Origin: Arabidopsis thaliana
Taxonomy: Eukaryota; Streptophyta; Magnoliopsida; Brassicales; Brassicaceae
Direction of reading: 5' to 3'
Assembly (NCBI RefSeq): GCF_000001735.4
Contig: NC_003076.8
Location: forward strand, 17,115,835-17,179,834
DNA: 64,000 bases
This document shows, in pieces, positions 1 to 64,000 of the stretch (positions are counted from its first letter, which is position 1; the number at the start of each line of letters is the position of its first letter). The notes below the pieces were generated by a model, which saw only the letters and a program-made list of their open reading frames with translations, did not search any database and had not been told where the DNA came from. The position numbers and the translations under genes were made by a program.

Positions 1-795
1 TAGAAAATCTAAGATTAACTAGGCAAAATGAAGTTTATTTAAAATGTAATATGGCAAAACGGGAATCGAATTACATGTTCAACAGTTTGGAATTTGGCTC
101 ATGCGGAAGAAAAACAGAACGGCCATAATAAGCAGGGCCGTTTTGACTAGGGCATGCGAGATGTGCGACGGTATGAGACCCAGTGATAAATGAAGCCCAA
201 CATTTTTCATCACTTAAGAAAGGGACTTTTGCCCCCAAAAAGAAAAAAAACTAAAACAAATACAAGAAAAATACAAATACAAATAAGAATTATTTAAAAT
301 ATTTTAATGAAAAAATTATATTACGTATTTAAGTAGAGACATCTATTTGATTGAAATTTGAAATAGATGGTTACTTTGGCCACATAATTATGTTATCTTT
401 TATCTTGTAGTATTACATAATTATTTAACGTGATATATATTGATTTATCAATGTATATAATTACCAAATGAATATATTTTCATGTTTATTTAGAACATAA
501 TATGTTACATTTTCACTCATATATTGGTTGGTGCTTTTTTTTTCCTACTTACAAACTCTAGGAATAATCATTTATCTAAATACTTTTTCATTTCTCGCCA
601 TATACCTAATCAGCTTTGAAATTGATGTGTGTTGGAAAACAAACACCAAACTAACTCGAACACAATATAGGTTCGATTTTTCCTTATTTATCTACATTTT
701 TCTGTTGATGTAAAAGTGTAAACAAAACCTATTTGAACCTCAGAGAAAAAATTAAAAGAAAGAAAACAACCCCCCTTAGGAAAAAAAAAACATTT
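1..795. other. Intergenic, 3' side of the DUF547 gene
   Basis: No supportable gene. The stretch is AT-rich with short open frames that show no family signature. A small hairpin, AACGGCC (118-124) against GGCCGTT (136-142), lies near the left edge. The DUF547 gene ends at 796 on the minus strand, so part of this stretch should be its 3' UTR. Confidence 0.6.
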
Positions 796-3658
796 TCAGA
801 TGGAAAAAAGATATCTAAAAGTGAAGTCATAAGGGATAATATGGACAAGAGTAGAAGAAGGGGACTGAGACATCCCTTGTTCAACACAGTTGAGAGCATC
901 TTTACCCAACTCAGTAGGCAACTGAAGGAAAATCCAATCAAGCAATGATTCAATGTCCTTTGCAAAGTCATGACTATACCAATCCATCAGCTTTGGTATC
1001 CCTATTTTCACCACCGATATCCCCACCGATGCTTCTAGGTACTCTCTTTTCGCCACCTCCAACTCCTCCTCTACTTTACTCGCAGTGTACACCCGTACCT
1101 TCATGAGGTTGCAACCCATCAATTAGTTTTGGAACCATGACTATTTAGGAGAGAATAAGACCTCATTTTCTAAGAGTAAGTTTGCGTTCATAAGTGAAAA
1201 ATATTTCATATTTTCGTATTTTGATAAAACAAAATACTAAAAGTTGTGGGTTCATTTGGAAAAAGAACACACCAACTTTAAACACAAATGCAAAACAAAC
1301 AAACAAGACCTAAGTATATTGATATGATATGAACATGTACTTACCGCGGGTGAGGACCAGCTACCACATGAGAGAGCAAATGTTACAAGTGGCTCTGACA
1401 ATTCCAATCCAAATTTACTTCTCACTGCCATTTCATTTTTCTTTGAACCCTTTGGAGAAATCTGATAAATCAAGCGAAAAATGTAAAGTAAAGTCATTGA
1501 TAGATGATCATGACAACTCTAGAGAAAGGAAAGGGACCAACGAACGAATAGCTTACATATTTTGAGTGATGCGGTAAGCGGAGGATGAAGTGTTCGATCG
1601 TGATTGCATTGAGAAAGTGGCCTCCTACATTTATAGTCGCCTGCAAGCACAAGGGGCCATCTCAATTAGAAACACTGATAATAATTTTCTATGTATCTTT
1701 TACATGCAGAGATTTTTAATATCATAGACTTACCTTTTGCATTAATGTCACCATATCAGGGCTCTCCGGTATTCCATGTTCAAGGAAACCCTAATGTTTT
1801 CATTGTAACACAAGTTAATAAACCAAAGACAGGAATATATCTATTACTACATAGATATTGCTTAGTGCTTACATTCATCATGCAGCTGTTATAAATGTTT
1901 ATCCAGAAAGCTAACTTCTCTTGTTGATTAAGTTTCTGCATGTTGACTAAAGAAAGTCTTCCAAGCAATCGTCTGAAAAATTTCAAAAAAAAAAAAAAAG
2001 AATTGATGGATACACAAATCAAGAAAATAAACTTTCATTTTAGCAAGTAGGATTTTTCAAACCGCGCTTACTTCAGTTGGCGGATGAGAAACAAAGAGGA
2101 ACTTGACGTTCTGTTTTGGTTAAGTGAGGCTTCTTCAACATCACTGAAATTCTTATATCGACCAATATCCCTTCTTCTAAAACTAGAGCAAATTCCATAA
2201 GGATCCCTGAATGCCGTATCTTTATCGTTTTCTTGAGATTTTGTAACCATGGATCTCTTTATTGAGCTCATTCTCATGAAAATGTTAGACAGACATTTAA
2301 CCAAATCCTCGGAAATTTTATTTGGTTCATCACCGCCACCATGAGAGCTCCGCTCTGCATTTGTTTTGCGACATCTATGACTATCCTGCTATAATTATGT
2401 AAGTGAACTAATGATTAAATCTACAATTCAAGAAAACCAAATGAAAAGATAAAAAGTATTACTATGTATGTACCTTTAGTTTTTGAGCTTCTAAACTCTT
2501 ATTCAGTTGTGTATGAGCAATAGTCGTTTTCTTCATCGGTGTTTTGATAGAAGTAGCACTCAACTTGTTTTCTTTACCCTTCCTACACACTAAAAAGGGA
2601 ACACTAGCATCATATATTAGTCTAAATCACATCAAGAAACCTGACCTAGAACCCTATAAGCTCACCTGAAACAGAACAAGGTGCCCGTGAAAGAGGTGAT
2701 TCTGATTCTCTAGCACTAGTGGAAGCTGACTTGGATTTGGTCTGCCAATGCTTAGGAAATGCAGGAGAGCATTTTAAATTCTCTATCGATGAAGATGTAA
2801 AAACTGCTTCTTGATACAATTCTTGTCTACAATGCACAATATGTTCTTCTAACCGAACCAATTCCTCTTCCAAAACAGCCACTTCCGCAAGTAACTCCAA
2901 AACCTACATGAATTACCAAAAAAAAATCCCAATTTTAGACAAGATTTAGAGGGAAAATAAATTCACTGAGCTATGTTTTTCAGTTACAAACCGATGGAGG
3001 TAGAAACGGAGGAAGACGGGGAAGTGCTCCAAGAGGCCTACTAAATGCTCTTTCCATTGCTCGGTGAATGTTTTCTTCAAGTCTCAGCTTCTTTCTCAAC
3101 TTTTCAACCTTTAAACAAAATACCATCCAGTCTTATAAATTTCTTCAAGCTGTATATTGAGCAAACCTAAAGACATGAACTCGAAAAAGCCGTTACATCT
3201 TCTTGCAGAGTAATTATCTTCTCTCGATTTAACGCCTTTCGATTTACAACACCATTTTCACAACCTTTCAGTTTCTTCCCCTGCATCATTCAGCTCATAG
3301 TCAGATCAATATCACAGCCTAGTTAATGGATCTTAAACACTCTTTAATATAAAAAAATGAAAAAGTCCAAGGAGATTACATAAGTTTCTACAGAAAAACC
3401 TCAAGAACTACACTTTTTAAAAAATCGCTTTCAAGATCAGTGGAAAAAAATACAAAATCTAGATTTACAATTTTGTTATAAAATTAACAATTGAAGAACA
3501 CCAAGAGGAAAATATCATCATTAATAAAAAAAACAGAGAGATCAAAACGATTGAGATTCCTCACTCACAATGTTAGTATTTGTAGATGATGGAGTTTTAA
3601 CGCATCTTGTATAACTACTACTACCATTACTACTGCTACTGCTGCTACTCATCATCAT
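796..3658 (-). CDS. DUF547 / leucine-zipper (TERNARY COMPLEX FACTOR MIP1-like) protein
   Basis: Eleven coding exons join in phase to about 539 residues: 3658-3569, 3280-3197, 3108-2992, 2903-2666, 2589-2474, 2385-2072, 1972-1873, 1790-1734, 1640-1557, 1461-1345 and 1098-796. The chosen start is the first of three consecutive ATGs, followed by a Ser-rich tail. Residues about 31-125 form a charged coiled coil with the family's [11 protein letters not shown] turn (the N-terminal leucine-zipper domain). From about residue 320 comes DUF547, seen as [47 protein letters not shown] and [20 protein letters not shown], ending in a short C-terminal domain. The family is plant-wide and its biochemical role is unclear; the zipper is thought to mediate protein contacts. 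All splice sites are GT-AG. I remember it as At5g42690. Family assignment is firm, function is not. Confidence 0.9.
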
Positions 3659-6127
3659 AATTGTCTTCCGAATCAAAAGCTGTATAATACAAAACTACAG
3701 AGGAGAAAAAAACATTAAGAAACATATGAAGAAGTTGTAAAAGCGAAAATTCACAACTAAAACCTGGTTTGGATCAGTGATCTTGTGTCATCAACCATGG
3801 TGATCATTCTTGAAAGTTTGAAATTACAGAAAGGTACATGTGTAATGTTGAATCACTTTCTTTGTAATATTATATATGTAGAGAGAAATGAATAATTTAG
3901 TACGTATAGATGGAGACAGTTGCAGAAGAGGAAGATTTGGTGATGTTTCGTCTTCAGCTTCGGTGAGTTTTTTTTTTTTCCTTGATTTGTTTTGTGTATT
4001 CATTAGAGCAAAAAATAAAAATAAGTGAGGGATATCAAAAGGAGCGGTGAAACGGTCGGTCGTCTTCATTTTTATTTTTAAATTGTTTCTTTTTGTCTTA
4101 TATCTTTAAATTGCTTTTTTTTTGTGTGGATCAAATGATATTTTTAAGTTTTAATATATATACTATTTCTATTTCTGTACACAAAAATAAAATATTTTAA
4201 CCATTGTCGAATATATTAAAAGTATAGAAAATTTATTATGTCCTTTATCAATAGACTAATAAGATTTGTTTTTCTAATTAGTAAACTAAAATAATAAAAT
4301 TAAAATTGAGATTTGGTTTAAAAATATTTTTGTGAAATCAAAAAAGTATTTTTTCGGTTAATAAAATAATAAGTGCTTGCAATACCAATAAAATAGTTAT
4401 GGTTTGATTGGTAGGTAATCACAGTTTTTGTCAAGGTGATTATGAGAGTTTTTTGGCTGTTAAAGAGAACGGTTAAAGAAAAAAGAGACGATTATAATTG
4501 GTAATTAGATTCTAACCCACGTTATTATTGCTTTTTAGAATATATTTATTGTAAAAATGATAGTATTTAATTACATTTGTCATTTGATAATCACAGTTTT
4601 GTTAAAGCGAGTATGTGATGTTTGAAGGTTAAAGAGATATGATTATAATTAGTTATAGACTATAACTTATAGTCTTATAGATAATGATTAAAGAATAGAC
4701 GATACGGATTAATGCGTCAATCTCTTGGTGCAGTGAATTTGAAACTGGTTTAGGGTGAACTGAAAAAGGAGAGAGCAAGGTGCTTGAGCCTTGAGGTGTT
4801 GAGATGAACACAAGTTACACTTGCCCAAAAAAAAGGGAAAACGAAAAAGAAAAAAGAACGCAAGTTACGACTTGACATAGTATAAGCACATGTGTGACGT
4901 GGAGAACAGAAGGGAAGCATAAAACTAACGAAGATCATATCTAATTATTGAACATTGAAGAGATAGATCTCTACAATATCCTAGAAATTCTTTAATAATC
5001 AGAAAATGATCAGAAATTTTATCATCCAATTAGGTTTACGAGGATAAATGTAGTCGGTACGTAATCCATTCATTTGATTTTTTTCATAGTAAAATATAGC
5101 ACTATTTCGACTAGTTGAAAAAAAATAGTTAGATAATTACATTTTTGTGGAAAGTTGATCTCTAGTCTATATCTACGTAGTTATAAAATAAAAGAGGAGT
5201 GGTTCATATCAAATATGCTCTAAAAATTTCATGAGCGACACACATGTGTACTATTGTGTACGTCACACCAGAGTTGGCTAAATTTTTTCATTGATGGTTT
5301 TTGTTTGAAGATCAACACGTTGATAGCTTAATCTGTTTCTCATCGTTAAAACGTAACTAGTCCCGAATTCTAGTTTACACTATTTTTGGATTGTTCGCAA
5401 GCCCAGCTGGCAAATTATATTATTACATAGTTTCAGTTGATATGTCTCTTTTTCAAAATTATGTTCATATACCCTAACGATACTTAAATTATAGCTTTCG
5501 CTTAATGATGATGGATACATCATACCTGCTAAATTTCTCTACCTAATCGGCCAGTTTCCTTTTGGCCTAAAGAATTAAAAGCATCTTCCACTAAATGTTA
5601 TACTTTTCTATTATAATTGTATATATAATAAGGAACGGAGATATTGGTAATCTAATTACTATATTAGTACATCACATGCACTACAAAAAAGAAGTATTGT
5701 GGGAAAGAGATAGATCCGTACAGAAATAATGAGGGAGGTGTGGGCATGTGTTTCACCATGATGAGTGAACGTGGTGCGGTGGAGTTAGAAACCTTTTTGT
5801 CTTCTCTGTCTCTTTTCGACTGTACTGTTGTGTCGTTCAAACAATTATATATATGTCAAATGAATATGTTTTAGAGACAATAGTAATATTTATGTTAGGA
5901 ACATGGATCGGTGTGTGTGTTATGGATGACAAGATCTTGACCACGTACGTACTGATAACAACGACCAAATTATTTATTTTCATGAGGCAATTTGAAATTA
6001 AACAATCTTTAACAAATACAAATTTCAGATTACAATCGCAAGTGAGATATTGCATCTCTGGTTTTCAGTTTTCCCTTCGCCGGAAAACAAAGTTGTTCGT
6101 CACCAGACTCTTCCTCTAGATCGCGAG
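3659..6127. other. Intergenic and 5' leader of the DUF547 gene
   Basis: The first ~150 bases upstream of 3658 are probably the DUF547 5' UTR; a second ATG in a short leader reading lies near 3797 (minus strand) and may mark an upstream leader exon. The rest is AT-rich, with no frame or RNA gene I can support. Confidence 0.5.
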
Positions 6128-6201
6128 TGGGCTACTTATGGGCCTTTGATAGTTGGGCTTAAACTTTTCATATGTTGAATTTTTAGCCCACATAGGCCCA
6201 A
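6128..6201 (+). promoter_or_regulatory. Cluster of site II-type GGGCC/GGCCCA elements
   Basis: Four motifs lie within about 75 bases: TGGGCC (6139-6144), GTTGGGCTT (6153-6161), AGCCCA (6185-6190) and AGGCCCAAA (6193-6201), 135-200 bases before the B3 gene start codon. Such GGCCCA motifs are known TCP-bound 'site II' elements in promoters of growth and housekeeping genes. That they drive the B3 gene is inference from position. Confidence 0.55.
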
Positions 6202-6336
6202 ATATATGTGGTATTATCATAATCCTGCTTTGACTCTTTGACCATTGTTTCTGGAACTCAGTGCCCACACAATTCAAATACTTGAGCTCCGAACGGTCGT
6301 CAGCTAGGGTTTTTCTTCACTCAGAGAGAACCAAAA

Positions 6337-8343
6337 ATGGTGGTCGAAAAACAAACAAAGTACGAAGAATTTCGTTTGAAAAGAGTGGAAGAGAACAAGA
6401 AACGAATGGAAGCTCTGAATCTTCCAAAACTCTCTCAAATTCTCAATTCCACTTCCGTCAAGATTTCTCCGGTTTTGAATCTTTTCTCTCTTCTCTTTTA
6501 CATAATCCATACAATGATCGATTGTATTAATTAAATTGTGTAAAAATAGATGAAGAAGAGATCTATTCCTCGAACACCAGAGAAGAAGATGGTGATTGTT
6601 CGTAGATCTAGCCGTATCTCTAATTCTTCTTCTGTTCCGGTTTACAGAGAAGCAAGTCCTCTTTCTTTAATCTCTTGACTCTCGAATTTACAAAAATGGG
6701 TTTTTTTCCTCATTTCTAGGGTTTTAGCTCGTTTTATGTAATTTGGGTTTTTGTTTTGTTTTCTACAGGTTGATGTTAAACGAGTGCACATACAGAGAAG
6801 GTGAAATTGCAAAAAGATCTTATCTTTTTCATCTTTTGTTAAATCTTTGAAATTAGACTAGTTTTTGTCTTGGTTTTGGTTCTGTTTAGGGGAGTGGGCA
6901 AGAAGAGAGATTTATTGAATCGAGTTTATGTTTCTGAAGAAATCAGAGATGAGGCCATTTCAAGAGCTAACAAATTTCAGGATGAATTGGGGAGTGGTTA
7001 TCCAAGTTTTGTGAAATCTATGCTTCAATCACATGTTTCTGGTGGCTTCTGGCTGGTAAGCAACTTTCGTATACCCTAAATCGTTAGCTTACATTGCTTG
7101 ATTTCTGTTCTGTTTGGTAAAGTCCATTGCTAGTCTTTACATTGCTTGGTTTAATCAATTTTCAGTCTTTCTAACTCAGTACCTATGAGAAGTCTAGCTA
7201 GTAGCTATTTATATAACTTACATTGCTTAATATTTATGTTCTGTTCGCTTAAACTCCATCACCGTTCTTAGTATTGCTTCGTGTTACTCTAAAACTATCG
7301 CTTTTGAATTCGAAATTGTTGAGATAAAAATGTCTAACCATGTAAACTACACATAAAAGTTTATGTGTTAAGTCTAGAGAAGAACTATTGTAACTAGCCT
7401 AGGGGTGTTGCAGGGAATTGTAGTTTTTCCAGCTCAACAACAAATCTTACATTAAGGTTCTAAGGTCTTGGTTTTGTGCGTTTCTCTGGTTAATCAAGTC
7501 TCTTGTATGGTTTTAGAATTGAATCTTCTTAAACTTATCTGATGTTTTTGTACATGTGAAATAGCATTAGCAGACAGTACTTCTAACAATGATAAGCTAT
7601 TTATATAATTTACTTAATTTCTGGTCTGTTTGCTTAGACTCTATCACCATTCTTTGCATTGCGTATTACTTGGAAAAGTATAGCTTTTAATCCGATGAGT
7701 TTGTGATAATAATGTCAAGCCATGTAAACTACAAAATTTTTAATTCAGGACCTCTGAAATGTTATGTCTAGAGCAGAACTATTGTAACTAGCCTTGGGAT
7801 GGTGCAGTGAATTGTAGCTTTTCCAGCTCAAGAACATCAGCTGAATCTTATAAGGCCCATTCTGGATTCGTTTAAAGTCTTGGTTTGAGTGTTTCTCTGG
7901 TTAATGAAGTCTCTTCTATGGTCTTATTAAACTCATCTGATGTTTTTGTTCATGTGAATGTTATCATTATCTAACCAAGCAAAGCCATTCTTTTGGTTGC
8001 AATCAGGGTCTTCCAGTGCAATTTTGCAAATCTCACCTCGGGTTACATGATGGTGTCATAACTTTGATAGATGAAGAAGGCGAGGAGTATGAGACTATCT
8101 ACTTAGCGAGAAAGAATGGACTTAGTGGTGGATGGATGGGATTTGCGGTTGCTCACAATCTAGCATATGGGGATACTCTTGTTTTCGAGTTAGTTCGTCG
8201 TACCGCTTTCAAGGTTAGTAAACCTGTTAGTTACCTACCAAAACCGCAAAAAATGATGAAACTGATGATTGATGTTGTTATTCTGTCAGGTTTACATTAC
8301 AAGAGTTGGAAGTTGTGGAGAAAGCTCCAAAGATATGAGCTGA
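6337..8343 (+). CDS. B3 DNA-binding domain protein
   Basis: Six coding exons give about 231 residues: 6337-6471, 6550-6651, 6769-6800, 6890-7055, 8007-8213 and 8290-8343. The basic N-terminal ~110 residues (KRVEENKKRMEALNLPKL) precede a single B3 domain at roughly residues 118-214, running from YPSFVKSMLQSHVSGGFWLG through LPVQFCKSHLGLHDGVITL, GLSGGWMGFAVAHNLAYGD and FELVRRTAFKVYI. B3 domains bind DNA through the major groove; this layout is that of the small plant-specific B3 proteins related to At3g19184 and At5g58280, so a nuclear DNA-binding role is likely and targets are unknown. The intron after exon 2 starts with GC (GCAAGT), the only choice that keeps the frame. The fourth intron is long (951 bp) and carries an internal duplication. 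I remember it as At5g42700. Confidence 0.9.
7203..7834 (+). repeat. Diverged ~390 bp tandem duplication inside a B3-gene intron
   Basis: Two copies share order and sequence: AGCTATTTATATAA at 7203 and 7595; CATGTAAACTACA in both; AGAACTATTGTAACTAGCCT at 7381 and 7775; and a pyrimidine-rich end reading TTCCAGCTCAA. The offset is 392-394 bases, with many substitutions between copies. It lies wholly within intron 4 (7056-8006). Confidence 0.75.
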
Positions 8344-9743
8344 TCATGTCAGGAATTTGGATATGACCTGAGTTAGAAGTTTATTTGCCCTTTTGTCTTT
8401 TGTAAGTAAGATGGTAACTCTAGGCTAATTGTCCTCTTCAGTCTTCCACTGCTAAATCTGATATTTTGTTAACAATATTTTGGAAGGGTTGCAAAAATCC
8501 TTGAAATTTTAGGAATGGGAAATAACAGTAAATTTAGTTTGATGTTTGATGTTTTTATTTGTTGTTTTAACTCTTAAGAGCTAAGTTGTTCTAATGATTA
8601 AATCTCCTACTAAAATCGCATCACTTTCTCCTAAATAATTTAAACGGATATAACCTAAAGTATCGCTTGATCCACTTTAGACTTATCAACGAAATTATTA
8701 ATGAAAAAATCTTAGTATCGAGCTTATCTATTTTAAAACCATTAACTAAATTATTAATGCAAGAAACACTTCAAGTAAAAATCCTCAAGTATTAGTACAT
8801 TCTTGATGTGTTTGAGTTGTTGGTAGTTGCTACTGATTTCAGCCCAAAGTTATCTCGCTTTCGCCGTCATAGATTTCAGGTAACATGTGTTATAAAAGAC
8901 CTTTAAAAAATTCTAAATATTCTTTATATCATGCGTTAGAAAACTTTAGAAATTTGCATTTGTTATATTTTAAATATAGACAAAAATGTAGTATTTTTGA
9001 AAAATGTTATCATAAAAAGTGTTATTTTTGATGTTCTTCCTAAATCATTTGCTCATTTTCTATAGTTTATGAATGTGGTGCAAAGAAATACAAGCTTTTA
9101 AATGTAAAAGTACAAACTTTTCTTCAGTCGTTTCTTGATTATATATTCTCTAAACAAAATTCTCATTATTAAGTTAAAACATGTTTTGCTAAAATAGAAA
9201 TCAAAGCTGATTTTTAAGAATGCTCAACAAGTAGTATTTTGGATCGGACAATGATATCATCATATTAGCATGCACAATTCATTTGAAAATTTCAATTTTT
9301 TCTAAGCGTAAATTATTGTATTCATCTTATTATAATCAATGCAACGCAGTAAGGCACTAGCAGACGCAAAAGAGAGTGAGAAGAGGCTTGAAAGTTAAGT
9401 CGCAAAGGAAAGCCTTCGTCATTGCTTAACTTGCAATCGAAGTCAAGAAACAAAAAATTACTCTGAAGGGCCTAACGTTCACGTCAATCATCCAAACACA
9501 CACATGAATTTTTTTTAGAGTCTTCCATTGTTATCAATTAGATTTTTGCTATCACTACTAGAATACTCTCACCAAACACTGAAAGAACCATCTCAACCAA
9601 AGATTAATTCAAGAAAACAACTCAAACCAACAAACAAAAATAAAATAAAAGTATTGAGTCTTTAGAAATAACCCTAAAGCAAATGTTCAGAGACTTTTCT
9701 TGTGTCTTCTATTTTCTGGACTCAAGAGTAAAAATAAGAGAGA
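8344..9743. other. Intergenic
   Basis: AT-rich spacer holding the 3' end of the B3 gene and the promoter and 5' leader of the next gene. No open frame, RNA gene or repeat I can support. Confidence 0.5.
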
Positions 9744-12700
9744 ATGAGTTCGAATGGCGAGAAGAGAATGATGAAAAGGTCAGATTTTGCGCAGAAGTTG
9801 TTGGATGATCTTCGTGTGAGGAAAGAACAGCTTTCAGGCTCTCAGAACTCCCTACAAAAAGGTATGAATGAACTAGCATTGATCCATGAAACGAGAGAGC
9901 ATGTAGCTAAGCTAGATTCTTGAATCTTTTCGATATCGCACAACGTTTCGTCTGTTAGATCTATATGTAGAAGTTTTCAACAGAAGCTAAAATGCTCCCA
10001 GCCAATTCATTAAGGCATCAAAAGATTATGAACTAACCAATAAGTTCCGGTCTTAGGACGATAATCTCCTAGGGTCGCGGACCACAACAGGTTAATTTAG
10101 TCCCATCCCGGCCGCTAAAGAATTTTTTTGTATGCATATATTCCAACAAAGGCTTTAAGGGATTTACAACATAGCTTGTGTATTGCAACAAGCTACAAAG
10201 AAAAAATCTCTCTAATGTCAATTTTGGCTTTTTTGGTTGCAGATAAATATGCATATTCGAACAGAGGATTTAAGGGATCCAGAGCAAATTCTGTAAGCTG
10301 TGAAACATCTTTCTAAACTTTCAAAATCTACAATGAGTGTTACCATAATATTCTCACTAAAATCAAATGCTTCATTGGTTGTAGACAACATTTCAAGATC
10401 TTACTAGCGGCTGCATAGAGGCTTCAAATCAGTTAGTTCCTTATGGAAAGGGCAAGAGCATGGAGAAACTCGACTTGTCGAAAGCATTAGCATTTGCACT
10501 TGAAAATGCTGGAAAAGCTACAAGAGTAGATCCTTCAGGGAGTGCCTCAATCATTAGTTTCTTGCATGAAGTAGGAAGGAGATCTTTGGGAGAAACAAGA
10601 AGCAGTCAAGTTTTTGTGCAACAACAACAACCTTCTTCAAGCAGTCCCATGATTCATGTTCATATCAAAGAGATTTCAAAGGGAGCTCAAAAGCTGAATC
10701 AGATCATTAACGCATGTAGCAACGGCCTAAGCTTTCGTAAAGGAAGGTACTCTATACAATGCGGGGAACAACTCATGGAAGGCGCCATTGAGTTGGAACA
10801 GTCTCTTCGTTTGCTTGTAGACATACAACAAGCATCTGAGTATACAAGCCACAAACGGAGGAAAAACAGAATCAAGCTGCTTGAAGAAAATGGTGATGAT
10901 GATGAGGAGGAGGATGCTCATAATCAAAACTACCAAAAGATCAAACAAGTCGCAAAGGCGGATATCGAGATGAGACTATTGGCACTTAACTATCAAGAGG
11001 ATAAGAACAACAAACATAGAAAGCAAACAAGTTATTGCGAAGATACCGAGCAGAGATCAACGAAACCTCAGAAGGGAAGGATTCCGAGTGTTGTTGCAAA
11101 GTTGATGGGACTAGGAGAGTTTCCACAAGATGAAAAAGAGACCAACATAAAACATGATGGAGAGAATCTCACAAGGCGTAGAGTAATGGAAGCTAGTGAA
11201 AATCTTGTTGAACTAAAGACACAAAGGAAGTCAACATCATTGGATTTAGTAATCCACAAGGAGACTCAAACCGCGAATGAGATAAACTACAAAGCCAAGT
11301 CTCAGCAAAAGGATAGAGAGAAGGATGATTCAAAGAGTAGAAAAAGAAGCAAGGCTTCATACAAGAAAGATGGAGAAACTACTACGAAAAATGTTATCAA
11401 AAGGAATCCAACTCCAACAGAAAATAAACATAAGGTTGTCGCGAGGAGTCAACAAAAGCCTTTACATAAACTTAGCAATAAGAAAGAGAAGTTGCAGCGA
11501 GAAAGACATCGAGAAAATGGTGTAACGACAAATCATTCACAAAAACCTTTGAGTTCAGAGGATTTACAAATGAAGGTACGACTCATAAACAAAGCTAAAG
11601 CTGTGAAGAAAAGCTTTTCTCATGTTGAGGTAGCACAAAAGGGAAAAGAAGGAGAGGTTCTTAAAGCCAAGATCTGCGAAAAGAAAAACCAAGACATCTA
11701 TATTTCAAATGAAGCATTGTGCAAAGTAATGAAGCGACCAGAGATTAAGAAAGAAGATGGAAAACATGATCTGTTACTCAAAAGTTACAATGACAGTAAT
11801 GAGAAGAAAGCAGAAGTAGATACATGCATCAAAAGTTCTCAAGTTTCAGGTGTTGAGCATAAGAAAGAGATCAAAGATGACTCAATTCTTCTTATTGCCG
11901 CAGAGAGAGTCCCATGTCAAGCTCCATCAGAAAATGTAAGCTTACTATTTGTTAACTTCACATATATACCATCTGTATATGTTAGTTCTAATCGGTGTTG
12001 GATGTTCATAAGCAGCATCATGGGCGTATGTTCACAAATGGGATGGATCAACAAGCTCCAATACCAAAGTCTGATGGAAATTCAGATATATTATCCAAGA
12101 CAGTATATAAAGGTAAGAAGCAAATAATGAACTTTTGGTTTGTCTTGTTATTAATCTCATTGCACATTTTTAAAAAATCACTAATAATCATTTCGAGCAT
12201 TATGTCAAGATTTTGTTTTGATAAAAATGGAACTAAAATAAGTTACAATTATTTCAGAAACAAAAGGGGAGATAGAAGCTGGTTTACCCTTGTTGGAGAA
12301 GCGACAAGAACGCCGAAAACGAGAAACAACAGAGACATTATCCGAAAATGAAATAAACCTAAAGAAGATATTTGTGAAAAGCCAATTATTTCTAGACACA
12401 GCAAAGGCACATTTCAAACTCAACATTCCTCAAAATGTCTTTCATGACACCACCAGTGGGAGCTATTACTATCAAGAAGACAAGAATCTAACCCTCGAGT
12501 GTGCCTTCGAGCTAATGAAACGAAAAAGGAGATTTCAAGAGTTAAGTGTCCATCCTTTCGTGAAGGTACCCATAAGTTCCTCTAAAATAAACTCATTGGA
12601 CCATCTTATTAGACAAATAAGCAAAGAGTTAGAGAAGCTGAGAGCCTACGGTAGAGACTGCCACATTGGATCACATGTTGAAGACTACGTGTTGGAAAGA

Positions 12701-12862
12701 GATGTTCACTATAAAGACCCATACTTGAACTCAATGTGGGACATGGGTTGGAATGATTCGATGCTCGCGTTCATCGAGAAAGATGATGTTATGAGGGATA
12801 TAGAGAGGGAAGTCTTCAGTGGACTCTTGGAAGAGATAACAAGAGATCTTATATGCATATAG
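9744..12862 (+). CDS. TRM/LONGIFOLIA-like protein (DUF3741/DUF4378 type)
   Basis: Five coding exons in phase give about 806 residues: 9744-9861, 10243-10292, 10385-11935, 12016-12112 and 12258-12862. The N-terminus contains SDFAQKLLDDLRVRKEQL. Residues about 288-303 read RIPSVVAKLMGLGEFP, the short DUF3741 (VAKLMGL) motif of the TON1 Recruiting Motif/LONGIFOLIA superfamily. A long Lys/Glu-rich, low-complexity middle follows. The last ~100 residues include LVLERDVHYKDPYL-like sequence (read here as YVLERDVHYKDPYLNSMWD) and an acidic helix ending EVFSGLLEEITRDLICI, which resembles the DUF4378 C-terminal module. Known TRM proteins attach to microtubules or recruit TON1/PP2A; whether this member does is inference. 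A single frame running on past 11935 would end in unrelated residues, so the GTAAGC donor there is preferred. I remember it as At5g42710. Confidence 0.85.
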
Positions 12863-14116
12863 CCGAAACTCTTCTTTCTCTCCGATTTAAAAGTGAGCTC
12901 TTGTTTTAGGTGATTAGAGTGTCTTCAAACATTAATCCACTCCGTTAATGTTTTGTCTGATAATGGTTTTGCTTTTCTTTTTATTCTACTACTCTTTTGG
13001 ATTAACTATCCTGATATATTGCATGGTTAATAAGAATGGATGCGTATTTGATGAAAAAACGTCTACTCATTCATCATAAACACAAAAAGCTAAGTATCTA
13101 TTTCTCAAATTCTAACTTCAAACTATCTAACTTCTTAATTCTATTATTATATACTTTTAAAACTACCTATTTCACTAAACTTCCACAACTTATTCTTAGC
13201 TTTTGTATGAGTTTTATCCTCAGTTTTCTATATAGGATTTTGAAAATTCGTTATTTTTATTCGTGAAGAGAATGTACATACTTTGAGATCAATCTAGCTA
13301 CAATAGCACAAAAAGATAATTGAACTTGATAATGTATATTTGATGGAGAAGTTAACTTGAAGAGGACCGATGAACTTTAATTTCATCCCAAAACAATTAA
13401 GTAACAAAAGTTATGTTATAGAAAGAACATTTTGGGGTTTTAATAACATAAATTTGGGGTTTCACGAATTAAGAACCATGAATCGGTTAACTCAAATACG
13501 ATAAACGACTGCTACCAGTGACCAGTCAACAATGTTTTGGAAGTTACGTTAATATACAAAATGATTCAAACAATCGAAATTTGAAATTTGTGGTTCAAAT
13601 GTTAGGCCTTTTGTGCTTTTGTTTTTTAATAATTTTCTCGTCTTTTTGAGGAAAAAAACAAACAGTAGTTTAAACATGCTTTATCTTTTCCTTAGGCCAC
13701 AGCAAAAGCGACTTCTTCTTCTTTAATATTATTATTCTTTTTCCATCTTTGTGGTGTGTGTTGGAATGTCTAATTCCTTCCTCTCCTCCTCCACCACCTT
13801 CGATGCATTGCTCCATTTCTTAGTCTAGAAGGAAAATCTAGTTTTCAAAAAAGCCCTGAATTTCTTAAACTAGTTAATTACATGTTTAATGCTCTTCATT
13901 AAGTGTGGGAAAATCCATTTATTATAATTCTGTCTCACTTTTTCATGTAACTAATTAACGAAAGATACTTTAGGGTTTAATTCCCCTTTATTGTCTCTTT
14001 TAATTGTCATGCAACACGTACTTATACACTGCAATGATGTAGTATTTTGTATCTTTATCTGGTATATTTGAAATTTCAAATACTCCCTTCTAAACAAACT
14101 ATTAAATGAATGTCAG

Positions 14117-14155
<39 letters not shown>

Positions 14156-14700
14156 CACCAGGTACGTTTGAAATTTGAAAATACACAGCTTTAATAAACA
14201 AACTCTTAAACTGTATCAGAAATTGTTGATTATAAAAAAAAAAAAAAGAAAAAAAATTCCTAGACATGAATAATCAAGAGTTTTTTTGTTTTCTTCGTTA
14301 ACAATCAAGAGTTCTTTGTTATATATATTGTTTAAAGTACTCTTGCGAGCGCTCTTTATGGATAATAGATCTAGTAGTCTTCGTTTACTAATTCTCTCTC
14401 ACAAATCCAAACAAAAAGGAACTGTGTACTTAAATCCTGTAATGACAATTTCATACATACTAAACAAGAACTATTAAATACTAGGATAATACATACTTGA
14501 AGAAATAACAACTCTTCATGTAGTCGTGTCTTTTTACAATTTAAAATTTGAAAAATAAAAGTTACATTTACCTTTACAACGTCGGTCGTTTTCCACACAA
14601 TAGATTACCCACTTCTACTCGATAGTTTTCTCTATAATATAGAGACAAAAGAAGAGAGCATTTAAATTCTAAAGAACAAAAAAGGAAAAACAGAGCAGCC
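12863..14700. other. Intergenic
   Basis: Contains the 3' UTR of the TRM-like gene and the promoter of the GH17 gene. The only structure seen is an AT microsatellite near 14.1 kb (separate entry). Short open frames lack any signature. Confidence 0.5.
14060..14225. repeat. (AT)n microsatellite flanked by an imperfect direct repeat
   Basis: An uninterrupted AT run occupies about 14108-14152. On its left is GGTATATTTGAAATTTCAAA followed by CTAAACAAACT and TGTCAGAAA; on its right is GGTACGTTTGAAATTTGAAA followed by ATAAACAAACT and GTATCAGAAA. The flanks are thus two diverged copies about 100 bases apart with the microsatellite between them. Confidence 0.7.
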
Positions 14701-16929
14701 ATGAGAGCTTCTGTTTATTCATTGATCCTACTCTTCTTCTCGTGTTTACTACATCTATCAAGTAAGTTCTACAACAGTTTCATTGTTTTTCTTTACTATA
14801 TAAAACTTTCTCTAACTCGGATTCTTTCACATGTATCAAAACAGAGTCTCAACCGTTCCTCGGAGTAAACTACGGCCTAACCGCCGACAATCTTCCACCT
14901 CCGTCAGCGAGTGCAAAGCTCCTTCAATCCACAACTTTCCAAAAAGTCCGTCTTTACGGATCCGACCCGGCTGTAATCAAGGCCCTAGCAAACACGGGGA
15001 TCGAGATCGTCATCGGGGCGTCTAACGGCGATGTACCCGGTCTAGCATCGGACCCGAGTTTCGCCCGAAGCTGGGTCGAAACCAACGTGGTACCTTATTA
15101 TCCAGCGAGCAAGATTGTTCTCATTGCCGTGGGAAATGAGATCACATCATTCGGCGACAACAGTCTCATGTCGCAGCTTTTGCCGGCGATGAAAAATGTC
15201 CAAACTGCCCTCGAGGCGGCGTCTCTTGGTGGCGGGAAAATCAAAGTCTCGACAGTACACATAATGTCGGTTCTAGCCGGGTCAGACCCTCCTTCGACCG
15301 CGGTATTTAAACCGGAGCATGCTGATATATTGAAGGGATTGCTAGAGTTTAATAGTGAAACCGGGTCGCCTTTCGCGGTTAACCCCTACCCGTTTTTCGC
15401 TTACCAAGATGACCGGAGACCCGAAACGTTGGCCTATTGCTTGTTTCAGGCCAATCCTGGCCGTGTCGACCCCAACAGCAACCTCAAGTATATGAACATG
15501 TTCGATGCTCAGGTTCTACATTTCTTGACATATTTTAAGTTTTAGCTATTTTACTAGAAGTACTATTTATGTACCGAAATTTTAGTGCACAACACATAAT
15601 TATTTCATCATTCCGTTTTTTTTTTTTGGATAAACGGTTTTATTTCATGAATTTTTCTTTTTAGTATATTATTAAAGTACAACGAGATGATATTTTAGTA
15701 GTTTGTATGTTTGATAAATGGAATTAATTTTTCTCAAGTTTGGTTTCGGAAAAGAAAAAAAAACTTTGTTAAATTAAAGAGATTGGCATATTCGTTACGT
15801 CAAATGAATGGAAAGTGAAAACTGTACTCTAGAAGGAAAAGTAGTATAAATCGTTAAAGGACACAAAGTGAGTGTACCTTATAAAGTTAGTACTGGAAGG
15901 TAGAAATTTGATATCGAAATTTGCAATAATGGATTCATACTATTAGGAAAAGAGACTACAATACAAATTAAAAATGTTATTTGTAACATATATAAAAAGA
16001 AGTAAACATATAGATGATATAATTAATCTGTTTTGTGGTTTAATTTACGGTGGTAAAAATTTGTTTTGTAAAGGTTGATGCGGTGTATTCAGCTTTGAAC
16101 TCGATGGGGTTCAAGGACGTAGAGATAATGGTCGCTGAGACTGGATGGCCATACAAGGGAGACCCGGAGGAGGCTGGTGCAACAGTTGAGAACGCTAGAG
16201 CTTACAATAAAAATCTCATTGCTCATTTAAAATCTGGGTCCGGGACGCCACTTATGCCCGGGAGAGTGATCGACACATACTTGTTCGCATTGTACGACGA
16301 GAATCTCAAGCCCGGGAAAGGTTCTGAACGAGCCTTCGGTTTGTTTAGACCTGATCTAACCATGACTTATGATATCGGGCTCACCAAGACTACCAATTAT
16401 AACCAAGTAAGTTCTCGTTTCAAACATTAAATAGAAATATTGGATATGAACTTAAACGTATAGTTTTGATCAGATGTTCTATTTCATAAAAGTAAAAATT
16501 GTAAACTGAAAACCCCGAACCGAATTTTGGTAACTAGTCAATGGATACTTAAAATTGAACATATATGATTCATATGATGTTAATTTAACTTGAGGCAAGT
16601 CCATGAAATGCACTACAATATAGCCTCTTATTGATGTTAATTTAACTATCAATTATCTTTGTTACGTCTCCCAGACTTCCATGGCTCCATTGTCACCAAC
16701 AAGGCCACGTCTTCCACCAGCCGCGGCCCCGACGAGACAAACATTACCTTCTCCTCCGCAGATGATTCTTCCTTCACCAGTTACTCCCTCCGACAAAAAC
16801 TCTGGGCAAACCGATGTTCACAATTCCACTCCGCGCTCTGCCTCTCTGGCTCACATATGCCGCTCTCTCTCTATTTCGGCATCGATGTTCTTTGTCTCCG
16901 TTTTGTATGCATTGATCATATTGTTGTAA
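14701..16929 (+). CDS. Glycoside hydrolase family 17 glucan endo-1,3-beta-glucosidase, GPI-anchored
   Basis: Four exons (14701-14761, 14845-15512, 16074-16406, 16675-16929) give 438 residues. A signal peptide covers residues 1-20 (hydrophobic LILLFFSCLLHLS). The GH17 barrel starts at FLGVNYGLTADNLPPP. The acid/base glutamate is E119 in VLIAVGNEIT and the nucleophile is E265 in IMVAETGWPYKGD, both intact. After the catalytic domain comes a Pro/Thr/Ser-rich linker with no CBM43 (X8) module. The extreme C-terminus is hydrophobic (SASMFFVSVLYALIILL), a classical GPI-anchor signal, so the enzyme should sit on the outer face of the plasma membrane and hydrolyse callose-type beta-1,3-glucan. The coding sequence is noticeably more GC-rich than its introns. 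I remember it as At5g42720. Confidence 0.93.
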
Positions 16930-17541
16930 AATCTCTTCATCGATCTTATATTATGTCTCTTACTAATTTAAACTAAACTATAATTGAATGGACTAAAACG
17001 AATATAAACAAATGAATAACCACTAACTAGAATGGTTTAGACCAACTCCATTGGAGGGTCCTTAAGAGTTTCTAGTACTGAATCCTTACAAAAAGAAGCC
17101 AAAATTAAATCAGAAAAATGAAATTAATCAAGGTACGCACCTTAGCTTAGGTATTTTGTGATGTTTTAGGTGCGTATACGTGGCGGTTTCCCATTGGGTA
17201 AGGTAAGAGACAAAACAATTTTTTTTCTTTCCTCTGTTTGCGAAATCATTGTCTCTCTTCTCTTGTTTTCTCCGGATGAATTCTCTCTCGATCAGCTTCA
17301 TGCGGCGTCCACATCATCAAATTGGAGAAGATAACCGAAGAAAATCGTCCCCCTTCCGCCGTGATCATCATCTCAACCGACGGTCTCAACATCTGTGACT
17401 TCGAACATAATCGGCGATTTTGATGAACCAAATCGGAGAGAGAAGATTAATAAGATAGTTTTGAGGAAGAAATCACAATTAGAGCTTAAAGCAAGAATAA
17501 ATCACAATCACAAGATGAGAATTTTTCGGACAACGTAGTGA

Positions 17542-17935
17542 TAATCAGTCAATCGGAGAAAGAAGGTGACCCGAGTGTTATAACCATCAATTGTCCTGAC
17601 AAAACGGGTCTAGGTTGTGATCTTTTTCGTATCCTCCTCTTCTTCGGCCTCAACATTGTCTGAGGAGGTAACAATTCCATCTCATCATTACACTTTGTGT
17701 GGTTTTCAAAAATTTCTTATTTTTGATATCTGCTGTGGTTTGTGACTTGAATGTGTTCGATGAAATTCCTCTGAAAAGATGTATCAACTAATGGAAAATG
17801 GTGTTACTTGGTCTTCTAGGTGATTGGGAAACCAAACACGAGATGGAATCTGTTGAAGGTGAGACTTGTTGAGGCAAGTGCTTCTTTTTCTTAGGCCTTT
17901 GGTATCTCAAGATGTTACCTTTCTCATCTTTTCAA
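17542..17935 (+). pseudogene. Broken ACT-domain (ACR9/ACR10-type) gene fragment
   Basis: A reading starting near 17542 gives VVIISQSEKEGDPSVITI and continues as NCPDKTGLGCDLFRILLFFG, an ACT-domain start typical of the plant uridylyltransferase-like ACR9/ACR10 proteins. It meets TGA just after GLNIV (near 17660) where an Arg codon CGA is expected. A GT..AG stretch (about 17668-17820), which looks like a retained intron, is followed by VIGKPNTRWNLLKVRLVEA and then ASFS, a TAG where Trp (TGG) is expected, and AFGISRCYLS. An exon between the two ACT pieces appears missing. Retention of an intron points to capture from genomic DNA rather than from a processed message. I remember this locus as the pseudogene At5g42730. 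It is non-coding as it stands. Confidence 0.85.
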
Positions 17936-17959
17936 CATTCAGGTTTGTGCAAGTCTTTA

Positions 17960-18243
17960 ATGTGGTTGTGAGAATGCCGTGTGGTAGGGTCATCATCTTA
18001 GAGGGTCTATTGCAGGGCTTCACTCTCCTTCGCTACTGTTCCTAATAGATCCTTCAAAAGAGAAACCGTCATGGAGGATCCTAAATGTCCCAGGGAAACC
18101 ACCCAAGTTAGCTTGGGGACATAGCACATGCGTTGTTGGAGGAACTAGAGTATTGGTCCTTGGTGGTCACAATGGTGAGGAATGGATACTCAATGAATTA
18201 CATGAACTCTGCTTGGCTAGCTGGCAAGACTCGGATCTGTAAA
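17960..18243 (+). pseudogene. Broken kelch-repeat fragment of the ADAGIO/FKF1 type
   Basis: After RMPCGRVII (near 17990) the frame shifts by one base, then reads [54 protein letters not shown] and [17 protein letters not shown], with TAA at 18241-18243. This matches the last two kelch repeats and natural C-terminal end of the blue-light F-box proteins (ZTL/LKP2/FKF1 family). No LOV or F-box part is present, so it cannot encode a working receptor. It lies in the same orientation as the ACT fragment in the same transposon, a chimera of two source genes. Confidence 0.83.
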
Positions 18244-18998
18244 GACTCTTTCCTTATTCATTTAGTTTGTGGTTATGTATCTGTCACATTCCAAACTCTT
18301 ATGACAGAAGCGTGTGTACATAGTAAATTAGTGATTGTTGTACGCTTTAGATATTAATGTAATGATGTTAATGGTTTTGCTGTATGAGATCCTTCTATAA
18401 TATACTTACTCCTTGTTACATGACCATGCAGCATTTGATTTTGACGTACCAAAAGGCTTCTCTGAAGCATGCGAACACATAACATCCAAAAGAGAAGCCA
18501 CTGAGTTATGACATATGTCAACAAACCCAAAAGTAGAAATAATCACACACACCTCAAATAAATAGAATGAAGAAACCGAACAAGTAAAGTACACAAACTC
18601 CAATACAAAGCTAAAACCTATTTAATTTCATCAAAATACTAGTTCATCCAAAATGGCAAGTTCTTCATCCAAAATGACTGGTTTTTTTTATAAAAAAAAT
18701 TCACTTAAGGATTCTACCACTGGACAGTAAAAAATGTAAAGACTCTACAAAAACTCTAAACTTTAAAATTTTCAAAATTTATTATTATACAAATGTAAGG
18801 ATTCCTTTATAAGGACTTACCAATGGTCTTGCTCTTATATTCTAATTTTAATACAAAAGAATATCATTCACTTTTTTTTGTTACCTTATATTATGCTATT
18901 TTTGTTTGTTTATTATTATAAAATGTTAAATTTATTTATCATCAAAAAGAGAATATGTACAATGAAAGAGGACTGTCATAAGGCGGACTCAGTAAACT

Positions 18999-19334
18999 GT
19001 GCCTAGCCATGAATGTATTAGCAAGAGCTCCACGGCTCCGTCATCAGCTCCAGAATCTGACACAAGATCGGAGAAAAACTCAAATGCAGATGAAGGGTCA
19101 ACGAGTCAGAACGACGTCGCTGCAGTAAACAAAGGAAAAGGGATATTGGGCCACTCACCTAACAAGCCCAATGTCAACTTAACTGAGAAGCCCAACAAAT
19201 CTTCTTCATCTTCTCAACGGTCAAAACCACCTATGCAAGAGAACAAAGCCAGAGTAACGACAGAGAAGAGGAGCGTCTGTCGTACGCCTCCAATCAACAC
19301 GGAGAACAGATTTGATTGTTTGATGATCTGCTAA
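18999..19334 (+). pseudogene. Possible LINE ORF1/zinc-knuckle-protein remnant
   Basis: An open frame of 111 codons has low-complexity Ser/Lys/Asn content and ends with NTENRFDCLMIC. The 'NRFxxL' ending after a polar linker resembles the region behind DUF4283/zinc-knuckle ORF1 proteins of plant LINEs. No zinc knuckle or DUF4283 core is visible, and no reverse transcriptase follows. I treat it as a retroelement fragment rather than a gene; this is weak. Confidence 0.3.
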
Positions 19335-20245
19335 GCATAACAAGATTGAGACATCTGTCAGTTTACAATAATTGAAACTCTAGCGTTGTTTAACTATAAA
19401 AGGAAACTTGTGATGTAACATAAAACTTAAGTGAAATAATAAGAAAGTAAAGTTCACTCAAAACATTACCTAAAATAGCCGTCTTGCTCTTAATTTCAGA
19501 ATGGTTGTGAGTTTTCAAATAGATTAGAATTTAAATTGTCAATAAAAATTGTTAAAAATATTCCAAAAACTAGATTCCTTGATTTTAAAAAGAACCATAT
19601 TCACAAAATCTTGAATGGGTAAAAAATAAGTTTTTCAAAAACAAAAACCAAAAACCATTACAAAAACTAGTAAACAATCAAAGCCTATATATAATAAAAT
19701 ATTATCCGCCGTATATGGCGAGTGAAATCAGTGTTCTAAGATGGTCTGAGAATCGTATTGGGCAAGTTATAAAATTCTCAAAAAATATTGACTTTGCCTT
19801 TTGTTTTTGATTTGTATTCCAGTGTATAGAAAATGAATAAACCAATTTCCTTAATCCAACTAAAACGCCACCGTTTTAACATTCTCTACCAACTTATTCC
19901 GTTCTATCGCGCGTGTTGCAGAGCAGAACCTTCCGTCAACACGTGTCATACCCTCAGCTCTCACACGCTTCTTCCCTATCGGAAACTTTCTCTCTTCTAG
20001 CTTTCTTCTTCTCACAATTCCGGAATCTTCTTCTTCACCTCATCTTCGAAGACCTTCAGGTTTTTGTTTTTGTTTTTGTTTTTGTTTCCTTCTCTTGATT
20101 AATCAAAACTGTGATACCAATTCAAGTTTTGTTCCGTTAAATCGCGATGAACGACGACTCTCGCGTTTCAAAATCAAATTGTTTTGAATCTGAATTTTTA
20201 TTATTATTTGACTTTTTCGTTGTTGTTGATGATTGATTACTAGTA
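19335..20245. promoter_or_regulatory. PGI promoter and 5' leader with a leader intron
   Basis: A CACGTG G-box sits at 19940-19945, shortly before a CT-rich leader. The sequence CTTCAG followed by GTTTTT (near 20060) and the TACTAG just before the start codon look like donor and acceptor of a 5' UTR intron of about 185 bases, which begins with several GTTTTT repeats. Known plant housekeeping genes often carry such leader introns. The upstream half (19.34-19.9 kb) is AT-rich without a supportable feature. Confidence 0.55.
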
Positions 20246-24788
<4,543 letters not shown>

Positions 24789-27193
24789 TGACCAAGCCCA
24801 AGTTTCTCTCCTTCGACCAAACGTGAACCATTTGAGCATTTTTCACCCTTGTTCTTCTTTTTTTCACTGTCCCTGATCAGAGTATACTTTATCGGCACTC
24901 ATAAATTATCTAAAAATGGGTACTAATAATCCAAACCCCATAAAATCAGAATTGGGAGCATAATATCAGAGGAGCTTTTTTTCTCTAAATTATATGCACA
25001 TAAAATGATTTAAGAATAGTCGGCAGCCTTTTCGTATCCGAAAATCAACGTCGAGTGACTATGTACTTCGATCGAGTGTTTTGATGCTTAACGTGTACGA
25101 TCAAAAACTTAACATCCTTAAAAGAACGCACGACTTAGGATACTTTCTCTTATTGCTCATCAGAATTTCATAAACCATAGAAACAGCATTTTTCAAGCTT
25201 GCATGGCAATCCGGTTATTCCGAAAGATATTGTATCTGATTAATGATTATATACGTAACTATTCACTTTAGATTTTGTAGAATAGCATTCATGTACCTCT
25301 GTTTACGGTTATTGTATATAACATACCTCTTAAAACAAATCAATTGTCAGTGCCACAGTCAAAAGCAGACCACTAGTTAAAACAATTTTCCACCAAAGAA
25401 ACCGTTGATACACTTTTGCGCCCAAGTCCTTACCCAACGTTAAACATTTTTTACCAAATAGTGGTTCAGAACAATATCGTGCACTCCAATGCATGGAAAG
25501 AAAGTGAGGTGATGACTTGGAGAGAAAGTGAGGTGATGACTTTTACAACTCTGGTTTGCCCATTAAACAACGATATTTTTCTTTTATATTTCGGAGAATG
25601 TTAGTTCACGACAATGAATGTCGGCGCATGACCCCATCTTCATGTGCACGAGTTGTGGTCAGTTAGGTCAATGATGTGATGTGACCATGCTTTTTGTGTC
25701 AGAAGTCATTTACTCTGGTGTGAAGCCGCCTCTAAAATTGGTAAAACGCTACTATAAAGTATCATAATGCTGCAACTTGTGATCCATGTTAACAACCCAA
25801 ATGATAGTGTGACGTTTTCTATAAGAGGATCGACCTGCCCTACGTAAGAACTTTAATAATTGCAAACTTTTGGGGTTTGTTCTACCTTTCCAAAACTAGC
25901 CTAATAAAACAAGATATGTACTTATACCGTTCATGCAACGACATCAACATTCAACCGAGTAGTGGCGCTTCCATTGGGCGTGTCAAGGGATCTTGCCCGT
26001 GTGCGAATCAACCGAAATTCTCGTTTCTAACTAGTAGAGTTGGACACGGGGCGAGTACCCATTTTGAGTTTGTGACAAAAGTTACAGAAAATTCTAGAAG
26101 TAGATCAAAGTACACTACATAACTAAGCAAACAAGGCTAAGTCGAGAGTGGAAACACCGATTTCGAGTTCACGAATCCCGGAAGTTCACGTGGTTGCCAC
26201 ATGACCGAATAACTGGGGTCCTCATCGTTGTTACCACGAGCAATTTATACGAGGTCCGTCCTTAAAAGTTAAAACCTCGTAATAGAAGCCTACATCTTCT
26301 CTGAGAGTTAGAAACGTAGAATTTGTTGTAAGACATGTTGCAGATATTGTTCATTATAGACTTCGAAAGGTTGTTGACGTTGTGAAGAACATGAAGCAAG
26401 AATTTTGAAAGAACAAATTAAAACAAAGCAAGGATTAGGGGAGAGTTGCCTTCTTGAATCTATAAACGTTTTCAGTAACTTTGCATGTCCTATTGTTGAA
26501 GTTAATATTGTAACACTTTATTTGTTCAATATCCTTTTAATGCAATACTTCTTTTGCAGGCTAATGATTAGTGGTTAGTGTAAAAACCGACATATACGTG
26601 GTCAAATCTTCCGTGTCATTTTCTTTGTCAAAAATGTAATTATTTCATTGAAAATGAAAAGATTTAAGTTTTACAAAAATGTATAACTTTGGATTTATTG
26701 GTTCCATTGAACAAAAAAAGAAAACAACATAGAAGCAAAGACAATCTCTTGTGTCATTATACTAGTCTCCACCACAAAATGGTTTTGTTCTAGCATTGGT
26801 TATGTCAGTGACAAGTAAACGAAGAGGGCCGATCTCAAAACCCATCTCTTCTTTTGCTTTTCAAAATGAAACTCTTCTCACTTTCTCGGTTTTTGGTCAT
26901 CCCCAATTTGTGGAAACAAACAATAAAACCCCAGCCTGGACTTGTTGTTATCGATCTATTATTCTAACAAAGTTGTCACATTTTTCTTTAAAATAAATCT
27001 CTTTTTCATTATTATAAATGAATTATGGGGACACATAGTATAGGAACAATAACTCCTTTTTTCTATACACGAAATAAATAATTACCTCTACTGTAATTCT
27101 TAAAATCCACGTCACACACTAACACTTTTGTTTTTTCTTTTTATCTTTCCGACAAGAAAGAACAACAGATTAAGGACAAAAGAAAAAACCAAA
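24789..27193. other. Intergenic, 2.4 kb, probably old mobile DNA
   Basis: No gene can be supported. After the PGI 3' UTR, 25.0-26.45 kb is less AT-rich than other spacers here and shows scattered short frames. A 24-base tandem duplication (AAAGTGAGGTGATGACTT at 25501 and 25525) is visible. A frame near 25640 reads FMCTSCGQLGQ then a stop, faintly like a zinc-knuckle. I see no terminal repeats and cannot name a family. Confidence 0.4.
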
Positions 27194-28207
27194 TCAAGAA
27201 TCCTTAACCTTATCATCACGATCAACGGCGCTTGAGTTCTTGCAATGAGCAATAGCTGCTTGAATCGCAGCTTGTAACTCTTCCATGGTACTATCACTTG
27301 ACGATGATGACGTGGACCCCGAGCTTGACGATAGTCCGGCCGTAGACACACGAAGATGGCCACTATTAGTCGGAGATGTTCTCATCGACGCCGGAGCCGA
27401 GAACAATTCACCTCTCCTTCCTCTTATGAGATCTCTCTTGTTGTAAGATCCATTAATCATTGTTTTGCTGTTTCCGTTTGGACCCATAAGAGAGGAAGAG
27501 AAAGAGTAAGAAGAAGTCTGTCTTCTGTTCCAAAACTGCGTGCCGTTTCCTCTTTTCTGAAACAACATCCTTATGTACTTCTTGACGGCGTGACTTAGGT
27601 CTAAGCTCATAGGTTTCTTGATCTTCTGTTGTTGTTGTTCTTGTTCTCGCTCGTTGCTTTCAAAACCCTTTCTCCATTTTGATAAACCAAAGAGAGAAAA
27701 TGACTTAATGGGTTTGGTTTTTACCCGAATCTCGCCCTCTGCTTTGTCTTCGGTGTTGTCGTCCTTTGCCTCGGTACTTATGTTGGTGATAGCGTTTTCA
27801 GTGTTGTTGTTGTTGTTTGTGGGCTGGTCGGGTAATATATCTTTGACGGGGAGGGTAAATCCGTCATTATACGAGCCTGTGGAAGTTCGGGGAGAGACAG
27901 GGAGGTGAGAGAGGAGATGGAGAGGAAGAAGGTGGCCGTGGAAGAAGATTTCATCGGCGGGGGATAAGTCGACGGCGAAAGGATCGGTTTGTTGATAAGA
28001 CGATGTCGTTTTGGATGGGCTTCTAAGAGTAGGACTGATGTGTTTTGAGGAAGAAGAGAGAGGCTGGAGAGAGATAGTGAAAGAGAAGTCATGAGAAGGA
28101 GAAGAACAAGTGGATGATATTGGTGAAGGTGAAGCTTCTTGTTTAGGGTTTTGCTTTTCAGAAAAAGTTTGAGAACTGTTCTTCACCTGTTGTAGATTAG
28201 TTTCCAT
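27194..28207 (-). CDS. BKI1: BRI1 KINASE INHIBITOR 1
   Basis: Intronless, 337 residues, matching the known protein length. BKI1 is a plasma-membrane-associated inhibitor of the brassinosteroid receptor kinase BRI1; on signalling it is phosphorylated, released and binds 14-3-3 proteins. Seen here: Ser/Pro-rich N-terminal half; the basic membrane-targeting stretch with Y211 in AVKKYIRMLFQKRG, the residue known to be phosphorylated by BRI1; S270 and S274 in RRGELFSAPASMRTSP, the reported 14-3-3-related sites; and the C-terminal BRI1-interacting motif STMEELQAAIQAAIAHCKNS at residues 306-325. All these sites are intact. I remember it as At5g42750. Frames on the opposite strand are shadows of this gene. 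Confidence 0.97.
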   Translation of the reverse strand: METNLQQVKNSSQTFSEKQNPKQEASPSPISSTCSSPSHDFSFTISLQPLSSSSKHISPTLRSPSKTTSSYQQTDPFAVDLSPADEIFFHGHLLPLHLLSHLPVSPRTSTGSYNDGFTLPVKDILPDQPTNNNNNTENAITNISTEAKDDNTEDKAEGEIRVKTKPIKSFSLFGLSKWRKGFESNEREQEQQQQKIKKPMSLDLSHAVKKYIRMLFQKRGNGTQFWNRRQTSSYSFSSSLMGPNGNSKTMINGSYNKRDLIRGRRGELFSAPASMRTSPTNSGHLRVSTAGLSSSSGSTSSSSSDSTMEELQAAIQAAIAHCKNSSAVDRDDKVKDS

Positions 28208-30235
28208 GATGATTGATGAGGAAGAAAAAAAGTAGAAAAACCAAAAAAGGGAAAAGGGATTTTTGTGTTGATCAAAGGATATGATGGTATAATAATATTA
28301 TTATTAGGTTCGGTCTTGAAACTTTCATGAAGTGGGGTTCTATGTTTTTTTTATGCCTTTATTTATTTATGATTATTAGTATTTTTCCGGTTTTTGTGTA
28401 AAGGTAGAAGAATATGACAAAATCTTACTTGTGGAGAAGATAAGGAAGCCGTGGAGAGAGACGGACGGACAACCAACGGAGGAGAGAGGAAAATATAGAA
28501 TGGTCAATACAAATGTAGTAGACGAATTGTGTCGTGGAAAAAAGAATGTAATGCCAAAAACACATGTTAGTGTGGATGTGAAAGCGCATTGGTTCGATTT
28601 GGGATGGCCGGATGGGCATATTGCCTCTAATGTTTGGTTGGATTCGATATCCGTTTTGATTTGTCTTGAGTTTGTAGTTACCTAGAGGTTTTTATATGGA
28701 TGCATTGCGGGTATGAATAGGAGAACGATCGATATAGTTTTTGAGTAGGGTATTCGTTCGAAATATATCATGTCAAGTCCTATATCAACTTAACATTTTT
28801 CCATTTGCTACTAAAACATAATCTACTTCTGCTTCATGTTGATACTATTTTATTTGTTTGAACAACTTAAGAACTTACGCCTCCTCAACTTTCCCAACCT
28901 GAACTCATCTAGTTTATATATGAAAGTATAACTTAGTCTGTTAAAAAGATATGATAAAATAATGTTTTTAATATATTAGAAGAATATTATACGGATATAA
29001 GATTTAATTATGGATCAAGCTTCACAATCCAGATTTCTTGTATATCCAAATTTACACAAGGGATTAAAATAGATTTCGAATTCCGGTTAATAATCCCCCT
29101 AGCTGAGATGTGTGAATTAGTGTGTTCCTCATTCTCAGATGAACCAAAATTCACGTGGATGAAATGTAGCTGCGAGAGAAAGATTCATATTGGTACAAAG
29201 GACAAATAGAAAGTTACCAAATATTTTGTGGAACCATTCATTCGATAAGATTCGTCATGGGGAATTGAGTGAGAAGAACATTATGTCGTTTTGTCATTCA
29301 TTCGTACATGAAACGACTTATGTCCAAAAGCCAATCTCTGTCAACATGGATAGATACTTCTTTCTCTTCCTCTCAAATGACATCAACTGTAATTTAAAGC
29401 GGGATTTTGTTATGTCCCACTATACATATTTTTATTTCTTTTGGTGAAGTCATAGATCTGCTATGGCTATGCATATAAAGGTGATGTTATATGTACCATG
29501 CTGCCGATCTAGAAATCTGTTTAACCGTTGGCAAAAACAAGTTTATATTTAAAGACTTGATACCTATTGTATACAAAAACTAGTTTAAATTTCCCATTGA
29601 ACTAGTTTGTTTGTACCTTATTCAGGTACGGTCAAGAATTAGTGAATCATGGATATACATATTATATAGACCATGCATGGAATATCTCATCCATGTCTTA
29701 ATTGGTTCTAATATCTCATACATTAATAGTAGATCGGAGAAGAGAGAGTTTATAAACGGAAAGATAACAAACTTTTCTTAAACCTCAAAATGTTGTTACA
29801 AAGCTCAAATGAATTAAACCACATACTTAAGCTTATATACTTAACACTAAATGTAAACTAAGATATGGTTCACTCATAACGGAAGATAACCGGTCCATGT
29901 TATATACTCAATATACATATTAGTGAATCATGGACAAAACAAGGTAGATTCATGTTCACTAAGAGCTTATTGAAAGCGATATATACAGGTGAAAATCCAG
30001 TAGCTCATTGGAACTTTATTAAATGAAAATAAAGTAAAGGAAGATGAAAGTCTTTAGTTTGTCACCAAGAGGAAATGATTCTATATTTTATTTTCCTAAG
30101 ATGAAGAACTCTTAAAGTTACAATCAAAGTTCTCATTACATGACTATATAAGAACCTAGTTACATGAAACATTTCATGGGCTTTTTTAGACTTATCATGA
30201 GATTCGATTTTGGGTTTCATATGGATCCACTAATA

Positions 30236-30289
<54 letters not shown>

Positions 30290-30688
30290 CCTCAATTTTA
30301 ACTATCGGGTAATCTTTACGCAAATATTTCTATTTACTCAATAGTTATAACCTCTACGATGAGATTAGGTGGCTTAAGACATGTTTCACGAAGTGTCACC
30401 TAAACTAACACTTAGCTAATCCACAAAGGACAAATACATTAAGATCTATCTCATTCAAATTCTCATTTTTGACTTGCCTCTGCTCTCTATAACTTTTAAT
30501 CCCTCCAAACTCAAACCAAATCAAGTCTAGAATCGTGGGGGCCAATCTCATAGGCTAGGTACTGTTTACAATCTTCTAGAGAGATATTTCGGATTTCGAC
30601 AGAGAATAATTGATTAAAAAAAATATTTGTTTTAATGTTAAGCTTAATGGTGAATGTGTGGTACTTTAGTTTGTGCATTAATGGTATT
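28208..30688. other. Intergenic upstream of BKI1
   Basis: The first few hundred bases should hold the BKI1 promoter and leader. Open frames at 28431-28685 and 29190-29447 have no recognisable domain. A long (TA)n run lies at about 30238-30286. No RNA gene seen. Confidence 0.5.
30238..30286. repeat. (TA)n microsatellite
   Basis: About 24 uninterrupted TA units between AATAGGA and AATCCTCAA. Such runs are length-variable among accessions. Confidence 0.95.
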
Positions 30689-31403
30689 TGTAACGTCTGT
30701 ATCCCGGAAAATTAGAAGATTTGAGTTTATGTCGGAAATTGGAGGGGAATCTGTTTAATTCCAGTTGGTTTAGTAAGCTTATTATTAAACCAAAGAGGAA
30801 ATTGTTTAATTTTGGTAATCCTAATTCCTGTTTAATTTAAGTTGACTGAAAAGAAACTTAAGCCTATTTATACCCTATAAATCAAAGAAGCCCTAGTGAT
30901 TTCTCATAATGGCCACCTTCAAGGAGAGAAAGAGAGAGGCTGATTTTTGGTTAAAAGAAGGAAAATAGCTTCCTCAAAAAGGGATTTCTAGACAGATTAG
31001 ACACGCCATTCTAGAGCAGATGTTTGGTCTATATAATCGCCTTGTTTGGTAAGAAAATTTATTGACTTGTAGCTTAGACTCATACCTATATATTGATATG
31101 AGTCAATATTCTAAGAGTTATCTGTGGTTTAGTGAGCTATTCTGTTTTACTCGTGATGTGGACCAGCGTGTATTTAAAGGAAGAACGCGAGTGAACTTAC
31201 GGTTGGATCGTCATGAAACTTTGGGGACAACTTCAGGAAATCTAGGAAAACAATTTCAACGGTGCGATTTGAAAGTGGACTTTTAAATCTCGTTGCGTGA
31301 TCTCATCTTTCAGGCTGAGGATTCTGTTAGTTTTCTAGAATATTCTAGTTTATGTTAAATGTTGTTTTTGTGGTTGGCTATATGGTGAGTTGATCTACTG
31401 TTG
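30689..31403 (+). mobile_element. LTR-like relic, probably Ty3/gypsy type
   Basis: Begins with TGTAACGTCTGTATCCCGG, the TG-start and 'ACGTC..CCCGG' opening common to many plant gypsy LTRs. A TATA-like stretch (CTATTTATACCC, near 30870) and a leader with GCCCTAGTGATTTCTCAT follow as in a U3-R order; further on come CGTCATGAAACTTTGGG and GGACAACTTCAGGAAA, also usual in such LTRs. No CA end with a matching 5-bp target duplication was found, and no gag-pol follows, so extent and solo-LTR status are inference. Confidence 0.45.
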
Positions 31404-32054
31404 GTGAGTGGGAAGTTACTGCTGATTGTGGAATTGTTGTTTTTGGTACAAAAAACATCCTCATTTCAAGGTGTGTGCGCGATCATGTGTGACTTATTTG
31501 TTGTTAAGATTGTGTGACTTGTTTGTTGTTATATATAGGCTGGATTTTTTATGGATCCATAATGGATCCCTGCGATTGTTTTGTCAATAGATGTTTTGGT
31601 TTGTTTAATGATTTATGTGTTTATTGTGATCTTGGTTTTGCTTGTGTGTATAGATCGTAGATGAGAGAATCGTCTCAATAAGTATTTATGCATCTCTTTT
31701 TTTATGGTGCATGTAAAGATAAAGTGTGAATCACAAACAAATAAAGAGATGCATAAATTTGATCAAAAATACTTAGGCGATCATCCCATCTACGTGTTAT
31801 ACACACAAACAAACCAATATTACAATCAACACAAAAATCATGAAACAAACCAAACTAATGAACAATTATCTATTGACACAACCATCTCAGGGATTCAATT
31901 TTGGATGCATCAAAAATCCATCCTACACATCAAAACAAACAAGTCAAACAATCTTAACAGTTTAGATAATCTTATGGTCACACACACCTTGAACCAAATA
32001 TGATTTTTGAACAAAAACAGCAATCCCACAACTAGCAGTGACTTTCCACTTGCC
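31404..32054. repeat. Long imperfect inverted repeat (~300 bp arms, ~36 bp loop)
   Basis: Left arm about 31404-31702, right arm about 31738-32054. Pairs include AGAGATGCATAAAT (right arm, and reverse complement at the left arm end), TATACACACAA, CAAACCAAA, TCTATTGACA, CAGGGATxCA and the outer GGTGTGTG/CACACACC. Similarity runs through the whole arms with scattered mismatches and small indels. A transcript across it would fold into one long hairpin. The open frame at 31704-32003 is just right-arm sequence. Confidence 0.85.
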
Positions 32055-33130
32055 TAGGTGGACTGGTTTGTTTTATAATTATCCAATTTAAGATGTACTT
32101 TTCTCAATTCTTATACAAAAATATTTTGTTTGACCACAAACATGCGTATTGCTTGGGTTTATTTTCCTAAAGAACTTGATAAATTGAACATCATGATGTT
32201 GAATCCTGAAATGAAATAGCAAACAAATTTAAAACTTCTCACCAATGTCTTAAGACAAAATAATCGTACGATTGATAATGAAACGTTTTAAAAGAACTAA
32301 ACTTGTGGACTGAAAGTAGAATTGGTTGTTTTTCAGTTAATCTTAGTGTCATCATGACCGTGAGACATATTTGTTATTAATAAACAATAATTGTGGTAGC
32401 AGAAAATTTGACCAAAATTTTGGTTGCAACTTGCAACCATCGTTACTAGTCTAATGCTTACTGGCAAAAAAATTCATAGTAAAGAAATGTAAACTAGTTT
32501 TTTTCAGGTGATTGTCAAAAAAAAATAAAAAAAAAAAGGTTTTTCAGGCAGAAAATTAAAGCATGTGAATAAGTTTATTGTCGGAATTATGAACTATAAA
32601 CCTATCTACTTCATTCTTGAAAATTTAATTGTATTTTAATTAACTTTTGTCATACATTAATATTTTGTAACGTATAAATATTTAAAAAAATGGTTTCTTT
32701 TTCCAAAAATTTAAACAAATTGATATCATTTTTTTGTGTGAATGAAATAAAAAGCAAACAACAATAAAACTTCTCACCAATTTCCTACTTTGGACAAAAT
32801 AATCGTACGAGTGATAAAGAAACGTTTTAAAAGAACTAGAAAAACTAGTGGACACTCGAGCTCTAGATTTAGTTGGTCAAAATCATTAAGTAATTGGAAT
32901 AGTGGAAGGGGTTAAAAGAAGCAACTAGAGAGTGGAGCCACTCGTTGCTCTCTTAAGAGGAAAGAAAAAAGCCAGTGGTTACGCAATGAAGAACGTATGC
33001 TTTTGCTTCTAAGCCTTTGGTTTTTTATGTGTGGTTCTCTTTTCTTATCTCTATGAACCAACACCAAACATTTTCCAACATTCCTTCATTATATATCAGA
33101 ACAAAACATTATTCGTTCATGAGAGAAACA
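32055..33130. other. Intergenic
   Basis: AT-rich. A short similarity recurs: ATAATCGTACGA.TGATAA.GAAACGTTTTAAAAGAACTA occurs in broken form near 32262 and 32800, suggesting a diverged duplication about 540 bases apart. Promoter and leader of the next gene lie at the right end. Confidence 0.45.
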
Positions 33131-34271
33131 ATGTCTGAAATAGAAAAGCAAAAGCCGGAAGAAGAAGAATCATCCACGACATGGCCGGATATCGAAGAAG
33201 AACTCGTGCTTCCCGATGTGTTACGTAGTGAAGGCGTGAAGAAACTGCATATGAGTATTCAAAGTGAGTGGGATTACCTTCAGAAGTCTGCTTGTCAAAC
33301 AGCTGCAGGAAGAGCTTTGTGGAAACATGTTATTCATGATCCGCTTGCTCATTTGTTTGCTGGAGAGACACATTTGAGAAACCTACACACAAAGATTCAG
33401 ACTGACCGTCTCAACAATGCTCGAGAGGTTTCTGGTGTGATCCTAGCCGTTCGAACTCTCTGGTTTGACACAAGGATTCAAGCTGCTCTGGAGTCTTTCC
33501 ACGGCGATGCAGCACAGGTTGTTCTACTTGGTGCAGGTTTGTTTTCCCCTGTTTAGACATTTTAACTTATGTGTGTATATATATATGTGGAGCATGAGTT
33601 TAAGATAAGTAGCCAACATAGAATGATGTAATTGAATTTCAGGAATGGATGCAAGATCATACAGACTAAACTGCTTGAACAAAAGTGACGTATTCGAAGT
33701 GGATTTTCAAGATGTTTTGGAAACCAAAGCGAGCCTAGTTCAAGCTGCAGTAAACTCTAGAGATGAGCTTAGGATGACAGCGAAATCACTAGTCAGAGTA
33801 GCAATTGATATCAGAGACAACGATTGGTTTGAACAGCTTAAAAAATCAGGTTTTTTGCCAGAGATTAACACGGTATGGGTTCTCGAAGGTATTCTCTATT
33901 ACCTGTCTCACACAGAGGCAATGCAAGTACTAAACCTCATAGCTGAGAAGTGTGGACTAACCAGCACAGTTCTCTTGGCGGATTTCATGAACAAACCATC
34001 AGCTACACTTCCAAACTCTGTGTTCCACTTTTACAGTGACTGGCCTGATCAGCTCTTACCAACTTTGGGATTCTCTCATGTCAAGCTTTCACAAATAGGT
34101 GATCCAGATGCGAATTTCGGTCTGCTCCACGATCCACGGAATCTCTTCAACAAACTTCTCCGCCTGCCAAGGACTGCACAAATCCATCCAGATGATGGAA
34201 AACCATGCTGCCGTTTGTATTTGGTCGAAGCTTCCGGTTCACCGCCTCAAGATAACCAAGCGAGCTTGTAA
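33131..34271 (+). CDS. Leucine carboxyl methyltransferase (LCMT)-family protein
   Basis: Two exons (33131-33536 and 33643-34271) give 344 residues. The fold is a SAM-dependent methyltransferase: motif I appears as VVLLGAGMDARSYRL across the splice junction, followed by FEVDFQDV (acidic loop) and INTVWVLEGILYYLSHTEAM, which is diagnostic of the LCMT/PPM family including the mycobacterial-type S-adenosylmethionine-dependent methyltransferases (TIGR00027). The substrate is unknown; it is not the PP2A methyltransferase itself. In-frame ATGs exist upstream (33119 and farther); 33131 is chosen because MSEIEKQ starts the acidic N-terminus in good context, but 33119 is possible. I remember it as At5g42760. 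Confidence 0.9.
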
Positions 34272-34670
34272 GCTCCTTCCGGACGTGCATTTGGCACTGC
34301 ACGCTTTTGCAGAACAGATATATATGTGAGTCTTTCACACTAGAGAAATTGTGTAGGAGGTTAATGTAATTTGATGTATAAACGATTGATATGAACAATT
34401 CATTATATTCTAAACTCTAAAGTTCTATATTTCTATCTGCTTGAAAATTACAACGAAGAAAGAACGCTTGTCATGCCTTTCGATAACTAGCATGATCGTC
34501 CTTCCTTACTGTAACTCAAACGATGAATGAAGCTCAGCATCAAGCATAAGAGTATATTCATATAGAACGAGATATCGTCTCTCACTTAGACAGTTGTAAA
34601 AAAAGTTGGTACACCTATTCAGCCATAATGATTTCACAAGAAGAAAAGGAAGAGAGAACTAGACTTCATC

Positions 34671-35807
34671 TCAAATCTCAAGACAGTCTTTGACACCCTT
34701 CTCAAATTTGTCAAGATAAGAGATAGTCTCTGTAACCCCATCTGCAACTTTTTTTCTGCAAAACAAGTTAAAACATTGTACTGCTTTAGTGACATGAGAG
34801 ATACCAAATCATCATACAAATATAGTTTCGAGTAACAGAGAACACATAGAAGAAACGGATCCCTTTAATCATTTCAATCACTAACCTATCAGAAGGAAGA
34901 TTCATATCAACCCCATTCGTCAACACGATAAGGGAACCGAAAGACCTGCGATATAAAGTAAGTGCAAAATCAACAAACAAGAACCATAAATCACAGCATT
35001 TGCATCACATTTCTATAATTCAACAACCAATTTCATTACACATTTCAATAGAGAGTCACACTAGCACATACCTAACAAGATCATCAAGTATATTCTCTGC
35101 TTCTAATTTAACTGGATCCTTATCATCAAGTAATGAAGCAGCATTCTTCACAACAAGCTTAAATGTACAAACCTAATCAACAACATCATCATCATCATCA
35201 TAAAAATCAAAACTTTAATGTCATTCATAACTAAAACCCAAAACTTTAAGATCAATTTAAGATTCTAGAAACCTCAACTCCGGATTTAGATTGAAAATCA
35301 ACAAGAGAGCTTCTTTCTTTAGGAACACAATCTCTTGCAGAAGACTTAAACAGATTCTGCAGATTCTCCAAATCTTTCTCTGTATAATCAGATTCACTAG
35401 TTAACGAAAGATAAGCAGATTGAAGAGCTTGACGAGTTGCATCAATGGGAGCAAGTAAGAATCTTGAAGACTTCTTCTTCTGATCTTTAAGCCACTCTTT
35501 AGGTCCTGCTGTGTGAGAAAATTAGTTTTTTTTTCAAAATTCACAAATTTGGAGATAAGATCAATAAAATGAAGAGTGAGTGAGAAGTGTGTTGTGTACA
35601 GATTCCTAAGGAGAAGGCGAAAGCGGGATTGGTGGGGGAGAGAGTGAGGAGAAGAGAAGTGGCGGAGGAGAGAAGAACGGTGGCGTCTCGGCGAGAGATA
35701 ATCTGTGGCAGGTGGTCGGAGATTTGTGCGGCGGCGATTGGTGGTGGTGGTGGAGGTTTAGTGTTTGAAGAGAAGAAAGGTTGAGAAATTGGGATAAGAC
35801 GAGCCAT
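34671..35807 (-). CDS. Putative thylakoid-lumen protein of unknown function
   Basis: Five coding exons, of which the first is 35807-35600, join to about 229 residues. The N-terminus is a plastid transit peptide (Ser/Thr/Pro-rich, residues 1-36), then a twin arginine at 39-40 (ISRRDATVLLSSATSLLL) and a hydrophobic stretch ending in PAFAF near residue 65. This bipartite arrangement is typical of proteins sent to the thylakoid lumen by the Tat route. The mature part (GPKEWLKDQKKKSSRFLLAP onward) is helical with two Cys (VCTF and DCLEI) and resembles no enzyme I know. I remember it as At5g42765. Location is inference from the signal. Confidence 0.82.
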
Positions 35808-36312
35808 GGCTTAACATTAACGAGCTAAGTTATGTGTACCCGCTCATGTGGTATTTACCAATGGTTTCCTTTTTGAACAGATTTTTGTCTTGTTTTTAAA
35901 CACAAAACGACGTCGGTTTGTGAACATAATAAAAATGTAAATGTTGACTTATCTTTGCTAAATTGGTCCGTCAGCTAAGGATGTACCTTATTTAGCAAAA
36001 TTAACGAAAATTAACGATTTAATTGAAAATCAACTAAAGTTTAAAATTAAAGTCATCCTACTCAAAATTGGTGCTTTGTTTCACCACTTTTGATAAACTG
36101 GTGATGGTTTTTATGACATTTTTTCCAGTAATAAAAGGGGTAGTTATGCAATTTAGTAGAAGTTAAAGGGTTTCTAAACAAACTTAAAAACCAAATTTTT
36201 CTTTATTGCTTTGCTCGAGAGTGCCTGCAACTGCAACAGTTGAGATTTTGAGCGTGTCAAGGATTCTGATTGATAACGATATTCAAGTTCAGCAATCTCA
36301 TTGCAGTAGAAA

Positions 36313-38521
36313 ATGGAATCGAATCATCCTCACTTCAAGGTCCGCTTCTTTTCAATAGGTTTCTAGTTCGATTCATGAACTGTTTCTGCAGTCAATTTCG
36401 AACTTGTGAAATCTCCATAACTTGTGCTTTGAATGTATTTGCTAAAGCTATAATCTTGTTGCGTTTCAAAAACCATCCTTTGGAAAAATTGGAGTCTTTT
36501 GGTTGCTTATTGAAATTTGTTTGCAGCTAATTTTGGGATCTTCTTCGATTGCTCGACGTAAGATACTAACAGATATGGGATACCAATTCACTCTCATGGT
36601 AATTTCTTGTTCCTTTGAAATTATTATTCAAAGACTGCATTTTTGTATTTGGGCTTCTAGTTCAAGTAGAAGTTTACTGGTAATTGTTAATGTAGAGTGC
36701 TGATATTGATGAGAAAAGCATCCGCAAGGAGAAACCTGAAGAGTTGGTTTTGGCTTTAGCTGAGGCAAAGGTAACTTCATTAGTCATCTGCAATAAAATG
36801 GTTGCTTTTATGGTTCATGTTTCTTTTTGTTAATCTTGTCATCACAGGCTGATGCTATTGTGTCAAAACTACAAATTAGTGAATGTGAAGATGAGGAACA
36901 ACCGAGAGTCTTGATTGCATCGGATACAGTATGTAGTTTTTGGTTTAGCTAATTACTAGTAAAGTCTCCATCTACTATCACCAAGTTCCATTTTATGTTC
37001 TTGGGAATGCATCATCATCTTCTTTGGAAATATACACTCTTACGTCGTAATAGCTCTGATTTGTCCTGCACCAGAAGTTGCTTTATGGGTTTTATCTCTT
37101 TAGGGTCCTCTATATCTTACTCTGAAGCTAGTATTTGTCATTCTTTAGGTCTTGATCTACTCTTGTTTATTCTGTGAAATTTAAGTCTTTATGCTCTGCC
37201 TACATGATTTGATATCGCATGTTTTGTAGCTCCGCCTACAATTATCATTTCTGCTTCCACCAGTGTTTTTATTAACTGGAGGGACCTGTTTCATGCATAT
37301 ATCTTTTATTAAGCCAAAGGTGTTTTATATAGCATTTGCTCTTCATCAGTCTCATTGATAAACCGGCATAATTTTTTCCCAGGCTGAAGCAATCATGCAG
37401 CGGATCCCTGATGGTGAAAACATAGAGGAGGATAAGTCGACCTTACTTATTACTTGTGACCAAGTACTGAGCTATATTTAAACTTTCTGTGTTTGCTCAA
37501 AGCTTTACTATGATATTATCAACTAGCTAGCTGTAATGGACACCCATGTTAGGTTAGGTTAGTGATTAAATGGAGTCTAAAGAGCTAAGATTGTTTAAAC
37601 ATTCAGGTTGTTTGTAATTTATAGGAGTTGACTAATGAAAGATGGGGCATTCTAAGGACAGAAATGGAATTTGGTGATAATAGATAGTCTATGAGAGACT
37701 TGGGTTTAATGTTTTGAATTGTATGAAGGTGGTTGTCTATGAAGATGCTGTTAGAGAGAAACCCTCGAGTGTCGAAGAAGCAAGGGAGTACATAAGAGGT
37801 AAGCTCACATGATTTGTTTTGCTTACTATAACTCAAGGCTTAAGGTTAAAGAACTAAATTCAAAACACAGGCTATTCCAAGGGGCATACAGCAACAGTGA
37901 GTTCTGTGGCTGTGACAAATCTCAAAACAGGAGTCAGAAAAGGAGGCGTCGATAGAGTGGAGGTAACACTATAATCTTGCGTTTCATTAAAGTTAGGATT
38001 GTTACAATTTGGGAAATATATAGCATCAGCTGATGATGTAAATTCCTAACAGATCTATTTCAATGAAATACCGGAAGAGACTATCGAGAAACTGGTGAGT
38101 GGTGTTTTGTACAAGTTTAAGACATATATTTCACCATATCAATATTGAAGTTAAGGCTGTGTTGATGAGCAGATTGAGGAAGGCATGGTGCTTAAGGTGG
38201 CTGGTGCACTCCTAATCGAGCATCCGCTAATCTTGCCATGCGTTAAGGAAGTGGTTGGATTCCTTACCTTGTCCATTTTAAAATATGAACCATTATATGA
38301 ATTTACAAGGATTTAAGTCTATATAGTCTATCCCTTCTTCTTCATAGATACACATGTTGATCATACGGTTTCGTTCCTCTTGTTCTTTTAATACCGTTTT
38401 GGAGCATGGGATGTTAAACTAGGTTGTATTGTTGTATCAGGTTGGGACAACAGATAGTGTGATGGGTCTGCCCAAAGAATTGACTGAGAAACTGATAAAG
38501 GAAGTATTGGCAAGCACATAG
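36313..38521 (+). CDS. Maf/HAM1-family nucleoside triphosphate pyrophosphatase
   Basis: Ten coding exons would give 233 residues if all are used. Maf proteins hydrolyse non-canonical or selected NTPs to NMP and pyrophosphate. Seen: the N-terminal LILGSSSIARRKIL motif, EKPEELVLALAEAKA, the catalytic D segment before VVVYEDAVREKP, GYSKGHTATVSSVAV, and the C-terminal GTTDSVMGLP motif. Exon 4 (36848-36928) and exon 5 (37383-37463) are both 81 nt in phase 0 and encode aligned segments ending LIASDT and LITCDQ; bacterial Maf proteins have only one. Using one exon gives 206 residues, close to bacterial Maf (about 190-210). Other exons: 36313-36339 first, last ends at TAG 38519-38521. I remember it as At5g42770. 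Confidence 0.92.
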
Positions 38522-39006
38522 GTACATTCGTCGCCTCTGAATGTTGGTGTATTCATGTTGTGAGGATTATAGATAAGTTTCGGAGTTTAATTTGGGAAAT
38601 GAGCTTAATGTTACAGTCAAACTAGTTTATTCAGTTGTTTTACTACCTCTTGTTTCTGACTTAACCTTTAGACTGGAATTGGTAATTGATAGCGTGATAT
38701 TAGAGAGGCTTACCATCAAAACCACCCAAACCGAAGTAAACCAAACCGGCTGAACCTAAGTTTAAGTAAATAAGGTTTGTGTTGGACTTACGGTCTCTTG
38801 GTTTGGTTTGGTAGCCCCTAACCAATTGGTTACGTAATTTATTTCCGGTTAAACACAAGTTTTGTTGGAAAACGGAAACTGTGACTGGTCACTAGTCACT
38901 ATCAAGCAGCCTAAAAAGTATCGACTCTTCTTTATCAAAAAAGTTTACACAAACACTTTCTCTCCACTGAACTCATTTTCTCTCTTCTTCTTCATCATCA
39001 TCATCA
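38522..39006. other. Intergenic between Maf and ZF-HD genes
   Basis: 3' end of the Maf gene and promoter plus leader of the next gene. A GGTTTGG-rich stretch (38770-38815) is present. No gene seen. Confidence 0.5.
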
Positions 39007-39735
39007 ATGGATGAGATAAAACCAAAGAAAGAAGAGAATTCCAAACGACGTCGTAACGTCAAACCCATTTGCCGTGAAACTGGAGACCACGTCCATTATC
39101 TTCCAACATGCAAAACCAAGCCCAAACCCACGCGTACTCATCACGCGCCACCACCGATCCTCGACTCAATCTTCAAAGTCACTCACAAGCCACACTACTA
39201 CGAATGCAGGAAGAATCACGCCGCTGATATCGGAACCACCGCTTACGACGGCTGCGGCGAGTTTGTTAGCTCCACCGGTGAAGAAGATTCTTTAAACTGC
39301 GCCGCATGTGGCTGTCACCGTAACTTCCACCGTGAAGAGTTAATCCCGGAGAACGGCGGCGTTACTGAGACGGTTCTTGAAGTTCTCAAGATTTCATCGT
39401 GTCAGTTTCGTCGGATCTTTTGCTCACCTTACGGCGGTGGAAAAAGCGAAGGAAAGAAGAAGAAGAAGGAGAAGGAGAGTTATGGAGGGGATCCGATAAT
39501 TAAAGATCGATTCGGCGGTGCGGAGGAGGAGGAGGGGATAGTGAAGAGGTTGAAAACGAAGTTCACGGCGGAGCAAACGGAGAAAATGAGGGATTATGCG
39601 GAGAAGCTTCGGTGGAAGGTGAGACCTGAGAGGCAGGAGGAGGTTGAAGAGTTTTGTGTAGAGATTGGAGTGAATCGGAAGAATTTTAGGATTTGGATGA
39701 ATAATCACAAGGATAAAATTATAATTGATGAATGA
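39007..39735 (+). CDS. ZHD13: Zinc finger-homeodomain protein (ZHD13 / HB27)
   Basis: Intronless, 242 residues. Residues about 64-112 carry the ZF-HD dimerisation domain: [20 protein letters not shown], then [14 protein letters not shown], with the Cys/His pairs intact. Residues about 181-238 form the divergent homeodomain, [20 protein letters not shown] through [17 protein letters not shown]; the recognition helix has the family's Met after Trp. The N-terminus and the linker before the homeodomain are Lys-rich and give nuclear targeting. ZF-HD proteins are plant-specific, mostly intronless, and dimerise to bind ATTA-core sites. I remember it as At5g42780. Confidence 0.94.
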
Positions 39736-41234
39736 TTATTTACCAAACTTAATTGTGTTACTTTTCTTTTCATTCTACTTTGTTTTAATTTGTGTTTGAT
39801 TTAGTGTAATGTATAAATAACAAGCTCATTATTGGCTAAAACCAATTGTGGAGAAGGATTTGCCACAACCTTCGTAATCAATAGTTTTAATGCAAGAAGT
39901 AAGTAATATTTCGTTTGGATTTCTGATCTGCTGTGCTCATTACTTGTAAGTTGGCCCAACCCAAAATGTGAATGGTCAAGAACATGAACATGACAAGGTT
40001 CTTAAAACACAATATTACAAGAAAGAACACCAACTATGAAAGCAGACCCCAACTACACGTTTCTTATACCAAAAAACTGACTTGGCCTTCATTTCCTACA
40101 TAAATCTTACTTGTTCTTTAAGTCCTGCACTGAGTGATAGAGCCTTGAGAGGGTTTACCTAGAGAAGCCTACAATATGGAATTTGGACTCCAAGCTTGTG
40201 CAAATTTGAACGCTTGCTTTAAACATAAATATGTTTTGTCTAAATGATTTATCTCGATTTTTTGCACTATTATGCGAAAAAGACCGTTAGTTGCGTTCCT
40301 TTTTTTTTTTTTTTCTAGATTTAGGTTTATAATAGTAGATTGTTTAATTTCTTAACTCACTTACTATTTTAACTTGCATGTGTTTATTCAACCATCTTGT
40401 TTTTGTTCGCAACACGTAGTTTAGTTTCAGTTATCTTAAGTACTGTCATTCATATTTAGTCTTGAGAATATCAACAAAAACTAAACGATTCTTAGCTTAG
40501 TTCATATCTCATATCTTTGGTGTGTGACATTCTTAATATTTAATCATCGACCTTGTTATTACGACCACCTTCCTTCACTTTACTCTTTCGATTAAGTAAT
40601 AAAAATTCGGACACAACATCTATAGTGGACTTCATCCAGATTAGTCTTGAAGATTTACACGGCCGCACTAGTACCAGAGCAAAATTGATGAACATATCGC
40701 TACAACCGGAATAGTAGGCAACCCTTTTAAGCTTTACCGCTTCATCTAATCATCTTCCACCTATGTAGATGTCCTCACATTGAGATGACAAAGTTGTATG
40801 GAGATATATACTCTTATACGAGGACATCCTCTACAAAGTTGTATGAAGAATACACCAAACAATCGAAAGTTTGTTAAGAGTTTATCTACCGATTCTGTCT
40901 TTTTCTTTCTTCACCAACTCTTGATTGTATGTGAATGTTAAATGAATTATAGACTAATTATTTTTTATTCTATTTTTCTAACTACAAAAATAGAAATCAT
41001 AACGCAAAAAGAAAAAGTTTCTTACCATTGGCCTTTGCCAAAAGGATGCGAATTTTACATATGTACAAGAAGTCATCAAGAACTGCTATTCCATAATTAT
41101 GATTAATTAGGTTTCATAGAATAAGTAAAAAATATATATCTGAGTCATTATGAACACTTACTTGATCAAAGAGGACAATTTAGATAATCGCCGAAATAAA
41201 AAAAGAAAGAAAGAAAGAAATAATTCCTTTAAGA
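39736..41234. other. Intergenic
   Basis: AT-rich. Near 40.76-40.85 kb ACAAAGTTGTATG occurs twice and GATGTCCTC / GAGGACATC face each other, perhaps a small decayed mobile element. No gene. Confidence 0.45.
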
Positions 41235-41859
41235 TCATCGCAATCTCATGGGATGTGCCCGTTTAGCGACTAATCCTTCTTGTTGTTTTATCCGCAAGGA
41301 AGATAGTGAAGGCATAACATGGTTATCTTCAGGCGTTGGCGCCATTGACGGCTCCATCATCAACTTCTCTTCTTCTACGTGACTAACAAACTCTTGTGCC
41401 AAATGCATTTCTTCTGAATATCCCATCATTCTTCTTGGACCAGAGTCCTTGATTTTTTGTTCTGAAAACCATATAAAAAATATTGAATATTTGCAACACA
41501 ATGGTCACTATAGAACAAATTAAACTAAAACGTTCTTTTTTTATTAACCAAAACATTTTCCGCTGAGCCCGTAGCCTCCTAAAGACCGAGAATATACCCT
41601 TATTGGGCGTATTTCATCCCTTCCAAGCAGGATTGAATTGGCAATGAAAGGTTCAACTTCCTTTGCAGGACCGAGTCAACGATGATATTATCGACTAATA
41701 GATGAAGTTTGATGTAACAAGATTGGTAAGAGGAATACCTTGATCATTAGAGAGTGGTGGAAGATTTTTGAGAGATTGAGACCAGCTAACAAGCATTGGG
41801 GTGATAATGGTGAGAAGAGCCCAGAAGAAGAAGATCATTACGTAGGCCCTTCCTTTCAT
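41235..41859 (-). CDS. Small secreted protein of unknown function
   Basis: Two exons: the first starts at ATG 41859 and ends at NDQ before GTATTCC (near 41738); the second runs from AACAAAAAATC (near 41462) to TGA at 41235. They give 115 residues. Residues 6-27 (YVMIFFFWALLTIITPMLVS) form a strong signal peptide. The mature part is acidic in the middle (VSHVEEEKLMMEPSM) and basic at the end (AKRAHPMRLR). There are no cysteines, so it is not a cysteine-rich peptide, and it does not match CLE, CEP, RGF or PSY endings. It could be a precursor of a processed peptide; that is speculation. I remember a short unknown gene, At5g42785, here. Confidence 0.72.
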
Positions 41860-43435
41860 TTCTCAACAACAATTTAATTTTCTTCTGACCAAACCATCGA
41901 TCTTTGTTTCATCCTTAATAATAAACCACAAAATACAAAAATGGTTTAAGAAGAAGACAACTTCTTCCAACAAATAAACGTTGAGCTGGCCATGTTTGCA
42001 TAACATTCTCAACACTTTCTTCGTTGTTTATCTTATTTTATTGTAGGGTTTTAATAATCACGCATGAAGTCAAGCATTTCAACAAATTGTTAGATTAATT
42101 AACTTATGTATTGTGGTTAGGATGGTGGTTGTTTTGGTATCACTTTCGGTCCGGTCTAATCCCCTCCAATTTTTTTTGTTTTGGCATTGGTGCGACTATG
42201 ATTAGACAAATGGTAGACCATATTCGTTTTTGCGTTCAGAATGCAATATATATTAATATAATGTAGTTTGTGCTATGTCTAGATGTAACCAAAATAAAAT
42301 AAAATAAAAATAAATGAGTTTTGACTGTATTTTTTTATTAAATTGCATGCCAAATTGTTTATATTTAATACTCATAATTTTATGTCAACATCGAAAATAT
42401 TTAGTTTGGCGATAATATCAGTTTTATTTTTTTGGTAAAAAAAAGTGTTATTTGCTTCAGACTGCATTATTTATATTTGTGAATTATGTGAATTTTTACG
42501 TTGGAAAATATGGAATAGCATTTTAGTACAGAACTTATATAAAAATTGCCGATAAAATCGTGAAATTGCGTTTTTGCTACAATTTAAAGTTCCTATGTTC
42601 TTGATAGAAACGGTTGACAATGATTATCGTTCAAACCCTGTTGTAATGTAGGATAATCTTACAACGAGACACCTGAACCCGTAAAAGATCTTGTGTTTTC
42701 CAATTGCCTTAAACGATTTGACGTAGTTTCGTATGTTTAATTCACAATGTCTTTTGACACCGAAAACATGACTGTTCGTTGTTAATTCAATTTTATATGA
42801 TCCACTAGCTCTTAGATGCAATGATAAACTCTTGATCATTTTTTTTTCCTTTGATGGTTAATTTGGTGTATATACGAGAACGGATGCTGGATAAAGCAAA
42901 TGATTAAGAGAGACGGCAAAGTCAATGGGTCTGGTTTACATGGTTCCCATTATCCAAAGTCTTTCGTAGTCGTCACCATGTAGGGGGCCACTTATGTTTT
43001 CTATTAGACTAAATGACGTCGAGCTAATGATTTTATCATAATTTACGATTTAACATTAAATTCTGGAGTTCTTTGGGTTAACAAATTTTAGATTAACCTT
43101 CGAAGGAAACTTGAGGCTGGTCAATTTTTTTGTTAAAACCCTCTGCAGGGCAGGCCTAACAAGGCTGGCTTGGCCTGCTTGACAGCCCTAGTTAGATGAC
43201 ACTACACACTTTTTTAGCAAGGAATTGCAGAACCAAAGAGATAGGAAGTCGTGAACAGATTTCAGATTTAAACCAAAAGACCAGAATACGAGAAAGTCTT
43301 GATGGCAGCTATTGAGTTTAAATGACGAAATGGTTTCAACTTCTCAAGCATATAATCTAAACCCGCAGCCATTTTGCAAAGTAAAAATCCAACTAACATC
43401 GAAATAAAATAGTTCCAGCGTTACACACACAAGCC
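41860..43435. other. Intergenic
   Basis: Spacer between two minus-strand genes, mostly AT-rich. The only structure is a short GC-rich palindromic piece at 43146-43191 (separate entry). The frame at 42624-42839 has no signature. Confidence 0.5.
43146..43191 (-). mobile_element. Solo hAT-like terminus or very short MITE
   Basis: On the minus strand it begins TAGGGCTGTCAAGCAGGCC, the CAGGG(C/G)TGTCAA style of hAT ends, and runs to GGCCTGCCCTG. AGGGCAGGCC and GGCCTGC..GCCCT face each other, so the piece is nearly palindromic. No 8-bp target duplication is visible, hence low confidence. Confidence 0.35.
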
Positions 43436-45141
43436 TTACATTTCCATTGGAGCCACGTCTTGGTCACCTGCAACACCACCACCTCGTTCTGCTGGTGCAG
43501 CCTCGGCAGCTTCGGCCTCACCCTCACCAGCCTCGCCTTCTCCTTCCTCTTCCTCTGGCACTTTCTCAAATGTGTCGATCACTTTCTGTATTGCTTCCTG
43601 GTCCAGGAAGTGGAACGGTTCATCGACTCCTAGAATAGCGACTGTGCAGAGAGAACTCTTCAGTGTTTCCCCTTGCAATGTCTCCCTAACAGCCAAAATA
43701 GCATCTTTGATCAGATCTTCTCTAGAAGAATCCCCAAAGCTCTCAAACCTGCGTTCCAGATAGGTCTTTGCTGCTTGGGAACGGGATCCAATAGCAAAAG
43801 CTTGGTACTCGAAGTAGTTTCCGCTGGGACAGTTGTAGTAAAGGTGGGCTCCAGACTCATCCAATCCACCTACCAGCAAACCAACACCATAGGGTCGTTT
43901 CCATGATCGTTGGGTACAGACCTGTTCATAAAGGCAAACATACACATAAATATTTCCTTTTCCAGATCAAGAAATATAACAAAAAAAACCCTTGGTAAAG
44001 ACAAGAAATATGACAATAATGTAACTTAAGTTGGACCTGTCAAGTAAAATCTCTCCTACAAAAGAGTAAACCAACTAATAAAGTTTGACAATGAGGAAAT
44101 ACAAGACCCTTCCTTTTATAAACACATATAATATATGGGAGCTCTTCCCAATGGCTTTGAAAAGTATTTATGCAGATGTGGATAAAACAGCTAACTTAAG
44201 AAACCATTAGATAGGTGGAAAAACAAAGTGAGAAGTAGCACATAATTACAGAAAAGATGTCGAACAAGCACCTAGCAGGAGTAATTGACTGGTAAGATAA
44301 GTGCATAGTGGTGAGAACGATGCAAAACAAAGAGCGGAATTCACTTCTTAGAGGTACTGAAAATCAATAACTCCAAATAAAAACTGCAGAAACAAGCAAA
44401 AGCACCAGAAGAAACACAAATCTCTTTCTTTTAGAATCCTATTGTTAAGCTCTTAGTTATGGTTAAACTTTTAAATACAAGATTATGCAGCAGTAACAAC
44501 AAACATGCAAACAATTTCACTAAACAAGATTCAAGTTTCTGCTATGATAAATTAAGAAAACTCTTATTTAATGCAATTTAGAATCCTAATCAGCTCAGAT
44601 CAAACCCTAAGCACAAAGTCAAGAAGCTAATGGCTAAATTTGAGCTCAGTGATTCACAGTGTAATCGAATTCCAAATTCCTCAAATTTCAATTAACAATT
44701 ACAACACACTTATCACCGAATCACACAAAACCAAGCGTAATCGATTCCAAATTCCACCAAATCTCAATCAACAAACTACAAAAGCCTAACCTGAGCTTTA
44801 TCAGCAAGATGAACAACGAGACGACCAACAGGAAGAGGAGACTCATAAGTAAAAGAGTGATTAATCGATTCCGATCTCATATACCGAGACAATACACGAC
44901 CGTCGGCTGTGAGACCAGCGATTGCAACACCGATATGGTCATCGACTTTAAAGATCTTCCTCTGATGCGAAGAAAGCTCCGATTGAGCTTTGTTAACACA
45001 AGCGAGAACGACATGAGAACGAGATCTGAGTCCAATTGCTGCAGATCCTTGCTTCACTGCTTCCATGGCGTATTCCACTTGGAATAAACGACCTGTTGGA
45101 CTCCATGTCGTAACATCTGTGTCGTATTGGTTTCTGAACAT
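43436..45141 (-). CDS. PAF1: 20S proteasome subunit alpha type-1 (alpha6)
   Basis: Two coding exons, 45141-44791 and 43921-43436, give 278 residues. The alpha-type N-terminal signature [20 protein letters not shown] is complete, including residues that form the gated pore of the 20S core. The C-terminus is a Glu/Ala-rich tail ([20 protein letters not shown]), typical of plant PAF1/PAF2. Alpha subunits have no protease activity; they build the outer rings and dock the 19S regulator in cytosol and nucleus. The single intron is long, about 870 bases. I remember it as At5g42790. Long frames on the plus strand here are shadows. Confidence 0.96.
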
Positions 45142-45261
45142 CTTTGCTTCTTCGTCTCGCTTTCTTCTTCACTCGTCGTCGAAAGGGTTTATAGAGACGA
45201 AAGTTCAGAAACAAAACTTTTCTTTTCCTTCAAGCCATGGATGCTCTCGATCTCTCTCTCG

Positions 45262-45335
45262 ATTTAATGGGCTTCTATTAAATTCTGGGCTTTGTATTGG
45301 CTCGGTATCTAGCTTATTGGGCTAAGACTTTAGGC
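45262..45335 (-). promoter_or_regulatory. Site II-type TGGGC(T/C) cluster upstream of PAF1
   Basis: Within about 70 bases upstream of the PAF1 leader the plus strand reads AATGGGCTT, CTGGGCTT and TTGGGCTA, the reverse complements of AAGCCCA/TAGCCCA. Repeated motifs of this type are usual in promoters of proteasome and other housekeeping genes. Function here is inference from position. Confidence 0.5.
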
Positions 45336-46488
45336 ATATGTTTTATACAGACTTTAGGCCTATGTTTTTATACAGGATAATCCTTGTATATTCTTTTTTT
45401 TTTTTTTGATGAAATGTGAAATTGTTTAAGAATCTTTAAATATGTACAAAAGAGTTTGGTCAATAGTTCTCAGTAAAAAAAAAAACATTAGACAAAACAG
45501 AGCACACTAGCTTGAATATTCTTGTATATTATTTGAAACTAAATAAAAATGAATTAATTTTATAAATATAAAACTTTGCGATTTTGTTATTAGTAATCAT
45601 ATAATTTGAATTGTTACAAAAAAAAAGTCTCTGTGATTGATCCTATTTAAAATTTTAGAACATTTATCATTTTTAAAATTGATATCTTAAAATTAATTTA
45701 TTGTATATTTCTAAACTTTTATGACAGCTGAAAAGTCATACATTTTTAGTTTTGACGAATATAGTGATGAAGTAGATCATAACATGTGCTTGTACAACAC
45801 TAATAGAATTTTGATTTTTAAATATTTATTTAAATTTGAATTATTATTTGTTTTATAATATAGTTTTAATCATTTTATACATAATATAGAAGTGGATTGG
45901 TAACGATTGTTATTTTCGACTATTATTATCAACTGTATGATAATTAATCGTTGAGTCTTTAAGAATATCGCGAAAGTTCATATTGTCTCATACAAGAAGA
46001 TTAACAAAAGCATATTCAGTTTAGCTCAAGTTCCTTAAACTGGAATCACAGATGACTAGGGGATTGAATTTTGTAGCATCGATAAAAACTTAACTACTCA
46101 GATTTTTGTTGTAGCCACAAAATCAATCACCCAATGAGATCAAGTTCCTTTACCTCCACAAACAAAGCTCTACAACTAAGCTTTTGTATTGTTATAACGT
46201 AGTTTCTAGTCTATGTATGTTAGATCAAGTAAATAAATTCAGCACTTTTGTGGTTTTATCTCCCTAAGATCAGTTACTAGTTCATGACGCTAACTAGCTA
46301 CATGCAATAAGAACAAACCTAGAACGAAAAACTTCTAAAAACAAGCTATTTTAAAATCGTCACTTACCTTATTCAATTATGAAATCTCCTTTGATGAAAC
46401 TTTTAAACCCAACTAACAAACTAGTAATAATAATAAAAAATTAATTTAACTATTAAATCTAATTTGCCACTAAAAGAAAATTATGTAT

Positions 46489-46800
46489 CGGTTTGAGTTT
46501 ATTAGAAAAAATGAGAGTTTAGATTTTATGATTAAACGAGGTTAAATATCGGTTTGGGTTTACAAAATACGATTAGGGTTTAGATTTTATGATTATACGA
46601 TGTTAAATATTAGTTTGGGCTTATAAACATATTTAGATTTTACAATTAAACTAGGTTAAATGTCGGTTTGGGTTTAGAAAATACGATTATGGTTTGTTTT
46701 TTAACGATTAAATAAGTCTAAATGGCGGTTTGGGTTTATAAAGGAGAATTAGGGCTTAGATTTGGTAATTAAACGAGATTATATATCGGTTTGGATTTAC
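46489..46800 (+). repeat. Tandem array, six diverged ~60 bp units
   Basis: The core GGTTTGGGTTTA (or near variants) recurs with GTTTG at 46491, 46552, 46613, 46666, 46728 and 46788, spacings of 61, 61, 53, 62 and 60 bases. Each unit also has TTAGATTTTATGATTAAACG followed by a GTTAAATATC-like stretch. The copies have diverged by substitutions and small indels. Confidence 0.85.
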
Positions 46801-46909
46801 AAAAAAGTGGGGTTTTAATGATTTATTTTAATTATTTTATTTTGATAATATTAATTGTTTTAAGTTTTTTTAATCAAATAACATGGCAAATATTGATTTG
46901 TTATTAAAG

Positions 46910-46950
46910 AGGGGGTGAATAAATTAGGTTCACCCCCTAGAAGTGAACCC
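46910..46950. repeat. Competing hairpins AGGGGGTGAA/TTCACCCCCT/GTGAACCC
   Basis: AGGGGGTGAA (46910-46919) pairs with TTCACCCCCT (46929-46938), a perfect 10-bp stem. GGTTCAC (46927-46933) also pairs perfectly with GTGAACC (46943-46949), so the middle arm can fold either way. It lies just beyond the 60-bp array and could be the end structure of a mobile element. Confidence 0.7.
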
Positions 46951-47361
46951 AAGAATTATTCTTTATTTGATATTTGATGATTTGTTTTCAAAATTTTAAT
47001 TTATTTATTATATAGATTAGTTAAAGTTAGCATATACTATGATTTATAACGTTTTTATATGTTTTCACTTATAATTACTTTCTAGATTTGTTTTCAATTT
47101 TGTAAGTTTTCCTGATTCAAGCATCTAATGACAAAAAAAGCATCTAATTAATTACTAACTGATCTTTTTGCTCTCTTTTTTTGGTAAACACAAATTCAAG
47201 CATTAATTAGTTAATTACTAACTGATTTATTTCTATTTTTTTTTTATAATTAATGATATTTTTGTAAATATAAATGTATGCATTCAATTAATCTATATAT
47301 ATTGTTCTTTGTTCACAATACAATTACATCCATTACTTTTATTATAATTGTATCATCAAAG

Positions 47362-47740
47362 ATGACTAAAAACACATCTCTTACAATTTTTATGGTTGTT
47401 TTGGTTATTGGTATGCTCTACACTTCAATATTTATTAAATATTCCGTGTTTCTTCACATATTTTTATTTGATGGTTTTCTTTTCATCACCTTAATATTTT
47501 TATAACAAAAAATAATTGAAATGATTAGTATATATTTTAAATATGTATTATTAGGAATGGTGATGGAGGAGACGCAAGGATCGTACATGTCATGTTTATA
47601 TTAAAGCAGAAAACTGTGAAATTGATCAGTGTAACTGGGAGTGTGGTACCAAGTATAAAAGAGTAGGAGTTCAAGGATTGTGTGTACCACCTGGATTCGA
47701 TCCAATAGATCAGGCCTGCCTCTGCAGTTTCAATTGTTAA
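47362..47740 (+). pseudogene. Defensin-like (DEFL) cysteine-rich peptide gene with an apparent frame break
   Basis: Exon 1 (47362-47410) encodes a signal-peptide start, MTKNTSLTIFMVVLVIG. After a GTATGC..TTATTAG intron, exon 2 opens at 47555 with GMVMEETQGS, the usual DEFL junction, but this frame ends at TAA 47602-47604. The mature region lies one frame over (47588-47740): eight cysteines with the CxxxC (CNWEC) and CxC (CLC) spacing of the cysteine-stabilised alpha-beta fold, ending SFNC. None of the AG sites I tested joins exon 1 to that frame. Either a one-base insertion has broken the gene, an unusual splice is used, or the sequence has an error here. I remember a DEFL gene, At5g42797. 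If functional it would be a small secreted antimicrobial or signalling peptide. Confidence 0.7.
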
Positions 47741-48461
47741 AATTGATATTTATTTGTTTTCTACGAATAATCTCCATATATAATTTAATAAAATAATGGG
47801 TTGCAAAAAAAAAAAATATATTGCAATCTTTTCTATTTCTTATGTGAATATGAATTTTGATTTCAATTATTTGACATCATGAAATGACCAAATTTATTTT
47901 ATAGTAGTACTTTAGTCAATCGATTTATCTATTCTAATAACCAAAACTTAGATCGAAATAATCAAACCTCGACTTGGTTTCAATTCAGGTTCGGTTTTTT
48001 ATTCCAGCATATTTGTTAAAACTCATTGTCACAAGAAATTCACCCACTAAAGTCAATTAAAAATCCACCAATTCAATTAATCTAACATATTGATCTTACC
48101 TAATAAAACAATGGTATCAAACGTATAATCAACGATGAAGGAGAAAGAAGTAAAGTTGACCTGAATGATTGTGTAAACAAATAACAAGGAATTTTTGTTT
48201 TAAATGATTTTCTTGCAAATACCTTTTCAATAACGATCAAATCATCATAGGTTGTTGTAACAAATATAACTTGCAAAGTTCGGTCGATTCAAAGACAGCA
48301 CTCTTTAAATACGTAAATAGGTTAATTCATACCGTTACAATCACACGCGATACAAAATCATTTCATATCATTTGCCAATGATAAATTATGATTAACATAA
48401 TGATAAACCCAAATCACACCTCCAATAGTAAAACGATATGATAATATAACAGTTGAATTTT
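47741..48461. other. Intergenic between DEFL and DFR
   Basis: AT-rich spacer with the DFR 3' UTR on the minus strand at its right end. Nothing else seen. Confidence 0.5.
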
Positions 48462-50030
48462 CTAGGCACACATCTGTTGTGCTAGCATGGGAGCATCGGT
48501 TCTCTCGCCGGTTATCCCCGTTTCTGTCTTGTTACATGGCTTCATACCATCGGTTAAACCATCTCCGGTTTTGACGTCAATGTTTTCATTCTTAGTCTTG
48601 ATCTCCGATATGGATTGGTACGATAATGAAACCGGGAGAAAACCCTTTTGACGACATGTCTCAATAGATTCAATAAACATTTCCTCGAGACTATACTTGA
48701 AGTTAAACCCCATGTCCGTCAGCTTCTTGGAACTGAATTCAATGCTCTTTAGATTCTCATCAACACCTTCAAACCTGTTATATAGAGTTTTGTTTAGGAC
48801 AAAGAGATTATGGGCCAAAACATTTTGGTTGAACAAAAAGTTCAGGCTTAAACGGGTATATCTTACGTTGAAGGTACGTTATATTCGGGGTATTTTGGCC
48901 TGAGAAATTTGGAGATAGTAAGAATGGTTGCATCATGAGAGGAACAAATATAACGTCCCTTGGCGGCTGCTTGTTCGTATAAGAAGATATGAGCGTTGCA
49001 TAAGTCGTCCAAATGCACATACTGTCCTTGTCTTATGATCGAGTAATGCGCCTCGTTCCCTAAAACATTATAATATATTCAACGTTTTAGATTTAACATT
49101 TTCACATTTCCAACAAAAGAAGAAGCACACACACGTACGAGTGATAGGAGAGAGCGCGGTGATAAGGCTAGGCGGCATAGACGTTGTGATGAATGGACCG
49201 ACCACCAATGTTGGAATAATACTAATGAAATCTAATCCTTTCTCTTCGGCGAAATCCCACGCTGCTTTCTCCGCTAACGTTTTTGACACGAAATACATCT
49301 GCCACACAAATATATATGAACTTTAAATTACTTCAAAAAACCGTAACTTGAGTTTAATTAATATGTATATTCTTACCCATCCTGTCATCTTTTTGGACAT
49401 GATAAACTCAAGATCACTCCAATCATTTTCATCATAGACATTCTTCTGATGTTCTTCTACATTAACGGTTCCGGCAGATGAAGTAAATACGAATCTTCGT
49501 ACGGTCTTTGCCTTAACACATGCTTTCATTATCCCCAACATTCCATTCACTGTCGGCTTTATCACTTCGTTCTGATTCGCAAATACAAAAGTCAAGTTAA
49601 GCTAGGTTGACGCAAAAACCAAAAGAAGTTTCCTAATATAGAGAAACTCACCTCAGGATCTTTTGATTCAAAATCCATGGGTGTTGCCACGTGGAAAACA
49701 CCGTCACATCCGTTTATGGCATCATCGTAGCTTCCTTCCTCAGATAAATCAGCCTTCCATAAAGTGAGTAGCGTCTTGGCGTTTGGCAAATCAAGAAGAT
49801 GTTGTACTTTCTTCAAATTACCTTGACAATCCAAAAAAACCCGTAAATAAACGTTATATTAATATACATAATCTTAGGAGAAATGAGTTTGTAAGAACAT
49901 ATAGATATGTACCGGGATCTCGAACGGTGGCACGAACAAAGTAACCACGTTCTAGTAATCGCATCACTAGCCATGAACCGATGAAACCCGAAGCGCCGGT
50001 TACACACACGGTCTCTTTCTGACTAACCAT
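48462..50030 (-). CDS. DFR: Dihydroflavonol 4-reductase
   Basis: NADPH-dependent reduction of dihydroflavonols to leucoanthocyanidins, the step that commits flavonoids to anthocyanin and proanthocyanidin; cytosolic, loosely ER-associated. Six exons in phase give 382 residues: 50030-49913, 49821-49652, 49571-49377, 49298-49139, 49059-48867 and 48774-48462. Seen: the Rossmann NADP motif [20 protein letters not shown] at the N-terminus; the substrate-specificity region [20 protein letters not shown]; the short-chain dehydrogenase YFVSK catalytic Tyr/Lys pair at the start of exon 4; and TSSAGTVNV with the catalytic Ser. No lesion is seen. The upstream region has G-box and MYB-type sites, which fits known MYB-bHLH-WD40 control. 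I remember it as At5g42800 (TT3). Confidence 0.97.
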
Positions 50031-50111
50031 TTTTGTGGTTATATGATAGATTGTGCTTTGGGAAAGATTCAACTATGTATGTTCGGTACAAATCTTTGTG
50101 ATGTGAAGACA

Positions 50112-50212
50112 TTATAAATAAGACACTAGAGATTATGAATCGTTATTGAAGAAAACAGATAATAAGAACGAGAAGCTGCCGGTCACGTGAGTACCAACCG
50201 GAGAAGCACGTG
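50112..50212 (-). promoter_or_regulatory. DFR promoter elements: TATA-like, MYB site, two G-boxes
   Basis: On the minus strand a TTATTTATAA TATA-like box lies near 50112-50122, about 85 bases before the start codon. Further upstream are CACGTG (50184-50189), ACCAACC (50193-50199, a MYB-recognition type sequence) and CACGTG (50207-50212), with TTGGTTG just beyond. bHLH factors bind G-boxes and R2R3-MYBs bind ACC-rich sites, the known regulators of late flavonoid genes. Binding is not shown here. Confidence 0.6.
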
Positions 50213-51238
50213 GGGAACGTTGGTTGACGAAGGACTAAAGAGATGTGTGGTACGTAACAATCTGGTAAGTTGATTTTATTATTTCCTTAGGTGTGTATTT
50301 TGTTGTTGTACCGGTGGGTGAAATACGTTGACTTCGATTTGTTTGGTGAGACGTGTGGGTGACTTCAGTTCAGTTTGTTTTTGTTTTTGTTCCCCACCCA
50401 CTTTTACGAAATAAATCAAAATTTGTCTAAACAAATTAACATTTTGATAGAATATATACAGAAATACATTTTACTTAAGTAATATTTTAATTTTAATTGA
50501 AATCTAAAAATCAGACACCTAAAATAATTATAAATCTTGGAAAAGCTTAAATGAAAAATATGTTTATATTTTAGATTTATGAATTAGGAGTTTCTTATTA
50601 CAAAATTGTAAAATTATAAAACATATTAATTTATAAATATGACTTCTAGATTTATTGCAATCTAAATATTATAAGCATTTACATAAAATACATAAACTAA
50701 AACTTTAAAAGATGTAATTATCCAATTGTGTCCCATGTCAGCTTTTTCATTATTATTTCACGAATTATTATAAAAATAATTGATATGTTAAAATATTGTT
50801 TTCAAAAATTTATTTATTTCCAGTTTTCGCAAAGAAAATAAAATAAAATTAGAAGGACAGTGAATCACTTAATCTCATAAAGTAAGAAATAACACGTGGT
50901 GGTTACCTCGTCCACGTGGATTCTAAAACACAGAATCAATATAACTCTTGTATTTTCAATTTGTTGTATCGTAAGACGTCAGAGAAGAGGTCAGCTTAAT
51001 TTTGACTCTCCTCCAAACAGAGAGACAAAGTAAGCCAAGCGTCTTTGGTGTAGTCCACCACCACGTTTGAGCTCGACGCAGAGAGAGAAGAATACTTCAA
51101 AGCTCTCCTTCTTCTTCTTCAACCACTAGAAATCTTCGTTCTCTATTCAATTGCATTGCGTTAGCAAAATTCTGGTGAATTGATTTGATCAGATCTTCGC
51201 TTGATTTCGATTTTAAAAATCGAAGAATTTTGTATCGC
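50213..51238. other. Shared upstream region of DFR and IPK1
   Basis: AT-rich core (50.4-50.87 kb) between two divergent genes. On the IPK1 side ACACGTGG (about 50892) and CCACGTGG (about 50913) lie before a CT-rich leader (51.1 kb). No further gene. Confidence 0.5.
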
Positions 51239-53503
51239 ATGGAGATGATTTTGGAGGAGAAAGATGCATCAGATTGGATTTACAGAGGCGAAGGTGGTGC
51301 CAATCTCGTTCTTGCTTACGCTGGATCTTCTCCACTTTTTGTTAGTCTCTTCTTCTTCGATCTCTCTTCCTTTTGAATCCTGTAAAAGTTAAAGCAAGTC
51401 TGATGAACTTTGAAAAAAAGTAGTTCAGATTCTCGCCGTCATTGACTTTTTAGCTTTATAAAAGTTTGGTTTAGATTCTCTAGTTAGAAACTTGGATATA
51501 GATTCTTTTTTAGTGGCTCTCTTCTTCTATGAAGAATCAGAATCAGAATCAGTGTTGGTATAATTCTTATCTTCTCAGATTGATTAGTGTCTAAAGAGTT
51601 AACACAATGTTCAACAGTAAAATGTTTTGTACAGAATTGGATTTGGTTTGTTTAAGTTTGACCAATCTTTTACATTATCTCTGAACTTTGATTAGGTTGG
51701 GAAAGTGATTCGTATACAGAAGGCTCGGAGGAATGATAAAGCAATCAAGAATGCGAATGGTGTTGTTTCGGTTTTAACAAGCGATGAGCAACATCTATGG
51801 AGAGAAAACAATGAGCTGATTTCATCACCAAACAAGGAAGTTCTTGAACAAAGATATGTTAAGAATGTGATCATCCCACTCTTGGGTCCTAAACATGTTG
51901 ATGCTGGAGTAAGTAATATTATCAAATGGTCTTTGTTGGTTTTATTTAGATACTTATGGCTTCTTGGTAAGCTGATGATTAGAGTATTGTAGGTACGTGT
52001 TTCTGTGTCCAAGGAGTTTCTTGAGTGTGTTGATAAGAAAGTAACTAAGCAGCGTCCGCTATGGCGTGTTAATGCAGCAAATGTTGATACGAGTCATGAT
52101 TCTGCCCTTATATTGAATGATCATTCACTTTTTTCTCAAGGTAACCTATTATTATAAGAAATCGGACTTTTTTCATGATCATAAAAATTAGTCGTAACTA
52201 TATGGTGTTATCTGTGTCAGGTATTTCTAGCGGTGGTGATTGCATTAGTGTTGAAATAAAGGTTTGATAAATCCTCTGGGTTGTTTTAGTTTTCTCTTTA
52301 TCATGCTTGACCTAAACTCACTGTCCTTAATTCCATGAAGTAGCCCAAATGCGGATTTCTTCCAACCTCAAGGTTCATAGGTAAAGAAAACATGCTCAAA
52401 ACAAGCGTAAGCCGTTTCAAAATGCATCAACTCTTAAAGTTGGAATATAACGAGGTAAAAGCAAGTCATTGTTAGTATAAAATCTTAATGGTCTATAGAT
52501 TGTGATTTGCTGAAATGTCTAATAAGTATGTCACCATTCTACAGATATCTGAAGAAAGCGAGTACGATCCTCTTGATCTCTTCTCTGGATCAAAAGAGAG
52601 TGTTTTGGAAGCTATAAAAGCTTTATATTCCACTCCTCAAAACAATTTCCGCGTATTCTTGAATGGTTCTCTCATATTAGGGGGTTCAGGTGAAAGCACC
52701 GGGAGAACCAGCCCCGAAATCGGGTATGCCTTTGAGGATGCTCTCAAAGGCTTCATTCAATCAGAAGACGGTCATAGGACAGAGTGCTTTCTACAACTAG
52801 TATCTGACGCTGTCTATGGCTCAGGAGTTCTTGATAGACTTCTTGAAATTCAGAAGCTAGACAAATTAGACATTGAAGGAGCGATTCATTCGTATTACGA
52901 TTTAATCAACCAGCCTTGTCCTATATGTAAAGAAGGTAAGCCACTGGAGGCGGAATTGTCTCTACATGCTTTACCTTTAGATGAAAGCTTGAAGATTGTG
53001 AAGGAGTATTTGATAGCTGCAACTGCCAAAGACTGTAGTATTATGATCAGTTTTCAATCAAGGAATGCTTGGGATTCAGAACCCTCGGGTGATTACGTCT
53101 CTCTAAAACCGACCAATCAAACGTTTGATTACAAGGTATGATCCATTTTAACACATTCTTGTCTTATATGGTGAAAGAACTATTAATAATATTTGCTGAG
53201 ATCATTGGTACAATTCTCTAAAAATAAAATGTGGGATCCGCGAATCATTATAAGAACAGAAATTTCCTTAGAAAACGTTGAGTTCTCAGGAACCATATAA
53301 TCGGTTTCTTCATTTTGTTATATTTGTTTGATATTTGATTTATGTAACTGTAGGTACATTTCATTGATCTAAGCCTGAAACCACTTAAGAGAATGGAGTC
53401 ATACTACAAATTGGATAAGAAGATAATTAGCTTTTACAATCGGAAGCAGAAAGCCGAAAACACGGCAGAACAAATCGGCAACTCAAAACCTTCCCACAGC
53501 TAA
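51239..53503 (+). CDS. IPK1: Inositol-pentakisphosphate 2-kinase
   Basis: Phosphorylates Ins(1,3,4,5,6)P5 at position 2 to make phytate (InsP6), and so influences phosphate homeostasis and seed phosphorus storage. Seven exons in phase give 451 residues; the first is 51239-51340 and the stop is TAA 53501-53503. Family marks: N-terminal lobe WIYRGEGGANLVLAYAG; LLGPKHVDAG; the conserved EIKPKCGFLPTSRF motif created across the exon 4-5 junction; the zinc-ligand region PCPICKEGKPLE; IMISFQSR; and the C-terminal FIDLSLKPLKRM with the metal-binding Asp. No lesion seen. The start ATG is followed two codons later by another ATG; the first is taken. I remember it as At5g42810. Confidence 0.96.
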
Positions 53504-53599
53504 GTCATGTATCGTCTCAATACCACTAGCTCTCTTTTTTTTGGTTACTGTTGTTGTAGAACATAATAAAGAAAGCCCTAAAAGATGAATGTTCATTTC

Positions 53600-54130
53600 T
53601 TAAACTTAAAATTTGTTGGAACTATATCTCCTTCACTCTATATCTCTTTCTCTCCCTGGTCTTCTCTCGGCATGGAGCCGTTGCCTGGAGATATTTTACT
53701 GTTCCAGAATGCTCTCTGTCAAGTTTTGCCAGAATTGCTTGTACATACAAAGATGGTGGAGCTTAGCCACTGTTGTTGCTCCTTCTATGGAAAATTTTGT
53801 CAGCGGTTTTCCGATATACTGTCTCCCCACTCTCTCACAAAAGATAGTATCTTTGGGGTGGCAGACCCATGGACCGTCCCTCCTCTCCCACTGAATCACA
53901 ACCATGAGATCTCTTTGGCGGCATACTACAACACAACAAAAAGGATAAGTCATATAATCCCATCTACTTAAGTTTTAGCAAGTGATTGAACCAATTCCTA
54001 ACATCTTTTGCGACACATTTACTTAATAAAACATTGAAAATGGTTTCCCGTAGCATCATGAACCATGCTCTGATACCACACTTGTAAATAATAACTTTTT
54101 GAGTTATCGAGAACAAAATCCATTAAACAT
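53600..54130 (-). mobile_element. Decayed Ty1/copia-type retroelement around a primer-binding site
   Basis: On the minus strand TGGTATCAGAGC (54078-54067) is a perfect match to the initiator-Met tRNA primer-binding site used by many plant copia elements. It is preceded by ATTATTTACAAGTG, as at an LTR edge. Downstream (53.6-54.0 kb) is a short non-AT-rich frame (minus, 53696-53953) without recognisable gag. No second LTR is seen, so the element is truncated; the 12-base match alone could be chance. Confidence 0.45.
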
Positions 54131-54162
54131 GAAAAGTGGACACTAACAATAATAAAACTGAC

Positions 54163-54300
54163 TAGGGCTTGGCATTCGAATACACGCTCCGATACGCTTC
54201 GGGTTTTTTGGGTTTAGGCTCATAGCACCCATTCGGGTATTTATAATATTTGGGTTAATATTTGGGTTGGGTTCGGTTTCTTCATTCAATCCACCCAAAA
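54163..54300 (+). mobile_element. hAT-type MITE remnant
   Basis: Starts TAGGGCTTGGCATTCGAAT and continues with GGGTTTTTTGGGTTTAGG and ATTCGGGTATTT, the TAGGGgTgGGCATTCGGGT-like end and GGGT-rich body of a family I know to be common in Arabidopsis. The other terminus and TSD were not found. Confidence 0.5.
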
Positions 54301-54610
54301 AAATCGTACAACATTTATCTCTTTCCCCGAACAATACAAAGTGTTTAAACCTTATAAGAAGACATTGCAAGGGACAATCATAAAGAACAATAACCAAGGG
54401 ATCATTACCACATTAACTTAGAAAAACTGAACCCATCATTTGCCTCACGAACTAGTTTCTAAACAAAAATTCTACAAAATACAGTAAACACCTTACATCA
54501 TCTAAGGAGTTCATGCCACTCATTTTTCAAGTTCAAAAAAAGAACACCAAATGAATATCCATTACAAGATTTTACCGATTTTTATGAAGTAATCAGCCCA
54601 AACGATACCC

Positions 54611-55462
54611 TTAAACTCCCTCATCACGTTCTCGGTTCCATTGCTCAATTCTCGCCCTCCTTTCCTCGCTTCCTTCTCTCACATTTCGTGGGCTTCTGCT
54701 CCGTTTCGGGCTTCCATGTCTCCTCCTTCCACCACCATCCCGATCATGCCTCTCTGATCTATCACTGCTCCTTTTCCCATTTCCATGCCGGTCACGGTCC
54801 CTAACGTCCCCTCTCTCTCGCTCTCGCGAATGCTCTCTCTTACGTCGAGGGCTTATACTCCTGCTTCGACTTCTGCTTCCCCGACGGTATGAACGACGAT
54901 ACCTCCCAAACAATTTCCTCCTAAGCTCCCTCGAAATCTGCTTCACATGCATGAAATTACAGTACCCACCACGGTTACAGCTGTTTTCTTCATACTGCCT
55001 ACAAGTAGCTTCCCTAAAATCCGTCACAGGAGAGAAATCAGCAATGATAGGACGACCGGAATAAAATCTCCCCTGCAAAGCCTGCAACGCAGCAGCTGCG
55101 TGATCCTCCTCCTTAAACAGAACATACACATTCCCAATCATATGATCAGCAAGATTGTCACAAACATTGAGACTCTCCACTTCACCAAACTTGTTGAGTT
55201 CTTCGAAAATATCTTCGTAGAAATCCTCAAAGTGGTCTTGGATCTTACTCGGGTCTAACGGCTGTCCCTGAGGATCCACACCTGGAGTTATCATGTCAGG
55301 TCTCTGGTACATGTTCGAGAGGAGAAGCGTCGGCGAGATGGTGGGACGGTTATGAAGCCGTGAGCACCGGTCACCGTGACGACAAGCACCAATCTTAAAG
55401 TAAAACGGACAATTCACTCTATCCTTTTCAGTACCAAAGATTGAAGCTAAATGCTCTGCCAT
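54611..55462 (-). CDS. U2AF35B: Splicing factor U2AF small subunit B
   Basis: Recognises the 3' splice-site AG together with U2AF65. Intronless coding region, 283 residues. Order: CCCH zinc finger 1 (C18, C27, C33, H37 in [20 protein letters not shown]), the U2AF-homology motif (UHM) about residues 42-146 with [24 protein letters not shown] finger 2 ([20 protein letters not shown]), then an Arg/Ser-rich tail ([18 protein letters not shown]) and a DRDR/ERRAR-rich end. An upstream in-frame ATG two codons earlier (MRM) sits at the edge of the spliced leader; MAEHL is preferred by homology. A 5' UTR intron precedes it. I remember it as At5g42820. Confidence 0.95.
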
Positions 55463-55468
55463 TCTCAC

Positions 55469-55745
55469 CTAAACATAACAAAAATCAAATTCAACTAAAC
55501 ACAAATTGTTCTTCTACGCTTATATGATAAATCAAATCACTACAAGAACGATTCAGAATCAGAGACGAGAACCAAATCTAAGCTTATAAACGAGAGTTAA
55601 CACAAAATCAAAGAGAATCAAATCAATGAACGAATCAGAATCATGAATCGTTGTCAAATCTAAAACAGATCGAGACGTTTCTAGTCATCGAGTGGAGATG
55701 AGAATCCGAAACGGAGAGAGAGATTGATTAGAGGAAGAAGAATAC
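55469..55745 (-). other. 5' UTR intron of U2AF35B
   Basis: Minus strand: donor TTCG then GTATTCTTC at 55745, acceptor GTTTAG at 55469, six bases before the start codon at 55462. Upstream is a leader with CTCGTCGGCGATAGC and a GA/CT-repeat. A leader intron fits the family, whose plant members lack coding introns. Confidence 0.6.
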
Positions 55746-56141
55746 CGAAGAGGATTTTCTTTTAGTGGAAGAGAAGCTATCGCCGACGAGGAGGTGCCGT
55801 TGCCGATCACGATCTAGGGTTTAGGTTTATTTGATTAGCGACTCGTGTGAGCCGGAGAGAGAGAGAGAGTGTGGTGAAAAAAAGAGAAAGAGATATTAAT
55901 ATGGGTTTATTTTGCAAATAAACTATTCTACAAGGAGGAATAATAAAATAAACTATAGAAAGTTACAATATTGGTCCTCGTCAAAATCGTCATAACATAA
56001 CGAGGATTTTAAGATTGATCCTTTTGTTGCTCCGGCTCAGAACCGAATAAACCAAACTAAACTGAACTGGATTGGAAGGAAACGAACAGAACTAGATAAT
56101 TAATATCTGAATGATTTTTTTAAAAAAATATGGGAATAAAA

Positions 56142-56920
56142 AGAGCTAAAGCTTCTCTCTCTCTTCTCTCTCACAAAACCTTCAGAGAGGGAAAGCTTTT
56201 TGTCTCCACCTACAAGAATTTTCCGATGATAGCCGTTCCAAATAATTTGGGCTTTTGCCCGGTATCTTCTAGCTCTTTTAGTGGAGATGACCGGTTCCCG
56301 TACGGCAAATCCTGCTTTCATAAGAGGTTTTGGCCGCTTGTATCCTTGCTCGTAGTCAATCAGTTTTATGCTGATTGCTTTGATATTTTAGTTTTGTTTT
56401 TCAATAAATCTCAACAGATTTGAGATGGTAATTAGTTTTAGGTGCTAGTTACTTAAGATTAATTTCTGTCTTGTGTCTTTAGAAACTTCGATTTGCAGAA
56501 ATCTATCAAGCGATTATGTCTTCGGGTTGAAAGATTGAAGAATATTCCGATGCTTATTATGATTCCTTTTTGCTGTGTCTTTTAAATGGAGCACCGTTCA
56601 GTTTTATTTCGGTGGTTACAAGGATTCATTGTGCGATGTTTCGGCGATGCATTCCTCACCGGATTCGGTGTTCATCGGCGGCGAAGGTTGATGTCGGTAC
56701 ACTTCCGATGACTCTTCATCTTGTGTTGCAGTTGTAATATCACGTGGACACGTGTATTGGATAGAGTCCAAATGTCAAAACATCTTTATGCCGTAGATGT
56801 TAATCTTATGGGCTATGTTGGGCCTAACTTTTCTTTCTGCACATATCGTTGTAAGCTTTAATGCTTTGTTTCCTCTTTTGGTGGTTAATATAATACACTT
56901 ATGAGAAGAAAAAAAAAAAA
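56142..56920 (+). mobile_element. Poly(A)-tailed retroposon with target-site duplication
   Basis: The left flank TATGGGAATAAAA (56129-56141) recurs directly after a 12-A tail (56909-56920) at 56921-56933. Both copies are preceded by A runs, and the left target sits at TTTTTTT/AAAAAAA, as preferred by L1-type endonuclease. The ~770-base body starts GAGCTAAAGCTTCTCTCTC and ends ACACTTATGAGAAG before the A-tail. It encodes no reverse transcriptase; the longest frame is 97 codons (56130-56423) without a domain. It fits a 5'-truncated LINE or a non-autonomous Sadhu-type retroposon; I cannot decide without alignment. Confidence 0.8.
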
Positions 56921-57976
56921 TATGGGAATAAAATTAAAAATAAATTAAAAATCTAGTGAATGTCAGACTTATCTGAAATACAATTATATATCTAAAATGT
57001 TATTCTTAATTATATTTCAAATAATCAAGATAGCCAAATTTATAATTTATAATTTAAAGATATTAGTTATGTTTACACTCAAAATAACCAAACTATCTGA
57101 AATAACTGAAATATCTGAATGTTTTTAGAATACTTGAAATATTTAACCAAATTATATTTGTCAAATTAAATACTTGAATACAATCTCCAAATAATTGAAT
57201 ACTTAAATACAATTTTCAAATGAGGTTTTTTTTTATATGAAATGTTAAATTTATTTGATCAATGGTAAAATGAGGTTATTTACAAAATGAGTAAAATAAA
57301 AAATGGAAAATCTATGAAATTCTGTTTGAACAAAATAGTTAGAGAGTCATTAATTTTAACCTCCACATGTTCAGGATGCCCTCTAACAGCAGCTTTCATT
57401 GGTAAAGAAAGTATTGCTCATTTAAGGTTCTTACGAGTATGTTGTTAAACATTTTTGTTTCGTACATATCCCTAGACTTAAATTTAGGTGATCAATCTAC
57501 TTTTAACATTAAAAAACCTAGATGTAAAATCAAATAAGTATCCGTGGTTAAATATATTTACCCGATCATTCCATAAGTTTTTATCGAACCCTTAAATTCA
57601 ATAATGTAACTAGTGACACATACCAAAAAACGGTCACACAAGATCTTATAAATTTAAGAGATATTATTAGAATAAGTAAAATTTATACGAAAAGTGAAAA
57701 TAGATATTTAAAAATTAAATCATATGAGAACTAATACGCAATTGCACCATTAAACCATTCTTCTTAATTTTGAAAGTCATTTTCCTCGATGTATACTTAA
57801 CTAAGTGTTTTATTTTCTCCCTCTTAGTATGTGTATATATATAGTACGGTGTTGTCATCTTCATCGATCAACTTCAATAATAAATTTTAGTACATCCTTA
57901 GCTAAACCAGTACTATACCAAAATTCAAGAGTCAATTTTTTTGCTTTTTTAAATAGAAGAAAATTTTATATATTTC

Positions 57977-58160
57977 TTTGTTTACATGAATAATTTCTAA
58001 CAATCCCATTAACTTTGACTAGTAAGAATTAATTTGAATAATAATAGTATATATACATATATATATAAATATATATTTGTTTGTTTACGTGAATAATTTC
58101 TAACAATCCCATTAACTTTGACTAGTAAGAATTAATTTGAAAAACAATAATATATATATA
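57977..58160 (+). repeat. 103-bp tandem duplication
   Basis: GTTTAC(A/G)TGAATAATTTC and CAATCCCATTAACTTTGACT then AGTAAGAATTAATTTGAA occur in two copies exactly 103 bases apart (57981 and 58084). Only two or three bases differ over about 65, so the event is fairly recent. AAAAGTTATACTAAAACTTT recurs at 58163 and 58267, again about 104 bases apart, which suggests a third partial copy. Confidence 0.85.
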
Positions 58161-58805
58161 TTAAAAGTTATACTAAAACTTTTAATATTTGTAGGAATGC
58201 CCTACAGATATAAAACATTTATGCCCTTTATTTGTTTTTTGCATAATCAAAAAATTAATAGTATATAAAAGTTATACTAAAACTTTATAGATTTTTTTTT
58301 TTGAACTTTATAAGCATTTTGTAAGCAAAAAAATAGGAAAAAAAAACAAAATTATATTTTTTAAATATACCTCTATTTAGATTTTTACCTCCAAAACCAT
58401 TCATCAAATTCACGTAATCGAGTTTTTCAAACATAATTGTCTTAATGGATAGCAAAGCCAACTCATTTATTTGATTAATAAAAACAAAGTTTTTATTTTG
58501 TAATCAAAGTTCAAGCACCTTACATTAGAAAGTCTTTGACTTTTTTTTTGTAATCAAAATTTTAGAGTTTAAGGTTTTATTTTTCTTAAATCTAAAATTT
58601 TACTAAACTAAATTCATTAATAAGACATTTTATTAATTTAAAAAGATGAAAAAAAGATAGTAAATGAAAAGTTTAACAAATATAAATATATAGAAAAATG
58701 CTTATAATTGATTTTTTTTATAACATAAAAGTCTTAAAACTTTTTTATAAAAATATGCTCCTCTACTATAATGTCCTAAGCCGTGGCTTCACTTGATTGT
58801 GTAGA

Positions 58806-59334
58806 ATGTCGAACCTGGCTACGAAGCACCTAATAATGTTAGACATTTTGACGTGGTAGGAGTTGTGAAACGTCTGACTTTTTCTTCAGGCATTGGTATT
58901 CCTAAAAATTATACATGTGGCCGCAAAACTGCACTTGTTCCGCCCAGAGTATACAACACTTGCTAAAGATGTAAGTGAGTTTAGTTTAAATTAATTTTAT
59001 ATCGTGTGAACTAAGATATCTTAAAAATAATTATTTCAGTGAATTCCATCCTTTTTTTTAAGAAATTTATCGTGGGTCAAAATATATGAGCTCTTTTTAC
59101 AAGGGAGTAATAGATGTGATGGTTTGTAAGACTAGAATAGCGAAAGGGGAGTTTGTTGCGTTCGTGAAGTTGCCTTGCTCAAAAGTGGAATCTCTATATG
59201 TCTCATTAGACATTTTGCTAATCCAAGCGAAACGAAAGGTGCGTGGTGGTCGTCGTCTTACTGATCCCGACACAAAGTTAGCTACGCATACGCGTTTGTT
59301 AATAGATTTTGTAGCTTTTGCTCCTCCTAAATAG
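58806..59334 (+). pseudogene. Broken coding-like sequence, family not recognised
   Basis: A frame near 58806 reads VEPGYEAPNNVRHFDVVGVV then SSGIGIPKNYTCGRKTALVP and ends in TAA. After a gap, 59086-59334 reads SSFYKGVIDVMVCKTRIAKG, GEFVAFVKLPCSKVESLYVS and LATHTRLLIDFVAFAPPK, then TAG. The composition looks like real protein and base use is richer in GC than the flanks, but I recognise no family. It may be exons of one decayed gene or of a captured fragment. Confidence 0.4.
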
Positions 59335-60549
59335 TCTTTTGCTCAAATGTTACCCACGTTGAGGAAAATTGTAGGGTTTAACAGAAAATTCTAACGGAAC
59401 GTTAACTCTGTTTACGAAAATTTCACGGCATGTCCGAATTGGCCCAGTCAATAAAACTTGACCATTTTATCAAAGAATAAAAAAAATATGATTTAAATAA
59501 CATTTCGAAAGTTCATGTTTTTTTCGTCCCAAATTTAAAAATTAGCGATTTTTTCAATATTTTTCCCGTAAATCAAATTATCCGAAAAGTTTTGATTTTG
59601 ACTTTGCTAAAAGAGAAAATCTATTTTATTTTACAAATTGATCGTGTAGGAAACTAATTCAAGTTCAAAGAATTTGGAAATCTCCAAATTCGAAGTGCTG
59701 AGAGACATTCAAAGAGCACATGAATAATTTATCCTTTTTCAACTTTTTCAAAGCTACAAATTCTGATCTCACTACACCAACCAGATTCGGAAAAACATAT
59801 TATATCCTAACTATTGAGCATCTACGTTGCTTATGTTTAGTTCAAATTTTGACATCATCCTAGTTGTTCATTTGATTTAAATTTTTGATACCTAATACAG
59901 TAATACTAATGCCGATTATAATAGAGAAATATATTACTTTGGCATGTTTTAACGTGTTGAAATGTGAAAGTATTTTATATTTTTACCTTTTAGACATGAT
60001 CAAATGTTTATTTCTCGAAAGTGGTAAACGACGAATATTAAAAAAAATTGTATTAAAATAAAATCGTAAAAAAATCAGAAATTTACTAAGTTTAATCTCT
60101 GAGTATATATGTGTGATTATTTGTGGAAACGTATTCAGCTATTGTGTTCCGTCTATTCAATCATTTTACTATTCCATTCATAGTCAAATCCCAGTGTTTC
60201 AATCCTAATCAAATTTGGATCTCGAACCAACCTTCCAATACGTTATTAGTACTTACAAGAAAGGTGTAGTAGAAATTTGCCAGTCGGATAAGATCATGTC
60301 ATTCATTCGACAAATTCATTGACCAAGACCAAGACCATAAGAAAAAAATAATTCCACCAACTCTTGTTTTTTTTTGTCAAAACGTGAACCACCAACTCTT
60401 TACTTGGTCAAAAGGTTATTTGGACTTTTTAAAAACTCCAAAGTAGTATAGGATAAACGAAAATTTCCAGGTTCACCAACCTAGACGTTTGTCTCCTCTC
60501 CTGTCTATATATTCACTCATGCAAGGCCACCAGACCTCATTCTTCCACA

Positions 60550-62072
60550 ATGGATTCTTCATCTTCAGTAAAAATCGTCTCGAAAAGCTTCGTGAAACCC
60601 AAAACCTTACCAGAAGAATCAAAGCAACCATACTATTTATCTCCATGGGACTACGCAATGCTCTCTGTTCAGTACATCCAAAAAGGTCTTCTCTTTCACA
60701 AGCCACCACTTGACTCCATTGACACTCTTCTTGAGAAGCTAAAAGATTCTCTGGCCGTCACACTAGTCCATTTCTACCCTCTCGCGGGTCGCCTCTCATC
60801 GTTAACAACGGAAAAACCGAAATCTTACTCTGTTTTCGTTGATTGTAACGATAGCCCTGGCGCGGGGTTTATCTACGCGACCTCAGATTTATGTATAAAA
60901 GATATTGTGGGTGCTAAGTATGTCCCTTCAATTGTTCAATCTTTCTTTGACCATCACAAAGCTGTGAATCATGATGGACACACCATGAGCCTCTTATCTG
61001 TCCAGGTTTGTTATTTTTCCATTTTTGGAGGACTTTTAGGTTTATAGACTTATATAAATTTACCATATATTGAAACTAAATCAAGTACTTCGGTCAATTT
61101 CTAGACATACATTTGCATTATCGAACAATTAGTATTTTCAACGAAGAAGACATTCAGTCACTTGTGTTTGTGTAGGTGACAGAATTGGTAGATGGAATTT
61201 TCATAGGACTGTCTATGAACCATGCGATGGGAGACGGTACTGCGTTCTGGAAGTTCTTTACCGCATGGTCCGAAATCTTCCAAGGACAAGAGAGCAACCA
61301 AAACGATGACTTGTGTCTTAAGAATCCACCCGTGTTGAAGCGTTACATCCCTGAAGGATACGGTCCTCTATTCAGCCTTCCATATAGTCATCCAGATGAA
61401 TTTATCAGAACCTACGAATCTCCAATTCTCAAGGAGAGAATGTTCTGTTTCTCATCAGAAACCATAAGAATGCTTAAAACAAGGGTCAACCAAATATGCG
61501 GAACAACCTCCATCTCATCTTTCCAATCGCTAACCGCGGTTATATGGAGATGCATAACAAGGGCGAGGAGATTACCTCTCGATCGAGAAACAAGTTGTAG
61601 AGTTGCTGCTGACAACAGAGGAAGAATGTATCCACCGCTTCACAAGGATTACTTCGGAAACTGCCTCTCTGCTTTGAGAACGGCTGCAAAAGCTGGTGAA
61701 CTATTGGAGAATGATCTTGGATTTGCTGCTTTGAAAGTGCATCAAGCAGTAGCTGAACATACGAGCGAAAAGGTATCTCAAATGATTGATCAATGGCTAA
61801 AGTCTCCTTATATTTACCATATTGATCGGCTATTTGAACCGATGAGCGTTATGATGGGAAGCTCGCCGAGGTTTAATAAGTATGGTTGTGAATTTGGGTT
61901 GGGAAAAGGAGTGACGCTTAGAAGTGGCTATGCGCATAAGTTCGATGGAAAGGTATCTGCTTACCCGGGAAGAGAAGGAGGGGGAAGTATAGATTTGGAG
62001 GTATGTCTTGTTCCAGAGTTTATGGAAGCTTTGGAATCAGATGAAGAGTTCATGTCACTTGTTTCTCTTTGA
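60550..62072 (+). CDS. BAHD (HXXXD-type) acyltransferase
   Basis: Two exons (60550-61005 and 61176-62072) give 450 residues. BAHD enzymes move an acyl group from CoA to an alcohol or amine in specialised metabolism and surface lipid assembly; cytosolic. The catalytic HxxxD motif is intact (H168, D172 in GLSMNHAMGDGTAFWKF). The structural motif normally DFGWG is EFGLG here (YGCEFGLGKGVTLRSG), a notable departure. The N-terminus (SSSSVKIVSKSFVKPK) and DNRGRMYPPLHKDYFGNC are typical of a plant subgroup that includes At3g50270-like proteins. The substrate cannot be told. The single intron follows the usual BAHD position. I remember it as At5g42830. Confidence 0.93.
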
Positions 62073-63323
62073 AAATTTACCAATTTCTTCCAAGTTTCTC
62101 AACATTTTTATTTTGCACCTGATTTTTCAAAAAGAAAAGTTGGAAGGTAAAGTTACAACCCTATAATCCATATATATTATTTCGACTCTGAAATCTAAAA
62201 GTCAAAGAAATGTTGCACCTGATTTTTATAAATTTATATAAAATACAAGTTTTATATTGTATCTCAATATTGTTAGTAAGATGATATAAATATTTTAAAA
62301 GGGTTACAATTTGTTCCCTTTTGATAAACTTTAATTACAAATACTATTTTATTTTAGATAGTAATTCACAACATCTAATAGATTCTTAGTTTACGATATA
62401 TATCTTAATCATAATATTGATATTAATATATTAATTTTATCCACGCTATGTGTGGCACTTTTTCTAGTTTAGTATATTTGTTGGTTATGTTGACGACTCC
62501 ACAGATTACTCATTAGTTCAAAACTAAAATCAGAGTAGGATGATACCAATCTCAACAAAATATTATACCATCACTAGAATCATATCCAAAATTCATACGT
62601 TAAAATAGTTGAACTATATTCTCTTTTTATATCTTTCTCCTAATACAGTTAAGTAATAATTAGAAAAAGAGTTAGAACTCACCTGTAAAAGAATTCAGAT
62701 CGAACGGGTCACTAACCGAATATTCTAAAACTTCTCTAACTACCAAATAATTCATCAAAATTCAATCGTCCATTATAAAAATATTTTAATCTGACCTGTG
62801 AAATGTTTTATTGCCCGAGCAATCTAAATCTGAAATCGGTTATCATACCTGCTATAATCGTCTTGCTATTAAATGGTGACATGCGAGTTTGGTCACGGCA
62901 CCGTTGCCATTCAATACCTCAATAATCTTAGCTATCATAATTTTGTTCCCTTCGATGATCAAATATTATATAATACTAGTATATAGTATATTTTCTGTTA
63001 TTTAATTAAAACTTGTCTTTTGAAAGTTAGAAGAGCAAAGATAAGAAATTAAGAAGTCAATGTACTAACATGACAACAAAACTGGAGTGGGACAATCGAT
63101 ATATTAGCGTTGAAATTAAAACAACGTGCCCACTATTTGTATTACTGGTATTAATTACTACAGATTTGTCGACGTCAGTATTAATTTCTATGATAATATA
63201 ATAACAAATGGCATTGATATAACTAAGAGTTTACAGAGGAAATACTATATTGATCAATTATTACAAGAAACCAATGTGCTATTACCCAAACACTAACTTG
63301 CATTCTCTCCACCTCTGCAAACA
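62073..63323. other. Intergenic
   Basis: AT-rich spacer, 3' UTR of the BAHD gene on the left and promoter of the DC1 gene on the right. No other feature seen. Confidence 0.5.
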
Positions 63324-64000
63324 ATGAGTTTGTACTTTGAAGGACACGAGCATCACGTATCAATCATTAAACATCGTGATGGTTTGGAATGCGATGCTTG
63401 CGATCGGTCGTTTGGGGATGTCATCTCATGCGGTGAATGCAAGTTTACTGTTCACAGGAAATGTGTATTTATGTTCGACATACAAGAGATATTCGACCAC
63501 CCTTCTCATGATGGACATTGTCTCAAGCTTCTCACGACAGGAGCTCCTGATGACACCGACCAAAAATGTCATCTCTGCGGTAAAAAGACCAAGCGCCTTC
63601 TTTATCATTGCTCTGATTGTAAACTCAATGTGGATATTGATTGCATAATTGATTACATATGTGCTCGATCCCCTCTGAAATTGCCATGGCACGACCACCC
63701 TCTAATCAAGGTTGATCTCGGAGCTAATATGCCTTGCGACTTTTGTAATGAAAGTGGCATAGACTATTGTTGCCCTCGTTGCAGGTTCATGATTCATGAG
63801 AGATGTGCCTCTGTATTTGACTCACCAGAGATTACTCACCCTTCTCATGTCAGACACCCTCTTAAGCTTCGCAGCAATGGAGCTCCAGATTACACAAACT
63901 TAAATTGTCATATATGTGGAGATGCCACTGGGAACTTACTATATCATTGTGATATTTGTAAGTTCAACTTGAATATGCGTTGTGCGATTCGAGAACCCAC
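63324..64000 (+). CDS. Cysteine/histidine-rich C1 (DC1) domain protein, partial (3' end cut)
   Basis: Open to the window edge: 677 bases, 225 residues with no intron. It begins MSLYFEGHEHHVSIIKHRDG and then repeats the DC1 pattern of C-x2-C pairs, HP and HxC: CDACDRSFGDVISCGECKFT, CHLCGKKTKRLLYHCSDCKL, CDFCNESGIDYCCPRCRFMI and CHICGDATGNLLYHCDICKF, with HPSHDGHCLKL and HPSHVRHPLKL between them. At least four zinc-binding units are present, and these proteins usually carry more. DC1 proteins are a large plant family; a few act in defence or hormone signalling, most are unstudied. I remember it as At5g42840. The start is the first ATG in the frame. Confidence 0.92.
   Translation, partial: MSLYFEGHEHHVSIIKHRDGLECDACDRSFGDVISCGECKFTVHRKCVFMFDIQEIFDHPSHDGHCLKLLTTGAPDDTDQKCHLCGKKTKRLLYHCSDCKLNVDIDCIIDYICARSPLKLPWHDHPLIKVDLGANMPCDFCNESGIDYCCPRCRFMIHERCASVFDSPEITHPSHVRHPLKLRSNGAPDYTNLNCHICGDATGNLLYHCDICKFNLNMRCAIREP

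Follow-up and report, generated by a model that had tools for sequence, protein, structure and literature searches.

A Maf-like gene of Arabidopsis thaliana carries two adjacent coding exons, exons 4 and 5, that are homologous alternatives of one Maf segment located at the active site of the enzyme (Table 1). Judged from the sequence, it is fairly likely that this tandemly duplicated pair is used alternatively in a plant nucleotide pyrophosphatase, and the gene is a probable case of an active-site exon switch. The gene, which we take to be AT5G42770, lies in the window analyzed here, which is a stretch of 64,000 nt from contig C5 (positions 17115835-17179834). Its ten coding exons are all on the plus strand, and every intron has GT-AG boundaries.

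Table 1. Coordinates of the Maf-like gene, the intronic pairings, and the related loci. Positions without a contig prefix refer to the window.
Feature	Position	Strand	Remarks
Maf-like gene, coding part	36313-38521	+	Model from sequence and Maf homology
Exon 1	36313-36339	+	
Exon 2	36527-36598	+	Constant; signature residues S16 and R19; subfamily position 1 is Ala18
Exon 3	36696-36770	+	
Exon 4	36848-36928	+	27 aa, terminus LIASDT; catalytic Asp, then Thr (last codon ACA)
Exon 5	37383-37463	+	27 aa, terminus LITCDQ; catalytic Asp, then Gln (last codon CAA)
Exon 6	37729-37798	+	
Exon 7	37871-37962	+	
Exon 8	38053-38094	+	
Exon 9	38173-38253	+	Constant; subfamily position 3 is Glu169, YceF-type
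Exon 10	38441-38521	+	
Stem, left arm	36970-36993	+	Intron 4; imperfect pairing from 36962, 33 nt past exon 4 donor
Stem, right arm	37662-37685	+	Intron 5; imperfect pairing to 37701, 27 nt before exon 6 acceptor
Weak second pair	36776-36797 with 37618-37639	+	Intron 3 with intron 5; 86% complementary, -18.3 kcal/mol
Paralogue	C5:26559755-26561040	-	One exon at the segment, 84 nt, ending ADT
Intronless Maf copy (L019)	C2:10854328-10854924	-	Single segment ending ADT

The first-pass annotation had described exons 4 and 5 as equal in length and phase, and both are indeed 81 nt long, in phase 0, and flanked by AG and GT sites. It had also given protein lengths of 206 residues with one of these exons and 233 with both. 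These lengths hold if exon 9 ends at 38253, a position placed by analogy with the paralogue and with the intronless copy (the letters of the latter being compared by eye); an end at 38250 gives 205 and 232 residues. Since all four combinations of exons 4 and 5 stay in frame, nonsense-mediated decay would clear neither the form with both exons (233 aa) nor the form lacking both (179 aa). Intron 4, at 454 nt, is too long for steric exclusion. Mutual exclusion is therefore not enforced by the reading frame, by intron length, or by spliceosome type (all introns being GT-AG).

The products of the two exons, ADAIVSKLQISECEDEEQPRVLIASDT and AEAIMQRIPDGENIEEDKSTLLITCDQ, align end to end as originally claimed and include exon-specific peptides (e.g., VLIASDTVVVYEDAVR versus STLLITCDQVVVYEDAVR). 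Eight of the 27 residues are identical at the same positions, and the ungapped BLOSUM62 score of 35 was equalled in 14 of 200,000 shuffles. At the DNA level, identity is 41/81, and the central parts of the peptides have almost no residues in common. On the Pfam Maf profile (PF02545), scores are 143.2 bits with exon 4 alone, 144.2 bits with exon 5 alone, 139.4 bits with both exons, and 109.1 bits with neither, such that either exon brings a gain of 34-35 bits. The single-exon forms lie far above the cut-off of 27 and cover profile positions 1-186 of 187, which places the protein in this family. A profile of 106 bacterial Mafs gives the same picture, with 173.4 bits for the exon 4 form, 173.7 bits for the exon 5 form, 170.6 bits for the double form, and 139.5 bits for the form without exons 4 and 5. 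On this profile, the double form breaks into two matches (model positions 5-80 and 61-189), and their overlap is the stretch that is fitted by both exons. The pair is thus adjacent, homologous, and equal in both length and phase. The equal profile fit and the overlapping model stretch uphold the earlier proposal of a duplicated active-site exon pair.

Part of the gain in bits is due to length alone, since proteins with a shuffled exon 4 or a shuffled exon 5 still reach 147.4 ± 3.8 bits (maximum 161.2) and 145.8 ± 3.4 bits (maximum 155.7), respectively, on the bacterial profile (n = 100 each). Drift was simulated for exon 4, with substitutions only (neither indels nor splice sites being modeled), until identity had fallen to 41/81 in the absence of selection. 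The frame remained open in 596 of 2000 runs, and in 113 of the 2000 both the open frame and the catalytic Asp were kept. For 100 of the drifted copies with an open frame, scores averaged 150.9 ± 4.6 bits, with a maximum of 164.4, compared to 173 for the real exons. That the real exons outscore the drifted copies suggests that exons 4 and 5 are probably both maintained.

The introns flanking exon 5 contain a candidate RNA stem. Its core is a 24-nt inverted pair in which 22 of 24 positions are complementary (-28.9 kcal/mol) and one of the two remaining positions is a G-U pair. Exon 5 is the only exon enclosed by the stem, whose left arm starts 33-41 nt past the exon 4 donor and whose right arm ends 27-43 nt short of the exon 6 acceptor; a branch-point-like TTAAT is found 19 nt 5' of the same acceptor. 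Across the genome (119.66 Mb in 7 contigs), the left-arm pattern with up to three mismatches occurs at two sites, namely itself and its inverted partner, and a reversed control has none. When the 100 nt at the start of intron 4 are paired with the right arm, the energy is -38.3 kcal/mol, a value attained by 0 of 500 shuffles and by none of 407 slid window controls (the best of which reached -27.1). Similarly, when intron 4 is aligned locally to the reverse complement of intron 5, the score is 75, above a null of 38 ± 6.3 with a maximum of 67 (n = 500). In the fold of 36696-37798, eight sampled positions of the arms have pairing probabilities of 0.79-1.0, and a longer imperfect pairing joins the stretch between 36962 and about 37108 to that between 37572 and 37701. 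As in docking site-selector systems, an intronic pairing is thus predicted to loop out one of the alternative exons, in this case exon 5. Within the window, equally good 24-nt pairs with a spacing of 200-1500 nt are present in one other structure, a foldback element. A dispersed-transposon origin of the stem was rejected, as each arm region matches only itself in BLAST searches (E 0.1); these searches also missed the partner arm, indicating that similarity outside the core is weak.

The duplex formed by introns 4 and 5 as a whole has an energy of -129.0 kcal/mol, compared to -108.6 ± 5.8 kcal/mol for dinucleotide shuffles, and is matched by 1 of 100 shuffles; the case for the stem therefore rests on its core. 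In the full fold of 36696-37798, the exon 4 donor and the exon 5 donor alike are mostly paired, so the folding of naked RNA alone gives no preference for exon 4. A second, competing pairing, as in docking site-selector systems, was not detected. A candidate selector located 3' of exon 5, from 37514 onward, resembles that of exon 4 but is not significant, being equalled by 212 of 500 shuffles, and the pairing between intron 3 and the right arm is equalled by 282 of 500. Because no counterpart pairing was found for exon 4, mutual exclusion is something that we infer, and the stem as modeled would account for the skipping of exon 5, not for that of exon 4. The weak second pair (Table 1) would loop out exons 4 and 5 jointly and crosses the main stem. 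Its pattern has six genome matches with up to three mismatches, including itself and its partner (reversed control, one), and it is not favored in the full fold of this region; it is probably a product of chance. Among the other whole-intron duplexes, those of intron 3 with intron 4 (42 of 100 shuffles as good) and of intron 3 with intron 5 (24 of 100) are not significant, and for intron 2 with intron 4 the count is 1 of 100. Introns 4 and 5 likewise show no significant similarity in direct orientation, an equal score being reached by 274 of 300 shuffles; weak similarity is seen between introns 3 and 4 in direct orientation (16 of 300) and between introns 3 and 5 in inverted orientation (10 of 300).

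Several of these results would also be compatible with an intronic inverted repeat that is simply the by-product of an old local inversion or hairpin, or that mainly back-splices exon 5 into a circle. The weaker similarity beyond the core is what an old inverted duplication is expected to leave, exon 4 has no matching structure, and the observation comes from a single genome; the occasional shuffle that matches the whole-intron duplex and the pairing of both donors in the full fold point the same way. However, the pattern is found nowhere else in the genome and is not a dispersed repeat, and the placement of the arms near the exon 4 donor and the exon 6 acceptor, around exon 5 alone, is harder to reconcile with a by-product. 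We consider this explanation a close call that falls slightly on the improbable side.

The Maf signature S-R-E-K-D-K contains the catalytic Asp (PMC3899018). All six residues (S16, R19, E39, K58, D84, and K96) are present in the exon 4 and exon 5 forms alike, and each is retained in 105 or 106 of the 106 bacterial Mafs. The first-pass annotation had placed SDT and CDQ merely beside the catalytic Asp. This proved inexact, as the Asp (residue 84 of the 206-aa form) is encoded within either alternative exon and is the second-last codon of each. The last codon of the exon specifies residue 85, which is position 2 of the three residues that define Maf subfamilies and is Thr or Gln depending on the exon. 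According to the study of these subfamilies, YhdE-type Mafs have R-T-Q and act on dTTP, UTP, and modified pyrimidines, YceF-type Mafs have W-Q-E and act on m7GTP, and many eukaryotes, including plants, have two Maf genes (PMC3899018). In the Arabidopsis protein, positions 1 (Ala18) and 3 (Glu169) are located in constant exons, so the choice of exon is a choice between A-T-E and A-Q-E. Neither form belongs to a published subfamily: the exon 5 form agrees with YceF at two of the three positions, the exon 4 form agrees with YhdE at one of three, and the Ala at position 1 is outside both classes. In its sequence outside exons 4 and 5, the protein is YceF-like.

Bacterial Mafs provide a background against which these combinations can be read. 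The sample included 112 loci, in sets of 15, 5, 23, and 29 plus 40 further matches chosen from the search behind the set of 29, most of which rank second by score within their genome, and it takes in 70 of the 110 matches of that search. Fragments L063 and L064, from the search behind the set of 23, were excluded beforehand, and removal of six identical rows left 106 sequences. Positions 2 and 3 are strongly coupled among these 106, with Gln-Glu in 51, Thr-Gln in 41, Thr-Glu in one, and other combinations in 13. The A-Q-E combination of the exon 5 form is present in four of the 106. The sole Thr-Glu case, L056, is distant from the plant protein, as 41 of 193 aligned residues are identical to the exon 5 form. 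This locus (genome G008) has the rare A-T-E, like the exon 4 form, and is a possible bacterial test case for the pocket.

In a tree of the 106 bacterial Mafs plus the paralogue and the exon 5 form, from which the exon 4 form was excluded, the two plant proteins adjoin L020 (support 96/91). They belong to a group of 18 rows (100/99), of which 16 are bacterial and many are named as Patescibacteria-type lineages; 13 of these 16 had been fetched for their resemblance to the plant proteins. Position 2 in the 16 bacterial rows is Gln in 14, Leu in one, Gly in one, and Thr in none, and position 3 is Glu in 12. The predominance of Gln in this group suggests that Gln85 is probably the older state of the frame and that Thr is derived.

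We propose that each exon copy would supply an equivalent part of the enzyme, of which Asp84, the catalytic residue, and residue 85 are the last two positions. Exon 5 would contribute Gln85 and thereby a YceF-like pocket (Ala-Gln-Glu) with a predicted preference for m7GTP. Exon 4 would contribute Thr85 to the same frame (Ala-Thr-Glu), for which weaker m7GTP binding or a shift toward pyrimidine nucleotides is predicted. With exon 5 looped out, only about 60 nt of the 800-nt path between exons 4 and 6 would lie outside the stem, and this shortened path should favor the exon 4 form; when the stem is not formed, exon 5 would be used. The full version of this scheme, in which one gene serves two substrate classes by exon swapping (m7GTP for the Gln form and pyrimidine or modified-pyrimidine nucleotides for the Thr form) and the stem sets the choice, is unlikely to hold in its entirety. 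The first-pass annotation had suggested a change in substrate preference. One part of this suggestion has gained substance, since the swapped residue after the Asp is a published subfamily signature; the effect on the substrate itself is one that we infer.

Mutant enzymes bear on this point. In YceF, the Gln at position 2 is located at the bottom of the base pocket, and its replacement with Ala (Q70A) changes the KM for m7GTP from 32.8 to 173.3 µM and kcat from 1.2 to 5.0, such that kcat/KM declines only from 3.7 to 2.9 × 10^4; E154A, like Q70A, changes kcat/KM little (PMC3899018). Given the small drop in kcat/KM, a single residue may not switch preference, and by analogy these data support a role of position 2 in binding and speak against an all-or-none switch. 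They would also suit exons that are alternative but leave the substrate unchanged and instead act on regulation, stability, or partners by way of their variable middle, where exons 4 and 5 have almost no common residues. This possibility appears rather unlikely, as the difference falls exactly at a residue of the subfamily signature, and this residue shows strong coupling to residue 3 among bacterial Mafs.

The paralogue, presumably AT5G66550, has introns around the segment at positions that match those of the Maf-like gene, and its signature is A-T-E, as in the exon 4 form. Its exon has 12 residues, plus the Thr, in common with exon 4 and 10 with exon 5, and the corresponding scores are 46 and 34. 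The intronless copy L019 has two in-frame stops (TAG and TAA), of which a slightly shorter stretch shows one, TAA. It is a processed retrocopy of the paralogue type, and the parent's exon 9-exon 10 joint is visible by eye in its letters. The paralogue exon may descend from either exon 4 or exon 5, as the retrocopy scores 39 against both.

The paralogue shows that one such exon can suffice, which raises the question of whether only one of exons 4 and 5 is functional in the Maf-like gene, the other being a relic or a rarely used cryptic exon, such as an exon 5 excluded by the stem. The stem would suppress exon 5, and the exon 5 donor (CAA/GTACTG, with the slash marking the exon end) is farther from the usual consensus than the exon 4 donor (ACA/GTATGT). 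Nevertheless, both exons have kept frame, length, splice sites, the Asp, and an equal score despite their 41/81 identity, and no drifted copy of exon 4 exceeded 164.4 bits, compared to 173 for the real exons, which makes a relic quite improbable. Although the splice sites of both exons are intact, the frame is kept, and the double form is only about 4 bits below the single forms on the Pfam profile (139.4 bits), it is very unlikely that inclusion of both exons is the norm and yields a 233-aa Maf in which the catalytic segment is repeated in tandem, because this form scores slightly below either single form and splits into two profile matches that share a model stretch, the paralogue has one such exon, full-length bacterial matches of about 530-585 nt have no space for a second 81-nt segment, and the stem would favor exon 5 skipping.

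The nearest analogue of the Maf exon pair is found in the COQ-2 polyprenyltransferase of helminths, annelids, and molluscs, which has the mutually exclusive exons 6a and 6e (PMC7434440). As in the Maf-like gene, homologous alternative exons remodel the active site of an enzyme; the COQ-2 exons select the substrate by the claim of the paper, with a change of product, and two residues very near the substrates differ between them (PMC7434440). However, COQ-2 is a different enzyme, from a different kingdom and with a different chemistry, and its case is backed by RNA-seq in several species and exon removal in C. elegans, whereas the evidence for the Maf pair comes from sequence. Within the Maf family, YhdE and YceF have all six invariant residues in common with the Maf-like gene, and in E. 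coli the Thr and Gln states are on separate genes, with residue 3 matched accordingly as Gln or Glu (PMC3899018). In the Maf-like gene, by comparison, one Glu frame accepts Thr or Gln, and the Ala at residue 1 occurs in neither the YhdE nor the YceF class.

For the stem, the closest parallel is provided by docking site-selector RNA structures, which are described for the mutually exclusive exons of Dscam, srp, 14-3-3zeta, and MRP1 (PMC6071210). In those genes, and by prediction in the Maf-like gene, long-range intronic pairing loops one alternative exon, and the right arm of the Maf stem lies in the intron 3' of the pair, as in right-docker genes. In the animal mechanism, the other exon requires a second pairing of its own (PMC6071210), whereas the Maf-like gene has one significant pairing. 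In Arabidopsis, a known mutually exclusive exon pair is that of FLM/MAF1, whose exons encode 19 and 15 aa of the interaction domain of a transcription factor, one of the exons being termed cryptic; MAF in this case stands for MADS AFFECTING FLOWERING and is unrelated to Maf (PMC3266260). In an Arabidopsis proteomic study, 11 of 2442 events are mutually exclusive exon events, and the locus prefix AT5G42 is absent from the main text (PMC13136898).

Among the listed titles and abstract starts of open-licence papers, none was found that deals with the exon 4/5 pair or with a plant case of mutually exclusive splicing via RNA pairing. The Maf-like gene is named solely in lists in one paper (PMC4714525), and a B. 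napus homologue of the paralogue appears as a table row only, with no exon type in the passages seen (PMC7397149). The A. thaliana annotation may already carry two transcript models of the Maf-like gene. A scan of viral contigs found no Maf relative. In rice, knockout of the Maf-like gene NAL22 results in narrower leaves and lower expression of cell-division genes, and the protein fits neither known Maf subfamily according to its authors (PMC9962836).

Alternative homologous exons at an active site are of a known kind, and what is new here is the Maf case together with a candidate RNA stem. If the proposed exon switch is real, splicing would select the nucleotide class that is cleared by a house-cleaning enzyme in a model plant that allows either form to be produced, knocked out, and assayed, the Gln form would clear m7GTP from cap and RNA decay, and the stem would be the plant equivalent of docking-site control in animals. 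Furthermore, because one segment is swapped in a constant frame, the gene would offer a test of which residue sets Maf specificity.

Among the neighboring genes in the window, the frame at 39007-39735 presumably encodes a ZF-HD homeobox protein and that at 43436-43945 a proteasome subunit. On the minus strand, a frame at 54611-55468 is one that we take to encode the U2AF small subunit, a 3' splice-site factor; its location about 16 kb from the Maf-like gene is probably a coincidence. Directly upstream of the Maf-like gene, two plus-strand frames (33017-33556 and 33645-34271) appear by eye to be one intron-split methyltransferase-like gene. Human ASMTL is a fusion of Maf and a predicted methyltransferase (PMC3899018), so the presence of methyltransferase-like frames beside a Maf-like gene may merit attention. 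Finally, a near-perfect hairpin of 571 nt at 31440-32010 (-234.9 kcal/mol, z -17.65) has at least 81 genome matches, itself included. It is a dispersed foldback or MITE-like element, unrelated to the Maf stem, and a possible source of small RNAs.
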